Part shown: positions 1 through 64,000 of the stretch, one piece after another
Layout of the letters: each line of letters opens with the position of its first letter
How positions within the stretch are numbered: position 1 is the first letter of the stretch
Origin: Ideonella sp.
GTDB taxonomy: Bacteria; Pseudomonadota; Gammaproteobacteria; Burkholderiales; Burkholderiaceae_C
Reading direction: 5' to 3'
Assembly (NCBI GenBank): GCA_015075545.1
Contig: JABTUC010000002.1
Location: forward strand, 124,001 to 188,000
DNA: 64,000 bases
Notes under the pieces: generated by a model
Database searches by the model: none
What the model was told of the DNA's origin: nothing
The model's input: only the letters and a program-made list of their open reading frames with translations
Program-made: the position numbers and the translations under genes

Positions 1-750
1 GCCGTCGCTGATGATGTAGGCGCGGTCGCAGATGCCGAGCATCTCGCGCACGTTGTGGTCGGTGATCAGCACGCCGATGCCGCGGCCCTTCAGGAAACCG
101 ATGATGCGCTGGATCTCGATCACCGCGATCGGGTCGACGCCGGCGAACGGCTCGTCGAGCAGGATGAAGCGCGGCTGCGTCGCCAGTGCGCGCGCGATCT
201 CCACGCGCCGCCGTTCGCCGCCCGACAGCGCCGGCGCCGGCGAGTCGCGCAGCTTGTCGATGCTGAGGTCGCGCAGCAGCTGCTCGAGCCGGTGCTCGAT
301 CTCGGCATCGCGCAGCGCGCGTCCGTCGGGCCCGCGCTGCAGCTCGAGCACCGCGCGGATGTTCTCCTGCACCGTGAGCTTGCGGAAGATCGACGCCTCC
401 TGCGGCAGGTACGACAAACCCAGCCGCGCCCGCCGATGGATCGGCTTGTGCTGCACCGGGCGGCCGTCGATGCGGATCTCGCCGGCGTCGGCTCGTATCA
501 GCCCGACCACCATGTAGAAGGTGGTCGTCTTGCCGGCGCCGTTGGGGCCGAGCAGCCCCACCACCTCGCCGCCGCCGACGGCCAGATGCACGTCGTCGAC
601 GACGCGGCGCGAGCCGAACGATTTCTGCAGCCCGGTGACCTCGAGGCGGCTGCTCGGGGTGGCGGCCGGCGTGGCGGCGCCGGTGCGCGCCGGCGCGGGC
701 TCGCCGGCCGCACGCTCGATCGCCGCCGTGCCCTCGAACGGCAGGTTCAA
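1..750 (-). CDS. lptB: LptB, LPS export ABC transporter ATPase (3' end cut by window edge)
   Basis: Cytoplasmic ATPase of the LptB2FGC complex, which powers LPS extraction from the inner membrane. About 250 residues are visible, nearly the whole protein. The Walker A motif reads GPNGAGKTT, the ABC signature reads LSGGERRR, and Walker B with its glutamate reads [13 protein letters not shown], followed by the switch histidine in LITDHN. The PLPQEAS Q-loop segment is typical of LptB. The likely start is TTG at 750-748, overlapping the lptA stop (TTGA) behind a GGGGAG ribosome binding site. This gives an Ala/Pro-rich N-terminal extension of roughly 30 residues before the ATPase core. It is translationally coupled to lptA. 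Confidence 0.95.
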
Positions 751-1391
751 CGGCGCTCCCCGAGCAGCGTGCTCGGCTGCAGTGGTGTCGCCGCCGCCGC
801 ACTGCCGGCGGCCGATGCCGCTTCGGCGCGCGGACTCAGCACCGCGCGCACGCGTCCGCTCGGGTTGCTCGGCGTCGCGGCCCCGCCTTGCACGCTGAAA
901 AGCTCGGCGGCGTTGTCCCAGACGATCACGCTGCCCTGGATGTCTTCGGCCGGCTGACCGCCTCGCAGGCGGCGCACCTGCGCGTTGCCGGTGAAGCGAA
1001 GCGTGTCGGTGCGCGCGTCGTATTCGATCCGCTCGGCGCTGCCTTCGAGCTCTTCCTCACCGCCGTCGCGCCGCTGCCGATACGTGGCGGGCTTGGCCGC
1101 CGTGCCGATCGCGGTGGCGGTGCGGTAGCCGTCGGGCAGTTCGCGCAGCTCGACGCGGTCGGCGCGGATGACCAGCGTGCCCTGGGCGATCACCACGTTG
1201 CCGCTGCAGATGCTGACCTGCCGAACCAGATCCACCGTGCACGGCCGGTCGGCTTCCATCGTCAGCGGCTTGGTACGGTCGCTGCGCTCGGCGGCTGCCG
1301 ACCAGGCGACCATCAGGCTCAGCAGCCCGACTCCGGCGGCAGCCCAGCGCCGGCGAAGCGGCCAGAGGAGGCAAGTAGAGCAGCTCGGCAT
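747..1391 (-). CDS. lptA: LptA, periplasmic LPS transport protein
   Basis: Periplasmic bridge protein that carries LPS between the inner-membrane LptC and the outer-membrane LptDE. The 214 residues begin with a basic n-region and a hydrophobic stretch ending near AAAERS, a plausible signal peptide. An OstA/LptA beta-jellyroll domain follows ([44 protein letters not shown]), then a low-complexity Ala-rich tail. It ends in a 4-base overlap with lptB. In many Betaproteobacteria lptC lies directly upstream; here the upstream neighbour is dsbA, so lptC is not in this block. Confidence 0.93.
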
Positions 1392-1415
1392 GGCTCGGCA
1401 CAGAACTTGCAGGCC

Positions 1416-1444
1416 ATTCTAGGCTCCGGTCGTCGAACCAGAAA
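1416..1444 (-). promoter_or_regulatory. Putative sigma70 promoter for lptA-lptB
   Basis: On the minus strand a TAGAAT -10 box lies at 1421-1416, with TTTCTG 17 bases further upstream as a poor -35. The predicted start of transcription would be about 15 bases ahead of the lptA ATG. The same TAGAAT box precedes argS, purB and the glutathione transferase gene here, which supports the call. Confidence 0.45.
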
Positions 1445-1546
1445 GGCCGCGATGAGGCGAAATGCGCCAAACCGCTCGCCGCGGTGCCGCCTCGTCCGCA
1501 GGCAGCCCCCTGACGAAGCCCGGCTCGCCGGACTTCGCTGCAGGCA

Positions 1547-2185
1547 TCAACCCTGCTTGACGCGCTGGATCAGCATGTCGGTGACGCGCAGGGCCTGCTC
1601 GGGCCCGCCGGCGAGCGACGGCGATGTGAAGTAACGGCCCTGGATGCCGAGCGTCGGCACGCCGTCGATCTTGTAGGCGTCGGCCAACTGGCGCCCCTGC
1701 TTGAGCTTGGTGGCCACCGTGAAGCTCTTGTAGATCTCGGCGAACTTGCTGGCATCGACGCCGTTGGCGCTCATGAAGGCGAGGATCTCCTTCTCGTTCT
1801 GGAGGCGCTGATGCTGCACATGGATGGCCGTGAACACCTTGCGGTGCATCTGCTCGATCAGCCCCATCGCCTCGAGCGTGTAGAAGATCCTGGCGTACGG
1901 CTCCTGCGCCGCCGAGAACGCCACCGGCACGCGGCGGAACTCGACGTCGGCGGGCAGCTTGCGCTGCCAGGCATCGAGCGTCGGCTCGAAGCTGTTGCAG
2001 TGCGGGCACCAGTAGCCGAAGAACTCGACCACCTCGATCTTGCCGGTGGCCGGCATCGCCAGCGGCTGTGCCAGGCGCACGTAGTCGCGCCCTTCGACCG
2101 GCGCGCCCTGCGCGAAAGCGCGCGCAGCGAGGCCGCAGGCCGTCGCAACGGCAGCGAGGCGGATGGCAAAACGTCGGCGGTTCAT
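1547..2185 (-). CDS. dsbA: DsbA-family thiol:disulfide interchange protein
   Basis: Periplasmic oxidase that introduces disulfide bonds into exported proteins. The start at 2185 is chosen because AGGAAGGAAA lies just upstream and the protein then opens with the signal peptide MNRRRFAIRL...AFAQ; a longer reading frame lacks such a site. The signal has three arginines followed by a phenylalanine, resembling a Tat motif, although DsbA is usually sent through Sec. The thioredoxin fold carries the active site FGYWCPHCNSFEP and a cis-proline loop GVPTLG, both typical of DsbA. At 212 residues it has the usual length. It is the last gene of the argS-SPOR-dsbA group. Several exported proteins at 13-16 kb are Cys-rich and could be substrates, which is inference. 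Confidence 0.95.
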   Translation of the reverse strand: MNRRRFAIRLAAVATACGLAARAFAQGAPVEGRDYVRLAQPLAMPATGKIEVVEFFGYWCPHCNSFEPTLDAWQRKLPADVEFRRVPVAFSAAQEPYARIFYTLEAMGLIEQMHRKVFTAIHVQHQRLQNEKEILAFMSANGVDASKFAEIYKSFTVATKLKQGRQLADAYKIDGVPTLGIQGRYFTSPSLAGGPEQALRVTDMLIQRVKQG

Positions 2186-2219
2186 GCGTGGTTTCCTTCC
2201 TCTGCTCGTCGGATGCGGG

Positions 2220-2822
2220 TCAACGCTCCACGCGCACCAGCGCGGCAACCTCGCCGCCCGATTGCAGCTTGGTCTGTGTCGACTCGGCCTCGTCCTTCGC
2301 CTCGTACGGCCCGAGCCGCACGCGGTACACCGTGCGCCCTTGCTGGTCGCGCTCGCTCACCTTGGCGCTGTAGCCGAGCATCGCCAGTTTGGCGCGCTGC
2401 GCTTCCGCATCTTCCGGTTTGCCGAAGGCGCCGACCTGCACGAAGTAGATGAACGGATCGAGCCCCGGTTTGGCCGACCGCGGCGCGAGGGCGATCGCCG
2501 CCGGGTCGCGGCCCGACAGGATCGCCGCGGCGTCGCGGGTCGACTTCGGCGGCTCGACCACCGCCGAGGCGGCGGGCGGCGCTGCGGTCGCGGCCGAAGC
2601 CGCGGCGTGCGCCGGCTTGTTGGCCAGCGGCGCGTTGGGATTCCAGTCCTTGTTGCGCTGGGCTTCGGCAGCGTCCTGTTCGGGGCTGCGTTGCTGCACC
2701 TTGTTGACGAACGGTACCGGCGACTTCGTCACGTACAGTGCCACCGCGAGCGCCAATGCCAGGCCCAGCAGCAGGCCGACGATCAGGCCCATCACGAAGC
2801 CGCCACGCTGCCATCGCCTCAT
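2220..2822 (-). CDS. SPOR-domain membrane protein (FtsN-like)
   Basis: The 200-residue protein has a short cytoplasmic N-terminus, one membrane helix at about residues 9-31 ([20 protein letters not shown]), an Ala/Pro-rich periplasmic linker, and a C-terminal SPOR domain from about residue 123 ([20 protein letters not shown] ... [15 protein letters not shown]). SPOR domains bind denuded peptidoglycan at division sites, so a septal role is likely. The gene overlaps the argS stop by 4 bases (ATGA), and dsbA begins about 35 bases downstream, so the three are probably co-transcribed. The same trio is common in Burkholderiales. Whether this is the functional FtsN cannot be told from sequence alone. 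Confidence 0.9.
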
Positions 2823-4534
2823 CGGGTCACCTCCTCGACCGTGTCACGGCTCATGCTGTCGGGTGCCGAGATGCCGAGCACCGCGAAGCCGTTGCGCAGC
2901 ACCTGCCGGGAGGCGCTGAGCAGGGCCATTCGTGCGCGTGCCAGGGCATGGTCGTCGACCAGAAAGCGTTCGGCCGCATAGTAAGTGTGAAAGCTGGCCG
3001 CCACCTCGCGCAGGTAGAACGCGAGGTCGTGCGGCGCGAATTCTTCCGCCGCGCGCGCCAGCACGTCGGGGTAGCGCGCCAGCGTTCGCATCAACGCCGC
3101 CTCGGCGGGCGCCGTGAGCAGCGCCAGTTCGGCGTCGCTGGCGTCGCGGGCCTGCGCGCCGTGCTCGGCGTGCCATAGCGCCAGCACCGAGCAGATGCGC
3201 GCGTGCGCGTACTGCACGTAGAACACCGGGTTCTCGTCGTTGCGCTGCAGGGCGAGGTCGACGTCGAACACGAACTCGGTGTCGGCCTTGCGGCTGGCGA
3301 GGAAGAAGCGCACCGCGTCGCGGCTGGTCCACTCGATGAGGTCGCGCAGCGTCACGTAGCTGCCCGCGCGCTTGGAGATCTTGACCTCCTCGCCGCCCTT
3401 CATCACCGTGATCATCTTGTAGAGCACATAGTCGGGGTAGCCGGCCGGAATGCCTGCGCCCGTGGCCTGCAGCCCGGCGCGCACGCGCGCCACCGTGCCG
3501 TGGTGGTCGCTGCCCTGCACGTTGATCACCTTGGCGAAGCCGCGTTCCCACTTGGCGACGTGGTAGGCGACATCGGGCACGAAGTAGGTGTAGGTGCCGT
3601 CGGACTTGCGCATCACGCGGTCCTTGTCGTCGCCGTAGTCGGTGGTGCGCAGCCACAGCGCGCCGTCGCGCTCGTAGGTCTTGCCGGCGGCCACCAGCTG
3701 CGCCACCGTGCGCTCGACGCGGCCGTCGCCGTACAGGCTCGACTCCAGGCAGTAGGTGTCGAAGCGCACGCCGAAGGCGCGCAGATCGAGGTCCTGCTCG
3801 TGGCGCAGGTAGGCCACCGCGAAGCGGGTGATGCCGTCGAGGTCGTCGTGGTCGCCGCTGGCGGTGACCTCGCGGTCGTCGGCGCGCACGGTCTTGCGCG
3901 CGCGGAAGTCGGCGGCGATGTCGGCGATGTAGTCGCCGTTGTAAGCCTCGGTCGGCCAGCCGGGGTCGCCGGGCTTCAGGCCGCGCAGCCGTGCCTGCAC
4001 CGAGGCGCCCAGGGTCGCGATCTGCACCCCGGCGTCGTTGTAGTAGAACTCGCGCGTCACCGCCCAGCCCTGCGTGGCCAGCAGGTTGCACACGCAGTCG
4101 CCGAGCGCGGCGTTGCGGCCGTGCCCCACGTGCAGCGGGCCGGTGGGGTTGGCCGACACGAACTCCACCATCACGCGCGCGCCGTGCGCCGGCCGCTGCC
4201 CGAAGTTCGCGCCCGCCGACAGCACCTCGCGCACGATGCGCTGCCGCGCGGCGGCTTTCAGCCTGAGGTTGACGAAGCCGGGGCCGGCCAGCTCGATGGC
4301 GTCGACCCAGCGCTGCACCGCCGGCTCGGCGCGCAGCGATTCGATGAGCGCGCCGCCGAGCTCGCGCGGTGGGCGCCGCAGGGTCTTGGCCAGCCCCATC
4401 GCCGCGGTGACCGCGAGGTCGCCGTGCTCGCTGTGCTTCGGCGACTCGAACGCCGCCTGCGATTCCGCGCCCGCGGCGAGCCGCGACAACGCGCTGCGCA
4501 GCGCGTGCAGCAGCTCCTCCTTGGCCTGAATCAT
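2819..4534 (-). CDS. argS: Arginyl-tRNA synthetase
   Basis: Charges tRNA-Arg with arginine in the cytoplasm. Class I signatures are clear: HIGH-type motif [13 protein letters not shown] and KMSKS-type motif [10 protein letters not shown]. An N-terminal Add1-like domain is present, as is a DALR anticodon-binding domain at the C-terminus (from about residue 450). It has 571 residues from the ATG at 4534; the family is typically 560-590. An alternative GTG at 4540 sits almost inside the predicted -10 box, so the ATG is preferred. That leaves nearly no 5' leader and no upstream Shine-Dalgarno. First gene of the argS-SPOR-dsbA operon. Confidence 0.96.
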
Positions 4535-4541
4535 TCGCACG

Positions 4542-4547
4542 ATTCTA
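4542..4547 (-). promoter_or_regulatory. Putative -10 box for argS, almost touching the start codon
   Basis: TAGAAT on the minus strand at 4547-4542. With a normal -10 to +1 distance, transcription would start at about 4535, essentially at the ATG (4534), which predicts a leaderless or near-leaderless message. No convincing -35 was seen. Confidence 0.4.
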
Positions 4548-4673
4548 AGGTTGGCCCCCGCGAGCGGGCCGCCACGTGCGCGGCGTGGCTGCTGTCAGGG
4601 CGCGGCGGCGGGGCTGCGGTTTCGCGCCGACAATGCGCGCGCGCCGACGGTCGGCGCGTCGTCGATCCAGCGC

Positions 4674-6029
4674 TTGGCCAGCTCCGCATCACGTACCACC
4701 GCGCGCACCGGCAACAACCTGCCGCAACGCATCGGCCGCTACGAGGTGCGCGCGCGGCTCGGCGAGGGCGCCACCAGCGAAGTGTTCCTGGCGCACGACG
4801 CGTTCCACGACCGCCTGGTGGCGATCAAGCGCGTGCGGCACGCGTCGCTCGCCGACCCGCTCGACACGCACTACAGCGCGCGCTTCTTCGCCTCCGAAGC
4901 GGCGCTGGTCGGCCGCCTGAAGCACCCTAACGTCGTGCAGCTCTACGACGCCGTCGACGACCCGCAGCAGCCGTACCTGGTGCTCGAGTACGTGCCCGGG
5001 GGCACGCTGCGCGAGCACTGCCGGCCCGATGCGCTGCTCTCGCTCGAGCAGATCGTCGAGGTCGGCTTCAAGTGCGCGATGGCGCTCGGCTACGTCTACC
5101 GCCAGGGGCTGATCCACCGCGACGTCAAGCCGGCCAACCTGCTGGCCAGCGTCGAGCGCGGCCAGGTGCGCGACGTCAAGATCAGCGACTTCGGCAGCGC
5201 GCTGCACCTCGAAGCCACGCGCACGCAGGTGTTCCGCGTCGGCTCGCTGACCTACATGTCGCCCGAGCAGCTCGACGGCGCCGACCTCGACGCGCGCGCC
5301 GACCAGTACTCGCTGGCCGCGGTGCTTTACCACCTGATCGCCGGCCGGCCGCCGTTCGAGGCGCCGGCGCAGGCGGCGCTGATGCACCAGATCTGCCATG
5401 CCGAGCCGGCGCCGCTGACCGAACTGCGAGACGGTGTTCCCGCCGCGCTCGACACCATCGTGCGCCGAGCGCTGGCGAAGTCGCGCGACGACCGCCATGC
5501 CGACTGGGAGGCGTTCGCACAGGCGCTGTCGTCGCTGGCGGCGCGCCGCGAGCTGCCGCGCGCGGGGTTGCGCGAGGTGCTCGACTCCGAGCGCTTCAAC
5601 CTGCTGCGCTCGCTCGAGTTCTTCCACGGCTTCGGCGACATCGAGCTGTGGGAGGTGGTGCACCGCGCGCAATGGCAGCGCCACGCGTTCGGCGCCGCGC
5701 TGTACCACAAAGGGCAGCTCGGCGGCAGCTTCCACATCATCGCGGCCGGCCGGGTCGACGTCTTCCGCGACGGGCGCAAGGTGGCCGAACTGGCCGCCGG
5801 CACCTCGGTGGGCGAGATGGTCTACCTGGCGCCGAGCCCCGAGCTGCGGGTGCACAGCGCCGACGTCATCGTCGCGGACGCGGCGACCACGGTGTCGTTC
5901 ACGCCCGAGGTGATGGAGCGTCTCAGCGTCGCGACACGGCACCTGTTCGACGGCGCATTCATCGGCGTGCTGGTGCGCCGGCTGCATGCCGCACACGAGG
6001 CGCTGCATCACCCGCGACGCATCTTGTAG
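4674..6029 (+). CDS. Serine/threonine protein kinase with C-terminal cyclic-nucleotide-binding-like domain
   Basis: The N-terminal half is a Hanks-type kinase: glycine loop IGRYEVRARLGEGATSEVF, lysine in VAIKRV, catalytic loop HRDVKPANLL, DFGSA magnesium loop, and activation segment GSLTYMSPEQL. The last 150 or so residues form a cNMP-binding-like beta roll (HKGQLGGSFHIIAAGRVDVF ... GTSVGEMVYL). No transmembrane helix is visible, so it is cytosolic. The start is uncertain: the open frame extends to a TTG at 4551, but a GACAAT -10-like box at 4628-4633 suggests initiation later, for example TTG 4674. The ligand is unknown; the usual phosphate-cassette arginine is not evident, so nucleotide binding is not assured. 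No phosphatase partner lies nearby. Confidence 0.88.
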   Translation: MASSASRTTARTGNNLPQRIGRYEVRARLGEGATSEVFLAHDAFHDRLVAIKRVRHASLADPLDTHYSARFFASEAALVGRLKHPNVVQLYDAVDDPQQPYLVLEYVPGGTLREHCRPDALLSLEQIVEVGFKCAMALGYVYRQGLIHRDVKPANLLASVERGQVRDVKISDFGSALHLEATRTQVFRVGSLTYMSPEQLDGADLDARADQYSLAAVLYHLIAGRPPFEAPAQAALMHQICHAEPAPLTELRDGVPAALDTIVRRALAKSRDDRHADWEAFAQALSSLAARRELPRAGLREVLDSERFNLLRSLEFFHGFGDIELWEVVHRAQWQRHAFGAALYHKGQLGGSFHIIAAGRVDVFRDGRKVAELAAGTSVGEMVYLAPSPELRVHSADVIVADAATTVSFTPEVMERLSVATRHLFDGAFIGVLVRRLHAAHEALHHPRRIL

Positions 6030-6172
6030 CGAGTCGCGTGGCGCGCTGGCCGCGGCTTGTATGCCGGCGTGCGGCCTGCCGCGTTGAGCGCCTTGCCGCT
6101 GCCGGTCGGGTTGCCGTCTAATCGCCGGCGCGGTATTCCACCCCTTCCACTCGCAGAGGAGAGAGTCGAACC

Positions 6173-6454
6173 ATGAACAAGCTGATGACCGTGCTGGCGC
6201 TGGCGCTGGCTGCCGCGTCGCTCACCGCCCAGGCCGCCGACGAGAAGAAGCCCACCGCGCAGCAGGCGAAGATGACCCAGTGCAACAAGGAGGCCGGCGA
6301 CAGGAAGGGCGACGAGCGCAAGGCGTTCATGAAGACCTGCCTGTCGAGCAAGAAGACCAGCCAGCAGGCGAAGATGACCCAGTGCAACAAGGACGCCGGC
6401 GACAGGAAGGGCGACGAGCGCAAGAAGTTCATGAGCGAGTGCCTGAAGGGGTAG
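6173..6454 (+). CDS. psiF: Exported PsiF-repeat protein
   Basis: A 93-residue protein with a signal peptide ending near AQA and two copies of the PsiF repeat (AKMTQCNKEAGDRKGDERKA, then FMKTCL; second copy ending FMSECLKG). PsiF proteins are small periplasmic proteins known from the phosphate-starvation response of enterobacteria; their biochemical role is not established. Each repeat has two cysteines, so each may hold one disulfide. An AGAGGAGAGAG ribosome binding site precedes the ATG. No Pho box was recognised, so phosphate control is not supported here. Confidence 0.88.
   Translation: MNKLMTVLALALAAASLTAQAADEKKPTAQQAKMTQCNKEAGDRKGDERKAFMKTCLSSKKTSQQAKMTQCNKDAGDRKGDERKKFMSECLKG
6260..6445 (+). 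repeat. Tandem duplication of the PsiF unit inside the gene (period 102 bp)
   Basis: Two coding units start at 6260 and 6362. Their first 70 or so bases differ at only one position (gag versus gac), while the ends diverge. This suggests recent duplication or gene conversion rather than protein-level selection alone. Confidence 0.85.
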
Positions 6455-6470
6455 GCCCTCGCTCTGCGGC

Positions 6471-6515
6471 CGGGCTCGTGCGCCCGGTCGCCGGCCCCGG
6501 CTCTCGGTGCGGGGC
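6471..6515. terminator. Hairpins between convergent psiF and DUF2214 genes
   Basis: Two short GC hairpins: CCGGGC/GCCCGG around 6471-6488 and GCCCCG/CGGGGC at 6494-6515, the latter reaching the DUF2214 stop codon. There is no T-tract. A bidirectional terminator is plausible from position only. Confidence 0.4.
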
Positions 6516-6979
6516 TACCTGACCCCGATGCCGCGTGCCAGGCACACGGCCAGGATCGGCACCACGATGATCAGGTGCGACGCCGCAATCAGCCGGCGCC
6601 GCACCGTGATCACGTCGGCCGCCGCTGGCAGCGCGCCACCGGCCACGCTGGCGCGCTGCCAGGCCTGGATGCGCCGCGATGCGCTGAGGCCGCCGAGCAC
6701 CATCACCAGCCACAGCGCCACCTTGCCCCACAGCAGCGGCTGTTCGAGGTACCAGGCAGCGCCCTTGATGCCCCAGGCGACGCGCGCCGCGCCGGTGACG
6801 AACACCGCGAGCGCGCCGGCCGCCGCGATGCGATCGACCTTCGCCAGCCGCGCCAAGGTGGCGGCGTTGAACCAGTCCTCGCGCGCCAGCGCGGTGCTGG
6901 CGGCGATGAACACCACCCAGCTCAGCACCGCCATCAGGTGCAGGTAGGCCAGCACCGCTTCAGTCACCATCGGGCTCAC
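6515..6979 (-). CDS. DUF2214 family integral membrane protein
   Basis: The 154 residues contain four hydrophobic helices, at about residues 9-28, 50-68, 82-97 and 130-148. The pattern with an Arg/Trp-rich loop (RVAWGIKGAAWYLEQPLLWG) matches the DUF2214 family of small inner-membrane proteins of unknown function. The start is a GTG at 6979 with GAGGG seven bases upstream; ATG 6970 is an alternative. It converges on psiF and lies downstream of the LysR gene on the same strand, 58 bases away, so co-transcription with that regulator is possible. Confidence 0.8.
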   Translation of the reverse strand: MSPMVTEAVLAYLHLMAVLSWVVFIAASTALAREDWFNAATLARLAKVDRIAAAGALAVFVTGAARVAWGIKGAAWYLEQPLLWGKVALWLVMVLGGLSASRRIQAWQRASVAGGALPAAADVITVRRRLIAASHLIIVVPILAVCLARGIGVR

Positions 6980-7037
6980 CGGACTGCCCTCGGCCCTGCG
7001 TGCTCTGCCGTTCGCGATTGGGAGTGGCCCGGCATGC

Positions 7038-7970
7038 TCAAGCCGTCACCGGCTGCCGCATTGCGACGCGGCCCCAGTAGTTCGGGTCGCCATACGCCTG
7101 CTTGATGAAGTCGATCCACAGCCGCACGCGCAGCGGCAGGTGCTTGCGCTGCGTGAACACCGCGTGGACGCCGCTGGGCGGAGCGGCGAAATCCTCCAGC
7201 ACCGCGACCAGCCGACCGTCGGCCACCTCGTCGCCTACCTCCCAGGTGCTGCGCCAGGCGATGCCGAGCCCCTGCGCGCACCAATCGTGCAGCACCTGGC
7301 CGTCGCTGCAGTCGAGGGCGCCGGCCGGTCGCAAGTGCACCACCTTGCCGTCGACCGTGAAGGCCCAGCCGCGCGGCTGCCCGGCGTCCGACGACAGCAG
7401 CAGGCAGCGGTGCCGGGTCAGGTCGGCGGGGGTCTTCGGCGTGCCGTGGCGCTTCAGGTAATCGGCGCTGGCGACACAGATGCGGCGGTTGTCGGCCAGC
7501 CGCACGCTGACCAGGCTCGAGTCGGGCAGGTCGCCGACGCGTACCGCACAATCGAAGCCCTCGTTGACGATGTCGACCAGCCGGTCCGACAGGTTCAGCG
7601 ACAGGCTGACATCGGGGTGCAACGCGAGGAAGCTCGGCACCAGCGGGGCCACGTGGCGGCGTCCGAAGCCCGCTGGCGCGGTAATGCGCAAGTGACCGCT
7701 GGCTTTGATGCCGCCCTCCGCAACGCTGGCCTCGGCCGTCGCCAACTCGGCCAGGATGCGCTGGCTGTCTTCGAGAAAGGCGCTGCCTTCGTGGGTCAGC
7801 GTGATGCGCCGCGTCGTGCGCACCAGCAATTTCACCCCCAGGCGCTCTTCGAGCGCGTCGATGCGCCGCCCGATCACCGCCGGTGCGACGCCCTCGGCGT
7901 TGGCGGCGGCGGTGAGACTGCCTTTGGTGGCCACGGCCACGAACGATTCGATCTGCTTTAGTCGATCCAC
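7038..7970 (-). CDS. LysR-family transcriptional regulator
   Basis: A 310-residue DNA-binding regulator. The N-terminal winged helix-turn-helix (IESFVAVATKGSLTAAANAE ... IGRRIDALEERLG) is followed by a LysR substrate-binding domain (GHLRITAPAGFGRRHVAPLV onward) of the CrgA/DmlR-like subgroup common in Burkholderiales. The effector cannot be read from sequence. It is divergent from the HAD dehalogenase/glcB pair across a 196-base gap, and LysR proteins often control their divergent neighbour, so glyoxylate or haloacid metabolism is a possible target (inference). Confidence 0.93.
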   Translation of the reverse strand: MDRLKQIESFVAVATKGSLTAAANAEGVAPAVIGRRIDALEERLGVKLLVRTTRRITLTHEGSAFLEDSQRILAELATAEASVAEGGIKASGHLRITAPAGFGRRHVAPLVPSFLALHPDVSLSLNLSDRLVDIVNEGFDCAVRVGDLPDSSLVSVRLADNRRICVASADYLKRHGTPKTPADLTRHRCLLLSSDAGQPRGWAFTVDGKVVHLRPAGALDCSDGQVLHDWCAQGLGIAWRSTWEVGDEVADGRLVAVLEDFAAPPSGVHAVFTQRKHLPLRVRLWIDFIKQAYGDPNYWGRVAMRQPVTA

Positions 7971-8166
7971 CCGGCGAGATTAGCCGCATGAAGGTCATAG
8001 ATCAATTCACTGCACCAGCACCAAGGCCATCCGGCGGCTCTGCTGGCGCCTTCGCGAGCCAACGCAATCGGGGTGTCTGCAGCGGCGATTCGCTCGCCCG
8101 GGTCATCAATCTCGCGCGTCGCCGGCAGGCAATGCGGGGCTGGCGCGCGCATAGAGTGCGCGCTGG
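7971..8166. promoter_or_regulatory. Divergent control region, LysR gene / HAD-glcB operon
   Basis: A 196-base spacer. A relatively AT-rich segment at 7988-8010 (ending ATCAATTCAC) sits just upstream of the LysR start and could hold a regulator site, but no clean T-N11-A dyad could be fixed. A TAGAGT box at 8152-8157 lies very close to the dehalogenase ATG at 8167. Confidence 0.35.
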
Positions 8167-8874
8167 ATGACCCCGCCTGCCCCGATCGCGCCGCGAGCCG
8201 TGCTGTTCGATGTCTACGGCACATTGTTCGACGTTCACAGCGTCGGCGCGCGGCTCGATGAGCTGTACGCCGGCCACGGCGCGCGCGTCGCGGCGCTGTG
8301 GCGCGACAAGCAGATCGAGTACACGCGGCTGGCGTCGATGAGCCGGCGCTACCGGCCGTTCAGCGACCTGACGCGGCGCGCGTTGCGCCACGCCTGCGCC
8401 CTGCTCGGCCTGCCGCTGGCGCCAGCGACCGAAGACGAATTGATGGGCGCGTACCTGCGGCTCGCGCCGTTTGCCGAGAACCTGGGCGTGCTGCGCGAGC
8501 TGAAGGCGCGCGGCGTGCGCGCCGGGGTGCTGTCCAACGGCGACCCGGCGATGCTCGAGCCGGTGATCGCGCATGCGGGCTTCGCGGGCCTGCTCGATCC
8601 GGTGCTCAGCGCGCACGAGGTGAAGCGCTTCAAGACCGACGACGCGGTCTACGCGCTGGGCCCGAGTGCGCTCGGATTGGCGGCGCGCGAGATCGTGTTC
8701 GTCTCCAGCAACGGCTGGGATGCGATCGGCGCCACCTGGTACGGCTACACCACCTTGTGGGTCAACCGCGCGCGCCAGCCGCTCGACCCGCTCGACACCG
8801 CGCCCACGCGCACCGGCAGCAGCCTGCGCGACGTGCTCGACTTCTTCCCTTCCAACGCCACATCGAAATCATGA
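8167..8874 (+). CDS. Haloacid dehalogenase type II (HAD superfamily)
   Basis: Predicted L-2-haloacid dehalogenase, hydrolysing 2-haloalkanoates to hydroxyacids through an aspartyl-enzyme ester. The nucleophile motif is [11 protein letters not shown] near residue 15. Motif II (GVLSNGD) and the type II-specific [10 protein letters not shown] near the C-terminus, with the aspartate used for catalysis, are intact. The length (235 residues) fits the family. It overlaps glcB by 4 bases (ATGA), so the two are translated together. Glycolate from haloacetate would feed the glyoxylate pathway, which makes the pairing metabolically sensible (inference). Confidence 0.9.
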
Positions 8875-11084
8875 ACGACCGCACCCACGTCTTCGGCCTG
8901 CAAGTGGCCACCAGCCTGCATCGTTTCATCGAGGCGCAGGTGCTGCCCGGCACCGATGTCGCGCCCGACGCCTTCTGGCAAGGCTTCGCCGCGATCGTGC
9001 ACGACCTCGCGCCGAAGAACGCCGCGCTGCTGGCCGAGCGCGAGCGGCTGCAGACCGAGATCGACGCCTGGCACCGCGCGCATCCCGGGCCGATTGCCGA
9101 CCTGCGCGCGTACCGCGAGTTCCTGCAGCGCATCGGCTACCTCGTGCCGGTGCCCAAGGGCACGAAAGTTACGACGGCCAACGTCGACGACGAGCTGGCG
9201 CACCAGGCTGGCCCGCAGCTCGTGGTGCCGGTGACCAACGCGCGCTACGCGCTCAACGCCGCCAACGCGCGCTGGGGCTCGCTGTACGACGCGCTGTACG
9301 GCACCGATGCCTTGCCCGAAGACGGCGGCGCCACGCGCGGCCCCGGCTACAACCCGGTGCGCGGCGCCAAGGTGATCGAGTACTGCCGCTACGTGCTCGA
9401 CCGCACGGCGCCGCTGAAGCAAGGCTCGCACATCGATTCGGTCGGCTACCGCGTCGTGAAGGGCGAGCTGGTCGTGAGTCTGAAAGGCGGCAAGACCTCG
9501 AAGCTCGCCGACCCGGCGCAGTTCCGCGGCCACCAGGGCGATGCCGCTGCGCCGTCGGGCGTGCTGCTGGTGCACCATGGGCTGCACCTGGACATCCGCA
9601 TCGACAAGAACCACGCGATCGGCCGCGACGACCCCGCCGGCGTGTGCGACCTGGTGATCGAGGCGGCGCTGTCGACCATCCTCGACCTGGAGGATTCGGT
9701 GGCCGTGGTCGACGCCGACGACAAGGTGCAGGCCTACGGCAACTGGCTCGGCATCCTGAAGGGCACGCTGACCGAGCCGGTGAGCAAGGGCGGCACGAGC
9801 TTCGTGCGCCGGCTCGCCGAAGACCGCGTCTACACGGCACGCGACGGCAAGCCGCTGACGCTGCACGGCCGCTCGCTGCTGTTCGTGCGCAACGTCGGTC
9901 ACCTGATGACCCACCCGGCGGTGCTGTGGGGTGGCAGCCAGGAGATCCCCGAAGGCATCCTCGACGCGGTGGTCACCACCGCGATCGCGCTGCACGACCT
10001 GAAGCGCGGGCCCGCGGGCGGCGGCATCCGCAACAGCCGCGCCGGCTCGATCTACATCGTCAAGCCCAAGATGCACGGGCCGGTCGAGGTGGCGTTCGCC
10101 GCCGAGCTGTTCGCGCGCGTCGAGCGGCTGCTCGGGCTGCCCGACAGCACCGTCAAGCTCGGCATCATGGACGAGGAGCGCCGCACCAGCGTCAACCTGA
10201 AGGCGTGCATCGCGGCGGCGGCCAGCCGCGTCGCCTTCATCAACACCGGCTTCCTCGACCGCACCGGCGACGAGATCCACACCGCGATGCTCGCCGGACC
10301 GATGATCCGCAAGGGCGACATGAAAGCCAGCAAGTGGATCGCCGCCTACGAGCGCCTGAACGTGCTGGTGGGCCTGCAGTGCGGGCTGCGCGGCAAGGCG
10401 CAGATCGGCAAGGGCATGTGGGCGATGCCCGACCTGATGCGCGCGATGCTCGAGCAGAAGATCGTGCACCCGCGCGCCGGCGCCAACACCGCGTGGGTGC
10501 CCAGCCCCACCGCGGCGACGCTGCACGCGCTGCACTACCACCAGGTCGACGTGTTCGCGGTGATGAAGCAGCTCGAGCGGGTGAAGCTCGACGCCGAGTA
10601 CGACGCGCTGCTGTCCGACCTGCTGAGCGTGCCGGTGGCGGTCAACGCCGACTGGAGCGCCGAGCAGCGCCAGCAGGAGATCGACAACAACGCCCAGGGC
10701 ATCCTCGGCTACGTGGTGCGCTGGGTCGACCAGGGCATCGGCTGCTCGAAGGTGCCCGACATCCACAACGTGGGCCTGATGGAAGACCGCGCGACGCTGC
10801 GCATCTCGAGCCAGCACATCGCCAACTGGCTGCACCACGGCATCGTCAGCGAGGCGCAGGTGCGCGCCACCTTCGAGCGCATGGCCGCGGTGGTCGACCG
10901 CCAGAACGCGGGCGACCCCAACTACCGGCCGATGGCCGGCCGCGCCGATTCGAGCGCGGCCTACCAGGCGGCGCTCGACCTGGTGTTCGAGGGCAAGGCC
11001 CAGCCCAGCGGCTACACCGAGCCGCTGCTGCACGCCTGGCGGCTGCGCGTGAAGGCGGCGGCAACCGAACTGCAGCCGGCCTGA
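8871..11084 (+). CDS. glcB: Malate synthase G
   Basis: Condenses glyoxylate with acetyl-CoA to malate. At 737 residues it has the length of the monomeric G isoform, far longer than malate synthase A. Signatures include [43 protein letters not shown] and [10 protein letters not shown], all co-linear with known GlcB proteins. The ATG at 8871 overlaps the dehalogenase stop. The open frame runs further upstream, but that part is only a shadow of the dehalogenase gene. It is followed by a strong hairpin, so it is probably the last gene of its transcript. Confidence 0.96.
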
Positions 11085-11093
11085 GCTACGCGC

Positions 11094-11130
11094 GCCGCGC
11101 CGCCCGGCGGGCGAGGCCGGGCGGCGCGGC
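11094..11130. terminator. Strong bidirectional hairpin between glcB and the secretin-like gene
   Basis: A perfect 14-bp GC stem (11094-11107 with 11117-11130) and a 9-base loop fill the 55-base gap between two convergent genes. It lacks a long T-run, but position and stability make a bidirectional terminator likely. It also marks the left edge of the accessory cluster. Confidence 0.7.
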
Positions 11131-11139
11131 CGGCTTTGG

Positions 11140-12921
11140 CTATCTGAGTCGCTCCAGCGTTTCGCCGATCGCCTGGCGCGCGATCGTCGAGTCTGCCGCC
11201 GTGGACAGTTTCATGTCGGCGGGTTGCGGCCTGAAGTACTTCGAGAGCTTGTCCCCGAGCTTGTCGGTCAGCGCGTCGAAGTTCGACAGCGGATCGACCA
11301 GCTCCTTCCATACCGACAGCAGCTTCTTCAGTGATTCGGCGCGGAACTCGCGTGTGCCGCTGTCGATGCTGCCCGCAAGGCGCGGGGTGACGAGCACGAT
11401 CGCGGCGTCGCGGCTCTGGGTCTTGGAGCGTTCGTTGAACAGCAGGTTGGCCACCGGGATATCCCCGAGCACGGGCACCTTCGACGTCCAGCCCACGTTT
11501 ACCGCTTCGTAGAGGCCCGAGAGAATCAGTGTCTTGCCGAACTCGACTTCGGCCGTCGCGCCGACCGTCTGCTTGAAGGTCGTCACCGACTCGGCAAACG
11601 TGCCGCTCGACGTGGGCACGAAGAACGAGCGCACGGTGTCGACGCGGAACTTGGTGCGTTCGTTGTTGATCTCGAGCGGCGTCAGCTTGACCGCCGTGCC
11701 GACGTCGATCGTCTGCAGCGTGCCGGCGTTGATGCCGCTGACCGCAACGCTCAGCGTGCGGCCGATGAAGAACTCCGACTGCTGGCCGAGCGAGGCCACC
11801 AGCGATGGCCGCACCACCACGTCGTAGAAGTCGTCGTGCGTGTTGAACAGGTTCAGGCTGTAAGTGATCTGCGGCACGCTCAGCGCGGTGGTGATCACGC
11901 GGCTGAAGCTGTCGGCCGCACCGGTGCTGTAGCGCCGCTCGGTCTTGCTGTCGCCGCCGAACTGCAGCCTCAGGCCGTCCAGCAGGTTGATGCCGACGCT
12001 GTGCTTGGTGGTGTCCTGGCTCAGCAGTAGCGTGACTTCGACCATCACCTGCTGCAACGAATCGCTCGGCGGTGGGGCGGCCTCGGTTGGGGGTTGCGTC
12101 TGCGGCTCCTGTGCGCGCTGGGTCGCGTCGTCGGCGGCGACCCGCGTCGCCGCAGGCGGCGCTCGATCGTCCGATGCCGACAGCGCGGCGCCGCGCAGCA
12201 GCTGCGAGAGCCTTGGCGTGTGGGCCGAGAGCCCGCCCGCCGGCAAGGCATTCGCGCGCTCGATCACCGCCGCGAGGTACTGCCGGTCTCCGCGCGCGGC
12301 CGCCACGTACGCTGCTGCTCTGAGCGCCTGCGGATCGGTCGGCGCCAGCGCGAGCGCCCGCTCGGCGGCGAGCTGAGCCACGCCGAGATCGCCGCCGTAG
12401 TACGCCGAGGCGGCGAGCGCGGCGAAAGCCTGCGGCGCGTCGGGACGGTCCAGGACCGCCCAGGCGAACTCCTCGGCTGCGGCGGGGTAGTTCCTCTGGC
12501 TGAATTTGGCCAGCCCGGCGTAGTAGTGCGACCAGTAGTAGCCGGGGGCGAACTTCACTGCGGCGTCGTAGCCCACCTGGGCCAACTCGGCCGATTGCTG
12601 CGAGGCGTCGGCAAGCTGGTAGGTCAGCCCGTTGAGCAAGTGCAGATAGCCGTTCTGCGGCTCGGCCCGCAGCGCGGCCGTCAGCAATGGGCGAGCAGCC
12701 TCTGGTTTGCCGTTGCGCAGCGCGGCGGCGATGTCGCCGCGCTGCGCCTGAGCGCTGGCTGGCGGTGTGCTCTGGGCCGCCGGCGACGACGCGCAGCCCC
12801 CCAGCGCAAGCGGCAAGCCCAACGCGACGACCACGGCCGCCGGCAGTGCCGCCAGCCGGCAGCGGATGCGCTCCGGCGTGCGCCGCGATGCACGTTGCTC
12901 GAATTGCATGACAGTTCCCAT
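11140..12921 (-). CDS. TPR/secretin-like outer-membrane lipoprotein
   Basis: About 593 residues. The start at 12921 (MGTVMQFEQ...) is chosen for its GGAGGA site. A lipoprotein signal ends in LALGGC, so the protein is probably lipidated. TPR-like helices follow (LTAALRAEPQNGYLHLLNGL; FAWAVLDRPDAPQAFAALAA) to about residue 220, then a low-complexity Gln/Pro linker, then a domain with the hallmarks of a secretin C-terminal module: VMVEVTLLLSQDTTKHSVGI early and KVPVLGDIPVANLLFNER followed by IVLVTPRL late. Secretins form outer-membrane channels for type II/III secretion or type IV pili. No ATPase, platform or pilin genes flank it, so it may serve a dedicated small system with the neighbouring exported proteins (inference). 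A C-terminal extension of about 90 residues follows the secretin core. Confidence 0.82.
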   Translation of the reverse strand: MGTVMQFEQRASRRTPERIRCRLAALPAAVVVALGLPLALGGCASSPAAQSTPPASAQAQRGDIAAALRNGKPEAARPLLTAALRAEPQNGYLHLLNGLTYQLADASQQSAELAQVGYDAAVKFAPGYYWSHYYAGLAKFSQRNYPAAAEEFAWAVLDRPDAPQAFAALAASAYYGGDLGVAQLAAERALALAPTDPQALRAAAYVAAARGDRQYLAAVIERANALPAGGLSAHTPRLSQLLRGAALSASDDRAPPAATRVAADDATQRAQEPQTQPPTEAAPPPSDSLQQVMVEVTLLLSQDTTKHSVGINLLDGLRLQFGGDSKTERRYSTGAADSFSRVITTALSVPQITYSLNLFNTHDDFYDVVVRPSLVASLGQQSEFFIGRTLSVAVSGINAGTLQTIDVGTAVKLTPLEINNERTKFRVDTVRSFFVPTSSGTFAESVTTFKQTVGATAEVEFGKTLILSGLYEAVNVGWTSKVPVLGDIPVANLLFNERSKTQSRDAAIVLVTPRLAGSIDSGTREFRAESLKKLLSVWKELVDPLSNFDALTDKLGDKLSKYFRPQPADMKLSTAADSTIARQAIGETLERLR

Positions 12922-12999
12922 GGAATCCTCCGATGTACGAGTACTGGTCCAGCCGAGCGCGGTGCCCGAACGTGGGGCACACGCCCGGGCGCCGGCCAT

Positions 13000-14289
13000 C
13001 TAGGAGGGAATGCGGATCCGGATCTGGCACCGTGTGTAGGCCGGACCCGTTTCGGCGCCGCGCGGGCCGACCCAGAACTTCATCCAGTGGGGCACCGGCA
13101 CCGTACCGGCGCACGCCGGGTTGTTGCTCGTCGCGAGAAAAAATCGGACGTGGCTGGTGCCCGGGCCTGTGGCCGTGAAGCTGCCCAGGCCAGTGGCGGT
13201 GTTGAGCTCTAACCCGCCCCCGGTCTCCGGGCTTACGCACCCTGCGGGCGCCGCGATGCTGATGAGCTGCCCGTTCGCCGGTGGTTGCTGCGAGAGCCGG
13301 ACCTGACACCGGAATTCGCCGCCTGTGTTGATCAGGTTGCCGCCGCCACGCGGGTTGTTGCAGTCGCACGCCTGCGTGAACGTGATGGGCGATGGATTGA
13401 TCGCCAGCGTCAGCGTGTCGGACCGGTTGGGGTTGGGCGTCCTCACCACCAGCGTCGACACGAGGGGGCTCTGGATCGCGCGAATGCTCGCCACGTTGCC
13501 GTCGAAGGCAATGTCCTTGTTGGACAGCGCCCCTGGGCTGGTGATATTGCTGCCGGTGGCAAGCCGAAGGTATGCCGGAAACTGCACCGCGTAGTTGAAC
13601 GACTGCTGGATGTCGATCGCGGGCGATTGATCTGCGACAACGATGGAGGTCCTGAAGCGCACCGTGCAGTTGCTCGTGTCAGTGCTGGCACCGGGCCGCA
13701 GCGTGAGGGTCGCGCGCGAGTTGCCCAGATCCATCACGACCGAGCCAAGGCAGTTCGCCGGCGATTGGTCCACGCCGCGGAAGGTCCAAGTGGGCACGCG
13801 GTGCGGCTCGACTCGCACCGCCAGGCTCGACTCGTCGCCCGCCGGCATGCGGAAGTGCAGTGTGCGAATCCGCGTCGCCCCGGCATGGGCCGGGGAGTCG
13901 ACCTCGACCTCCACCGAGCCCTTGGCGATCCTGCAGCCGCGAAGGAGATTCTCGACCCCGTTGTGAGCCCGGACGATCCGAGCCGTCACCAGGTCATCCG
14001 CGGGGTTGCCCACGGACGTGACGCGGACCGCCCGACCGATGTCGATGCCGTCGCCCCACACTTCGAATCGCATGTTGTCGCCGGCTTGCACCGACAGCCG
14101 CTGGTTGTCGTTCTGGGTGTCGACCTTGTTGCAGTTGCCGACCCCGGTGACGAACTCGACGGCCGCCTGGCTCGCGCCCGGCAGCAGGGCCAGCGCAGCG
14201 GCCAGGCCGGCGGCAGCCACGCCGATGCGCGGCAATCGACTGGGGCGACTGCAAACACTCGTTGGTTTCGCGAAGCGGCGTTCAGTCAT
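13000..14289 (-). CDS. Exported cysteine-rich protein of unknown function
   Basis: A 429-residue protein not recognised as any family. A signal peptide (hydrophobic core GVAAAGLAAALALLPGA, cut near SQA) precedes a mature region rich in Thr, Val, Asn and Gly with ten cysteines spread along it, including a CDC pair. The segment pattern looks like beta-sandwich repeats; there is no membrane anchor. The ATG at 14289 follows AGGAGAGCC and overlaps the upstream small gene by 8 bases; the secretin-like gene starts about 80 bases downstream. It could be an adhesin, a pilus-like subunit or a secreted substrate of the secretin-like lipoprotein, but sequence alone does not decide. Confidence 0.72.
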   Translation of the reverse strand: MTERRFAKPTSVCSRPSRLPRIGVAAAGLAAALALLPGASQAAVEFVTGVGNCNKVDTQNDNQRLSVQAGDNMRFEVWGDGIDIGRAVRVTSVGNPADDLVTARIVRAHNGVENLLRGCRIAKGSVEVEVDSPAHAGATRIRTLHFRMPAGDESSLAVRVEPHRVPTWTFRGVDQSPANCLGSVVMDLGNSRATLTLRPGASTDTSNCTVRFRTSIVVADQSPAIDIQQSFNYAVQFPAYLRLATGSNITSPGALSNKDIAFDGNVASIRAIQSPLVSTLVVRTPNPNRSDTLTLAINPSPITFTQACDCNNPRGGGNLINTGGEFRCQVRLSQQPPANGQLISIAAPAGCVSPETGGGLELNTATGLGSFTATGPGTSHVRFFLATSNNPACAGTVPVPHWMKFWVGPRGAETGPAYTRCQIRIRIPS

Positions 14290-14548
14290 GACGGCTCTCC
14301 TCACGTGGGTTGTTGGGTGGTCCCGGACTGCGATGGTCGCCAGGGGGCGTTTGTCCGGCGTTTGTCGACGCGTGGCCGGCTCGGGCCGGCGCGGGCGGCG
14401 CCTCGGCGCTCGCCTGGCGCAGGAACTCGCCGAGTTGCGCCGGCTCGTCGAACAGCCGCGGCTCGGACTCGTCCATGCCGCGCACCGCAGCACGGAACTG
14501 CCGCAGGTGCTGCCACACCCGCACGAGGAACAACCGGGGTTCGTCCAT
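14282..14548 (-). CDS. Small protein leading the minus-strand exported-protein operon
   Basis: An 88-residue protein starting MDEPRLFLVRVWQHLRQFRA, with a GGGAGC ribosome binding site. The first 50 residues look like a compact folded domain (FLRQASA near its end); the remainder is a Pro/Ala-rich tail. There is no signal peptide, so it is probably cytoplasmic. It ends within the start of the next gene. Its first residues resemble those of the divergent gene at 14690 (M-D/N-E/D-PR-x2-LVRV). Part of its coding tail overlaps the third operator-like repeat at 14343-14367. Function unknown. Confidence 0.6.
   Translation of the reverse strand: MDEPRLFLVRVWQHLRQFRAAVRGMDESEPRLFDEPAQLGEFLRQASAEAPPAPARAGHASTNAGQTPPGDHRSPGPPNNPREESRHD
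14343..14367 (-). promoter_or_regulatory. SARP-box-like direct repeat upstream of the exported-protein gene
   Basis: Two copies of the heptamer CAAACGC (minus strand) separated by 4 bases, flanked by CGA on one side and CCCC on the other. It matches the two copies in the divergent region everywhere except the 4-base spacer. It has the same orientation relative to its downstream gene (start 14289) as the other two copies. No TAnnnT -10 box follows at the matching distance, so promoter activity is less certain. Confidence 0.65.
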
Positions 14549-14587
14549 GGGCCGCTCCCGAGCCGCGTTGCGCAAGACCGTAGCGCG

Positions 14588-14650
14588 GGGGGCGTTTGCT
14601 TAGCGTTTGTCGTTGCGCGATCGGTCGACAAACGCTGAGCAAACGCCCCC
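14588..14650. promoter_or_regulatory. Palindromic double SARP-box operator between the divergent operons
   Basis: Two 25-base arms (14588-14612 and 14626-14650) are inverted repeats with one mismatch around a 13-base centre. Each arm contains the heptamer GCGTTTG (or its complement CAAACGC) twice, with start-to-start spacing of 11 bp. An 11-bp direct heptamer repeat is the known binding pattern of SARP activators. On the plus side TAGCGT (14656-14661), and on the minus side TACGGT (14582-14577), lie 9 bases after the last heptamer and fit -10 boxes. Both start codons are exactly 39 bases from the arms. A SARP-type regulator gene is encoded 2 kb away. Confidence 0.8.
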
Positions 14651-14689
14651 AGGCCTAGCGTTCGCGACCTCTGGATCGAGGAGTGGCCC

Positions 14690-15142
14690 ATGAACGACCC
14701 TCGCAGCATGCTGGTGCGGGTGCGCCGGCACCCGAGTCGGACCCTTGCCCGGTCAGCGATGTGCGCGCTTCCTGGCGGCCGCCGTGCCGGCGCCATCGTG
14801 GGAACGGCGATCTGCGTGGCTGCTTGGTTGATGCCATCGAGCGACGCCAGTGCCTTCCAGGTCTGCGAAAGTCGCTGCCAACCGACCGATGCCGCTTGCC
14901 TGGCAACGGTGGCGGCCTGCGAGACCAAGATCCACGCCTACAACCTGTACACGGGTCAGATGGGCAGCGGCGTCGGCACGCATCACCCCCGCCACCTCAC
15001 CCGGGCCGAAGCTGCCGGTGCCGCCGCCGCAATCGCTGCCGCAGCCGGCCCTGCCGGTGCCGGGCAAGCCGCCGGCTCCGACACCAGCCCCGGGTCCGAC
15101 CGCGACCAAGCCTTCGGTGACACGGTGAGGAGGCCGATATGA
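14690..15142 (+). CDS. Exported small Cys-motif protein, first gene of the plus-strand operon
   Basis: A 150-residue protein, not recognised. It starts at ATG 14690 behind GAGGAG. A basic N-terminus and a hydrophobic stretch (GAIVGTAICVAAWLMPSS) suggest secretion with cleavage near ASA. A four-cysteine motif follows (CESRCQPTDAACLATVAACE), then NLYTGQMGSGVGTHH. The C-terminal third is ambiguous: the annotated frame reads Ala-rich and ends overlapping the next ATG, while the +1 frame gives a Pro-rich tail (PKLPVPPPQSLPQPALPVPG) stopping just before the next ribosome binding site. A frameshift around 14970-15000 is possible. Confidence 0.6.
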   Translation: MNDPRSMLVRVRRHPSRTLARSAMCALPGGRRAGAIVGTAICVAAWLMPSSDASAFQVCESRCQPTDAACLATVAACETKIHAYNLYTGQMGSGVGTHHPRHLTRAEAAGAAAAIAAAAGPAGAGQAAGSDTSPGSDRDQAFGDTVRRPI

Positions 15143-16089
15143 AGATGACCGCTTCGACCTCGGCCCGGTTGTGCACGACCGGACTCGTTGTCTGCGCATT
15201 GATTGCGTCGCAGGTCGCGCTCGCGCAGGCGCCCGCGCCGGTCGCGCTGGGTCCCTTGACGGTTCACGTCACGCGTGCGGGCGCGCCGGCGGCCAACGCC
15301 ACTGTGTGCATCGGTGTTCCCAGCGACCTCAACCTCCACTACCAGGGGACCACCGACGCGCAGGGCCGCGTGAGCTTCAGCGAGGTCCCCAGTCCCCCGT
15401 TCGTGGCGACGGCGAACCAGGCGGGCCGCGGCGCCCAGCGATCGATTGCGCCGGCGTCGCCGAATGTGCCGGTGCCGCCGCAGGTGCCGCTGCTGCGCAT
15501 CGATCTGGCGTTGCCGGCCAGCGGGGGCCCGACCTGTCCGTCGACGGCGGCGGGCCCGGCCCGCACGCTCGGGCCGCAGATCCGGCAGCAGTTGCCCCCA
15601 CTCATCGGCCCGACACGCCCGCCGTCGATCACACCGGCCCGGACGGAGTTCTGCTTCGGCGCCATCGGCATGCAGTGCGGTCAGCCGCAGACGGGGCTGC
15701 CGACCACGGCCGCGTGTGCGTCGGGCAATTGCTTCATCAACGGCGGTAGCTGGGAGCACGACGAATGCTGCTACCGCAACCGGCATTCCCTGTGGTGCGA
15801 GTTGGATCCCGCGCGCCAGATCGAAGCCGCCAGCATGACCATGTGCGTGAATACCTGGAACAAGGCCGTGCGGCTGACCACCAAGGGGCTCTCCTGGCGA
15901 CGGCCGGTGGACTTCGCTCGTGGCAACCGCAGCGGCACCGTCGAGTTCGCCCTGTATTGCGCCCCTGCCAACACGCTGCTGCCGCCGGACGACGCCAACA
16001 AGTGCTGCAGCGGCCAGACGCGCGACCTCAGCGCGCCGGAGAGAGCCTACGCGGACTCCATCTTCGAGACGCTGCGGGCATGCCGGTAG
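15139..16089 (+). CDS. Exported cysteine-rich protein with HDECC motif
   Basis: A 316-residue protein. The signal peptide ends near VALAQA. Residues of about 35-95 resemble a carboxypeptidase-regulatory-like beta-sandwich (LTVHVTRAGAPAANATVCIG ... TTDAQGRVSF). After a Pro-rich linker comes a Cys-rich domain, with NGGSWEHDECCYRNRHSLWC as its most striking segment and then KCCSGQTRDL. The His-Asp pair next to cysteines recalls the active-site HD of secreted phospholipases A2, but spacing and order differ, so enzymatic activity is not claimed. It overlaps the previous frame at ATGA and has an AGGAGG ribosome binding site. It belongs to the operon driven from the 14588-14650 operator. Confidence 0.72.
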   Translation: MKMTASTSARLCTTGLVVCALIASQVALAQAPAPVALGPLTVHVTRAGAPAANATVCIGVPSDLNLHYQGTTDAQGRVSFSEVPSPPFVATANQAGRGAQRSIAPASPNVPVPPQVPLLRIDLALPASGGPTCPSTAAGPARTLGPQIRQQLPPLIGPTRPPSITPARTEFCFGAIGMQCGQPQTGLPTTAACASGNCFINGGSWEHDECCYRNRHSLWCELDPARQIEAASMTMCVNTWNKAVRLTTKGLSWRRPVDFARGNRSGTVEFALYCAPANTLLPPDDANKCCSGQTRDLSAPERAYADSIFETLRACR

Positions 16090-16172
16090 TCAGCATCGAC
16101 TCGCGACATTCTGGCCATCCCATTCGTCGGGGCCGTGCAGGACGGCCTCATCATCGTGAAGGAGGTATTTCG

Positions 16173-16670
16173 ATGAACAACACCTCGCACTCGCTTCTTG
16201 CCACGCCCTTCGTCGTCATGGCGCTGTGGGCCGTGCCGAATCAGTTGCCGGCTGCCGAAGGGTCAACCTCCGGCGGCGCCTCGACGTGCATGGTCACCGT
16301 CATCACGACCAACGAGGACGGCAGCACGGACAACTCCGTTCGGCCCTTCCAGGCGCGATGCCGAAATGGCCAGAGCAACGGCGACATCGAGTACTACAAC
16401 CCCTACACCGACACCTACGAGACGGGGTCGACTCCGCGAATCGAACCCCTCGTGATTCCGCGCGGGTCGTCGAGCGGTTCGCGCAGCGGCACAGGCACGT
16501 CGCAAGGCGGCACCCGGGGCACGACGGGAAGCACCACGGGCTCGTCGACGTCGCGGCGCGGGGCCGGCAGTTCCGGCGCGCCGTGCACGTCGTCGGCCAC
16601 GTCGTCGAAGGCCGTCAAGACCACCCGCAGCACAAGATCCGGGCGGCCTTGCACGTCGACTCCCCAATAG
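16173..16670 (+). CDS. Exported Ser/Thr/Gly-rich protein, last gene of the plus-strand operon
   Basis: A 165-residue protein with a very strong AAGGAGG site eight bases before the ATG. A signal peptide ends near LPAAEG. The next 70 residues look folded (STCMVTVITTNEDGSTDN; DIEYYNPYTDTYETGS), followed by a low-complexity Ser/Gly/Thr tail. From about 16560 another frame has equally good codon-position bias and a more ordinary composition, so the true C-terminus is uncertain. An 83-base gap separates it from the preceding gene. Not assigned to any family. Confidence 0.55.
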   Translation: MNNTSHSLLATPFVVMALWAVPNQLPAAEGSTSGGASTCMVTVITTNEDGSTDNSVRPFQARCRNGQSNGDIEYYNPYTDTYETGSTPRIEPLVIPRGSSSGSRSGTGTSQGGTRGTTGSTTGSSTSRRGAGSSGAPCTSSATSSKAVKTTRSTRSGRPCTSTPQ

Positions 16671-16757
16671 TGACGCAGAGGTAGTGGTCCGACGTCGGTC
16701 GCAGTCGGCGAGACGCTGCGGGGGTGCTTGTCGGCAGAAGCCGCCGGGTCGCGAGTT

Positions 16758-16778
16758 GCGGCTGCTGGCGTCAGCCGC
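16758..16778. terminator. Hairpin between the plus-strand operon and the convergent regulator gene
   Basis: GCGGCTG and CAGCCGC form a perfect 7-bp stem with a 7-base loop, overlapping the regulator's stop codon. There is no T-tract; a terminator role is suggested only by position. Confidence 0.35.
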
Positions 16779-19700
16779 CTTGTGTCGAGACGAGCGGCTG
16801 ATCGGACAGCAGACGATCCATCACCGCGTCCAGCGAGATGGGTCGATGCTCGACCTGAGCGCAATGCGTCACCGTCGGATCCGCGAGGTCGCTGATCGAT
16901 CGCTGCGCTTGATCGCGTGAGGCGGCGTCCGCCTGCGGGTGCAGACTCACCATGCGCCAGACGCGTGCCGCCTCGACTGGATGTCCGACATGGAGCAGCC
17001 AGTCGCCGAATCGGACCGCCACGTCGAGTGCATGCTTGACGAGATCACGCTCGCGCGCGATGCGCCCGGCGGTGCGCAGCCGCTGGAGCGCCGCGGCGGA
17101 GTCGCCCCGCCGTAATGCCAAGCGCGCCAACTCCACTGCAGCGCCGATCTCGACGAAGACGCTTCCGATGCCGCGGTTGCTGTCGATCGAGCGCTGAAGA
17201 TGCCGTTCGGCGTCATCGAGCTGCCCCAGTTCGAGCAGCGCTTGGCCGAGAGTGCCGGCATGGATGGGTACGAAGAATTCGATGCGATGGCGTTCGCTCA
17301 GGCGCAAGCCTTCTTCGCTGCAATCCCGTGCCGACGACCAGTCGCGGCGAGCCAGATGCAGGCCTGCCAGGCACCCGAGGGTGCGGACCACGGAGGTGTG
17401 CCGGCCGCGTACTCGCTCCATGGACAGGGCCTGCCCGTAGTGGCCGATCGCCTCGTCGTAGCGACCTTCCAGCTTTGCGACGATACCGAGGTTGTTGAGC
17501 GCATTGGCGATTTCGTCGATCGCGCCTGCGGCGCGGCCGATGGCCAGCGCGCGCTCGAAGCACGGCTTGGCGTCGCTGCCGCGGCCCTGCGCGCAGTAGC
17601 ATCCCCCGGCGATGTTCAGGCAACCGTACAACGCGCGTCGGTTGCCGGATTGCTCGGCCATCTCCGCACCAGCCAGTGCGATCGCGAAGCCACTCTGATG
17701 CTCGCCCAGCAGATAGTGCAACTGCGATAGCGCGGCACGAACGTCGGCCCCCAGCGACTGTCGGTCATGCCCTGGAGGACCGGCATCGAGCGCGGACTGG
17801 AAGTGGCCAATCCCCTCGCCCTTGCGGCCCCGCACCTCGAAGTACCTTCGCCATGGCTCGGTCGATCGGGCCAGCGCCTCCGTGGACCCATGCACCACAG
17901 CGTGATGCCATGCTGCTCGGTAGTTGGCGTAGTCCGACTCGATGCTTTCGGCGAGCAGCCGAGGGTCGGTGCCGGCGCGGGCTGGCAGTTCCGCGAGGTA
18001 CTGCGCATAGTGCGCCGCGTGCCGCTGCGCGAGCTCGTCGGCACGCGCGCCGTCGCCGGCCAGCCGCTGCGCGGCGAACGCCGCCACCAGCGGGTGCAGC
18101 CCGAAGCGCCCGGCCTCGTCGACCGCCAGCAGGCTCTTGTCGACCAGCGACGACAGCAGCGGCAGCGCCACCTGCGCCACCGCCAGCGCCGCCGCGCGCG
18201 TGAAGCCGCCCTGGAACACCGCGAGCGCGGCCAGCGCCTCGCGCTCGCGCGGCGCCAGCAGGCTCCACGAGCGCTCGAGCACGGGCGCGCGCTGTCGTGC
18301 TGCCGGGCCGCGCCGGCGCTGCAGCGGCGGCGGGTCGCGCTCGAGCAGGTCGATCGAGCGGCGCAGGTCCTGCGCGATCTCCTCGGGCGGCAGCAGCCGC
18401 ACCCAGCCGGCGGCCAGCTCGATGGCCAGCGGCAGCCCGCCGACGGCTTGACGATGTCGATTACCGCGCCCAGGTGCCGCGCCAGCGAGAAGCTGCGCTG
18501 CGCTGCTGACGCACGCTGCTCGAACAGCCGCACGGCGTCGAACGCGCTGGCGGCGTCGAGGTCGCGGCTGTCCCTCGTCGGCACCGCCAGGCCCGCCAGC
18601 GGCAGCAGGTGTTCGCCGGCGTGGCCCAGTCGCACGCGCGAGGTGGTGAGCAGCCGCAGCGCCGGCGCGGCGGCCAGCAGCCGCTCGATCAGCCCGGGCA
18701 ACTGCGGCCAGGTGCTCGGCGTTGTCGAGCACGCACAGCACGCGCTGCGCGCCGAGCTGGCGGCCGATCTGTGCCACCGGGTCGCGCGCGTCGTCGATCG
18801 GCACGCCGAGTTGATCGGCGATGCGCGCCAGCACCGCGCCGGGCTGGCTGAGGTCTTGCAGCTCGACCCAGGCGCGCCGCTGGGAAGGCCTCGGCGCGCC
18901 GCCTGCAGCGCGCGCCGCGCCAGGGTGCTCTTGCCGACGCCGCCCGGGCCGACGAGGGTGATGCGCGCGCGCCGTCGCCTTCGAGCAGCCGCTTCCAGCT
19001 CGGCCAGCTCGCTGCGCCGGCCGACGAACGCCCAGCGGCTTCGCTGGCCGGCGCGCGCGCTCGGCGCGACGCGACCGCCGCCGACGGGGCCTCGCGCTCG
19101 AGCAGGTCGCGCAGGCGGTGCGGGGCTCGACGCCCAGGGCTTCGGCCAGGGCCTGCGCGTGCTCGCGGTAGAGCTGCCAGGCGCGCGCGGGGTGGCCCAG
19201 CTCGATGTGCGCGCGCAGTTGCGCTTCGAGCGCGTCTTCGTCGAGCGGGTCGACGCTGCGCAGGTGGCGCGCCAGCTCGATGCGCTGGTCGGCCGCCGCG
19301 CCGGCCAGTGCCTGCAGCGCGGCCTGGCGCCAGCGTGCGTCGAAGCGCTGGCGCTCGGCGGCCAGCCACTCGGCAAACGCAGGGTTGGCGTCGTCGTCGA
19401 GCCCTTCGAGCAGCGCGCCGCGGCGCAGCGCGACGGCCTGCGCGGGCTGCCCGGCATCGAGCTGCTGCTCGAAGGCGCGCAGGTCGGTGGCCACCTCCCA
19501 GCACAGGGCGTGGTCGCTGGCCTGCAGATCGCCGGCAAGATCGCGTGCCTTGAACACCACGTGGCGCAGGTTGCGCCGCGCCTCGGTGTTGCTGCGCTCG
19601 GGCCACAGCAGCGCGGCCAGGCGGTCGCGCGACACCCACTGCCCTGCTTGCACCGCCAGCAGCGCCAGCAGTTGAAAGCGCCGCTCCGGCGCGAAGGCCA

Positions 19701-19788
19701 CCGGCACCGCCGCGCCGACGAACTCGGGCCGCCCCAGCAGCAAGAGCCGCGGCACGATGGCAACAAACCCCCGTGGTCCGGACGTCAT
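16771..19788 (-). CDS. SARP-type regulator (HTH-BTAD, NB-ARC, TPR) with apparent frameshifts in the ATPase domain
   Basis: About 1005 codons from ATG 19788. The N-terminus is a winged-helix plus bacterial transcriptional activation domain (RFQLLALLAVQAGQWVSRDR; RRNLRHVVFKARDL; ALAEALGVEP), as in SARP/AfsR activators. The middle should be an NB-ARC/STAND ATPase and the C-terminus is TPR repeats (NALNNLGIVAKLEGRYDEAI). The middle is broken: the P-loop GPGGVGKSTLARRAL and FVGRRSELAEL lie in a second frame, LRDLLEREAP in a third, CVLDNAEHL back in the first, LLTTSRVRLGHAGEHLLPL again in the second, and AVGGLPLAIELAAGW in the first. At least five frame changes fall between about 19112 and 18448, mostly single-base losses. 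The one frame stays open but would lack a P-loop. It is either a decaying gene or a local sequencing/assembly fault. It is probably the activator of the operators at 14.3-14.65 kb. Confidence 0.75.
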   Translation of the reverse strand: MTSGPRGFVAIVPRLLLLGRPEFVGAAVPVAFAPERRFQLLALLAVQAGQWVSRDRLAALLWPERSNTEARRNLRHVVFKARDLAGDLQASDHALCWEVATDLRAFEQQLDAGQPAQAVALRRGALLEGLDDDANPAFAEWLAAERQRFDARWRQAALQALAGAAADQRIELARHLRSVDPLDEDALEAQLRAHIELGHPARAWQLYREHAQALAEALGVEPRTACATCSSARPRRRRSRRAERARRPAKPLGVRRPAQRAGRAGSGCSKATARAHHPRRPGRRRQEHPGAARAAGGAPRPSQRRAWVELQDLSQPGAVLARIADQLGVPIDDARDPVAQIGRQLGAQRVLCVLDNAEHLAAVARADRAAAGRRAGAAAAHHLARATGPRRRTPAAAGGPGGADEGQPRPRRRQRVRRRAAVRAACVSSAAQLLAGAAPGRGNRHRQAVGGLPLAIELAAGWVRLLPPEEIAQDLRRSIDLLERDPPPLQRRRGPAARQRAPVLERSWSLLAPREREALAALAVFQGGFTRAAALAVAQVALPLLSSLVDKSLLAVDEAGRFGLHPLVAAFAAQRLAGDGARADELAQRHAAHYAQYLAELPARAGTDPRLLAESIESDYANYRAAWHHAVVHGSTEALARSTEPWRRYFEVRGRKGEGIGHFQSALDAGPPGHDRQSLGADVRAALSQLHYLLGEHQSGFAIALAGAEMAEQSGNRRALYGCLNIAGGCYCAQGRGSDAKPCFERALAIGRAAGAIDEIANALNNLGIVAKLEGRYDEAIGHYGQALSMERVRGRHTSVVRTLGCLAGLHLARRDWSSARDCSEEGLRLSERHRIEFFVPIHAGTLGQALLELGQLDDAERHLQRSIDSNRGIGSVFVEIGAAVELARLALRRGDSAAALQRLRTAGRIARERDLVKHALDVAVRFGDWLLHVGHPVEAARVWRMVSLHPQADAASRDQAQRSISDLADPTVTHCAQVEHRPISLDAVMDRLLSDQPLVSTQGG

Positions 19789-19922
19789 CGCGCGCGCGGG
19801 CCACCTCGCCGACGATTCGGCATACCGAACCCCCCGTCGAACATGATGTCGTCGGGCTTGCGCGGTGCTTTGAGCACCGTCAAACCGCTCTCCGCCCGGC
19901 GCCCGGCGATCAGGGGGCTGCC

Positions 19923-19928
19923 TACAAT
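19923..19928 (+). promoter_or_regulatory. Putative -10 box for the FAD reductase gene
   Basis: TACAAT, 15 bases ahead of ATG 19944. No clear -35. It lies in the divergent gap with the SARP gene; a small hairpin (CGGTGC/GCACCG at 19863-19879) sits in the same gap. Confidence 0.4.
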
Positions 19929-19943
19929 GCGGCGCCTCCGGGT

Positions 19944-21221
19944 ATGGCACTCGACCCTGTGATGGCCGCGGCGTCTCTTCCCACCTCATGCGACGTGCTC
20001 GTCGTCGGCGCCGGCCCTGCGGGCAGCGCCTGCGCGCAGCTTCTGGCGCGTGCGGGCATGCACACCGTGTTGGTCGACGCACAGGCGTTCCCGCGCGACA
20101 AGGTGTGCGGCGACGGCCTGATCCCCGATGCCCATGCGGCGCTGCAGCGGCTGGGCGTGTACGACGAGGTGATGGCGCAGGCGCAGCGTGTGCGGCACGT
20201 GGCGTGCATCGGGCCACGCGGCGGCCGCATCGACGTGCCGGGCCGGCTCGCGGTGCTGCCGCGCCGGCGGCTCGACGACATCGTGTGCCGCGCCGCGCAA
20301 CGCGCGGGCGCGGCGTTTCATGCGCCGGCGCGCTTCGAGGCGCCGCTCGCCGAGGGCGAGCGCGTGGTGGGCGCGCGGCTGCGTGTGGGCGATGCCAGCC
20401 GCGAACTGCGCGCGCAGCAGGTGGTGCTGGCCACCGGCGCGGTGCCGCAGGCGCTGATCGCTGCCGGCGTGTGCGAGCGGCGCACGCCCAGCGCGGTGGC
20501 GCTGCGCGGCTACGTGAACAACCCGGCGATGCACGGACGAATCACCGAACTGGAGGTGGTGTGGCACAAGCGCCTGCGCACGGGCTACGGCTGGATCTTC
20601 CCGTGCGGCGACGGCGTCTTCAACATCGGTGTCGGCCTGATCCACAGCCATGCCAGGCAGACCGACGGCCGGCAAACGATGCAAGACGTCAACCTGCGAC
20701 AGATGTTCGCCACGTTCTGCGAGGTCTACGCCCCGGCGCGCGAGCTGATGCGCGGCGGCACGATGCAAGGCGACCTGAAGGGCGCGCCGCTGCGCTGCTC
20801 GCTCGACGGCGCGACGCTGGCGCGGCCTGGCCTGATGGTCACCGGCGAGGCCGCCGGCAGCACTTACGCCTTCACCGGCGAGGGCATCGGCAAGGCGATG
20901 GAGACCGGCATGCTCGCCGCGCGCGCGCTGATCGACGCGCGCGGCGCAGCGGCCAGCGGCACTGCCGTCGATGGCCCGCTGCTCGACGCCGCGCATGCGC
21001 CCTACCGCGCGGCGATCGCCGCGCTGAAGCCGCGCTTCGAGCTGTACGAGCGCGCCAACCGCGTCAACCGGCACCCGTGGCTGGCCGACTTGCTGATCTG
21101 GCGTGCGCAGCGCAGCGCGCGAATCCTGCGCCGCATGGAAGGCGTGCTCGAGGAGACCGGTAACCCGGGCAACCTGGTGAGCGTGCGCGGCATCGCGCGG
21201 CTGTTCCTGCCGATCCGCTGA
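19944..21221 (+). CDS. FAD-dependent oxidoreductase of the geranylgeranyl reductase family
   Basis: A 425-residue flavoprotein. The dinucleotide-binding motif DVLVVGAGPAGSACAQLLAR is at the N-terminus, followed by FPRDKVCGDGL, the signature of geranylgeranyl reductase-like and related flavin monooxygenase-fold enzymes. A second FAD contact reads GLMVTGEAAGSTYAFTGEGI. Such enzymes reduce isoprenoid double bonds or oxidise phenols. No bacteriochlorophyll, carotenoid or archaeal lipid gene is nearby, so the substrate is unknown. ATG 19944 is chosen because it follows the -10 box; ATG 19962 is an alternative. It stands alone, divergent from the SARP gene. Confidence 0.85.
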   Translation: MALDPVMAAASLPTSCDVLVVGAGPAGSACAQLLARAGMHTVLVDAQAFPRDKVCGDGLIPDAHAALQRLGVYDEVMAQAQRVRHVACIGPRGGRIDVPGRLAVLPRRRLDDIVCRAAQRAGAAFHAPARFEAPLAEGERVVGARLRVGDASRELRAQQVVLATGAVPQALIAAGVCERRTPSAVALRGYVNNPAMHGRITELEVVWHKRLRTGYGWIFPCGDGVFNIGVGLIHSHARQTDGRQTMQDVNLRQMFATFCEVYAPARELMRGGTMQGDLKGAPLRCSLDGATLARPGLMVTGEAAGSTYAFTGEGIGKAMETGMLAARALIDARGAAASGTAVDGPLLDAAHAPYRAAIAALKPRFELYERANRVNRHPWLADLLIWRAQRSARILRRMEGVLEETGNPGNLVSVRGIARLFLPIR

Positions 21222-21367
21222 CGCCCACGGCCGCGCGCCGGCGCCGTCCGCTGCCTCAGCGCACCCCGGCTGAGGGGGTGAGCGGGTTTGCACGAAGGTC
21301 GGGCGCGTCAGGGCCCGGCTAGCGCTCTGCCACACTGCGGCGCATTGCTGCCGCACGACGTGCCGCC

Positions 21368-23065
21368 ATGAGCGACCTGCCGGTTCCCCGCTTCGACACC
21401 TTCTACCGCCACGCCGAGCTGACGCGGCTGCTGCACGACTATGCCGACGCACGGCCCGAGCTGGTGCGCGTGGTGTCGATCGGCAAGAGCTACGAGGGGC
21501 GCGACATCTGGCTGGTGGTGCTGACGCGCACCGCCACCGGCGTCGACACCGACAAGCCGGCGTTCTGGTGCGACGGCAACATCCACGCCGGCGAGGTGAC
21601 GGCCAGCACCGCCTGCCTGTACTGGCTGCACCATCTGCTGCTGGGTTATGGCCGCGGCGATGTGCAGGCGGTGCAGTTGCTCGACACGCGCGTGGTCTAC
21701 CTGTGCCCACGGCTGAACCCCGACGGCGCCGAGCTGGCGCTGGCCGATCGGCCGCGCTTCATCCGCTCGTCGACGCGGCCGTACCCGTTCGACGAGCCGA
21801 CCATCGACGGCCTGACGATGGAAGACGTCGACGGCGACGGCCGCGTGCTGTTCATGCGCATCGCCGACCCGCACGGCGCGTGGAAGAGCCACCCGCAGGA
21901 GCCGCGGCTGATGATCCCGCGCGAGCCCGGCGAGTTCGGTGGCCGCTACTGGCGCGTGATGCCCGAGGGCACGCTGACGCACTTCGACGGCCTGCAGGTC
22001 AAGGTCAACCCCGACCGCGAGGGGCTCGACCTCAACCGCAACTTTCCGTCGTACTGGCGGCAGGAGTTCGAGCAGGCGGGCGCCGGGCCCTATCCGACCA
22101 GCGAGCCCGAGGTGCGCGCGATGGTCGACTTCATCGCTCGGCACCCCAACATCGGCGCGGGCGTCAGCTTCCACACGCACTCGGGCGTGATCCTGCGGCC
22201 GATGGGCACGCAGTCCGACGACGACATGACGCCCGAGGATCTGTGGATCTACAAGCGGCTGTCGGCGCTGGGCGAAAAGCTCACCGGCTACCCGACGGCC
22301 AGCATCTACGAAGACTTCCGCTACCACCCGAAGGAGATCATCACCGGCACGCAGGACTGGCTCTACGAGCACCTGGGGTCGCTGTTCTGGACGGTGGAGA
22401 TCTGGGCGCCCAACAAGGAAGCCGGCATCACCGACTACGACTGGATCCACTGGTACCGCGAGCATCCGCCCGAAGACGACCTCAAGCTGCTGCGCTGGAG
22501 CGACGCGCACTGCAACGGCCGCGCGCACGTCGACTGGTATCCGTTTCAGCATCCGCAGCTCGGCGCGGTCGAGCTCGGCGGCTGGGACCGTCTGAACTAC
22601 TGGCGCAACCCGCCGCCGCACCTGCGCGAGCGCGAAGTGGCGCGATTCCCGCAGTGGCTGCTGCAGCTGGCGCTGAGCCTGCCCAGGCTCGAAGTGCTGC
22701 GCACCGAGGTGCGCGCGCTCGGCCCCGACACCTGGCGCGTGCGTTTCGCGGTGGCCAACGCCGGCTACCTGCCGGCCTACGTCAGCGCGCGCGCGCTCGA
22801 GCGCAAGGTGGCGCGCGGCGTGGTGTTCGAACTGACGCTGCCCGACGGCTGCGAGCTGATCGGCGGCAAGCCGCGCATCGTCGGGCCGCAGCTCGCGGGC
22901 CACGCGACCAAGAGTTCGCTGCAGGCGTTTCTGCCCAACCGCGACATCACCGCCGACCGTGCGGTGGCCGAGTGGGTGGTGCGCGCACCGCGCGGCGCGC
23001 GACTGGCCATGAGCGCGCGCGCCGACCGCGCCGGCGCGGTGCACACTGAGGTCGAGCTGGACTGA
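21368..23065 (+). CDS. M14-family zinc carboxypeptidase
   Basis: A 565-residue metallopeptidase with the M14 zinc ligands: HAGE in CDGNIHAGEV (H and E) and the second histidine in FHTHSG. LDLNRNFPSYW carries the substrate-binding Asn-Arg pair, and the catalytic glutamate is probably in FWTVEIWAP. No signal peptide is visible, so it appears cytoplasmic, unlike many M14 enzymes. The C-terminal 130 or so residues form an extra domain (VRFAVANAGYLPAYVSARAL) of probable beta structure. It is monocistronic as far as can be seen, with a palindrome just after its stop. Confidence 0.88.
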   Translation: MSDLPVPRFDTFYRHAELTRLLHDYADARPELVRVVSIGKSYEGRDIWLVVLTRTATGVDTDKPAFWCDGNIHAGEVTASTACLYWLHHLLLGYGRGDVQAVQLLDTRVVYLCPRLNPDGAELALADRPRFIRSSTRPYPFDEPTIDGLTMEDVDGDGRVLFMRIADPHGAWKSHPQEPRLMIPREPGEFGGRYWRVMPEGTLTHFDGLQVKVNPDREGLDLNRNFPSYWRQEFEQAGAGPYPTSEPEVRAMVDFIARHPNIGAGVSFHTHSGVILRPMGTQSDDDMTPEDLWIYKRLSALGEKLTGYPTASIYEDFRYHPKEIITGTQDWLYEHLGSLFWTVEIWAPNKEAGITDYDWIHWYREHPPEDDLKLLRWSDAHCNGRAHVDWYPFQHPQLGAVELGGWDRLNYWRNPPPHLREREVARFPQWLLQLALSLPRLEVLRTEVRALGPDTWRVRFAVANAGYLPAYVSARALERKVARGVVFELTLPDGCELIGGKPRIVGPQLAGHATKSSLQAFLPNRDITADRAVAEWVVRAPRGARLAMSARADRAGAVHTEVELD

Positions 23066-23076
23066 TCGCCCCGGCG

Positions 23077-23092
23077 GCGGCCTGACGGCCGC
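23077..23092. repeat. 16-bp palindrome GCGGCCTGACGGCCGC, downstream of the carboxypeptidase
   Basis: Six-bp arms around TGAC. The identical 16-mer recurs at 39597-39612, again directly after a gene. It could be a terminator hairpin or a dispersed intergenic repeat. Confidence 0.5.
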
Positions 23093-23247
23093 AGAGTCAC
23101 GGCCGTGTCGGTTGCCGCGGTGGACTCGACAAGCGCTTGCCGCCACGCAGGTGCCGGCGCTCGCCGCGTGCGACGCCTTGCAACGCTTGCCGCGCACGAA
23201 CGCCGGTGCGCGGGCGACAATGCCGCCCCCACCTCGTGCCGCCCGCG

Positions 23248-23733
23248 ATGAACCTGACGATCAACGAGCGCAGCGTCGCGATCGACGATTCGCAGATCGA
23301 CCCGAGCATGCCGCTGCTGTGGCTGCTGCGCGACGTGCTGCAGATGACCGGCACCAAGTACGGCTGCGGCGTCGCCGCCTGCGGCGCCTGCACGGTGCAC
23401 GTCGATGGCGCTGCGGTGCGCTCGTGCGTGACACCGTTGTCGTCGCTGCAGGGCAAGAGCGTGCGCACGATCGAGGGCCTGGCCGGCGCGGGCGGCCCGC
23501 ATCCGCTGCAGCAGGCGTGGATCGAACACCAGGTGCCGCAGTGCGGCTACTGCCAGAGCGGCATGCTGATGGCCGCGGCGGCGCTGCTGGAGACGAACCG
23601 CGACCCCGGCGATGCCGACATCGACGCGGCGATCACCAACCTGTGCCGTTGCGGCAGCGTGCCGCGCGTGCGCGTGGCGGTCAAGGCGGCGGCGCGCCAG
23701 CTCGCGCGGCGGCGCGCCGCGGCGAATCGATGA
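23248..23733 (+). CDS. Isoquinoline 1-oxidoreductase-type [2Fe-2S] subunit
   Basis: A 161-residue electron-transfer subunit of a molybdenum hydroxylase. The plant-ferredoxin-type cluster is [15 protein letters not shown] with a further cysteine at SCVTP, and the second cluster is QCGYCQSGM plus NLCRCGS. There is no FAD subunit, as expected for the IorA/IorB class. ATG 23248 gives the canonical N-terminus; a GACAAT box lies about 25 bases upstream. It overlaps the large subunit by 4 bases. Electrons from substrate hydroxylation pass through it to a membrane or periplasmic acceptor. Confidence 0.92.
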
Positions 23734-26021
23734 AGCGGCGCAGCCTGCTGCTGTCGGGCGCTGCGGTCGGCGGCGCGCTGCTGGTGGGTTGGAGCGTGCT
23801 GCCGCCGCGCAGCCGGCTCGGCCAGGCCGCGCTGTGGCCGCCGGCGGCCGGTGAGGTGGCGCTCAACGGCTGGATCAAGCTCACTCTCGACGGCACCGTG
23901 GTGCTGGCGTTGAACCGCAGCGAGATGGGGCAGGGCGTGCACACCGCGCTGTCGATGCTGGCGGCCGAGGAGCTCGACGTGCCGCTGGCGCGCGTGCGGC
24001 TGCAGCAGGCCGGCTACGACGCCATCTTCGGCAGCGCCGAGAGATTCGTCGGTTTCCTGCCGTTCGGCGCCGACGACCGCGAGCCGGGCCAGGAGTCGCT
24101 CGCCTTTCGCGGCGCACGCTGGGTCACGCTCAAGCTGGCGCGCGAGCTGGGCATCAGCATCACCGGCGGCTCGGCCAGCGTGGCCGACGCCTGGGGCCCG
24201 CTGCGCGCGGCGGCGGCCACCGCGCGCGCGCGGCTGCTCGGTGTGGCGTCGCTGCGCTGGAAGCTGCCGGTGGCCGAACTCGAGGTGCGCGACGGCGTCG
24301 TCAGCCACCCGTCGGGGCCGCGCGCGCACTACGGCGAACTGCTCGAGCAGGCCGCGCTGTCGCCGCCGGGCGACGTGACGCTGAAGCCGGCCGCGGCCTG
24401 GCGCGTGATCGGCCACCCGGCGCGCCGCGTCGATCTGGTCGACAAGTGCAACGGGCGCGCGGTATTCGGGCTCGACGTGCGGTTGCCGGGGCTACTGTTC
24501 GCCGACGTGCTGCACGCGCCGATGCTCGGCGGCTCGCCGGCCACCGTCGATGTCGACGCCGCGCTCGCGCTGCCCGGCGTCGAGCGCGTCGTGCGCCTGC
24601 CGCCGCTGGGCGGCGCGGGCGCGGCGGTCGCGGTGATCGGGCGCACCACCTGGCATGCGCGCAGCGCGGCGCGCCGGTTGCGCGTGCAGTGGCGCGATCC
24701 GCCGAGTGGCCTGCTCGACTCCAAGCGCATCGAGGCCGCGCTCGAAGCCGCAGCGCGCGACGCGGCCGCGCAGCGCAAGGGCTTCGCCTTCACCGACCGC
24801 GGCGACACCGAGGCCGCGCTGGCCGGCGCGCATCGGCGCGTCGAGGCGCTGTACCGCGCGCCGTACCTCGCGCACGCGACGATGGAGCCGATGAACTGCA
24901 CCGCGCGCGTGCAAGACGGTCGCGTCGAGGTGTGGGCGCCGACGCAGGTGCCCGGCCTGGCGCGCGACGCCGCGGCGCGCGTGGCCGGTGTCGCGCCCGA
25001 GGCGGTGACGCTGCACGTCACCTACCTCGGCGGCGGTTTCGGCAGGCGCCTCGAAGTGGACGCCGTCGCGCAGGCGGTGCGTGTGGCGCAGGAGACGGCG
25101 GGCCGGCCGGTGCAGCTCGCCTGGTCGCGCGAAGAGGATTTCACGCACGACTTCTACCGCCCGGCCGGCGCGGCGTTGCTGCGCGCCGGCCTCGACGCCG
25201 CCGGCGGCGTCACTGCACTGGACGTGCACAGCGCCGGCGATGCGCTCGAGCCGCGCTGGCTGGCGCGCGCGCTGCCCGCGCTGGCCGCGCCGGTCGACCT
25301 GCCGGACAAGACCACGGTCGAGGGGCTGTACGACCTGCCCTACGCGATCGCCAACCAGCGTATCGCACACGTGGCCACCAGGAGCGGCGTGCCGATCGGC
25401 AACTGGCGCTCGGTGGGCCACTCGCACAACGCGTTCTTCGAGGAGGCGTTCATCGACGAGCTGGCGCACGCGGCGCAGGTCGACGCGGTGAAGTTCCGCC
25501 TCGATCTGCTGAAGACCATGCCGCGCCACGCGGCGGTGCTGGCGCTGGCCGCGCAGAAGGCCGGCTGGGGCCGGCCGCCGCCGGCCGGCCGCGCGCGCGG
25601 CGTCTCGCTGCACGAGAGCTTCGGCACCATCGTCGCGCAGGTGGTCGAAGCGTCGCTCGGCGCCGACAGGCGGCCGCGCGTGCACCGCGTGGTGTGCGCG
25701 CTCGACTGCGGCGTGGTGGTGCACCCGCAGGGCGTGGCGCAGCAGGTGGAGTCGTCGGTGATGTTCGGCCTGGCCGCGGCGTTGTACGGGCGCATCGACA
25801 TCGAAGGCGGCATCGTCAAGCAGAAGAACTTCCCCGACTACCCGCTGCTCACGCTGGCGCAGACGCCGGCGATCGAAACCCACACCGTGGCCAGCGAGCG
25901 CGCGCCCAGCGGCATGGGCGAGCCGGCACTGCCGCCGGTGGCGCCGGCGTTGGCCAACGCATTGTTCGTGCTGACCGGCAGACGCCTGCGCGAGCTGCCG
26001 CTGGCACCGTTGCTGGCCTGA
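23730..26021 (+). CDS. Isoquinoline 1-oxidoreductase-type molybdopterin subunit
   Basis: A 763-residue catalytic subunit of the xanthine oxidase superfamily, binding molybdopterin cytosine dinucleotide. The N-terminus [20 protein letters not shown] is a twin-arginine signal, so the folded two-subunit enzyme is probably exported to the periplasm. Motifs include [27 protein letters not shown]-type (here [10 protein letters not shown]), [15 protein letters not shown] and the catalytic glutamate region [10 protein letters not shown] near the C-terminus. The substrate (N-heterocycle or aldehyde) cannot be told. No MobA-like maturation gene or cytochrome acceptor follows. Confidence 0.92.
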
Positions 26022-26055
26022 CGGAGCGCGCCGCCGCGCGGCAACGCAGCGCCGC

Positions 26056-26913
26056 TCAACCGGCTGCCGCGGTGCGCGCCTGCCGGGCGGCGTTGAGTTC
26101 GGCGCGCGTCTCCTCGGCCACGCGCCGCGCCGCCGCGGCGAACTCGTTGCCGCGGCTGGCGTAGAGCACCGCGCGGCTGCTGTTGACGATGATCGGCGCC
26201 GTGGTGCGGCCGCCGTGCGCGCGCCAGCCGGCGTGCACCGCGGCGTGCGCGTCGCCGCCCTGCGCGCCGACGCCGGGAATCAGCAGCGGCAGCGTCGGCG
26301 CGATCTCGCGCACGCGCGCGATCTCCGCCGGCGCGGTGGCGCCGACCACCAGGCCGAGCTGGCCGGTGTGGTTCCACTCGCCGTGCGCCAGCCGCGCGAT
26401 GTGTTCGTACAGCAGGTCGCCGCCGGCCAGCCGCTGCGCCTGCAGGTCGGCGCCGCCGAGGTTGGAGGTGCGGCACAGCAGGATCAGGCCCTTGCCGTCG
26501 TACTTCATGTACGGCTCGATCGAGTCGAAGCCGAGCAGCGGCGACAGCGTCACCGCGTCGGCGCCGTAGCGCTCGAACGCCTCGCGCGCGTACTGCTCGG
26601 CGGTCGAGCCGATGTCGCCGCGCTTGGCGTCGAGGATCACCGGCACCCGCGGCGCCGCCTTGCGGATGTGCGCCATCAGCCGCTCGAGCTGATCCTCGGC
26701 GCGGTTGGCGGCGAAGTACGCGATCTGCGGCTTGAACGCGAGCACGAGGTCGCGCGTGGCGTCGACGATGGTGGCGCAGAAGTCGAAGATGCGCGCGGGG
26801 TCGTGCTGCCACGCGCCGGGAAACTTGGCCGGCTCGGGGTCGAGCCCGACGCACAGCAGCGAATCGTTGGCGCGCTCGGCGGCCAGCAGCTTGTCGATGA
26901 AAGCGTCGGCCAT
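26056..26913 (-). CDS. pyrF: Orotidine 5'-phosphate decarboxylase (long form)
   Basis: Converts OMP to UMP, the last step of de novo pyrimidine synthesis. At 285 residues it is the longer class found in Burkholderiales and actinobacteria. [14 protein letters not shown] opens the barrel; the catalytic strand reads [20 protein letters not shown] with the Asp-Lys-x-x-Asp motif. [12 protein letters not shown] and [13 protein letters not shown] form the phosphate-binding end. It starts 9 bases after purB, so the two nucleotide-synthesis genes are likely one operon. Confidence 0.95.
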
Positions 26914-26922
26914 GCGGGAGCG

Positions 26923-29617
<2,695 letters not shown>

Positions 29618-29636
29618 TCGCCGCGGCCGGGCGGCG

Positions 29637-30407
29637 TCAGGTGCCTTCGTGCGGCGCGGCGCCCGCCGCGCCGTCGAGCACCGCCTCGATGTCGCCCAGC
29701 AGGCTGCTGGCGCCGAGGCGAAAGCGCGCCGCCACCAGCGCCTGCGCACCGAGCGTAAGCTCGACCGCCTCGACGTAAGCGCTGGCGTCGGCCACCGTGC
29801 GGATGCCGCCGGCGGCCTTGAAGCCGACGCGCGAGCGCGCGGCGGCGTCGGTGGCGATCGCGCGCAGCATCACGTCAGCCGCCTGCGGCGTGGCGCCGAC
29901 GCGTGTCTTGCCGGTGCTGGTCTTGAGGAAGTCGGCGCCTTCGGCCAGCGCCAGCCGTGCCGCGCGATCGATCGTCGCCGCGTCGCGCAGCTCGCCCGTT
30001 TCGAGAATCACCTTCAGCGTCAGGCCGGCGCTGGCGTGGCGCGCGGCGCGCAGCAGCGCCGCGCAGGCGGTGTCGTCGCCGGCGAGCAGCGCACGCCAGG
30101 GCAGCACGAGGTCGACCTCCTGTGCGCCGGCGGCCACGATGGCGTCGATGTCGCGCAGCGCGCGCGCGAGATCGGTCGAGCCGTCGGGGAAGTTGGCCAC
30201 CGCGGCCACGCGCACGCTGGCAGCCGCGCGCTCGCGCGCCAAGCGGGCGAAGCGCGACCACACGCACACCGCGGCCACCGCGCCGTGGCGGCCGCTGGCG
30301 CGAGCGCACAGCGCGATCACGTCGGCCTCGGTGTCGCGTTCGCCGAGGCTCGTCAGATCGAGGCAGGCCAGCGCGATGCGCGCGGTGCCGTGCACGGTGC
30401 GGTCCAT
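29637..30407 (-). CDS. deoC: Deoxyribose-phosphate aldolase
   Basis: Cleaves 2-deoxyribose 5-phosphate to glyceraldehyde 3-phosphate and acetaldehyde. The 256-residue TIM barrel carries the Schiff-base lysine K162 in DFLKTSTGK and the second lysine in VGFKAAGGIRT. EVDLVLPWRALLAG provides the aspartate. Its start overlaps the pnp stop by one base (TGATG), so the nucleoside-degradation enzymes are translationally coupled. Confidence 0.94.
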   Translation of the reverse strand: MDRTVHGTARIALACLDLTSLGERDTEADVIALCARASGRHGAVAAVCVWSRFARLARERAAASVRVAAVANFPDGSTDLARALRDIDAIVAAGAQEVDLVLPWRALLAGDDTACAALLRAARHASAGLTLKVILETGELRDAATIDRAARLALAEGADFLKTSTGKTRVGATPQAADVMLRAIATDAAARSRVGFKAAGGIRTVADASAYVEAVELTLGAQALVAARFRLGASSLLGDIEAVLDGAAGAAPHEGT

Positions 30408-31255
30408 CAGCACTCCAGCCCGGCGACGATCGCTTCGAGCAGCGGCAGCGCGCCCGCCTGCGCGGCGCGAGCCGCGGCGAGCGTGTGGGCGTGACTCAGC
30501 GCCTGCGCGTCGTCGAGCCCGCAGCCCATGTTGGTGATCATCGACAGCGCCAGCACGCGCAGGCCGTGGCGCCGCGCCAGGATCGTCTCGGGCACCGTGC
30601 TCATGCCGACGGCCTGCGCGCCCAACTGCTGCAGCATGCGGATCTCGGCCGGCGTCTCGAACTGCGGGCCGAGCATCCACGCATAGACGCCCTGGTGCAA
30701 CACCGCGCCGACGCGCTCGGCGGTGGCCAGCGCGCGCGTGCGCAGCACGGGGTCGTAGGCGTCGCGCAGGTCGACGAAGCGCTGGCCACCCGTTTCGCCG
30801 ACCAGCGGCGATTGCTGCACCAGGTTGAGATGGTCGCTGATCAGCATCAGCTCGCCCGGGCGGATCGCCGGCTCGAGGCTGCCCGCGGCGTTGGTCTGCA
30901 CCAGCACGCGCACGCCGCACGCCGCCAGCGTGGCGATGGCGCCGCGCATCGCCGAGGTGTCGCCGCTTTCGTAGGCGTGGCGGCGGCCGGCCAACACCGC
31001 GACCTCGTGCGCGCCGAGGCGGCCGAGATGCAACGTGCCGGCGTGGCCCTCGACGCCGAGCGGCGGAAACGCCGGCAACTGCGCATAGGGCAGCGTGGCA
31101 CGCGGGCGCACGCGCTCGGCAAAGGGCTGCCAGCCCGATCCGAGCAGCACCGCGATGCGCGGCCGGCAGCCGGTGGCGGCGATGCGCTGCACGGTGCGCG
31201 CGACGGCGTCGTCGCTCGGCTGCGCGAGGGCAGAGTCGGAGGCAGGTCGGTTCAC
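30407..31255 (-). CDS. Purine nucleoside phosphorylase
   Basis: Phosphorolysis of purine (deoxy)nucleosides to free base and (deoxy)ribose 1-phosphate. About 282 residues of the trimeric PNP class: VLLGSGWQPFAERV phosphate loop, AGRRHAYESGD, QTNAAGSLEPAIRPGELMLI, and the base-binding MLGPQFETPAEIRML and VGMSTVPETILA. The start is uncertain; GTG 31255 gives the normal N-terminus, and the upstream open frame has no support. The ribosome binding site is weak. It is coupled to deoC and divergent from the nucleoside-type ABC transporter, fitting a nucleoside scavenging locus. Confidence 0.9.
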   Translation of the reverse strand: MNRPASDSALAQPSDDAVARTVQRIAATGCRPRIAVLLGSGWQPFAERVRPRATLPYAQLPAFPPLGVEGHAGTLHLGRLGAHEVAVLAGRRHAYESGDTSAMRGAIATLAACGVRVLVQTNAAGSLEPAIRPGELMLISDHLNLVQQSPLVGETGGQRFVDLRDAYDPVLRTRALATAERVGAVLHQGVYAWMLGPQFETPAEIRMLQQLGAQAVGMSTVPETILARRHGLRVLALSMITNMGCGLDDAQALSHAHTLAAARAAQAGALPLLEAIVAGLEC

Positions 31256-31503
31256 TGCAGCTTCGTCGAGCAACGGACCGGGCTGGAGGTACTGGGCCCC
31301 GGCAACGGCGCGTACGGTACACCCAAGCGCTTCGCGTGCGCGGGCGCCTGCGAGCCAAGCTGGTGCGCCGCCGGACAGGCACGGGCCATCGTCGCCCCCG
31401 ATTGACGCGCGGCGATGCCGCCGTGCCAAATGCCGGCCGGCGGCATCGATGCCATCGTCCGATGCAGCACCACCTTCATGACCCACAAACCCGGAGAGAT
31501 CTC

Positions 31504-32499
31504 ATGCCCCTGATTCGCCGCTCGACCCTGCTGCTCGGTGCTGCCGCCGTGCTGGCCACGCTGGCCGGCCCCGCGTTCGCCCAGGCCAAGCTGAAGGTGG
31601 CCGCCATCTACACCGTGCCCGTCGAGCAGCAGTGGGTCAGCCGCATCGACAAGGCGATGAAGGCTGCGGTCGCTCGTGGCGAGGCCGAGTATGTGTTCAG
31701 CGAGAACGTGGCCAACGCCGACTACGAGCGCGTGATGCGCCAGTACGCCGAGGGCGGCTACACGCTGATCGTCGGCGAGGCGTTCGCCGTCGAGCAGGCG
31801 GCGCGCAAGGTGGCCAAGGACTACCCGAAGGTGAGCTTCCTGATGGGCAGTTCGGGCAAGCCGCAGGCGCCGAACTTCTCGGTGTTCGACAACTACATCC
31901 AGGAGCCGAGCTACCTCACCGGCATGATCGCCGGCGGCTTGAGCAAGAGCCACAAGATCGGCATGGTCGGCGGCTACCCGATCCCCGAGGTCAACCGCCT
32001 GATGAACGCCTTCATGGCGGGGGCCCGCGAGATCAACCCGAAGACCGAGTTCATGGTCACCTTCATCAATAGCTGGTTCGACCCGCCCAAGGCCAAGGAG
32101 GCTGCATTCGCGATGATCGACCGCGGTGCCGACGTGATGTACGCCGAGCGCTTCGGCGTCAGCGACGCCGCCAAGGAGCGCGGCAAGCTGGCGATCGGCA
32201 ACGTGATCAACACGCAGGACAAGTACCCCGACACCGTGGTCGCCTCGGCGCTGTGGAACATGGAGCCGACGATCGACGCCGCGATCAAGGCGGTGAAGGC
32301 CGGCAAGTTCAAGGCCGAGGACTACGCCCACTACTCGCAGATGAAGGTCAAGGGCAGCGAACTGGCGCCGCTGGGCACTTTCGAGGGCAAGGTGCCGGCC
32401 GATCTGATGGCCAAGGTCAAGGCCAGGCAGAAGGCGATCCTCGACGGCACGTTCAAGGTGAAGGTCGATGACGGACAGCCGAAGGGCACCGCCAAGTGA
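31504..32499 (+). CDS. BMP-family ABC transporter substrate-binding protein
   Basis: Periplasmic solute-binding protein for a nucleoside or nucleobase importer. The 331 residues begin with a signal peptide ending LAGPAFAQ. The BMP (PnrA-like) domain follows (KVAAIYTVPVEQQWVSRID; GGYTLIVGEAFAVEQAARKV; IGMVGGYPIPEVNRLMNAF; GADVMYAERFGVSDAA). BMP proteins characterised so far bind purine nucleosides; the downstream uracil genes suggest a pyrimidine or base here (inference). A GGAGAG site precedes the ATG. First gene of a transport plus catabolic operon running to about 41 kb. Confidence 0.93.
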   Translation: MPLIRRSTLLLGAAAVLATLAGPAFAQAKLKVAAIYTVPVEQQWVSRIDKAMKAAVARGEAEYVFSENVANADYERVMRQYAEGGYTLIVGEAFAVEQAARKVAKDYPKVSFLMGSSGKPQAPNFSVFDNYIQEPSYLTGMIAGGLSKSHKIGMVGGYPIPEVNRLMNAFMAGAREINPKTEFMVTFINSWFDPPKAKEAAFAMIDRGADVMYAERFGVSDAAKERGKLAIGNVINTQDKYPDTVVASALWNMEPTIDAAIKAVKAGKFKAEDYAHYSQMKVKGSELAPLGTFEGKVPADLMAKVKARQKAILDGTFKVKVDDGQPKGTAK

Positions 32500-32618
32500 C
32501 GGTTTCTCGGCCGCCGCGCCCGCCCGCGCCGCGGGGCGGTCTGCTGCGGCGCCGAAGGTGCCTGGGCCGGGCGCCGGGTGCTGCCGGGTGACGATTCGGG
32601 TCGTCGAGGGCCGTTGAG

Positions 32619-34196
32619 ATGGCGCGCGTCGGCGCGCCGCTCGCGGGTGCGGCGGACTCCACGCCGCTGCTGCGGCTGGCCGGCATCAGCAAGCGCTTCG
32701 GCGCGGTGCTCGCCAACGACGCCATCTCGCTCGAGCTGCGCGCCGGCGAGGTGCTGGCGCTGCTCGGCGAGAACGGCGCCGGCAAGAGCACGCTGGTGTC
32801 GATCCTGTTCGGCCACCATGTGGCCGACGCCGGCACGATCGAGGTCGACGGCCGGCCGCTGCCGCGCGGCGAGCCGAAGGCCGCGCTCGCTGCCGGCATC
32901 GGCATGGTGCACCAGCACTTCACGCTGGCCGACAACCTGAGCGTGCTCGACAACGTGATGCTCGGCACCGAGCCGCTGTGGCGGTGGCGGTCGCGCCGCG
33001 GCGAGGCGCGCGTGCGGCTGCTGCAGATCGCGCAGCGCTTCGGGCTGCAGGTCGAGCCCGAGGCGCGCGTCGGCGACCTCTCGGTCGGCGAGCGCCAGCG
33101 CGTCGAGATCCTGAAAGCGCTGGTGCGCGGCGCTCGCGTGATGATCCTCGACGAGCCGACTGCGGTGCTGACGCCGCAGGAGTCGGCATCGCTGTTCGCC
33201 ACGCTGCAGCAACTGGTGGCCGGCGGCATGGCGATCGTCTTCATCAGCCACAAGCTCGACGAAGTGCTCGCGGTGGCCGACCGCGTGATCGTGCTGCGCG
33301 CCGGCCGCGTGGTGGCGCAGATGCGCACCGCGGGGGCCGACAAGGCGAGCCTCGCCGAGGCGATGGTCGGCCGCGCGGTGACGCCGGTGGCGCGCGAGGC
33401 TGCCGCAGGCGACGCGTTGCGGCCGCTGGCGTGCGTGCTGCGCGAAGCCAGCGTGCGCAGTGGCGGGCGCACGCTGCTCGACCGCGTCGACCTCGAGGTG
33501 CGCGCGGGCGAAGTGGTGGCCGTGGCCGGTGTGGCCGGCAACGGGCAGCAGGCGCTGGCCGAGGTGCTGTCGGGCGTGCGCGCGCTCGACGGCGGCACGC
33601 TCGAGGTCACCGGCCGCGCGCTGCCGCCGCGGCCGCGCGTCTGGGTCGAGGCCGGTGTCGCGCGCATTCCGCAGGACCGCCAGGGCGTCGGTGCGATCGG
33701 CGACCTCGCGATCTGGGAGAACGCGCTGCTCGAGCGCTACGCGGGCCACCGCTTCGCGCGCTTTAGCGTGCTGCGCCGTGAGCGGGCGATCGAGCATGCG
33801 CGGCGCGTCGTCGAGCGCTTCGACGTGCGCGGCGGCGCGCTGGAGTCGCGCGCGGCAGCGCTGTCGGGCGGCAACCTGCAGAAGCTGATCATCGGCCGCG
33901 CCCTGACCAGCCCACGCTACCGCGACGTCGCGCCGGTGCTGATCGTGGCGCACCAGCCGACCTGGGGGCTCGATGTCGGCGCCGTCGCCGAGGTGCACCG
34001 CAGCCTGCTGCAGGCCTGCCAGGCTGGCGCCGCGCTGCTGCTGATCAGCGAAGACCTCGACGAGATCCTGGCGCTGGCCGACCGCATCGCGGTGATCACC
34101 CGCGGGCGGCTGACGCCGGCGCGGCCGCGCGCGCAGTGGACGCTGGCGTCGCTCGGCCTGGCGATGGGCGCGGCCGCGCCCGAGGCGGTGCACTGA
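32619..34196 (+). CDS. ABC transporter ATP-binding protein, duplicated ATPase (nucleoside/BMP type)
   Basis: A 525-residue protein with two ATPase halves, as in sugar and nucleoside importers. The first half has GENGAGKSTL, LSVGERQRVEI and VMILDEPTAVLTP. The second has a degenerate P-loop (VAGVAGNGQQAL) and LSGGNLQKLIIGR with a VLIVAHQPTWGLDVG Walker B, the normal asymmetry for this family. The 119-base gap from the binding protein contains no recognisable gene. It overlaps the permease by one base. Confidence 0.94.
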   Translation: MARVGAPLAGAADSTPLLRLAGISKRFGAVLANDAISLELRAGEVLALLGENGAGKSTLVSILFGHHVADAGTIEVDGRPLPRGEPKAALAAGIGMVHQHFTLADNLSVLDNVMLGTEPLWRWRSRRGEARVRLLQIAQRFGLQVEPEARVGDLSVGERQRVEILKALVRGARVMILDEPTAVLTPQESASLFATLQQLVAGGMAIVFISHKLDEVLAVADRVIVLRAGRVVAQMRTAGADKASLAEAMVGRAVTPVAREAAAGDALRPLACVLREASVRSGGRTLLDRVDLEVRAGEVVAVAGVAGNGQQALAEVLSGVRALDGGTLEVTGRALPPRPRVWVEAGVARIPQDRQGVGAIGDLAIWENALLERYAGHRFARFSVLRRERAIEHARRVVERFDVRGGALESRAAALSGGNLQKLIIGRALTSPRYRDVAPVLIVAHQPTWGLDVGAVAEVHRSLLQACQAGAALLLISEDLDEILALADRIAVITRGRLTPARPRAQWTLASLGLAMGAAAPEAVH

Positions 34197-35257
34197 TGCG
34201 GCTCGAGCCGCGCGCGCAGACGCCGCTGTGGCTGTGGCTGGCTGCGCCGCTGGCGGCGCTGGCGTTCACGCTGGCGGTCACCTCGCTGCTGGTGGCCTGG
34301 GCCGGCGCGCCGGTGGGCCGCGCCTATGGGTTGTTGCTGGCCGGCGGCTTCGGCTCGCGCTTCGCGTGGACCGAGACACTGACGCGCGCCACGCCGCTGA
34401 TCCTCACCGGCCTGTCGGTGGCGGTGGCGTTTCGCGCGCGCCTCTACAACATCGGCGCCGAGGGCCAGCTGTACCTGGGCGCGCTGGCGGCGGTGGCGGT
34501 GGGCGGCCTGCACGGCGGTACCGGCTGGGCGATGCCGAGTTCGCTGCTGTTTCCGCTGATGATTGCCGCTGCCGCCCTGGCCGGCGCGCTGCTGCTGCTG
34601 GTGCCGGCGTGGCTGAAGGTGCGCTTCGGCGTCGACGAGGTGGTGACGACGCTGCTGCTGAACTTCATCGTGCTGCTGCTGGTCTCGGCGATGCTCGACG
34701 GCCCGATGAAGGACCCGTCGGCGCTCGGCTGGCCGCAGAGCGTGGCGATCGCCGACCCGCTGCAACTGTCCAAGCTGATCCCGCGCAGCCGCGTGCACAG
34801 CGGCCTGCTCGCCGCGCTCGCGCTGGCGGTGGCGCTGGCGCTGATGCTGCGCCACACCACGCTCGGCTTCGAGATCCGCGCGCTCGGCGCCAACGCGCGC
34901 GCGGCGGCGTTCGCCGGCATGCCGGTGCGCGCGGTGATGTGGAAGGTGGCGCTGCTGTCGGGCGCGCTCGCCGGCCTGGCCGGCGCGGTCGAGGTGGCCG
35001 GCCGCGCGGGTTACGTGACGCTCGACATGTCGCCCGGCTACGGCTACTCGGGCATCGTGGTGGCGATGCTGGCGGCGCTGCATCCGATCGGCGTGGTGGC
35101 GGCGGCGGTGTTCGTCGCCGGGGTGCTGGTGGGCGCCGACAGCATGAGCCGCGCCGTCGGCGTGCCGACCTACATCGCCGACGTCATCACCGCCGTGGCA
35201 CTGGTGGCGGTGCTGGTGGCCGCACTCGGCGTGCGCTGGCGCGTGCGCTGGCGCTGA
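34196..35257 (+). CDS. ABC transporter permease (nucleoside type, first)
   Basis: A 353-residue inner-membrane permease of the BPD_transp_2 family with eight to ten predicted helices (WLAAPLAALAFTLAVTSLLV; LLFPLMIAAAALAGALLLLV). The coupling-loop region LGANARAAAFAGMPVRAV is typical of nucleoside/sugar permeases of this class. It starts inside the stop of the ATPase gene (TGATG). With the second permease it should form a heterodimer. Confidence 0.92.
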   Translation: MRLEPRAQTPLWLWLAAPLAALAFTLAVTSLLVAWAGAPVGRAYGLLLAGGFGSRFAWTETLTRATPLILTGLSVAVAFRARLYNIGAEGQLYLGALAAVAVGGLHGGTGWAMPSSLLFPLMIAAAALAGALLLLVPAWLKVRFGVDEVVTTLLLNFIVLLLVSAMLDGPMKDPSALGWPQSVAIADPLQLSKLIPRSRVHSGLLAALALAVALALMLRHTTLGFEIRALGANARAAAFAGMPVRAVMWKVALLSGALAGLAGAVEVAGRAGYVTLDMSPGYGYSGIVVAMLAALHPIGVVAAAVFVAGVLVGADSMSRAVGVPTYIADVITAVALVAVLVAALGVRWRVRWR

Positions 35258-35270
35258 AGGCCTGCGGCCG

Positions 35271-36206
35271 ATGAGCGAGACCCTCGACCTCCTGCTCGCT
35301 GCACCCTTCTGGGTGGCGGTGCTGCGCATCGCCACCCCGCTGGTCCTCGGCACGCTGGGGGTGCTGCTGTGCGAGCGCGCCGGCGTGTTGAACCTCGGCA
35401 TCGAAGGCATCATGGTGGCCGGCGCTTTCGCCGGCTGGGTCACCGTCTACCACGGCGGCGGGCTGTGGACGGGCGTCGCGGTGGCCGCGCTCACCGGCAT
35501 GGCGTTCGGCGCGCTGCACGCCGGCCTGACGGTGGCGCTCGGCCTCAGCCAGCACGTGTCGGGGCTCGGCATCACGCTGCTGGCCACCAGCTTGGCGAGT
35601 TATGCCTACCGCGTCGGCTTCCCCAGGGTCGACAGCCCGCCGACGATCCGGCCGTTCGCCGAGATGAGCTGGCTGCCGCTGCCGGTGCTGAACCAGCAGA
35701 CGCCGCTGACGCTGCTGGCGCTGCTGGCGGTGCCGGTGCTGGCGTGGCTGCTGTACCGCACGCCGCTCGGGCTGGCGCTGCGCATGGTCGGCGAGAACCC
35801 CGAGGCGGTCGAAGGTCAGGGCATCAGCGTGCTGCGGCTGCGCACGGGGGCGGTGATGGCGGGCTCGGCGCTGATGGGCGTGGCCGGCGCGTTCCTCACG
35901 CTGGCGGCGTTCAACGCCTTCTACTTCAACATGGTCAACGGCCGCGGCTGGGTCTGCGTGGCGCTGGTGGTGTTCGCCTCGTGGCGGCCGGGCAAGGCGC
36001 TGCTCGGCGCACTGCTGTTCGGGTTCTTCGACGCGCTGCAGCTGCGCCTGCAGCAGGCCGGCGGCGGTGCGTTCGGCCTCGACATCGCGTACCAGTTCTA
36101 CCTGATGCTGCCGTACGTGATGGCGATCGTCGCGCTGGTGCTGGTGGCGCGGCGTGCGGCGTACCCGCAGGCGCTGATGAAGCCGTACAGGAGCGGTGAA
36201 CGCTGA
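35271..36206 (+). CDS. ABC transporter permease (nucleoside type, second)
   Basis: A 311-residue BPD_transp_2 permease. ERAGVLNLGIEGIMVAGAFA is the family-typical N-terminal loop, and RMVGENPEAVEGQGISVLRL the coupling helix. Eight or so membrane segments are visible. Starts 13 bases after the first permease. A 75-base gap to the URC1-like gene follows, with a weak TATGCT box, but same-strand order suggests continued co-transcription. Confidence 0.92.
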   Translation: MSETLDLLLAAPFWVAVLRIATPLVLGTLGVLLCERAGVLNLGIEGIMVAGAFAGWVTVYHGGGLWTGVAVAALTGMAFGALHAGLTVALGLSQHVSGLGITLLATSLASYAYRVGFPRVDSPPTIRPFAEMSWLPLPVLNQQTPLTLLALLAVPVLAWLLYRTPLGLALRMVGENPEAVEGQGISVLRLRTGAVMAGSALMGVAGAFLTLAAFNAFYFNMVNGRGWVCVALVVFASWRPGKALLGALLFGFFDALQLRLQQAGGGAFGLDIAYQFYLMLPYVMAIVALVLVARRAAYPQALMKPYRSGER

Positions 36207-36281
36207 CCGCGTGTGGCCAAGCGCGCCGGGCGTATGCTGCGCGCTCCGCTGTCCGCAGCAGACCCTGGCTGAAGGGCAACC

Positions 36282-37529
36282 ATGGCCGAAGCACCGCGTC
36301 ACATCCGCCTCACCTCGCATCCGGGTCAGGGGCCCAGCGGGGCGCCGGCGATCCACTGGGGCGCGGCCGACGCGCTGGAGCGCGGCCCGATCGTCGGCAC
36401 CACCAGCAACCGCAGCCAGCGCAACGTGATCGGCGCGCACAGTGGCAGCTACGGCGTCTACCGTGCGCTCGCGGTGGCCGCGGGCAACCTCACCAAGGGC
36501 CACCGCGCCGACCTCACCAACACCGCGCCGACCGACCCGTTCGGGCCTTATGAGCAATGGGGCGACGCCGAGAAGATCGTCTCGATCGACCCCTGGGGCG
36601 CGTCGGTGCAGAGCGCGTTCGCCGACTACATCGCGCAGGGCTACGACGTGCGGCCGACGATCGCGGTGACCAAGGCGCACATCCACCTGCCCGAGATCAA
36701 GCAGGCGATCGCCTTCCAGCGCCTTGCGGTCGACGGCAAGTTGCTGCTCGACGACGCGTCGGCCGCAGTGACCAAGATCGCGGTCGAGCCGGTGTGGTGG
36801 CTGCCGGGCGTGGCGCGGCGCTTCGACGTCAGCGAGGCCGACCTGCGGCGCGCGCTGTTCGAGGAGACCGGCGGCATGTTTCCCGAGCTGGTGACGCGCA
36901 GCGACCTCGAGGTGTTCCTGCCGCCGATCGGCGGCCAGACGCTGTACGTGTTCGGCGACGTGCGCGACCTCGCCAACCCGGCAATCACGCTGACCGCGCG
37001 CGTGCACGACGAGTGCAACGGCTCGGACGTGTTCGGCTCCGACATCTGCACCTGCCGGCCGTACCTCACGCACGCCATCGAAGAGTGCATCCAGGGCGCG
37101 CAGCGCGGCGGCGTGGGGCTGATCGCCTACAGCCGCAAGGAGGGGCGCGCGCTCGGCGAGGTGACCAAGTTCCTGGTCTACAACGCGCGCAAGCGGCAGG
37201 AGGGCGGCGACCGCGCCGACAAGTATTTCTTGCGCACCGAGTGCGTGGCCGGCGTGCAGGACATGCGCTTCCAGGAGTTGATGCCCGACGTGCTGCACTG
37301 GCTCGGCATCCGCCGCATCCACCGCCTGGTCAGCATGAGCAACGACAAGTACGACGCCATCACCGGCAGCGGCATCGAGGTCGGCGAGCGCGTCAAGATC
37401 CCCGACGCGCTGGTGCCCGCCGACGCGCGGGTCGAGATCGAGGCCAAGATCGCCGCCGGCTACTTCACCGACGGCGCGGTGCCCGACGAAACGCAGCTCG
37501 CGACCGTGAAGGGACGGAGCCTCGAATGA
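36282..37529 (+). CDS. URC1-like GTP cyclohydrolase II family protein (uracil catabolism)
   Basis: A 415-residue protein whose C-terminal half is a GTP cyclohydrolase II-like domain. The zinc triad has the canonical C-x10-C-x-C spacing (DECNGSDVFGSDICTCRPYL), followed by GVGLIAYSRKEGRALGEVTK. The last cysteine is followed by Arg-Pro rather than the usual Gly, and the long N-terminal domain (GTTSNRSQRNVIGAHSGSYG) is not part of riboflavin RibA. Both are features of the URC1 branch, which acts in uracil degradation in the yeast URC pathway. The adjacent DUF1688/URC4 and upp genes make that role far more likely than riboflavin synthesis. Overlaps the next gene by 4 bases. Confidence 0.88.
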   Translation: MAEAPRHIRLTSHPGQGPSGAPAIHWGAADALERGPIVGTTSNRSQRNVIGAHSGSYGVYRALAVAAGNLTKGHRADLTNTAPTDPFGPYEQWGDAEKIVSIDPWGASVQSAFADYIAQGYDVRPTIAVTKAHIHLPEIKQAIAFQRLAVDGKLLLDDASAAVTKIAVEPVWWLPGVARRFDVSEADLRRALFEETGGMFPELVTRSDLEVFLPPIGGQTLYVFGDVRDLANPAITLTARVHDECNGSDVFGSDICTCRPYLTHAIEECIQGAQRGGVGLIAYSRKEGRALGEVTKFLVYNARKRQEGGDRADKYFLRTECVAGVQDMRFQELMPDVLHWLGIRRIHRLVSMSNDKYDAITGSGIEVGERVKIPDALVPADARVEIEAKIAAGYFTDGAVPDETQLATVKGRSLE

Positions 37530-38908
37530 GCGAACCCGGGTCACCGGGTTCGCCGCCGGCCGACAGCGGTGCGCGGGCTCGGGGCGGCCAAACCACCCTT
37601 GGCATGGTGCCGAACCTGGTGCACACGACCGCCGACGATGCGGCCATGCACGAGGCGGTGCGCCGCCTGCGCACGCCCGCTGCGATCCGCGAGCGCTGCG
37701 CGGCCATCACCGACGCGGTGGCGTGCGGCGAATCGGCGCACTTCACGCTGCAGCGTGCGCGCCTCGACGACGTGGCCGGACGCGTGGCGACGCTGACGCG
37801 CTCGCGCTTTCCGGCGTTGCAGGTGCCGTTCCACAGCCGCTGGCGACACTTCGACGCCGGCGGCATCGATCGCAAGGCCGAGCTCGACGCACGGCTCGCC
37901 GGCCGCAGTGCGGCGGCGGTGGCGCGTGCGCGCATCGACCTGGCTCTGATCAGCGTGCTGCTCGATGCAGGCGCCGGCAGCCACTGGCGCTACGTCGAAC
38001 GCGAGAGCGGCCGCACGTTCGCGCGCTCCGAGGGCCTGGCGGTGGCGAGCCTGCATGCCTTCATGGCCGGGCGCTTCTCGTCGGAGCCGGGCGACCCGCT
38101 GCGCGTCGACGCCAAGGCGCTGGCGGCGCTCGATGCGCGCGCACTGGCCGAAGCGTTCCAGGTCAGCGTCGACAACCCGCTGAGCGGGCTCGAAGGTCGC
38201 GTCGAGTTGCTGCACCGCCTGGCCGCCGCGTTGCGCGCGCAGCCCGAGACCTTCACCGCGCTCGGGCAGCCGGGGCACCTGTTCGACGCGCTGACCCACC
38301 ACCGCCACGCGCCGCAGATCCAGCATCACCGTCCGCGCCCCGCTGCCCAGAGCCGCCAGGTGAGCGCGGCGCGAGTGCTCGGCGCATTGCTCGACGCCTT
38401 CAGCGGCATCTGGCCGAGCGGGCAGTCGCTGCACGGCGTGCCGCTGGGCGACGCCTGGCCGCACCCGGCTGCCGGCGGCGACGGGCTCGACGCTGGCTGG
38501 GTGCCGTTTCACAAGCTGTCGCAGTGGCTCGCCTACTCGCTGCTCGAGCCGTTCGAGTGGGCCGGGGTGAAGGTGCACGATGTCGGCGCGCTGACCGGGT
38601 TGCCCGAGTATCGCAACGGCGGCCTGCTGCTCGATGCCGGTGTGATCGTGCCGCGCGACGCCGCCTTCGCGCAGCACGCGGTACGCCCGGGCGACACCTG
38701 GACGATCGAGTGGCGCGCGCTGACGGTGACGCTGCTCGACGAGCTGGCCCCGCGCGTGCGCCGGCAGCTGGGGGTCGACGAGGCCGCGTTCCCGCTAGCG
38801 TGCCTGCTCGAGGGCGGCACCTGGGCCGCCGGCCGGGCGATCGCCGGCGAGCGGCGCGAAGGCGCGCTGCCGCCGGTGGTGGTGGTGAGCGACGGCACGG
38901 TATTCTGA
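37526..38908 (+). CDS. DUF1688 / URC4-like protein
   Basis: A 460-residue protein of the DUF1688 family, which includes yeast Urc4, needed for uracil catabolism; its reaction is not established. Recognisable segments are [20 protein letters not shown], the [19 protein letters not shown] block and [20 protein letters not shown]. No signal peptide or membrane helix, so cytosolic. Translationally coupled to the URC1-like gene and 34 bases ahead of upp. The three-gene order is the recurring bacterial signature of the URC pathway. Confidence 0.88.
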
Positions 38909-38942
38909 GCATCGCGTTCGAGCCAATTCGAAGGAGCCTGCA

Positions 38943-39584
<642 letters not shown>

Positions 39585-39596
39585 CCCACCCCCGAT

Positions 39597-39696
39597 GCGG
39601 CCTGACGGCCGCCTCCCCCTCAAGGGGGCAACACCAGCGGCCCGGCAAAGCCGGATCCGCGGTGTTCACTTGGGGGCGCGCCGCTGGAGCGGCGCG
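39597..39696. repeat. Tandem hairpin array between upp and the amidohydrolase gene
   Basis: Four consecutive inverted repeats fill the spacer: GCGGCC/GGCCGC at 39597-39612; CCCCCT/AGGGGG just after; a long nested stem at 39630-39666 (AACACC/GGTGTT outside, CCGGC/GCCGG around AAA); and CGCGCCGC/GCGGCGCG at 39677-39696. It may act as a terminator or processing site, or be a dispersed repeat. Confidence 0.6.
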
Positions 39697-39714
39697 AGTC
39701 GGCGCCGCCGAGGA

Positions 39715-40995
39715 ATGAGTGTGGTCACGCTTCTGATTAGGAATGCCACATTGCCCGACGGGCGCACCGGCATCGATCTGCTGGCGCGCGAGGGTCGCTT
39801 CATCGACGTGGCTCCGAACCTGCCAGCGCCACCGGGAGCCGAGGTGCTCGACGCGCAGGGCTGGCTGCTGTCGCCGCCGTTCGTCGATGCGCATTTCCAC
39901 ATGGATTCGACGCTCACGTTCGGCCAGCCGCGGGTCAACCGCAGCGGCACGCTGCTCGAAGGCATCGCGCTGTGGGGCGAACTGAAGCCGCTGCTCACCG
40001 AGGAGGCGATCGCCGAGCGTGCGCTGCGCTACTGCGACTGGGCGGTGGCCAGGGGGCTGCTGGCGATCCGCTCGCACGTCGACGTCTGCGACCCGCGGCT
40101 GCTCGCGGTGCGCGCGCTGTTGCAGGTGCGCCAGCAGGTCAGGCCGTACCTCGACCTGCAGCTGGTCGCGTTCCCGCAGGACGGCGTGCTGCGCGCGCCG
40201 GGCGCGCTCGAGAACCTGAAGCGCGCGCTCGACCTCGGGGTCGACGTGGTCGGCGGCATTCCGCACTTCGAGCGCACCGCAGCCGAAGGCGCGACGAGCG
40301 TCAGGCTGTTGTGCGAGCTGGCGGCCGAGCGCGGCCTGCGCGTCGACCTGCACTGCGACGAGACCGACGATCCGGCGTCGCGCCATGTCGAGACGCTGGC
40401 CTTCGAAGCGCAGCGGCTGGGGCTGCACGGCCGCGCTACCGGCTCGCACCTGACGTCGATGCACTCGATGGACAACGCCTACGCCGGCAAGCTGATCGCG
40501 CTGATCGCCGAGGCCGGTCTGAGCGTGGTGGCCAACCCGCTGATCAACATCACGCTGCAAGGGCGCTACGACAGCTATCCGAAGCGGCGCGGCATGACGC
40601 GCGTGCCCGAGTTGCAAGCCGCGGGGGTGCCGGTGGCGTTCGGCCACGACTGCGTGCTCGATCCGTGGTACGCGCTCGGCAGTGCCGACATGCTCGAAGT
40701 CGCGGCGATGGGGCTGCACGTCGGGCAGCTCACCTCGGCCGCACAGATGCGCGCCTGCTTCGATGCGGTGACCACCGTGCCGGCGCGCATCCTGGGCCTC
40801 GCCGGGTACGGGCTCGAGCTCGGCTGCAGCGCCGACTGCGTGCTGCTGCAGGCGCGCTCGCCGGTCGAGGCGATTCGCCTGCGCGCGCAGCGGCTGGCGG
40901 TGGTGCGGGCCGGCCGCGTCGTGGCGCGCACGGCCAGCGCCAGCGCCGCGCTCGACCTGCCCGGCCGCCCCGGTTCGGTGGACTTTACCCTCTGA
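39715..40995 (+). CDS. Cytosine deaminase-like amidohydrolase
   Basis: A 426-residue metal-dependent hydrolase of the CodA branch. Metal ligands and catalytic residues are in place: HFHMDSTLTF (HxH), RSHVDVCD, HCDETDDP with the catalytic Glu, SHLTSMHSM and FGHDCVLDPWYALG. Deamination of cytosine to uracil would feed directly into the upstream upp/URC1/URC4 genes; other ring deaminations are possible. The start is ATG 39715 with GAGGA immediately before it, an unusually tight spacing; GTG 39721 is an alternative. Last gene of the plus-strand nucleobase operon. Confidence 0.9.
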   Translation: MSVVTLLIRNATLPDGRTGIDLLAREGRFIDVAPNLPAPPGAEVLDAQGWLLSPPFVDAHFHMDSTLTFGQPRVNRSGTLLEGIALWGELKPLLTEEAIAERALRYCDWAVARGLLAIRSHVDVCDPRLLAVRALLQVRQQVRPYLDLQLVAFPQDGVLRAPGALENLKRALDLGVDVVGGIPHFERTAAEGATSVRLLCELAAERGLRVDLHCDETDDPASRHVETLAFEAQRLGLHGRATGSHLTSMHSMDNAYAGKLIALIAEAGLSVVANPLINITLQGRYDSYPKRRGMTRVPELQAAGVPVAFGHDCVLDPWYALGSADMLEVAAMGLHVGQLTSAAQMRACFDAVTTVPARILGLAGYGLELGCSADCVLLQARSPVEAIRLRAQRLAVVRAGRVVARTASASAALDLPGRPGSVDFTL

Positions 40996-41026
40996 GACGG
41001 TGGGCGCGCCCCAGTGGCTGCCTCGC

Positions 41027-41032
41027 TAGAAT
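41027..41032 (+). promoter_or_regulatory. Putative -10 box for the glutathione transferase gene
   Basis: TAGAAT, about 30 bases upstream of ATG 41063. No good -35 was seen. Confidence 0.4.
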
Positions 41033-41062
41033 GATTCGACCGAGGGACGCCGCGCGCCTGCA

Positions 41063-41674
41063 ATGAAGCTGATCGGATCGAACACCAGCCCGTACGTGCG
41101 CAAGGTGCGCATCGTGATGGCAGAGAAGAAGTTGGACTATCAGTACGTCGTCGAGGACGTCTGGGCCAACGACAACATGCTGAAGTCCAATCCGCTGGGC
41201 AAGGTGCCTTGCCTGGTGGTCGAAGGCGTCGAGGCGATCTTCGACTCGCGGGTCATCGTCGAGTACGTCGACACGTTGTCGCCGCTGAGCCGGCTGATCC
41301 CGGCCGGCGGCCGCGAGCGCGTCGAGGTGCGCACCTGGGAGGCGCTGGGCGACGGCCTGCTCGACGCGTCGATCGCGGCGCGACTCGAGGCCAACTGGGC
41401 GCCGCGCGGCGAGGCGCGTTCGCAGGCCTGGATCGACCGCAACATGAGCCGGGTGGCGGCGTCGCTCAAGGCGATGAGCCGCGGCCTCGGCGAGAAGCCG
41501 TGGTGTGCCGGGCTGCACATGAGCCTGGCCGACATCGCGGCGGGCTGCGCCCTCTTCTACCTCGACTTCCGCTTCCCGCAGATCGACTGGCGCGGCGAGT
41601 ACTCCAACCTCGCCCGCCTGGGCGACAAGCTGGCGGCGCGCAAGAGCTTCATCGACACCGTGCCGGCACCGTAG
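41063..41674 (+). CDS. Glutathione S-transferase family protein
   Basis: A 203-residue cytosolic protein. N-terminal thioredoxin-like domain with NTSPYVRKVR (catalytic serine region) and the glutathione-contacting NPLGKVPCLV and FDSRVIVEYVD; all-helical C-terminal domain follows (MSLADIAAGCALFYLDFRFP). Resembles the YibF-like group of bacterial transferases. Has its own TAGAAT promoter. The substrate is unknown. Confidence 0.92.
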   Translation: MKLIGSNTSPYVRKVRIVMAEKKLDYQYVVEDVWANDNMLKSNPLGKVPCLVVEGVEAIFDSRVIVEYVDTLSPLSRLIPAGGRERVEVRTWEALGDGLLDASIAARLEANWAPRGEARSQAWIDRNMSRVAASLKAMSRGLGEKPWCAGLHMSLADIAAGCALFYLDFRFPQIDWRGEYSNLARLGDKLAARKSFIDTVPAP

Positions 41675-41772
41675 CGGTGCCGGCGCGCCCCGGCGACGCG
41701 CGCCTCGCGGCCCGCCGCGGTGCTCGAAGGCAGCGGCCCTTTGGCCAGTGCAGCAGCCAACTGGCGTCGAAA

Positions 41773-42417
41773 TCAGGCGAGTTCGAGGTTCAACGAGCCG
41801 GCGCGCACGTCCCACTGCAGCTTGCGCACGATGGCGCGCAAGCGGCGGCCGACCTCGCCGGCCGACACGCGACACGCCGTGGCCACCTGATCGAGGCGGT
41901 AGCCCGCGGCCAGTCGCATCAGCAGGTCGCGCTGCGCGGGTTCGAGCTGCAGCGGGCTCTGCTCGTCGCCGATCGACAGCGCATGGCGTCGCGGCGTGCG
42001 GGCGCGCTCGAAGTGGTCGAGCAGCGCGTGCGCCAGCGGCGTGCTGAGCGCGGTTTCGCCGCGCAGCGTCTGCTCGATGATCTGCAGCAGCACCGAGGGG
42101 TGCGCGTCGCGCACGATCAAGTTGTCGGCACCGGCGCGCAACGCCTCGACCATCAGCGCATCCTGATCGTGATCGACCACGGCCACCATCAGTGGCCGCT
42201 GCGGCAACGTGGCGAGCCACTGGATCATCGCCAGCGCGGTGCCGTCGAGCAGCCGCATGTCGCACAGCACGAGCTGCGGCTGGTGCTGCGTCAGCAGCGC
42301 ACGTGCCGAGCGCGCCGCGTTGGTCACCGCGACGACTTCGTGGCAACCGGCGGCCAGCACGTCGCGCCACGCCAGGGCCTGGGCGGGTTCGCGAACGACG
42401 AGGACGATGCGGCTCAT
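41773..42417 (-). CDS. Response regulator-like protein with degenerate receiver and C-terminal HTH
   Basis: A 214-residue protein. The N-terminal receiver fold keeps the phospho-acceptor region LVLCDMRLLDG, but the usual acidic pair after the first strand is replaced (VVREP) and the conserved lysine is replaced by arginine (LIVRD), so metal-dependent phosphorylation may be impaired. The C-terminus (QRDLLMRLAAGYRLDQVATA ... VGRRLRAIVRKL) is a LuxR-like helix-turn-helix. No histidine kinase lies nearby. Start at ATG 42417. Separated by 110 bases from the glutamate-synthase-like gene on the same strand. Confidence 0.8.
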   Translation of the reverse strand: MSRIVLVVREPAQALAWRDVLAAGCHEVVAVTNAARSARALLTQHQPQLVLCDMRLLDGTALAMIQWLATLPQRPLMVAVVDHDQDALMVEALRAGADNLIVRDAHPSVLLQIIEQTLRGETALSTPLAHALLDHFERARTPRRHALSIGDEQSPLQLEPAQRDLLMRLAAGYRLDQVATACRVSAGEVGRRLRAIVRKLQWDVRAGSLNLELA

Positions 42418-42527
42418 GGACAAACCCGCCACACGGGATACGACGGGTGACGAATTGTTGCGCCAAGAGCTTCACGGCGCATCCCTCCAGCACGAGGCCC
42501 GCCCCGCGAACGGGGGCTGGTCGGGTG

Positions 42528-44180
42528 TCAGACAGCAGGCGCGAAGCTGGTGGCCTGGGCGCGCGGCCAGTACAGCTCGAACACCGCGTGCGGCCAGGGC
42601 GCGTCGCCGCGCGCAGCCGCCAGCAACTCGCCGGGCTCGACGAAGGTCAGCAGGTTGGCCAGCAGCCGCACCTGGCGGTCGTCGCCGCGGCGCACGATAT
42701 GGGTGGCGCGGATCTGGTTCGGATGCTCGAGCGCAGCCGCCTGCACCAGCTCCTTCAGCGCCTCGAGCGTGTGGCGGTGGAAGTGATAGACGCGCTCGAT
42801 CTTGTCGGGCACCACCAGCGCGCGCTGGCGCAGCGGATCCTGCGTCGTGACGCCGGTCGGGCACGAACCGGTGTGGCAGCTTTGCGCCTGGAGACAACCG
42901 AGTGCGAACATGAAGCCGCGCGCCGCGTTGCACCAGTCGGCGCCCAACGCCATCAGGCGCGCGATGTCGAAGGCGCTCACCACCTTGCCCGCCGCGCCGA
43001 GGCGGATGCGTCGTCGCAGGTCGAGGCCGGTGAGCGTGTTGTGCACCAGCAGCAGGCCCTCTTGCAGCGGCGTGCCGACATGGTCGGTGAACTCCAACGG
43101 CGCCGCGCCGGTGCCGCCCTCGGCGCCGTCGACGACGATGAAGTCGGGCGCGATGCCGGTGTGCAGCATCGCCTTGCAGATCGCCAGCCACTCCCACGGG
43201 TGGCCGATGCACAGCTTGAAGCCGGTGGGTTTGCCGCCCGACAGTTCGCGCAGGCGGTCGACGAATTGCAGCATCTCTACCGGCGTGTCGAACGCGCTGT
43301 GGCGCGCCGGCGAGATGCAGTCGACGGCGACCGGCACGCCGCGCGCGGCGGCGATCTCGGCGGTCACCTTCGGCCCCGGCAGCACGCCGCCGTGGCCCGG
43401 CTTGGCGCCCTGGCTCAGCTTGAGTTCGATCATCTTCACCTGCGGGTCGCAGGCGCTGGCGGCGAAGCGCTCGGCGCTGAAGCTGCCGTCGTCGTTGCGG
43501 CAACCGAAGTAGCCAGAGCCGATCTCCCAGATCAGGTCGCCGCCGTGCGCGCGATGGTGCACGCTGATCGAACCCTCGCCGGTGTCGTGTGCGAAGCCGC
43601 CGCGCCGCGCGCCGCCGTTGAGCGCCAGGATGGCGTTGGCGCTCAGCGCGCCGAAGCTCATCGCCGAGATATTGAACACGCTGGCCGAGTACGGCTGCGC
43701 GCGGCCCTCGCCGATCAGCACACGGAAATCGTGCGAATCGATGCGCGTCGGCTGCAGCGAGTGGTTGATCCACTCGTAGCCCAGCGCATGCACGTCGAGC
43801 TGGGTGCCGAACGGTCGCTTGTCGGAGTCGCCCTTGGCGCGCTGGTACACCAGCGAGCGCTGCTGCCGCGAGAATGGGTGCTGCTCGTTGTCGCCTTCGA
43901 TGAAGTACTGGCGGATCTCGGGCCGCACGTACTCGAACAGGAAGCGCAGGTGCCCGATCACCGGGTAGTTGCGCAGCACCGCGTGGCGCCGCTGCAGCGA
44001 ATCGCGCAGGCCCACCACGACCAGCACCCCGAACGCCAGCGCCCCGAAGCCCCACTGACCGAACGCCACCCAGACGAACGTGCACAGCAGGAAGGCGATG
44101 CCGCAGGCAAGCCAGGTCAGGTGGCGGATCGGGAAATAGCGGTCGAGTGCGTGCAGCCAGGCGGGCATCGCCCTCTCCAT
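42528..44180 (-). CDS. FMN-binding glutamate synthase family protein, membrane anchored
   Basis: 550 residues. Two N-terminal hydrophobic helices (LTWLACGIAFLLCTFVWVAF; FGALAFGVLVVVGL) anchor a GltB-type FMN/Fe-S barrel (SVFNISAMSFGALSANAILA; KPGHGGVLPGPKVTAEIAAA; DGAEGGTGAAPLEF; QSCHTGSCPTGVTTQDP). It lacks the glutaminase and large-subunit C-terminal domains of true GltB, so it is one of the stand-alone homologues whose reaction is unknown. A later in-frame ATG at 44168 is an alternative start. Confidence 0.88.
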   Translation of the reverse strand: MERAMPAWLHALDRYFPIRHLTWLACGIAFLLCTFVWVAFGQWGFGALAFGVLVVVGLRDSLQRRHAVLRNYPVIGHLRFLFEYVRPEIRQYFIEGDNEQHPFSRQQRSLVYQRAKGDSDKRPFGTQLDVHALGYEWINHSLQPTRIDSHDFRVLIGEGRAQPYSASVFNISAMSFGALSANAILALNGGARRGGFAHDTGEGSISVHHRAHGGDLIWEIGSGYFGCRNDDGSFSAERFAASACDPQVKMIELKLSQGAKPGHGGVLPGPKVTAEIAAARGVPVAVDCISPARHSAFDTPVEMLQFVDRLRELSGGKPTGFKLCIGHPWEWLAICKAMLHTGIAPDFIVVDGAEGGTGAAPLEFTDHVGTPLQEGLLLVHNTLTGLDLRRRIRLGAAGKVVSAFDIARLMALGADWCNAARGFMFALGCLQAQSCHTGSCPTGVTTQDPLRQRALVVPDKIERVYHFHRHTLEALKELVQAAALEHPNQIRATHIVRRGDDRQVRLLANLLTFVEPGELLAAARGDAPWPHAVFELYWPRAQATSFAPAV

Positions 44181-44273
44181 CCAGAGGCACGATGCGCATC
44201 GTAGGCGAGCGCTGCGTGGGTCACGGCGGCGAATTGCGCCGCATCGCGCGGCCAGTTCCGAGGGTTGCGCGCG

Positions 44274-44777
44274 CTACGGCTGCGCGAGCGCTGCGGCGCG
44301 GTGCGCCAGGAAGCGCTCGAGCTTGCCCTGCGCCTGGCGCCGCACCTGGTTGCGCAGCATCGGCGACCAGCCCATCACCAGACCGGTGGAGCCCAGTGTC
44401 TGGCGCGACCAGCGCCAGAAGTCGTAGTTCTCGCTGTGGGTGGCGATCAGGCCGTCCTCGAAGGTGAATTTCGCGTTCACTACGTTGTGCACCATGCGGC
44501 CGGCGGCGCCTGAGCGGTAGCGCGCCTCCCAGCGCGCACTGCCGCGCTCGCCATTGGCCGCCTCGAGCTCGCTCGCGTCGAGGCGCCACACCGCCTGGCC
44601 GCCGTTGCGGATGGTCTGGCACACCATCTGCCACATCGCGCCGATCTGCTCGGCACCGTCGAGCACGAACAGCGGATCCTCGAACTGCGCGTGCGGCGCG
44701 TAGCAGCTTTGCATTGTGCGCGAATCGAGCGTCGCGAAGGCGGCGTAGAAGCGCTTGAGCAGGGCCAGCGGGCTCAT
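44274..44777 (-). CDS. SnoaL/NTF2-like protein
   Basis: A 167-residue protein with an NTF2-like fold (LLKRFYAAFATLDSRTMQSC; HAQFEDPLF; FTFEDGLIATHSENYDFWRW). Widespread among Proteobacteria as a ketosteroid isomerase-like domain of unknown function. No signal peptide from ATG 44777; longer open-frame starts read low-complexity sequence. It sits 93 bases downstream of nothing on its own strand and is divergent from metX. Confidence 0.82.
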   Translation of the reverse strand: MSPLALLKRFYAAFATLDSRTMQSCYAPHAQFEDPLFVLDGAEQIGAMWQMVCQTIRNGGQAVWRLDASELEAANGERGSARWEARYRSGAAGRMVHNVVNAKFTFEDGLIATHSENYDFWRWSRQTLGSTGLVMGWSPMLRNQVRRQAQGKLERFLAHRAAALAQP

Positions 44778-44935
44778 CGACGGCGAAGGCAGAGGTGGGG
44801 AAACCCAGTATGCGCGTGCCGCTGCGGCGCAGGCGTGAACAACCGCAACCGCTGCGGCCATTGCGGCGTCGACCCCGCGAGTCGAGGGCCGGCGCGCGCG
44901 ACGGCAGTGCAGCGCGGGTGCGCAATTTGCCACGC

Positions 44936-44941
44936 TATACT
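44936..44941 (+). promoter_or_regulatory. Putative -10 box for the metX leader
   Basis: TATACT; the expected transcription start at about 44948 lies just before the riboswitch aptamer at 44951, which supports both calls. The remaining part of this 339-base gap upstream (44778-44930) shows no recognisable gene or motif. Confidence 0.55.
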
Positions 44942-44950
44942 GGCGGCCAC

Positions 44951-45003
44951 AGCGCCGATTTGTTCCGGCTTGCGGGCGCTCTAGAAATGCCGCTAAAGCG
45001 GGC
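44951..45003 (+). ncRNA. SAM-II riboswitch aptamer upstream of metX
   Basis: Binds S-adenosylmethionine and shuts down methionine-synthesis genes. P1 is AGCGC (44951-44955) with GCGCT (44976-44980). The loop has the conserved GATTTG and TTGC elements. The 3' strand carries AGAAATGCC then GCTAAAG (44992-44998). CGGC (44966-44969) can pair with GCCG (44989-44992) as the pseudoknot. The arrangement aligns element by element with characterised SAM-II (metA motif) RNAs, and the downstream gene is metX, a classic SAM-II target. Two hairpins that would disrupt the pseudoknot (CCGC/GCGG around TAAA; GCGGG/CCCGC around CTTA) overlap its 3' end. Confidence 0.85.
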
Positions 45004-45070
45004 TTACCCGCTTCAGCGCAGGCTCATGTCGCGCAGCGACGTGATGCCGCAGCTAAAGAAGGACTGCCCG

Positions 45071-45103
45071 ACCGGCGTCCGCATCTGCAGCGACGCCGGT
45101 TTT
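45071..45103 (+). terminator. Intrinsic terminator in the metX leader
   Basis: A perfect 9-bp stem, ACCGGCGTC (45071-45079) with GACGCCGGT (45092-45100), followed by TTT, lies between the SAM-II aptamer and the metX start. This is a likely expression platform for premature termination. Confidence 0.7.
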
Positions 45104-45116
45104 CGCGTCTGGGCCC

Positions 45117-46253
45117 ATGCATTCGATCGGCGTCGTTCATCCACAGACCCGGCACTTCGCACAGCCGCTGCCGCTGCGCAGCGGCGCGGCGATCGCCGAC
45201 TACACGCTGGTCTACGAGACCTACGGCACGCTGAACGCCGATGCCAGCAACGCCGTGCTGGTGTGCCATGCGCTCAACGCCGGGCATCACGTGGCCGGGG
45301 AGTACGACAACGAACAGCGCAGTGTCGGCTGGTGGGACAACCTTGTCGGGCCGAGGAAGCCGCTGGACACCGACCGCTTCTTCGTGATCGGCGTCAACAA
45401 CCTCGGATCGTGCTTCGGTTCGACGGGGCCGATGCATGTCAACCCGGCGACCGGCCGGCGCTATGGCGCCGACTTTCCGGTGGTGACCGTGGAGGACTGG
45501 GTCGATGCGCAGGCGCGGCTGATCCAGGCGCTGGGCATCGAGCGGCTCGCCGCGGTGATCGGTGGCAGCCTGGGGGGCATGCAGGCGCTGGCGTGGACGC
45601 TGCGCCACCCGCAGCGCGTTCGCCACTGCATCGCGGTGGCCAGTGCACCGAACCTGTCGGCGCAGAACATCGCGTTCAACGAGGTGGCGCGTCGTGCGAT
45701 CACCACCGACCCCGACTTCCACGGCGGCCACTTCTACGAGCATGGCGTGGTGCCTGCGCGCGGGCTGCGCGTGGCGCGCATGATCGGCCACATCACGTAC
45801 CTGTCCGACGACTCGATGGCGGCCAAGTTCGGCCGCGAGCTGCGCAACGGCGGCCTCGGCTACACGACGCAGGACATCGAGTTCCAGATCGAGAGCTACC
45901 TGCGCCATCAAGGCGAAAAGTTCAGCGAGTACTTCGACGCCAACACCTACTTGCTGATCACGCGCGCGCTCGACTACTTCGACCCGGCGGCGGCGCACGG
46001 CGGCGACCTGTCGGCGGCGTTCGCGCCGGCGCGCGACAACCGCTTCCTGGTCGTCAGCTTCAGCACCGACTGGCGGTTCGCGCCCGCACGCTCGCGCGAG
46101 ATCGTCAAGGCGCTGGTCGACAACCGCATCGCGGTCAGCTACGCCGAGATCGACGCGCCCCACGGTCACGACGCCTTCCTGCTCGACGACCCGCGCTACC
46201 ACGACACGCTGCGTGCCTACTTCGAGCGCGTGGCGGCGGAATCCGGGTCATGA
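45117..46253 (+). CDS. metX: Homoserine O-acyltransferase MetX
   Basis: First committed step of methionine synthesis: acylates homoserine from acetyl- or succinyl-CoA. 378 residues, alpha/beta-hydrolase fold. The nucleophile serine lies in [14 protein letters not shown], the acid in [13 protein letters not shown], and the histidine in [13 protein letters not shown]; oxyanion region [12 protein letters not shown]. Acyl-donor specificity (acetyl versus succinyl) cannot be decided here; many proteobacterial MetX use succinyl-CoA. ATG 45117 is the first start after a stop at 45054 in its frame; no clear ribosome binding site. Controlled by the upstream SAM-II element, and paired with metW. Confidence 0.95.
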
Positions 46254-46339
46254 GGCGAACGCTGCGGGCGCACGCGCGCGGGCCGAGCGCCGGGCCGCTC
46301 CCAGGCCGGCGCGCGATCCCCTCGGGGGCTGAGCCCGGA

Positions 46340-46432
46340 CACGAACAGTCCGGGGGACTGTTCGTGCCTGGCGAAGTGCAGGGCCTTCCGGCCCTGCGCG
46401 GCCTGCAAGGCCGGTCGATGCACCCATCGACC
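46340..46432. repeat. Tandem hairpin array between metX and metW
   Basis: Four perfect or near-perfect stems in a row: CACGAACAGTCC/GGACTGTTCGTG (46340-46366, 12 bp, 3-base loop), GCAGGGCC/GGCCCTGC (46378-46397), GGCC/GGCC (46400-46412), GGTCGATG/CATCGACC (46413-46432). They end one base before the metW ribosome binding site GAGGAG. metX and metW are normally almost contiguous, so a 190-base structured spacer is unusual. Confidence 0.7.
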
Positions 46433-46443
46433 GAGGAGCTCCC

Positions 46444-47034
46444 ATGAGCGAGCGGCGCGACCTCGAGGTGATCGCCGAGCTGGTGCCGGCGGGCTCGCGC
46501 GTGCTCGACCTCGGCTGCGGCGACGGCGAACTGCTGGCGCACCTGGCCGCGCACCGCGGCTGCAGCGGCTACGGCGTCGAGATCGCCGACGCCAACATCC
46601 CGCGCTGCGTGCGCCGCGGCGTGCAGGTGATCCAGCTCAACCTCGACGAGGGCCTGGCGCTGTTCGGCGACCGCAGCTTCGACGTCGTGCTGCAGCTCGA
46701 CACGCTGCAGCACCTGCGCAACACCGAGCGCATGCTGCAGGAGACGGCGCGCGTAGGCCGCATCGGCATCGTCAGCTTCCCGAACTTCGCGCACTGGCCC
46801 AACCGGCTGTCGGTGGCGCGCGGGCGCATGCCGGTGACCAAGACGCTGCCGTACCAGTGGTACGACACGCCGAACATCCGCGTCGGCACGTTCGCCGATT
46901 TCGAGGTGCTGGCGCGCCGCAACGGGCTGCGCATTCTCGATGCCTTCGGCCTGCACGACGGCGCGGCGCTGCGGCGCTGGCCGAACTTGCGCGCCAGCGT
47001 CGCGGTGTTCAAGTTCGCGCGTGGCGACGCCTGA
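46444..47034 (+). CDS. metW: Methionine biosynthesis protein MetW
   Basis: A 196-residue SAM-dependent-methyltransferase-fold protein. Motif I reads SRVLDLGCGDGELLAHL; further segments SFDVVLQLDTLQHL and GIVSFPNFAHWPNRL are diagnostic of MetW. MetW acts together with MetX in methionine synthesis in Proteobacteria and has been linked to MetX activity. GAGGAG site before ATG 46444. Ends 15 bases before the convergent enoyl-CoA hydratase-like gene. Confidence 0.95.
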   Translation: MSERRDLEVIAELVPAGSRVLDLGCGDGELLAHLAAHRGCSGYGVEIADANIPRCVRRGVQVIQLNLDEGLALFGDRSFDVVLQLDTLQHLRNTERMLQETARVGRIGIVSFPNFAHWPNRLSVARGRMPVTKTLPYQWYDTPNIRVGTFADFEVLARRNGLRILDAFGLHDGAALRRWPNLRASVAVFKFARGDA

Positions 47035-47049
47035 AGTCGACCTGCCCCT

Positions 47050-47880
47050 TCAGGGCGGCGGCGTCGCGGCGAGCGCGTCGAACTGGCCGGCGCGCTTGTC
47101 CTTCCACGCCGCGATCGCGCGCTGGATGTCGCCGAGGTCGAAGATCGCGCTTTGCAGCAACGCCATCTGCTGCAGCGATTCGTCGGTGCCATGGTCGCGC
47201 GCATAGTTCAGCGCCAGCTTGCTGCCGGCGATCGCCAGCGGGTTCTTCTCGGCGATCTGGCGCGCGAGCTGCGTGGCGTGCACTTGCAGCGCCTGCGCGT
47301 CGGGCAACACCGCGTTGACCAGGCCGGTGGCCAGCGCGCGCGGCGCGTCGAGCCGCTCGCCGGTGTAGGCCATCTGCCGTGCGATGCCCTGCGGCACCAC
47401 CTTCGGCAGGCGCTGCAGCGAGCCGACATCGGCGGCCAGGCCGATATGGATCTCCTGCACGGTGAAGAAGGCATCGGCGCTGCATACGCGAATGTCGCAG
47501 GCCAGCGCGAGGTCGAGACCGCCGCCGATGCAGCCGCCCTGCACCGCGCACAGCACGGGGAAGCGCGCTTGCTCGAGCGCGTCGAAACAGTCCATCAGCC
47601 GCCGCAGGTTGCGCTGGAATGCGAGGCGGCTGCGTGCATCGCTGGCGTCGAGCTGCGCCAGGTCGTCGAACACCTCGAGCGCCATGCCGGCGCAGAAGTG
47701 CTTGCCGGTCGAACGGATCACCAGCACGCGGGTGGTGCCGGCGTCGTCGAGCTCGCGCACCGCATCGCGCAGGCCGGTGAAGAACGCCGGCGCTATGGTG
47801 TTGAGCCGTTGCGGCTGGTTGAGCACCAGCTCGGCGACGCCGCTGCGCGGGTCGCTCGTCAGGTCGAAGTACTGGTCCAT
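47050..47880 (-). CDS. Enoyl-CoA hydratase/isomerase (dienoyl-CoA isomerase-like)
   Basis: A 276-residue crotonase. Oxyanion-hole segments FCAGMALEVFDD and CAVQGGCIGGGLDLALACD are intact. EIHIGLAADVGSLQRLPKVV places an aspartate where delta3,5-delta2,4-dienoyl-CoA isomerases (ECH1 type) have it, in place of the hydratase glutamate, so isomerase activity in unsaturated fatty-acid oxidation is favoured. ATG 47880 has AGGAG five bases upstream; GTG 47886 is less likely. Confidence 0.9.
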   Translation of the reverse strand: MDQYFDLTSDPRSGVAELVLNQPQRLNTIAPAFFTGLRDAVRELDDAGTTRVLVIRSTGKHFCAGMALEVFDDLAQLDASDARSRLAFQRNLRRLMDCFDALEQARFPVLCAVQGGCIGGGLDLALACDIRVCSADAFFTVQEIHIGLAADVGSLQRLPKVVPQGIARQMAYTGERLDAPRALATGLVNAVLPDAQALQVHATQLARQIAEKNPLAIAGSKLALNYARDHGTDESLQQMALLQSAIFDLGDIQRAIAAWKDKRAGQFDALAATPPP

Positions 47881-47980
47881 CTGCACTCCTGGTTGCCCGC
47901 AGGCTAGCGTGCCCGCGCTGCCTGCAGGGTTCGGGCAAGCCCGGGCCGGGGCCGCGATACACCCTGCCTACACTGCGTCC

Positions 47981-48049
47981 ATGAGCTTTCCCCGCTCGCG
48001 TCACTGGCATCCTGGGGCGCCGCGGCGGCGGGCGGCCGAGCGAGCCTGA
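47981..48049 (+). CDS. Possible 22-codon leader ORF upstream of the alpha/beta hydrolase
   Basis: A short frame (MSFPRSRHWHP...) follows a TACACT -10-like box at 47969-47974 and stops two bases before the hydrolase ATG. It has no obvious ribosome binding site. It could couple translation to the next gene or be chance. Confidence 0.25.
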   Translation: MSFPRSRHWHPGAPRRRAAERA

Positions 48050-48051
48050 CG

Positions 48052-48924
48052 ATGCAGGCTCTGTACACGCACGACGAGATTCCACTGCACCTGCGGGAGT
48101 GGGCGGTCCGAGATCCGCGCGGGCAGGTGCTGCTGGTGCACGGCCTGGGCGAGCACGTCGGGCGCTATGCCGCCACGGCGGCGCGCCTCAACGAGGCGGG
48201 CTGGGACGTCGCCGGCTACGACCAACGTGGACATGGCGCCTCGGGTGGGCCGCGCGGCGCGATCGCGCAGCCGCACAGCCTGCTCGACGATCTGGGCGTG
48301 GTGATCGACGCGCTGCGCCGCGGGCGGCAGCATCCACCGGTGCTGCTCGGCCACAGCCTGGGCGGGCTGATCGCGGCGCGCTTCGTCGCCGAGGGGTTGG
48401 CCGAATCACCGGCAGCGTGGTGGCGGCCGGTCGATGCGCTGGTGCTGTCGTCGCCCGCGCTCGACCCCGGCATGAACATGGTGCAGCGTGCGCTGCTCGC
48501 GCTGCTCGGCCCGCTGGCGCCGCATCTGGCGCTGGGCAACGGCCTGAAGCCGGCCTGGATCTCGCGCGACGCGGCGGTGGTGCGCGCCTACGTCGATGAC
48601 CCGCTGGTGCACGACCGGGTGACGCCGCTGCTGGTGCGCTTCATCGTCGATGCCGGTGCGCTGGTGCGCGCGCGGGCGCCGCGCTGGAACGTGCCCACGC
48701 TGCTGCTGTGGGCCGGCGCCGACCGCTGCGTCGCGCCGGCGGGCAGTGCGGCGTTCGCCGCCGCGGCGCCGCGCGGCGTGGTGGCGCACACTTGCTACCC
48801 GCAGATGGCGCACGAGATCTTCAACGAACCCGAGCGCGAGCTGCCGCTGACCGAGCTGACGCGCTGGCTGGCTGCGCTGCCCCTGCGCCGGGCAACGGCG
48901 ATGCCGGCCGAGACCCTGGAGTGA
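48052..48924 (+). CDS. Alpha/beta hydrolase, monoacylglycerol lipase-like
   Basis: A 290-residue serine hydrolase of the Hydrolase_4 family. VLLVHGLGEHVGRY oxyanion region, YDQRGHGASGGPRG, nucleophile elbow VLLGHSLGGL, acid in LLWAGADRCV and histidine in MAHEIFNEPER. The pattern matches bacterial monoacylglycerol lipases and lysophospholipases. No signal peptide; cytosolic. Ends six bases before the M20 peptidase gene, so the two are likely one operon. Confidence 0.92.
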   Translation: MQALYTHDEIPLHLREWAVRDPRGQVLLVHGLGEHVGRYAATAARLNEAGWDVAGYDQRGHGASGGPRGAIAQPHSLLDDLGVVIDALRRGRQHPPVLLGHSLGGLIAARFVAEGLAESPAAWWRPVDALVLSSPALDPGMNMVQRALLALLGPLAPHLALGNGLKPAWISRDAAVVRAYVDDPLVHDRVTPLLVRFIVDAGALVRARAPRWNVPTLLLWAGADRCVAPAGSAAFAAAAPRGVVAHTCYPQMAHEIFNEPERELPLTELTRWLAALPLRRATAMPAETLE

Positions 48925-48930
48925 ACGACG

Positions 48931-50424
48931 ATGAATGCACGCGAACCCCAACCTGCCGCCGCAGCGCAACCGGCGCTGTCGGCGGCGCAGAGCCGGCAGC
49001 TCGGCGACTTCGCGGCGCGGGCCTGGGACGAGCGCATCGTGCCCGAGCTGCGGCGCTACATCGAGGTGCCCGCCAAGAGCCCGATGTTCGACGCGCAGTG
49101 GCGCGAGCACGGCTACATCGACCACGTGGTGCGCGCGGCCGCCGCCTGGGTGGAGTCGCGCAAGGTGGCCGGTCTGAAACTGGAGGTGGTGCGCCTCGAG
49201 GGGCGCACGCCGGTGATCGTGTTCGAGGTGCCGGCGACCCGGGCCGACAGCACCGGCACCGTCGTGATGTACGGCCACCTCGACAAGCAGCCCGAGTTCA
49301 ACGGCTGGCGCAACGACCTCGGGCCGTGGACGCCCAAGCTCGACGGCGACTTGCTCTACGGCCGTGGCGGCGCCGACGACGGCTACGCGGTGTTCGCCGC
49401 CATCAGCGCGATCGAGGCGCTCGACGCGCAGCGAATCGCGCGGCCGCGCGTGGTCGGGCTGATCGAGAGCTGCGAAGAGAGCGGCTCGTTCGACCTGCCG
49501 GCCTACCTCGACGCGCTGAAGCCGCGGCTGGGCGAGGTGTCGCTCGTCGTGTGCCTGGACTCCGGCGCCGGCAACTACGATCAGCTCTGGCTCACCACGT
49601 CGTTGCGCGGCATGGTGTCGGGCGTGCTGAAGGTCGAGGTGTTGACCGAAGGCGTGCACTCGGGCGACGCCAGCGGGCTGGTGCCGTCGAGCTTCCGCAT
49701 CCTGCGCCAGTTGCTCGATCGGCTGGAGGATTCGCGCACCGGCCGCCTGTTGCCCGAGGCGTTCCACTGCCAGGTGCCGGCCGAGCGAGTCGAGCAGGCG
49801 CGCGCTGCGGCGGGCACGCTCGGCCAGGAGGTGTGGAAGCGCTTTCCGTGGGCGTGCGGCGCCGACGGCGGCGCCTCGCTGCCGACCACCACCGACCCGG
49901 TGCAGGCGCTGCTCAACCGCACGTGGCAGCCGACGCTATCGGTCACCGGCGTCGACGGCATGCCCGAACTCGGCAACGCCGGCAACGTGCTGCGGCCTTA
50001 CACCGCGTTCAAGCTGAGCCTGCGGCTGCCGCCGCTGGTCGACGGCCACGAGGCGTCGCTGAAGCTCAAGGCGCTGCTGGAGGACGGTGCGCCGTACAAC
50101 GCGCGCGTCACCTTCCACCCCGACGGCCGCGCTGGCGCGCTCGGCGCCACCGGCTGGAACGCGCCGTCGCTGTCGGGCTGGCTCGAAACGGCGTTGAACG
50201 ACGCCTCGCTCGCGCACTACGGCGCGCCGCTCGGCTTCATCGGCCAGGGCGGCACGATCCCGCTGATGAACATGCTGGCGCAGGGCTTCCCGAGCGCCCA
50301 GATGATGGTGTGCGGCGTGCTCGGCCCGAAGAGCAACGCGCACGGACCCAACGAGTTCCTGCACGTGCCGTATGCCAAGCGGCTGACGGCTGCGGTGTCG
50401 CAGGTGATCGCTGCGTGTCGGTAG
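48931..50424 (+). CDS. M20 family metallopeptidase (dipeptidase)
   Basis: 497 residues. Zinc ligands and catalytic residues as in the M20 dipeptidase/CNDP-like group: VMYGHLDKQPEFNGW (H and D), YGRGGADDGYA (bridging Asp), IESCEESGSFD (catalytic Glu and ligand Glu), CLDSGAGN and HGPNEFLHVPYAK (final His). An embedded dimerisation domain starts near RGMVSGVLKVEV. No signal peptide. Probably hydrolyses short peptides in the cytoplasm. Confidence 0.92.
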   Translation: MNAREPQPAAAAQPALSAAQSRQLGDFAARAWDERIVPELRRYIEVPAKSPMFDAQWREHGYIDHVVRAAAAWVESRKVAGLKLEVVRLEGRTPVIVFEVPATRADSTGTVVMYGHLDKQPEFNGWRNDLGPWTPKLDGDLLYGRGGADDGYAVFAAISAIEALDAQRIARPRVVGLIESCEESGSFDLPAYLDALKPRLGEVSLVVCLDSGAGNYDQLWLTTSLRGMVSGVLKVEVLTEGVHSGDASGLVPSSFRILRQLLDRLEDSRTGRLLPEAFHCQVPAERVEQARAAAGTLGQEVWKRFPWACGADGGASLPTTTDPVQALLNRTWQPTLSVTGVDGMPELGNAGNVLRPYTAFKLSLRLPPLVDGHEASLKLKALLEDGAPYNARVTFHPDGRAGALGATGWNAPSLSGWLETALNDASLAHYGAPLGFIGQGGTIPLMNMLAQGFPSAQMMVCGVLGPKSNAHGPNEFLHVPYAKRLTAAVSQVIAACR

Positions 50425-50503
50425 CGCCGGCGCCGCCCGCATTCGAGCCTCCGCTGTGGCTGCGCCTGGGCTGACTGCGGCGCGGGCCGCCTACTGAGGG
50501 CGC

Positions 50504-51574
50504 TCAGAACGTGTAGCCCGCGCGGACGGCCTGCCCCGACAGCGGCTCGAGCAGCGACAGCAGCGGCGCCAGCGGCGGATAGCGCAGCGCGACGCGCGTG
50601 GCATAGGCGAAGAAGCGCGGCAGGTCGGTGCTGTAGCGCGGCTTGCCGTCGCGGTGCTTGAGGCGGCAGAAGATGCCCAGCACCTTGAGGTGGCGCTGCA
50701 GCCCCATCCATTCGAGCGCGCGCCAGCATTCGCCGAAGTCCTCGGAGAACGCATGCCCGGCCAGCACCGGCGTGGCGCGCACGGCCTGCCACCAGCGCAC
50801 CGCCCAGTCGAGCTCGCGCTCCTCGTCCCACGAGATGAAGGCGTCGCGCAGCAGGCAGGCGATGTCGTAGGTGACGGGCCCGACCACGGCGTCCTGGAAG
50901 TCGAGGATGCCGGGGTTCGGCTCGCTGCGCATCAGGTTGCGCGGCATCCAGTCGCGATGCACCACCACCTTCGGCTGCGCCAGCGCGCTGGCCACCAGCA
51001 GGTCGCTCAGCCGACCCCACGATGCCAGCTCGGCGCCGCCCCATTGGACGCCGAACTCGCGCTGCACGCACCAGTCGGGAAAGAGCTGCAGCTCGCGCCG
51101 CAACAAGGCCTCGTCGTAGGGCGGCAGCCCCGCGGGGTCGACCCGCTGCTGCCACTGCACGAGCGCAGCGATCGCCTCGCGCATCAGACGGTCGGCATCG
51201 CCCGGCGCGGCGTCGCGCAGCACGTCGAGGTACAGCGTGCGGCCGAGGTCGCTCAGCAGCAGGAAGCCGCGCGCCTCGTCGGCTGCCAGCACCTGCGGCG
51301 CGTGCAGCCCCGCCGCGGCGATGCGCCGCGCGATGTCGACGAACGGCCGCACGTCCTCGTGCGGCGGCGGCGCGTCCATCACGATGAAGCTGCGCAGTGG
51401 CGAGCCGATGCGCAAGTAGCGCCTGAAGCTGGCGTCGGCCGAGGCCGGGGCGAGGCTCCCGAGATCGAGCGCGTACTGGCTGACCAGCGGCGTCAGCCAG
51501 CGCTCGAAGTGGAGACGACGCTCGGGGTCGGTCCACGCCACGCCATCGGCATGTGTGGTGGGCGAGGGCGGCAT
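50504..51574 (-). CDS. amgK: Anomeric sugar kinase AmgK-like (aminoglycoside phosphotransferase fold)
   Basis: 356 residues. The phosphotransferase core shows VVVHRDWMPRNLM (catalytic Asp) and GILDFQDAVVGPVTYDIACL (metal-binding Asp). Proteins of this type next to lptD phosphorylate N-acetylmuramate/N-acetylglucosamine in peptidoglycan recycling. The usual partner murU is not downstream; the next gene is the convergent M20 peptidase. ATG 51574 is preferred because a TACAAT -10 box (minus strand, 51614-51609) lies ahead of it and excludes the ATG at 51610. Confidence 0.87.
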   Translation of the reverse strand: MPPSPTTHADGVAWTDPERRLHFERWLTPLVSQYALDLGSLAPASADASFRRYLRIGSPLRSFIVMDAPPPHEDVRPFVDIARRIAAAGLHAPQVLAADEARGFLLLSDLGRTLYLDVLRDAAPGDADRLMREAIAALVQWQQRVDPAGLPPYDEALLRRELQLFPDWCVQREFGVQWGGAELASWGRLSDLLVASALAQPKVVVHRDWMPRNLMRSEPNPGILDFQDAVVGPVTYDIACLLRDAFISWDEERELDWAVRWWQAVRATPVLAGHAFSEDFGECWRALEWMGLQRHLKVLGIFCRLKHRDGKPRYSTDLPRFFAYATRVALRYPPLAPLLSLLEPLSGQAVRAGYTF

Positions 51575-51595
51575 CGGGGGCGTCGCAGCGCGATG

Positions 51596-51614
51596 GATAA
51601 TCGCGCGCATTGTA
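51596..51614. promoter_or_regulatory. Overlapping divergent -10 boxes for lptD (plus) and amgK (minus)
   Basis: GATAAT on the plus strand at 51596-51601 and TACAAT on the minus strand at 51614-51609 are 7 bases apart. The two promoters would be back to back and could compete. Confidence 0.45.
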
Positions 51615-51705
51615 CGAACGCGCTTCGTTGCGGCGCGGGCTGGATCGCTCGGCGCAAGTCGCTCGCCGAGTCCAGCGCACCTCCAGCGTCCGAACCACAA
51701 CCGTC

Positions 51706-54090
51706 GTGCCGATCCGCCTGCGCCGCGCTGACTGGCATCGCTGCACGATGCAGGCGGTGCTGGCCACCGCGGCCTGCGCTCCGACCGTGCTGCTGGCGCA
51801 GTCCGCCGTGCCGCAGGCCGCAGCGGCGGCCAGTGCGGCTTCCGAGGCGCCGCTGCCGCTGGCGCCGAGTCGTGAGCTGGCGCCACCGGCACGCGGCGAT
51901 GCCGTGCGCGCACGTTCGGTGGTGATCCGGGCCGATCGCGTGCAGTCGAGGCCCGATCTCGATACGGTGGCCGAAGGGCATGTGGAGTTCCGTCGTGCCG
52001 GCACCGTGATTCGCGCCGATCGCGTCACCTACGACAGCACCGACGACCTCGCGAAGGCGACCGGCGACGTGCGCGTCAGCCGCGACGGCAATCGATACTG
52101 GGGCCCCGAGCTGCAACTGCACGTGCAGCGCTTTCAGGGTTTCTTCCTCGAGCCGCAGTTCTGGCTCGGCCGCACCGGCGCCGGAGGCACTGCCGAGCGC
52201 TTCGATTTCCTCGACCCCTCGCGCTCGGTGGCCATCAAGGCCACCTACACCAGTTGCCCGCGCGATGGCTCGGGTGACCCCGACTGGCTGCTGAAGGCCG
52301 ATCGCGTGCGCATCGACCTCGAGGCCAACGAAGGCATCGCCGAAGGCGCCGTGCTGCGCTTTCTCGGCGTGCCGATCCTCGCGCTGCCGGTGATGAGCTT
52401 CCCGCTCACCGACGACCGCAAGTCCGGGTGGCTGCCGCCGACCGTCAACCTCGATTCCAAGAGCGGCCTCGAACTCGCGGTGCCTTACTACTGGAACATC
52501 GCTCCGAACCGCGATGCGACGATCACGCCGGGGATCCTGAGCCGCCGCGGCGCCTCGATGGCCGCCGAGTTCCGCTATCTCGAGCCCGGCGACGAGGGCC
52601 GCATCGAGATCGACACGCTGCCCAACGACCGCGTGGCGCGACGCGACCGCTGGCTGAGCGACTTCGCTCACCACGGCCGGCGCGACCGCATTGGATTGAA
52701 CTACGAGATCGATGCGATCCGCGTGTCCGACGACGATTATTGGAAGGACTTCCAGCGCCAGATCCGTTCGTTCACGCCGCGGCTGCTGCCGTTGACCGCC
52801 AACCTCGGGCAGGGCAGCGAGCGCCATGGCTTCGACTCGCGCTGGTACCTCGGCACGCAGCGCTGGCAGGTGCTCGGCTCGGGCGATCCGACCACCGAGA
52901 TCGTGCCGCCGTACGACCGCAGCATGCAGCTCGGCGCGCGCACCGACGGTGCGCTGCCGCTGGGGATGCGCATCGATGCCGTGACGGAGATCAACCGCTT
53001 CACGCTCGCCGAAGGCCCGCCGAGCGCCGTCAGGCCCAACGGCTGGCGCTGGCACGGCATCGTCAGCCTGACGCGGCCGTGGGAGACCGCCGCCACCTGG
53101 GTGCGGCCGAAGCTGATGCTCAATGCCGCCAGCTACGATGTCGACCAGCCGCTGGTCGACGGCCGCACGCGGGCGTCGCGACTGATACCGACCTTCAGCC
53201 TCGACAGCGGCGCGGTGTTCGAGCGCAACAGCACATGGTTCGGCAAGCCGCAGCGGCAGACGCTGGAGCCGCGGCTGTTCTATGCCAACACGCCGTTTCG
53301 CGAGCAGGCGACGCTGCCGAACTTCGATTCGGCGCCGATCGACTTCAACACCGTATCGGTGTTCACCGAGAGCGCGTTCTCGGGCGTCGATCGGGTCACC
53401 GATGGGCATCAGCTCACGGCCGGCGCCACCACGCGCTGGCTCGACTCGGCCACCGGTGCCGAAACGCTGCGCCTGGGCATCGCGCAGCGCTATCTGTTTC
53501 GCGATCTGCGCATCACTCCGGACGGCGTGCCGCAGACGCAGCGACTGTCGGATCTGCTGCTCGACGGATCGACCTCGCTGGTGCCCAACTGGCAGTTCGA
53601 CATGTCGCTGCAGTACAGCGCCGAGATCAGCCGTCCGGTGCGCTCGATCGTCAGCGTGCGCTACCTGCCCCAGCCGTTCCACGCGCTCAGCGCGACTTAC
53701 CGTTTTGCCCGTGGCCTGTCCGAACAGATGGAACTCGGCTGGCAATGGCCGGTCTATCGCCGCGACCCTAGCGCCCGGGCCGGTGGCGGCAAGTGCGGCG
53801 GCTCGCTCTATGCGGTGGGCCGGCTCAACTACAGCACCCGCGACAGTCGTCTCACCGATTCGATTGCCGGCTTCGAGTACGACGCCGGCTGCTGGATCGG
53901 GCGGCTGGTGGTCGAGCGCCTGTCGGTCGGCCGCACCGAAGCCAGCACACGGCTGCTGCTGCAGCTCGAGCTGGTGGGCCTGTCGCGCATCGGCGCGAAC
54001 CCGCTCCAGGTGTTGAAGGACAATATTCCCGGATACCGCCTGCTGCGCGAAGAGCGCAAGGGCCCCTACGAACCGACGATCGATGACTGA
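51706..54090 (+). CDS. lptD: LptD, LPS-assembly outer-membrane protein
   Basis: Outer-membrane barrel that with LptE inserts LPS into the outer leaflet. About 794 residues. After a signal peptide (basic RLRRADWHR, core AVLATAACAPTVLLAQ) comes an Ala/Pro-rich stretch, an OstA/LptA-like domain (VVIRADRVQSRPDLDTVAEG ... VRVSRDGNRYWG) and the long barrel with the conserved LPVMSFPLTDDRKSGWLPPT. Cysteines at SCPRDG, GKCGGS and DAGCWIG could form the inter-domain disulfides. The start is uncertain: GTG 51706 gives the best signal; TTG 51610 and ATG 51748 are alternatives. Overlaps surA by 8 bases. Confidence 0.93.
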   Translation: MPIRLRRADWHRCTMQAVLATAACAPTVLLAQSAVPQAAAAASAASEAPLPLAPSRELAPPARGDAVRARSVVIRADRVQSRPDLDTVAEGHVEFRRAGTVIRADRVTYDSTDDLAKATGDVRVSRDGNRYWGPELQLHVQRFQGFFLEPQFWLGRTGAGGTAERFDFLDPSRSVAIKATYTSCPRDGSGDPDWLLKADRVRIDLEANEGIAEGAVLRFLGVPILALPVMSFPLTDDRKSGWLPPTVNLDSKSGLELAVPYYWNIAPNRDATITPGILSRRGASMAAEFRYLEPGDEGRIEIDTLPNDRVARRDRWLSDFAHHGRRDRIGLNYEIDAIRVSDDDYWKDFQRQIRSFTPRLLPLTANLGQGSERHGFDSRWYLGTQRWQVLGSGDPTTEIVPPYDRSMQLGARTDGALPLGMRIDAVTEINRFTLAEGPPSAVRPNGWRWHGIVSLTRPWETAATWVRPKLMLNAASYDVDQPLVDGRTRASRLIPTFSLDSGAVFERNSTWFGKPQRQTLEPRLFYANTPFREQATLPNFDSAPIDFNTVSVFTESAFSGVDRVTDGHQLTAGATTRWLDSATGAETLRLGIAQRYLFRDLRITPDGVPQTQRLSDLLLDGSTSLVPNWQFDMSLQYSAEISRPVRSIVSVRYLPQPFHALSATYRFARGLSEQMELGWQWPVYRRDPSARAGGGKCGGSLYAVGRLNYSTRDSRLTDSIAGFEYDAGCWIGRLVVERLSVGRTEASTRLLLQLELVGLSRIGANPLQVLKDNIPGYRLLREERKGPYEPTIDD

Positions 54091-55417
54091 GCCTTTCGAG
54101 AGCCGCCCCGGTGTTGCTCGGCGCCTGCTGTTGGGGCTGGGGCTGTGCGCCCTTCCCGCCGCGACGTTCGGGCAGGCTGGCCGCGCGCTGCGCGTCGGCG
54201 ACTACATCGTGGCGGTCGTCAACAGCGAGCTGGTCACCGCCTACGAGGTCGAGCAGCGTGTGGCACGCGCCCGCGAGGAGATCCGTCGCAGCGGCGCGCG
54301 CGAGCCGGCAAGCGACGTGCTGCGCAAGCAGGCCATCGACTCGCTGATCGACGAGCGCGTGCTGATCACCTATGCGCGCGACAGCGGCGCCAAGGTCGAC
54401 GAGGTCGAGCTCGACCGCGCGGTCAACAGCGTGGCGGCGAACAACCGGATGAGCCTGGCCGAGTTGCGCCGCCGGCTGGCCGCCGAGGGCCTCGAGTTCG
54501 GGCGCTTTCGCAACAATGTGCGCGATCAGATCCTGGTCGAGCGGGTTCGCGAGCGCGAAGTGCACCAGCGCATACAGATCACGGATTCGGAGGTCGACCG
54601 CTACCTCGAGCAGCAGAAGAGCACGGCCGCTGCGGCGGTGGAGCTGAATCTGGCGCAGATCCTGGTCAGCGTGCCGGAGAACGCGAGCGACGCCGTGGTC
54701 GCCGAGCGCAAGGCGCGCATCGATGCCGCGCTGGCACGCGTGCGAGCAGGCGCCGACTTCGCCACGGTGGCGCGCGAGGTCTCGGAGGACGGCAACCGGG
54801 CCAGCGGCGGCCTGATCGGGCTGCGACCGGCGTCGCGGCTGCCCGATCTGTTCGTCGAACAGGCGCGCAAGCTCGAGGTGGGCGAGGTGAGCGCCCAGCC
54901 CTTTCGCAGCAGTGCCGGATTCCATGTGCTGAAGGTCGTCGAGCGCCACGATGGACAGGCGGTGCGCGTGCAACAGACGCGCGCGCGACACATCCTGCTG
55001 CGCACGTCGGCGCAAGCCAGCGTCGAAGACGCGACGCGGCGCCTGCTCGAGTTGAAGCGGCAGATCGAATCGGGTCAGCGCCGCTTCGAGGACGTGGCGC
55101 GCGAAGTGTCGGAGGACACCACGGCCCCTGCGGGTGGTGACCTCGGTTGGACGTCGCCCGGCAGCTTCGTGCCCGAGTTCGAAGAGGCGATGGACCGGCT
55201 GGCACCCGGCGCCATCTCGCCGCCGGTGGTGTCGCGCTTCGGTGTGCACCTGATCCAGGTGGTCGAGCGCCGCGAGGTCGAACTCAGCGCCAAGGAGATG
55301 CGCGAGCAGGCGCGCGCCGCGCTGCGCGAGCAGAAGTTCGGCGCGGCATACCAGGATTGGCTCAAGGATCTGCGCGCGCGCGCCTACATCGAGATGCGCG
55401 ATCCGCCGCAGCAATGA
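54083..55417 (+). CDS. surA: SurA, periplasmic chaperone and peptidyl-prolyl isomerase
   Basis: 444 residues. Signal peptide ending near FGQA, N-terminal SurA_N chaperone module ([40 protein letters not shown]), then two parvulin domains: one at [17 protein letters not shown] ... [10 protein letters not shown] and one at [12 protein letters not shown] ... [10 protein letters not shown]. Escorts outer-membrane proteins, LptD itself among the known clients. Translationally coupled to lptD. Confidence 0.95.
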
Positions 55418-55439
55418 CGGCGGCGGGCTGCGCGCGACG

Positions 55440-56222
55440 TTGAGTCAGGTGCCACGCAAGCGCTTCGGCCAGCATTTCCTGGTCGACAACAGCGTGATCG
55501 ATGCGATCGTGCGCGCGATCGACCCGATGCCGGGGGATCACATCGTCGAGATCGGCCCCGGTCGCGGGGCATTGACCGGGCCGCTGCATGCCAGCGGGGC
55601 TCGGCTGACCCTGATCGAACTCGACCGTGACCTGGCCGCGCATTGGCAGCGAGTGCCAGGGCTCGAACTGGTGCAGGCCGATGTACTGCGGGTTGACTTC
55701 GCGTCGCTGGCCGCCGGCCGGCGGTTTCGGGTGGCGGGCAACCTGCCGTACAACATCTCGACGCCGATTCTCTTTCATCTGCTCGAGGCCGTGCCGTACG
55801 TGATCGACCAGCATGTGATGCTGCAGAAGGAGGTGGTCGACCGCATCGCCGCAGCACCGGGCGGGCGCGAGTACGGGCGGCTGAGCGTGATGCTGCAGTG
55901 GCGCTACGAGATCGAGCGCCTGTTCGATGTGCCGGCGGCGTCCTTCGACCCGCCGCCGCGCGTCACATCGGGCGTGCTGCGAATGGTGCCGCGGGCCGAT
56001 CCACCCGTGGTGGATGCGGCGCTGCTGTCGCAGATCGTGACGGTGGCATTCTCGCAACGACGCAAGCTTCTGCGCCACACGCTCGGCCGATGGCTCGAGC
56101 AGACCGGCAGGTCCGCCGCTTTCGACCTTCGGCGCCGTGCCGAGGAGGTCGCGGTCGACGAATACGTGGCCTTGGCTCAGACGGTGGCAGCGCCACCCAG
56201 CGCGAAGCAGCCGGCACGGTGA
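55440..56222 (+). CDS. rsmA: 16S rRNA dimethyladenosine transferase RsmA/KsgA
   Basis: Dimethylates two adjacent adenines near the 3' end of 16S rRNA. 260 residues; [10 protein letters not shown] at the N-terminus, SAM motif [15 protein letters not shown] and the catalytic NLPYNIS. The start is TTG 55440 (22 bases after surA) with GTG 55449 as alternative. In many relatives pdxA lies between surA and rsmA; it is missing here. Confidence 0.95.
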
Positions 56223-56259
56223 GCGCTCGCGGCCATTCGGGGCCGGGCCCGCAGCATCG

Positions 56260-56826
56260 TCACGCCGCGTTCAACCACATCGCGGTGTCGAAGGCGCTGC
56301 TCATCAGCGGCATGTTCATGCCGAAGTTCGGGTTGACCCCGTTCTTCGACACGTTCTTCGGCGCCGGCTTGTCGGCGCCCGTGGCGCCGTCGTGGCCGCG
56401 CTCCAGCGCGTGGGCGTCGGACCCGCGCGGCACGGCAAACGAGTAGAAGCAGCGGAAGGCAACGCGCCGTTCGGCCCAGAAGTCGGCCGCATCGCGGAAC
56501 ACATCGAGCAACTGCTCGCGGGCTTCGCGATCGAATCGCGGGTTGTCGGGCAACTGCTCGAGCACCACCACGAACCCGGGCTGCGTGCCGGCCTTGTGCA
56601 CCAGGTCGGTCATGCAGTCGTACAGCGCGTCGAGATTCTTGCCGAAATGATTCGGAAACAGGAACGACTCGGCGATCTTGTCGAGCACCTCCTGTTTCGA
56701 TTGCGCACTCGACAGGTCGGCATACAGGAAGTGCTGGCCGGCGCCTTCGGCCGCCTGCATCAGCTCGTCGACGCGGTAGGCGCGGATGGATTGGACGATG
56801 TTTGGTCGGACTGTCTGGAGCAGCAT
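56260..56826 (-). CDS. Barstar-family RNase inhibitor
   Basis: 188 residues, with a barstar domain at about residues 15-130. The helix that plugs barnase in the classic complex is recognisable in FGKNLDALYDCMTDL: both aspartates that contact the RNase are kept and the tryptophan between them is tyrosine. The C-terminal 50 or so residues (GHDGATGADKPAPKN onward) are extra. No signal peptide, so it protects the cytoplasm. The barnase-like gene lies 41 bases upstream on the same strand. Start ATG 56826. Confidence 0.9.
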   Translation of the reverse strand: MLLQTVRPNIVQSIRAYRVDELMQAAEGAGQHFLYADLSSAQSKQEVLDKIAESFLFPNHFGKNLDALYDCMTDLVHKAGTQPGFVVVLEQLPDNPRFDREAREQLLDVFRDAADFWAERRVAFRCFYSFAVPRGSDAHALERGHDGATGADKPAPKNVSKNGVNPNFGMNMPLMSSAFDTAMWLNAA

Positions 56827-56867
56827 GGCCTCTGTCCTCGGATCAAGATCTCGGTTGTCTCGGCAAC

Positions 56868-57278
56868 CTACTGCGCAATGCGGCGGAAGCTCGCGTAGTG
56901 GTCGTCGGTGTAGTAACAAACTTCGGGCTGCCTGGCCGTGACGCCACCGCAGACGATGCGGCGCGCGCCCCGGTTGCTGGCTCCGGGTGTGGGTACGGTG
57001 TATTCGCGGTAATAGCCTCGCGAGCGCCGCGGAAGCTGCCGTTCGCGATTGCCGAACGTTGCACCATCCTTGACGTAGGGAAACGGACCTCCGGCCCGAA
57101 CGAGCCTTTGGGTCTGTTGCGCCTCGCGGGGCAACTCCGCCAGTGCCACCGGTTCACTCGCCGTGACCGGCCCCTTGGCCTGAACCGTGCCGACCAGCGC
57201 CGACGAGATGGCAACTGCTGTAGCAAGCCCTAACTTAAACAACGACCCCGACAGCAGCGACCGAACGGTCCAATCCAC
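56868..57278 (-). CDS. Secreted ribonuclease of the barnase (N1/T1) family
   Basis: 136 residues from GTG 57278. Signal peptide (KLGLATAVAISSALVGTVQA), then the RNase domain: FGNRERQLPRRSRGYYREYT with the general base Glu, RGARRIVCGG with the catalytic Arg, and YYTDDHYASFRRI with the general acid His. It ends 41 bases before the barstar gene; the pair is a toxin/inhibitor unit. Two extra cysteines (IVCGG, EVCYY) are absent from classical barnase and could form a disulfide in the periplasm. Confidence 0.92.
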   Translation of the reverse strand: MDWTVRSLLSGSLFKLGLATAVAISSALVGTVQAKGPVTASEPVALAELPREAQQTQRLVRAGGPFPYVKDGATFGNRERQLPRRSRGYYREYTVPTPGASNRGARRIVCGGVTARQPEVCYYTDDHYASFRRIAQ

Positions 57279-57305
57279 GGGTAAACCCTGAACTTTAACC
57301 GGGAG

Positions 57306-57334
57306 ATGGTACCGGAAGCGGTCAAAAACCTCAA
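57306..57334 (-). promoter_or_regulatory. Sigma70-type promoter for the barnase-barstar pair
   Basis: On the minus strand TTGAGG (57334-57329) and TACCAT (57311-57306) are separated by exactly 17 bases, about 28 bases upstream of the GTG start. It is the best -35/-10 pair in the window and sits in a locally AT-richer patch. The rest of the 190-base gap (57335-57468), downstream of the malic enzyme gene, shows nothing else. Confidence 0.6.
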
Positions 57335-57468
57335 GTGAACTGCCTCAAACTTGGGCAGAGCCGGTCAGAAACGAGCAAGCGCACACACTCGCTGTGAGCT
57401 GCTGGCAAGAGGTATCGGCGCCGACCCATGCCGCGTTGGCCCGTGCCGCCGAGGGCATCGGGCCGGCT

Positions 57469-59769
<2,301 letters not shown>

Positions 59770-59867
59770 GACGCTTCGCTCGCTGATGGCGGTCGGCGAT
59801 TGTAGGAGCGCCTTCGGCGCCGCGAGCGGTCGCCTCGACCCACGTAGGGGTGCGCCACAATCGACCG

Positions 59868-60848
59868 ATGTCGCTGGGCGAATTCGATCTCATCGCACGC
59901 CATTTCGCGCGCCCGGTGCGGCGGGCGCTGCTCGGTGTGGGCGACGACTGCGCGCTGCTGGCTCCGAGCCCCGGCATGGAGCTGGCGGTGTCGAGCGACC
60001 TGCTGGTCGAAGGGCGGCACTTCCTGTCGACGGTGGCTCCGCAGGCGCTGGGGCACAAGGCACTGGCGGTCAATCTGAGCGACCTCGCCGCGTGCGGCGC
60101 GACGCCGCTGGCGTTCACGCTGATGCTGGCACTGCCGCGGCCCGACGACGCCTTTCTGCGCGGGTTTGCGCAGGGGCTGTTTGCGCTGGCCGACGTGCAC
60201 GGCATCGAGCTCGTCGGCGGCGACACCACCGCGGGGCCGTTGACGGTCGGCATCACCGTGCTCGGCGAGGTGCCGCCCTCGGCCGCATTGCGCCGCAGCG
60301 GCGCGCAGGCGGGCGACGACCTGTGGGTCAGTCACCCGGCGGGCGGCGGCGTGGGTGATGCCAGGCTGGCGCTCGAGGTGTTTCGCGGCGCAGCCGCACT
60401 GCCGGGCGAGACGTTCGCGGCGCTGCGCCGGGCGATGGAGTGGCCGCAGCCGCGGGTGGCGTTGGGCATCGCACTGCGCGGCGTGGCGCATTCGGCGATC
60501 GATCTCAGCGATGGGCTGTGCGGCGACCTCGGTCATCTGCTGACCCAATCGCGCCTCGGCGCGCAGCTCGAATGGGCCGACTTGCCGCGCTCGGACGCGA
60601 TGGCATCGTTGCCGATGACGATGCAGCAGCAGTGCGTGCTCGGCGGCGGCGACGACTACGAGTTGCTGTTCAGCGCGCCGGTGGCGGCGCGTCCGGCGGT
60701 GCAGCGCGCTGCCGCGCAGGCCGAGGTGGCGGTCTGCCGCATCGGCGAATTGCGCAGCGAGGCGGGCCTGCGAGTGCGCTGGCCCGACGGCAGCGTGTCG
60801 CCGTGGGCGGCACGGGGCTTCGACCACTTCGCGAGCACCGACCGATGA
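59868..60848 (+). CDS. thiL: Thiamine-monophosphate kinase
   Basis: Phosphorylates thiamine monophosphate to the active pyrophosphate form. 326 residues: LGVGDDCALLAPS, VSSDLLVEGRHFLS, NLSDLAACGATPL, ELVGGDTTAGPLTVGITVLG and AIDLSDGLCGDLGHLL are all family motifs. ATG 59868 gives the normal SLGEFDLI start. Overlaps pgpA by 4 bases. Confidence 0.95.
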   Translation: MSLGEFDLIARHFARPVRRALLGVGDDCALLAPSPGMELAVSSDLLVEGRHFLSTVAPQALGHKALAVNLSDLAACGATPLAFTLMLALPRPDDAFLRGFAQGLFALADVHGIELVGGDTTAGPLTVGITVLGEVPPSAALRRSGAQAGDDLWVSHPAGGGVGDARLALEVFRGAAALPGETFAALRRAMEWPQPRVALGIALRGVAHSAIDLSDGLCGDLGHLLTQSRLGAQLEWADLPRSDAMASLPMTMQQQCVLGGGDDYELLFSAPVAARPAVQRAAAQAEVAVCRIGELRSEAGLRVRWPDGSVSPWAARGFDHFASTDR

Positions 60849-61387
60849 CGGTCTGGCCGCCGACGGCGGGGTTCGCGCCGCGGCGCGCCGACTGGCGGTT
60901 CCTGCTCGAGCACCCGGCGCATCCGATCGCGCTCGGCTTCGGGAGCGGTCTGCTGCCCTGGGGCCCGGGTACCGCAGGGACGCTGTTCGGCTGGGCGATG
61001 TTCGCGCTGCTCGATGTGTGGCTCGACGATCGGCAGTGGGCGCTCGTGCTGCTGCTGGCGTTCGCCATCGGCTGGTGGGCTTGCACGCGCTGCGCGCAGG
61101 CGCTGCGCCAGAGCGACCCTGGGGCCATCGTGTGGGACGAGGTGCTCGGCATCTGGCTGGTGCTGTGGCTCGTGATGCCCGCCGGCTGGCGCGGTCAGTT
61201 GACGGCGGTGGTGCTGTTTCGCCTGTTCGACATCGCCAAGCCGGGTCCGGTGGCATGGGCCGATCGGCTCTTCAAGGCGCGGCCCGGCAGCACGATCGGC
61301 GCCAGGCAGGGGCTGGGCATCCTGCTCGACGATCTGGTGGCGGCGTTGTGTACCCTGCTGGTTATTGCGCTGTGGAGGTTGCTGTGA
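60845..61387 (+). CDS. pgpA: Phosphatidylglycerophosphatase A
   Basis: Dephosphorylates phosphatidylglycerol phosphate in the inner membrane. 180 residues with helices around ALVLLLAFAIGWWAC and LGIWLVLWLVMPAGW; conserved GSGLLPWGPGTAGTL, IVWDEVLG and FRLFDIAKPGP motifs. Coupled by 4-base overlaps to thiL and the CinA-like gene. Confidence 0.94.
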   Translation: MTVWPPTAGFAPRRADWRFLLEHPAHPIALGFGSGLLPWGPGTAGTLFGWAMFALLDVWLDDRQWALVLLLAFAIGWWACTRCAQALRQSDPGAIVWDEVLGIWLVLWLVMPAGWRGQLTAVVLFRLFDIAKPGPVAWADRLFKARPGSTIGARQGLGILLDDLVAALCTLLVIALWRLL

Positions 61388-61887
61388 GCAACGAGCGGGC
61401 ATTGGTGAGCGCACTGGCCGACCGCCTGCGCGCGCTCGGCTGGCGGCTGGCGTGCGCCGAGAGCTGCACCGGTGGTCTGGTCGCCGCCGCCTGCACCGAG
61501 TTGGCCGGGTCGAGCGATTGGTTCGATCGCGGCGTGGTCAGCTACAGCAATGCCGCGAAGGTGACGCTGCTCGGGGTGCCGCGAGGCTTGATCGATGAGC
61601 ACGGCGCGGTCAGCGAGCCCGTGGCGCGCGCGATGGCCGAAGGCATCGTGCGCGATGGCGGCGCCGATCTCGGCGTCGCGGTCACCGGCGTCGCCGGCCC
61701 GGGGGGCGGCACGCCGGCCAAGCCGGTGGGGACCGTGTGGTTCGGATTCGCGTTGCGCCATCGCGACGGCACGCTGCAGATCGAAGCCGAATCGCGGCAC
61801 TTCGCCGGCGAGCGTGCCGAAGTGCGCGCGGCGAGTGTGCGTCACGCATTGCACGGCCTGTTGCAGCGGGCACAGTTGCCGCCATGA
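61384..61887 (+). CDS. pncC: CinA-family nicotinamide-nucleotide amidohydrolase (PncC)
   Basis: Deamidates nicotinamide mononucleotide in NAD recycling. 167 residues, the stand-alone C-terminal CinA domain: CAESCTGGLVAAACTELAGS with the catalytic serine, GVVSYSNAAKVTLLGV, and VAVTGVAGPGGGTPAKPVGT. GTG start in a GTGA overlap with pgpA; overlaps the next gene by 4 bases. Confidence 0.94.
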   Translation: MSNERALVSALADRLRALGWRLACAESCTGGLVAAACTELAGSSDWFDRGVVSYSNAAKVTLLGVPRGLIDEHGAVSEPVARAMAEGIVRDGGADLGVAVTGVAGPGGGTPAKPVGTVWFGFALRHRDGTLQIEAESRHFAGERAEVRAASVRHALHGLLQRAQLPP

Positions 61888-62828
61888 ATCTGCTTCTGGC
61901 CGGCGACTTCGACGTCGCAGAGCGCGACCGCTGGTACGGCGCATTGGCGCAGGCGATGCCGCAGCACCATCTGGCGGTGGCCGACGAATTGTTCGATCGC
62001 ACGCGCGTCGAGGTGGCGATCGTCGCCAACCCGCAGCCGGGCAGCCTTCGCGGCCTGCCGAAGCTGCGCTTGATCCAGTCGCTATGGGCTGGCGTGGAAG
62101 GCCTGCTGAGCGACGACTCGGTGCCCGCCAGCGTGCCGATCGCACGCATGGTCGACCCGGCGCTCGCCACCGCAATGGGCGAGACCGCGCTGTGGGCGGT
62201 GCTGTCGCTGCACCGCGGCTTTTACGCCTATGCGCGCCAGCAGCGGCAGATACGTTGGCGGCAACTGCCGCAGCTGCGCGCCGACGAGCTGCCGATCACC
62301 GTGCTCGGCCTGGGCACGATGGGTTGTGCATGCGTGCACGCACTGGCACCGCACGGTTACCGCATCACGGCCTGGTCGCGCAGCGACGCCCCACGCGATC
62401 TGCCATCCGGCGTCGCCCACATCCATGGCAACGATGCCTTGTTCGAGTGCCTTCGCGGCAGCTCGATCGTCATCAACCTGCTGCCGCTGACGGCGGCCAC
62501 GCGAGGGCTGCTCGATGCGCGCTTCTTCGCGGCGATGCCGCGCGGCGCCGCGCTGGTCAACCTGGCGCGCGGCGCGCACGTCGTCGAGGCCGACCTGCGT
62601 GCCGCGCTGGCCACGGGCCGTCTCGGCCACGCGGTGCTCGACGTGTTCGAGCGCGAGCCGCTCGACGAGAAGCACCCGTTCTGGCGCCATCCGCGCGTGA
62701 CCGTGCTGCCGCACGCGGCGGCGCTGACCGACCCGCGCAGTGCGGCGCAACTGGTGGCCGCCAACGTGCAGGCGCTGCTCGACGGACAGCCGATCGTCAA
62801 TCTGATCGACCGCGCGCGCGGCTATTGA
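61884..62828 (+). CDS. D-2-hydroxyacid dehydrogenase (GhrA-like glyoxylate/hydroxypyruvate reductase)
   Basis: 314 residues. NAD(P)-binding glycine motif VLGLGTMGCACVHAL, catalytic Arg in LVNLARGAHVVEADL, Glu in VFEREPLDEKHPFW and His in VTVLPHAAAL. Closest in pattern to GhrA-type reductases of glyoxylate and hydroxypyruvate. Last gene of the thiL-pgpA-pncC operon, where pyrF is often found in related genomes. Confidence 0.9.
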   Translation: MNLLLAGDFDVAERDRWYGALAQAMPQHHLAVADELFDRTRVEVAIVANPQPGSLRGLPKLRLIQSLWAGVEGLLSDDSVPASVPIARMVDPALATAMGETALWAVLSLHRGFYAYARQQRQIRWRQLPQLRADELPITVLGLGTMGCACVHALAPHGYRITAWSRSDAPRDLPSGVAHIHGNDALFECLRGSSIVINLLPLTAATRGLLDARFFAAMPRGAALVNLARGAHVVEADLRAALATGRLGHAVLDVFEREPLDEKHPFWRHPRVTVLPHAAALTDPRSAAQLVAANVQALLDGQPIVNLIDRARGY

Positions 62829-62835
62829 CGTTTGC

Positions 62836-63924
62836 TCAGAACGAGGCCTGCAGCGCCAGCCGCAGCGGCCGTGCGGGCTTCGGCGCGGCGGTGTGCTGCG
62901 TGACGAGCAGCGCGAGTCGCTTCAGCCCGTCCCACGGGTCGAGCGGCCAGTGCGGATGCTTCAGGCCCTTGATCAGGCCATCGCAGATGCTGGCCGCTTC
63001 GAGCCAATGGGCCAGCGTGTGGTCGGCCAGCTGCGGGACGAGCCGTTCGAACAGGCGCTCCTTGGTGCCCCATGCACGCGCCTCGCGCAACGCCACCGGC
63101 ATCGGCTTGCCCTGGGCTATCGCATCCTTCGAACGCTTGAGCGCGCGAATGTCCTCGGCCAGCGTCCAGTGCACCAGCACCGCGGCTTCGCCTTCGGCGC
63201 GCAGGCCGTCGAGCATGCGCAGCACGCGCGCCGTCTGGCCTGCCAGCACTGCTTCGGTGAACTTGAAGACGTCGTAACGCGCCACGTTGAGCACGGCCGA
63301 TTCGATCTGCTCGAAGCTCAGCACGCCTGGCGCGTAGAGCAAGGCGATTTTCTGCAGCTCCTGGTGCGCAGCCAGCAGGTTGCCCTCGACCCGGTCGGCG
63401 AAGAACGCCAGCGTCTGCGCGCCCGCGTCGCCGTCTTCGACCCGCTGGCCCTGTGCGGCCAGGCGGCGCGCGATCCACTGCGGCAGCGCCTGGCGCGCCA
63501 CCGCCTCGACGCGCACGGTGACGCCCGCGGCGTCGAGCGCGGCGAACCAGGCGCTGTTGAGCTGCTGGCGGTCGAGCCTCGGCAGGTGGATCAGCGTGAC
63601 GACGTCGTCGGACAGCGACTCGCAGTAGCGTTGCAGCGCCTCCGATCCTTCCTTGCCGGGCTTGCCGCCCGGGATCCGGATCTCGATCAGCTGGCGATCG
63701 GCGAACAGGCTCATCGCCATCGAGGCGCCGAGCAGGGCCGACCAGTCGAAATGTGCACCGGAGACGCTGAACACCTTGCGCTCGCTGTAGCCGGCGGTGC
63801 GCGCCGCCTGGCGGATCGCATCGCCCGCCTCTTGCGCCAGCAGCGGCTCGTCGCCGTAAACGGTGTACAGCGGCCGCAGGCCGCGCTGCAGCGCGGCGGC
63901 GAGGTGCTCGGGGCGCAACTGCAT
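62836..63924 (-). CDS. holA: DNA polymerase III delta subunit
   Basis: Clamp-loader wrench subunit that opens the beta sliding clamp. 362 residues with the HolA N-terminal domain (LYTVYGDEPLLAQEAGDAIR; FADRQLIEIRIPGGKPGKEG) and the helical C-terminal collar (VLRMLDGLRAEGEAAVLVHW; ALKRSKDAIAQGKPMPVALR). Starts 8 bases after lptE, the standard arrangement in Betaproteobacteria. Confidence 0.94.
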   Translation of the reverse strand: MQLRPEHLAAALQRGLRPLYTVYGDEPLLAQEAGDAIRQAARTAGYSERKVFSVSGAHFDWSALLGASMAMSLFADRQLIEIRIPGGKPGKEGSEALQRYCESLSDDVVTLIHLPRLDRQQLNSAWFAALDAAGVTVRVEAVARQALPQWIARRLAAQGQRVEDGDAGAQTLAFFADRVEGNLLAAHQELQKIALLYAPGVLSFEQIESAVLNVARYDVFKFTEAVLAGQTARVLRMLDGLRAEGEAAVLVHWTLAEDIRALKRSKDAIAQGKPMPVALREARAWGTKERLFERLVPQLADHTLAHWLEAASICDGLIKGLKHPHWPLDPWDGLKRLALLVTQHTAAPKPARPLRLALQASF

Positions 63925-63932
63925 TGCGGGCC

Positions 63933-64000
63933 TCAGCCGGCAAGGCCCTTCACGTGTGCCAGACGGCGCATCAACTGCTCCACGATGTCGGTCTGCATCG
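63933..64000 (-). CDS. lptE: LptE C-terminus (cut by window edge)
   Basis: Only the last 22 or so codons are present. They read ...DIVEQLMRRLAHVKGLAG and stop at 63933, 8 bases before holA. The hydrophobic/Arg pattern matches the C-terminus of LptE, the lipoprotein plug of LptD, and lptE-holA is a conserved pair in this order. Confidence 0.75.
   Translation of the reverse strand, partial: MQTDIVEQLMRRLAHVKGLAG

Follow-up and report, generated by a model that had tools for sequence, protein, structure and literature searches.

Gene content of the cluster and its repeat elements

What lies at this locus? The window—the whole 64-kb stretch of DNA analysed here, from an Ideonella sp. (Burkholderiales, Betaproteobacteria)—carries two divergent operons. 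The leftward one begins with a small ORF of the RLFLVRVWQHL family (14282..14548, minus strand), which has ~45 conserved residues and a variable tail and whose product matches nothing in Pfam or NCBIfam. Three strands and a helix are predicted for its core (residues 10–45, a block with pLDDT 81–95; pLDDT 72 and pTM 0.47 for the whole model), and a fold search with this protein returned nothing at E < 0.17. Next come a gene for a likely secreted protein of ~429 aa (13000..14289, minus strand; N terminus judged by eye), likewise devoid of Pfam and NCBIfam matches, and a gene for a TPR-secretin (11140..12999, minus strand; PF00263, E 3e-19). The secretin domain of the latter is present and scores far below the NCBIfam cut-offs for GspD, SctC, PilQ and MshL, that is, short of those for the secretin classes of type II/III secretion or type IV pili. 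Small proteins with the pattern FLVRVW...FRA.VR...LF, ~45 residues in extent, form a family tied to the regulators described below.

On the right, an ORF (14690..15142, plus strand) opens with a leader and first codons that duplicate those of the small ORF, and further on is similar to a longer protein of a relative. It is followed by genes for a likely secreted Cys-rich protein (15139..16089, plus strand; judged by eye), for which CarboxypepD_reg scores a weak 21.6 bits against a curated cut-off of 32.3, and for another protein judged by eye as likely secreted (16173..16670, plus strand; start taken from similarity), which is conserved in the cluster of the relatives. The rightward operon comprises three likely exported proteins, export being judged by eye. 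Cluster members recur in MAGs of Ideonella, Piscinibacter, Rubrivivax and Casimicrobiaceae, with the secretin and the 15139..16089 protein present in all four. The Ideonella protein similar to the 14690..15142 product is much longer (404 aa frame).

The initial annotation had pointed out three elements in which the heptamer GCGTTTG occurs twice. A pattern search of the window found GCGTTTG-N4-GCGTTTG in all three, at 14347-14364 (+), 14592-14609 (+) and 14629-14646 (-); up to two mismatches were permitted, at which three matches were also reached in 4 of 100 shuffles, and the three real ones are all exact. On the sense strand each element reads CAAACGC-N4-CAAACGC, making CAAACGC, not GCGTTTG, the heptamer. 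Operator 1 (14592..14609, minus strand; CAAACGC-TAAG-CAAACGC) belongs to the leftward operon and starts, at 14609, 61 bases ahead of the start codon of the small ORF. Operator 2 (14629..14646, plus strand; CAAACGC-TGAG-CAAACGC) belongs to the rightward operon, starts 61 bases ahead of the ORF at 14690 and forms a palindrome with operator 1. Operator 3 (14347..14364, minus strand; CAAACGC-CGGA-CAAACGC) is located within the small ORF, towards its 3′ end, and precedes gene 13000-14289. The pitch of the direct repeats is 11 bp, as in SARP operators.

A TAnnnT box had further been claimed exactly 9 bases past the outer two elements. This is true of the palindromic pair: TACGGT (14577..14582, minus strand) and TAGCGT (14656..14661, plus strand), the predicted -10 boxes of operators 1 and 2, each stand 9 bases past the second repeat. 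Operator 3 (element 14343-14367) has no TAnnnT; instead, a possible weak -10 of the form xAnnnT, GACCAT (14333..14338, minus strand), follows after 8 bases.

How many such copies are to be expected? In the own genome (3.69 Mb, 85% complete) we find four exact copies, against none in a reversed-pattern control and an expectation of ~0.02 (assuming independence and the base composition of the window). All four sit in clusters with a small ORF and a BTAD regulator. The fourth (C6:442463-442480) belongs to a paralogous locus ~304 kb from the window cluster; the stop codon of a second AfsR-like regulator, whose frame is unbroken, falls within its spacer, and this copy precedes a paralogue of the small ORF with a core 87% identical to that of the window ORF. 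Allowing three mismatches at most across heptamers and -10, a search returned these four sites and three others (twice on C1, once on C9), each with three mismatches, while reversed controls gave 0 and 2; none of the mismatched sites is convincing as a further regulon member in this genome. At two loci (L014 8464-8481 and L017 12001-11984), the operator overlaps the final codons and stop of the upstream regulator gene, the end of the regulator and the next promoter sharing bases.

Distribution in related genomes

Is the motif confined to the neighbourhood of this gene family, a question that the initial annotation had proposed to check? Exact pairs are present in 33 of 399 family genomes, 45 pairs in total, of which 17 are at module loci (four each in G000, G001 and G002, three in G197, one each in G003 and G096). 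The reversed control gave 27 pairs, close to the remaining 28 (399 genomes; counted by hand from the table). At the 24 of these 28 that were examined, TAnnnT was found at 8 or 9 bases in none and xAnnnT in one, and the same loci (up to ~3 kb each) gave no tblastn match to the regulator, the small ORF or other cluster proteins. With 4 of 4 own-genome copies at clusters, and pairs elsewhere in the family at control frequency, the proposed restriction is borne out. When the pair was combined with TAnnnT at 8–9 bases, three of 399 order genomes matched (the own genome, G096 and G480), against two matches in the reversed control. G480 belongs to a different family and has three sites, including a divergent pair, at a homologous cluster; by their sequences, these are the sites of the Casimicrobiaceae MAG locus L060. 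The G096 site stands between two BTAD regulators of 32–33% identity.

Protein homology leads to the same elements. A scan with a regulator alignment yielded seven loci, from six betaproteobacterial MAGs and one actinobacterium, and operators were present in all six betaproteobacterial ones; four of these repeat genomes found by motif (two Ideonella loci, Piscinibacter and MAG-221), the Casimicrobiaceae locus had also been found by motif, and Rubrivivax SJ592 is new. In a homology search with the SARP domain as query, 81 of 399 family genomes gave a match at E ≤ 1e-6. Among 20 regions taken from this search (L101–L120), pairs with xAnnnT occur in six (L101, L102, L104, L105, L107 and L118), two regions (L103 and L106) end inside the regulator gene, and in the other 12 (L108–L117, L119 and L120) neither such an operator nor a small ORF was found.

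Anchoring the analysis on the small ORF, we find a pair with at most one mismatch 59–92 bases upstream of 13 out of 14 such ORFs, and upstream of all eight at loci found by homology (L053, L056, L060, L101, L102, L104, L105 and L107). The exception, in Piscinibacter (L051), follows the secretin gene, and the operator upstream of it is at a distance of 3.5 kb. Applied to 605,624 strand-bases of the window and twelve operator-less loci, the same pair criterion gave three matches, all of them the window operators. A small-ORF match in G021, confined to residues 26–73 and at a locus without operator, was taken as chance.

The spacing to a predicted -10 is likewise shared. In a set of 32 loci, 39 pairs deviate at no more than one of the twelve fixed bases. 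All 26 N-AAACGC pairs without mismatch are followed at 8 or 9 bases by xAnnnT, in 22 cases by TAnnnT; among the 13 one-mismatch pairs, eight have xAnnnT and five none, one of these five overlapping an operator as a third repeat. TAnnnT follows 20 of 21 exact CAAACGC module sites (four each in G000, G001 and G002, three each in G197 and G480, one each in G003, L056 and G096), operator 3 of the window being the exception. This count omits a one-mismatch pair on a Piscinibacter contig that has no -10 (L052 3240); with that pair and a one-mismatch Rubrivivax site, it becomes 21 of 23. Identical heptamers followed by TAnnnT numbered 30 at a pitch of 11, compared to 0–6 at pitches of 8–10 and 12–15, many of these loci being selected by the motif itself. 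In the L101–L120 regions alone, which were fetched without the motif, four cases at pitch 11 and four at pitch 10 give no discrimination.

Palindrome and ancestry of the copies

Operators 1 and 2 form inverted arms of ~22 bp with one mismatch and operons on both sides, in agreement with the near-perfect palindrome between divergent operons that had been described. Arms of this length could alternatively act as a hairpin (terminator or attenuator) or represent a recombination or transposon end, with the direct repeats being incidental. We consider this very improbable: the same grammar is found at single, non-palindromic copies (14347, C6:442463 and relatives), inspection of the surrounding ORFs by eye revealed no transposase, and divergent operator pairs recur in Ideonella (two), Piscinibacter, Rubrivivax and Casimicrobiaceae with distances that vary from 15 to 67 bases between loci. 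Moreover, the predicted starts lie outside the palindrome, so that these promoters would not transcribe it.

Beyond the operator, the two arms of the palindrome remain alignable over the leader and the start codon and on into coding sequence; a corresponding alignment is obtained with the paralogous locus. From these alignments, the palindrome appears to consist of two back-to-back promoters that are partly the product of an inverted duplication of a promoter and gene start, after which the right-hand copy would have become the start of another protein. Shared leaders and start codons, at operators 1 and 2 and at the paralogous locus, are also what one would see if the likeness of the copies reflected a recent duplication devoid of function. 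Yet the repeats and their -10 spacing persist across genera and in a second family where spacers and leaders differ, and the 24 background pairs described above show next to none of the -10 boxes that accompany the module sites, making this the least probable of the alternatives considered here. Conservation outside the spacer, earlier read as the mark of a bound protein, is thus in the palindromic arms partly due to inverted duplication; heptamers and -10 spacing are kept across genera.

A similar division applies to the flanking bases GGGG and TCG, also claimed to be kept. GGGG is common to the three window copies but not kept at most sites elsewhere, whereas the bases ahead of the first sense-strand repeat, CGA or CGG, are kept at many sites in other genomes. 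As heptamers and -10 spacing are retained where GGGG is absent, the shared GGGG is most simply explained by, and probably reflects, ancestry.

AfsR-like regulators

Which protein might recognize the repeats? The SARP-type gene that the initial annotation placed in the cluster is indeed there (16771..19794, minus strand; start codon putative). Its SARP domain (19129-19752) comprises the wHTH-BTAD part, with PF03704 above and Trans_reg_C below the cut-off at the N terminus, and is followed by NB-ARC/TPR similarity in changing frames. The similarity to relatives runs in frames -2, -3 and -2, though the long frame has no stop; these changes may represent a draft sequencing error or a real change or decay. 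The paralogous regulator in the own genome is intact, with BTAD, NB-ARC and TPR domains in Pfam, among them the C-terminal NB-ARC/NOD and TPR parts that in the window copy appear as similarity spread across frames. The SARP domains of the two are 98% identical, and either regulator could therefore serve all four sites.

In a search of PDB sequences, the paralogue is collinear with AfsR (8k60 and 8jke; residues 21–940, E 4e-8 and 6e-8), TPR proteins ranking above AfsR; the SARP domain alone found nothing significant there (EmbR at E 0.09, AfsR absent from the matches). Modelled together with six relatives, the SARP domain of the window regulator reached a mean pLDDT of 86.5, and Foldseek placed AfsR and EmbR on top for this model (E 3e-7 to 7e-5, rmsd 6–7 Å over both domains). 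The relative at L055, when scanned, scored 64 bits against a cut-off of 1430 bits for the AfsR equivalog NF053617, which indicates a protein related to AfsR and not the same one. Judged by sequence and model, the window regulator and its paralogue fall into the class of AfsR-like large SARPs.

PhoB/OmpR boxes, too, are 7-bp direct repeats with 4-bp spacers bound by winged-helix regulators. A two-component response regulator of the OmpR/PhoB type would share the DNA-binding fold class, and PhoB and other OmpR-type domains do appear among the Foldseek matches, albeit as weaker ones that set in at E 0.07. However, a profile scan of cluster proteins and inspection by eye revealed no response regulator and no regulator with a receiver domain, the Pfam matches of the paralogous regulator include no receiver domain, and the occurrence of the motif follows that of the BTAD regulators and the small ORFs, between genera and in a second family too. 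We therefore regard a response regulator as an unlikely binder of these elements, if the least unlikely of the alternatives to an AfsR-like activator.

A probable SARP-type operator in Betaproteobacteria

AfsR-like activators have been studied mainly in antibiotic-making Streptomyces. Our search of the open-access literature found no account of a SARP/BTAD operator in Betaproteobacteria. According to the excerpted text of PMC10936776, SARP promoters carry direct repeats 11 or 22 bp apart, the 3′ repeat being separated from the -10 by 8 bp; two SARP protomers are bound next to each other, and the afsS promoter has CACTGT as its -10 and a -35 given as TTCAGC. The heptamer geometry before a -10 that had been likened to SARP targets matches this grammar as excerpted, with 8 or 9 bases between the 3′ repeat and the predicted -10 at our sites. 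In particular, the afs box as described in those excerpts shares with them two 11-bp direct repeats near a poor -10 of the form xAnnnT, and the regulators share with AfsR of Streptomyces coelicolor the order SARP-NOD(NB-ARC)-TPR and a collinear sequence match. They differ in the host phylum, in the recognition helix (T88 and R92 in AfsR versus H and K here, in our own alignment), likely in the repeat sequence, and in the secretin in the regulon and the paired divergent operators found here. For PimR, of the SARP-LAL type, the excerpted text of PMC5930380 gives CGGCAAG heptamers with 4-bp spacers; these are heptameric direct repeats as here, but the heptamer is another, the main operator has three repeats, the regulator architecture differs and the target lies in an antibiotic cluster. 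EmbR of Mycobacterium tuberculosis has the winged-helix and BTAD fold in common with our regulators and, going by the excerpts of PMC10936776, an FHA domain where NB-ARC/TPR stand here.

Together, these findings make it highly probable that an AfsR-like activator family in Betaproteobacteria uses the three elements as SARP-type operators, which would act as follows. Two SARP domains of an activator composed of winged helix, BTAD, NB-ARC and TPR would bind both CAAACGC repeats side by side, one helical turn apart and just upstream of a weak -10, and the bound activator would recruit RNA polymerase. Operators 1 and 2 would serve as back-to-back promoters of the two divergent operons, and operator 3 as a second, weaker promoter within the leftward operon. 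The position and grammar of the elements, their family-specific distribution, the regulator class and its predicted fold were computed here; from these we infer binding and activation, as well as the start sites, the identity of the acting regulator and the signal received by the NB-ARC/TPR part. The link between SARP proteins and the elements is one of association. The predicted regulon would consist of the window cluster and the paralogous locus, that is, the small protein, the likely secreted proteins and the TPR-secretin. Going by sequence, this appears to be SARP operator grammar with another heptamer, in another phylum and with another predicted regulon. If true, it extends a grammar structurally solved for Streptomyces AfsR to Gram-negative bacteria and gives proteins of the BTAD-NB-ARC-TPR type a concrete predicted regulon, which includes a secretin and likely secreted proteins.

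A variant heptamer and the recognition helix

Relatives with 46–54% SARP-domain identity, and L118 at 38%, carry GAAACGC instead of CAAACGC, and in five out of six such loci the GAAACGC pairs precede the small ORF. Pairs of this type with xAnnnT at 8 bases gave 10 matches in 8 of 399 genomes against 9 in the control; without an excess, it is the locations of the matches that inform. Six of the 10 are at a regulator or small-ORF locus and four elsewhere, while those with TAnnnT are at such loci in three of three cases. One match, on a contig of G389 reached by DNA pattern alone, stands directly ahead of a small ORF.

Could the first base of the heptamer be read by the recognition helix? The sequence NLRHV[VI]F[KR] is found in all eight regulators of CAAACGC loci. 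At its H position, L101–L106 and L118 have K, L107 has T, and both regulators flanking the G096 site have N. Since K is shared with 11 of the 12 operator-less regulators, only the H of the CAAACGC group is distinctive, and the helix difference between the heptamer groups tracks phylogeny. In our own mapping, which goes through an EmbR alignment and the SARP helix and uses the published AfsR numbering, this H/K position would be the equivalent of T88 in AfsR, and R92 that of the K/R/N/D position four residues further. T88 and R92 are the two base-contacting residues of AfsR in the excerpts of PMC10936776, the source of this numbering. The match between heptamer base 1 and helix residues is suggestive only, and offers a testable recognition code in the positions of T88 and R92.

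A broader reading, which we put forward tentatively and incline slightly against, is that of a modular, possibly horizontally moving system, in which AfsR-like SARPs of Betaproteobacteria, with recognition helices matched to lineage-specific CAAACGC or GAAACGC heptamers, control an undescribed envelope or secretion system. Its components would be the TPR-secretin, secreted Cys-rich proteins and the novel protein of 45 residues. As the operator may sit in the stop codon of the regulator, regulator, promoter and small gene would then move as one cassette. Separately, two loci of another genus (L104 8130-5415 and L105 11365-14104) hold several GAAACGC-type pairs per cluster, some of them directly before an ATG and with weak -10s.
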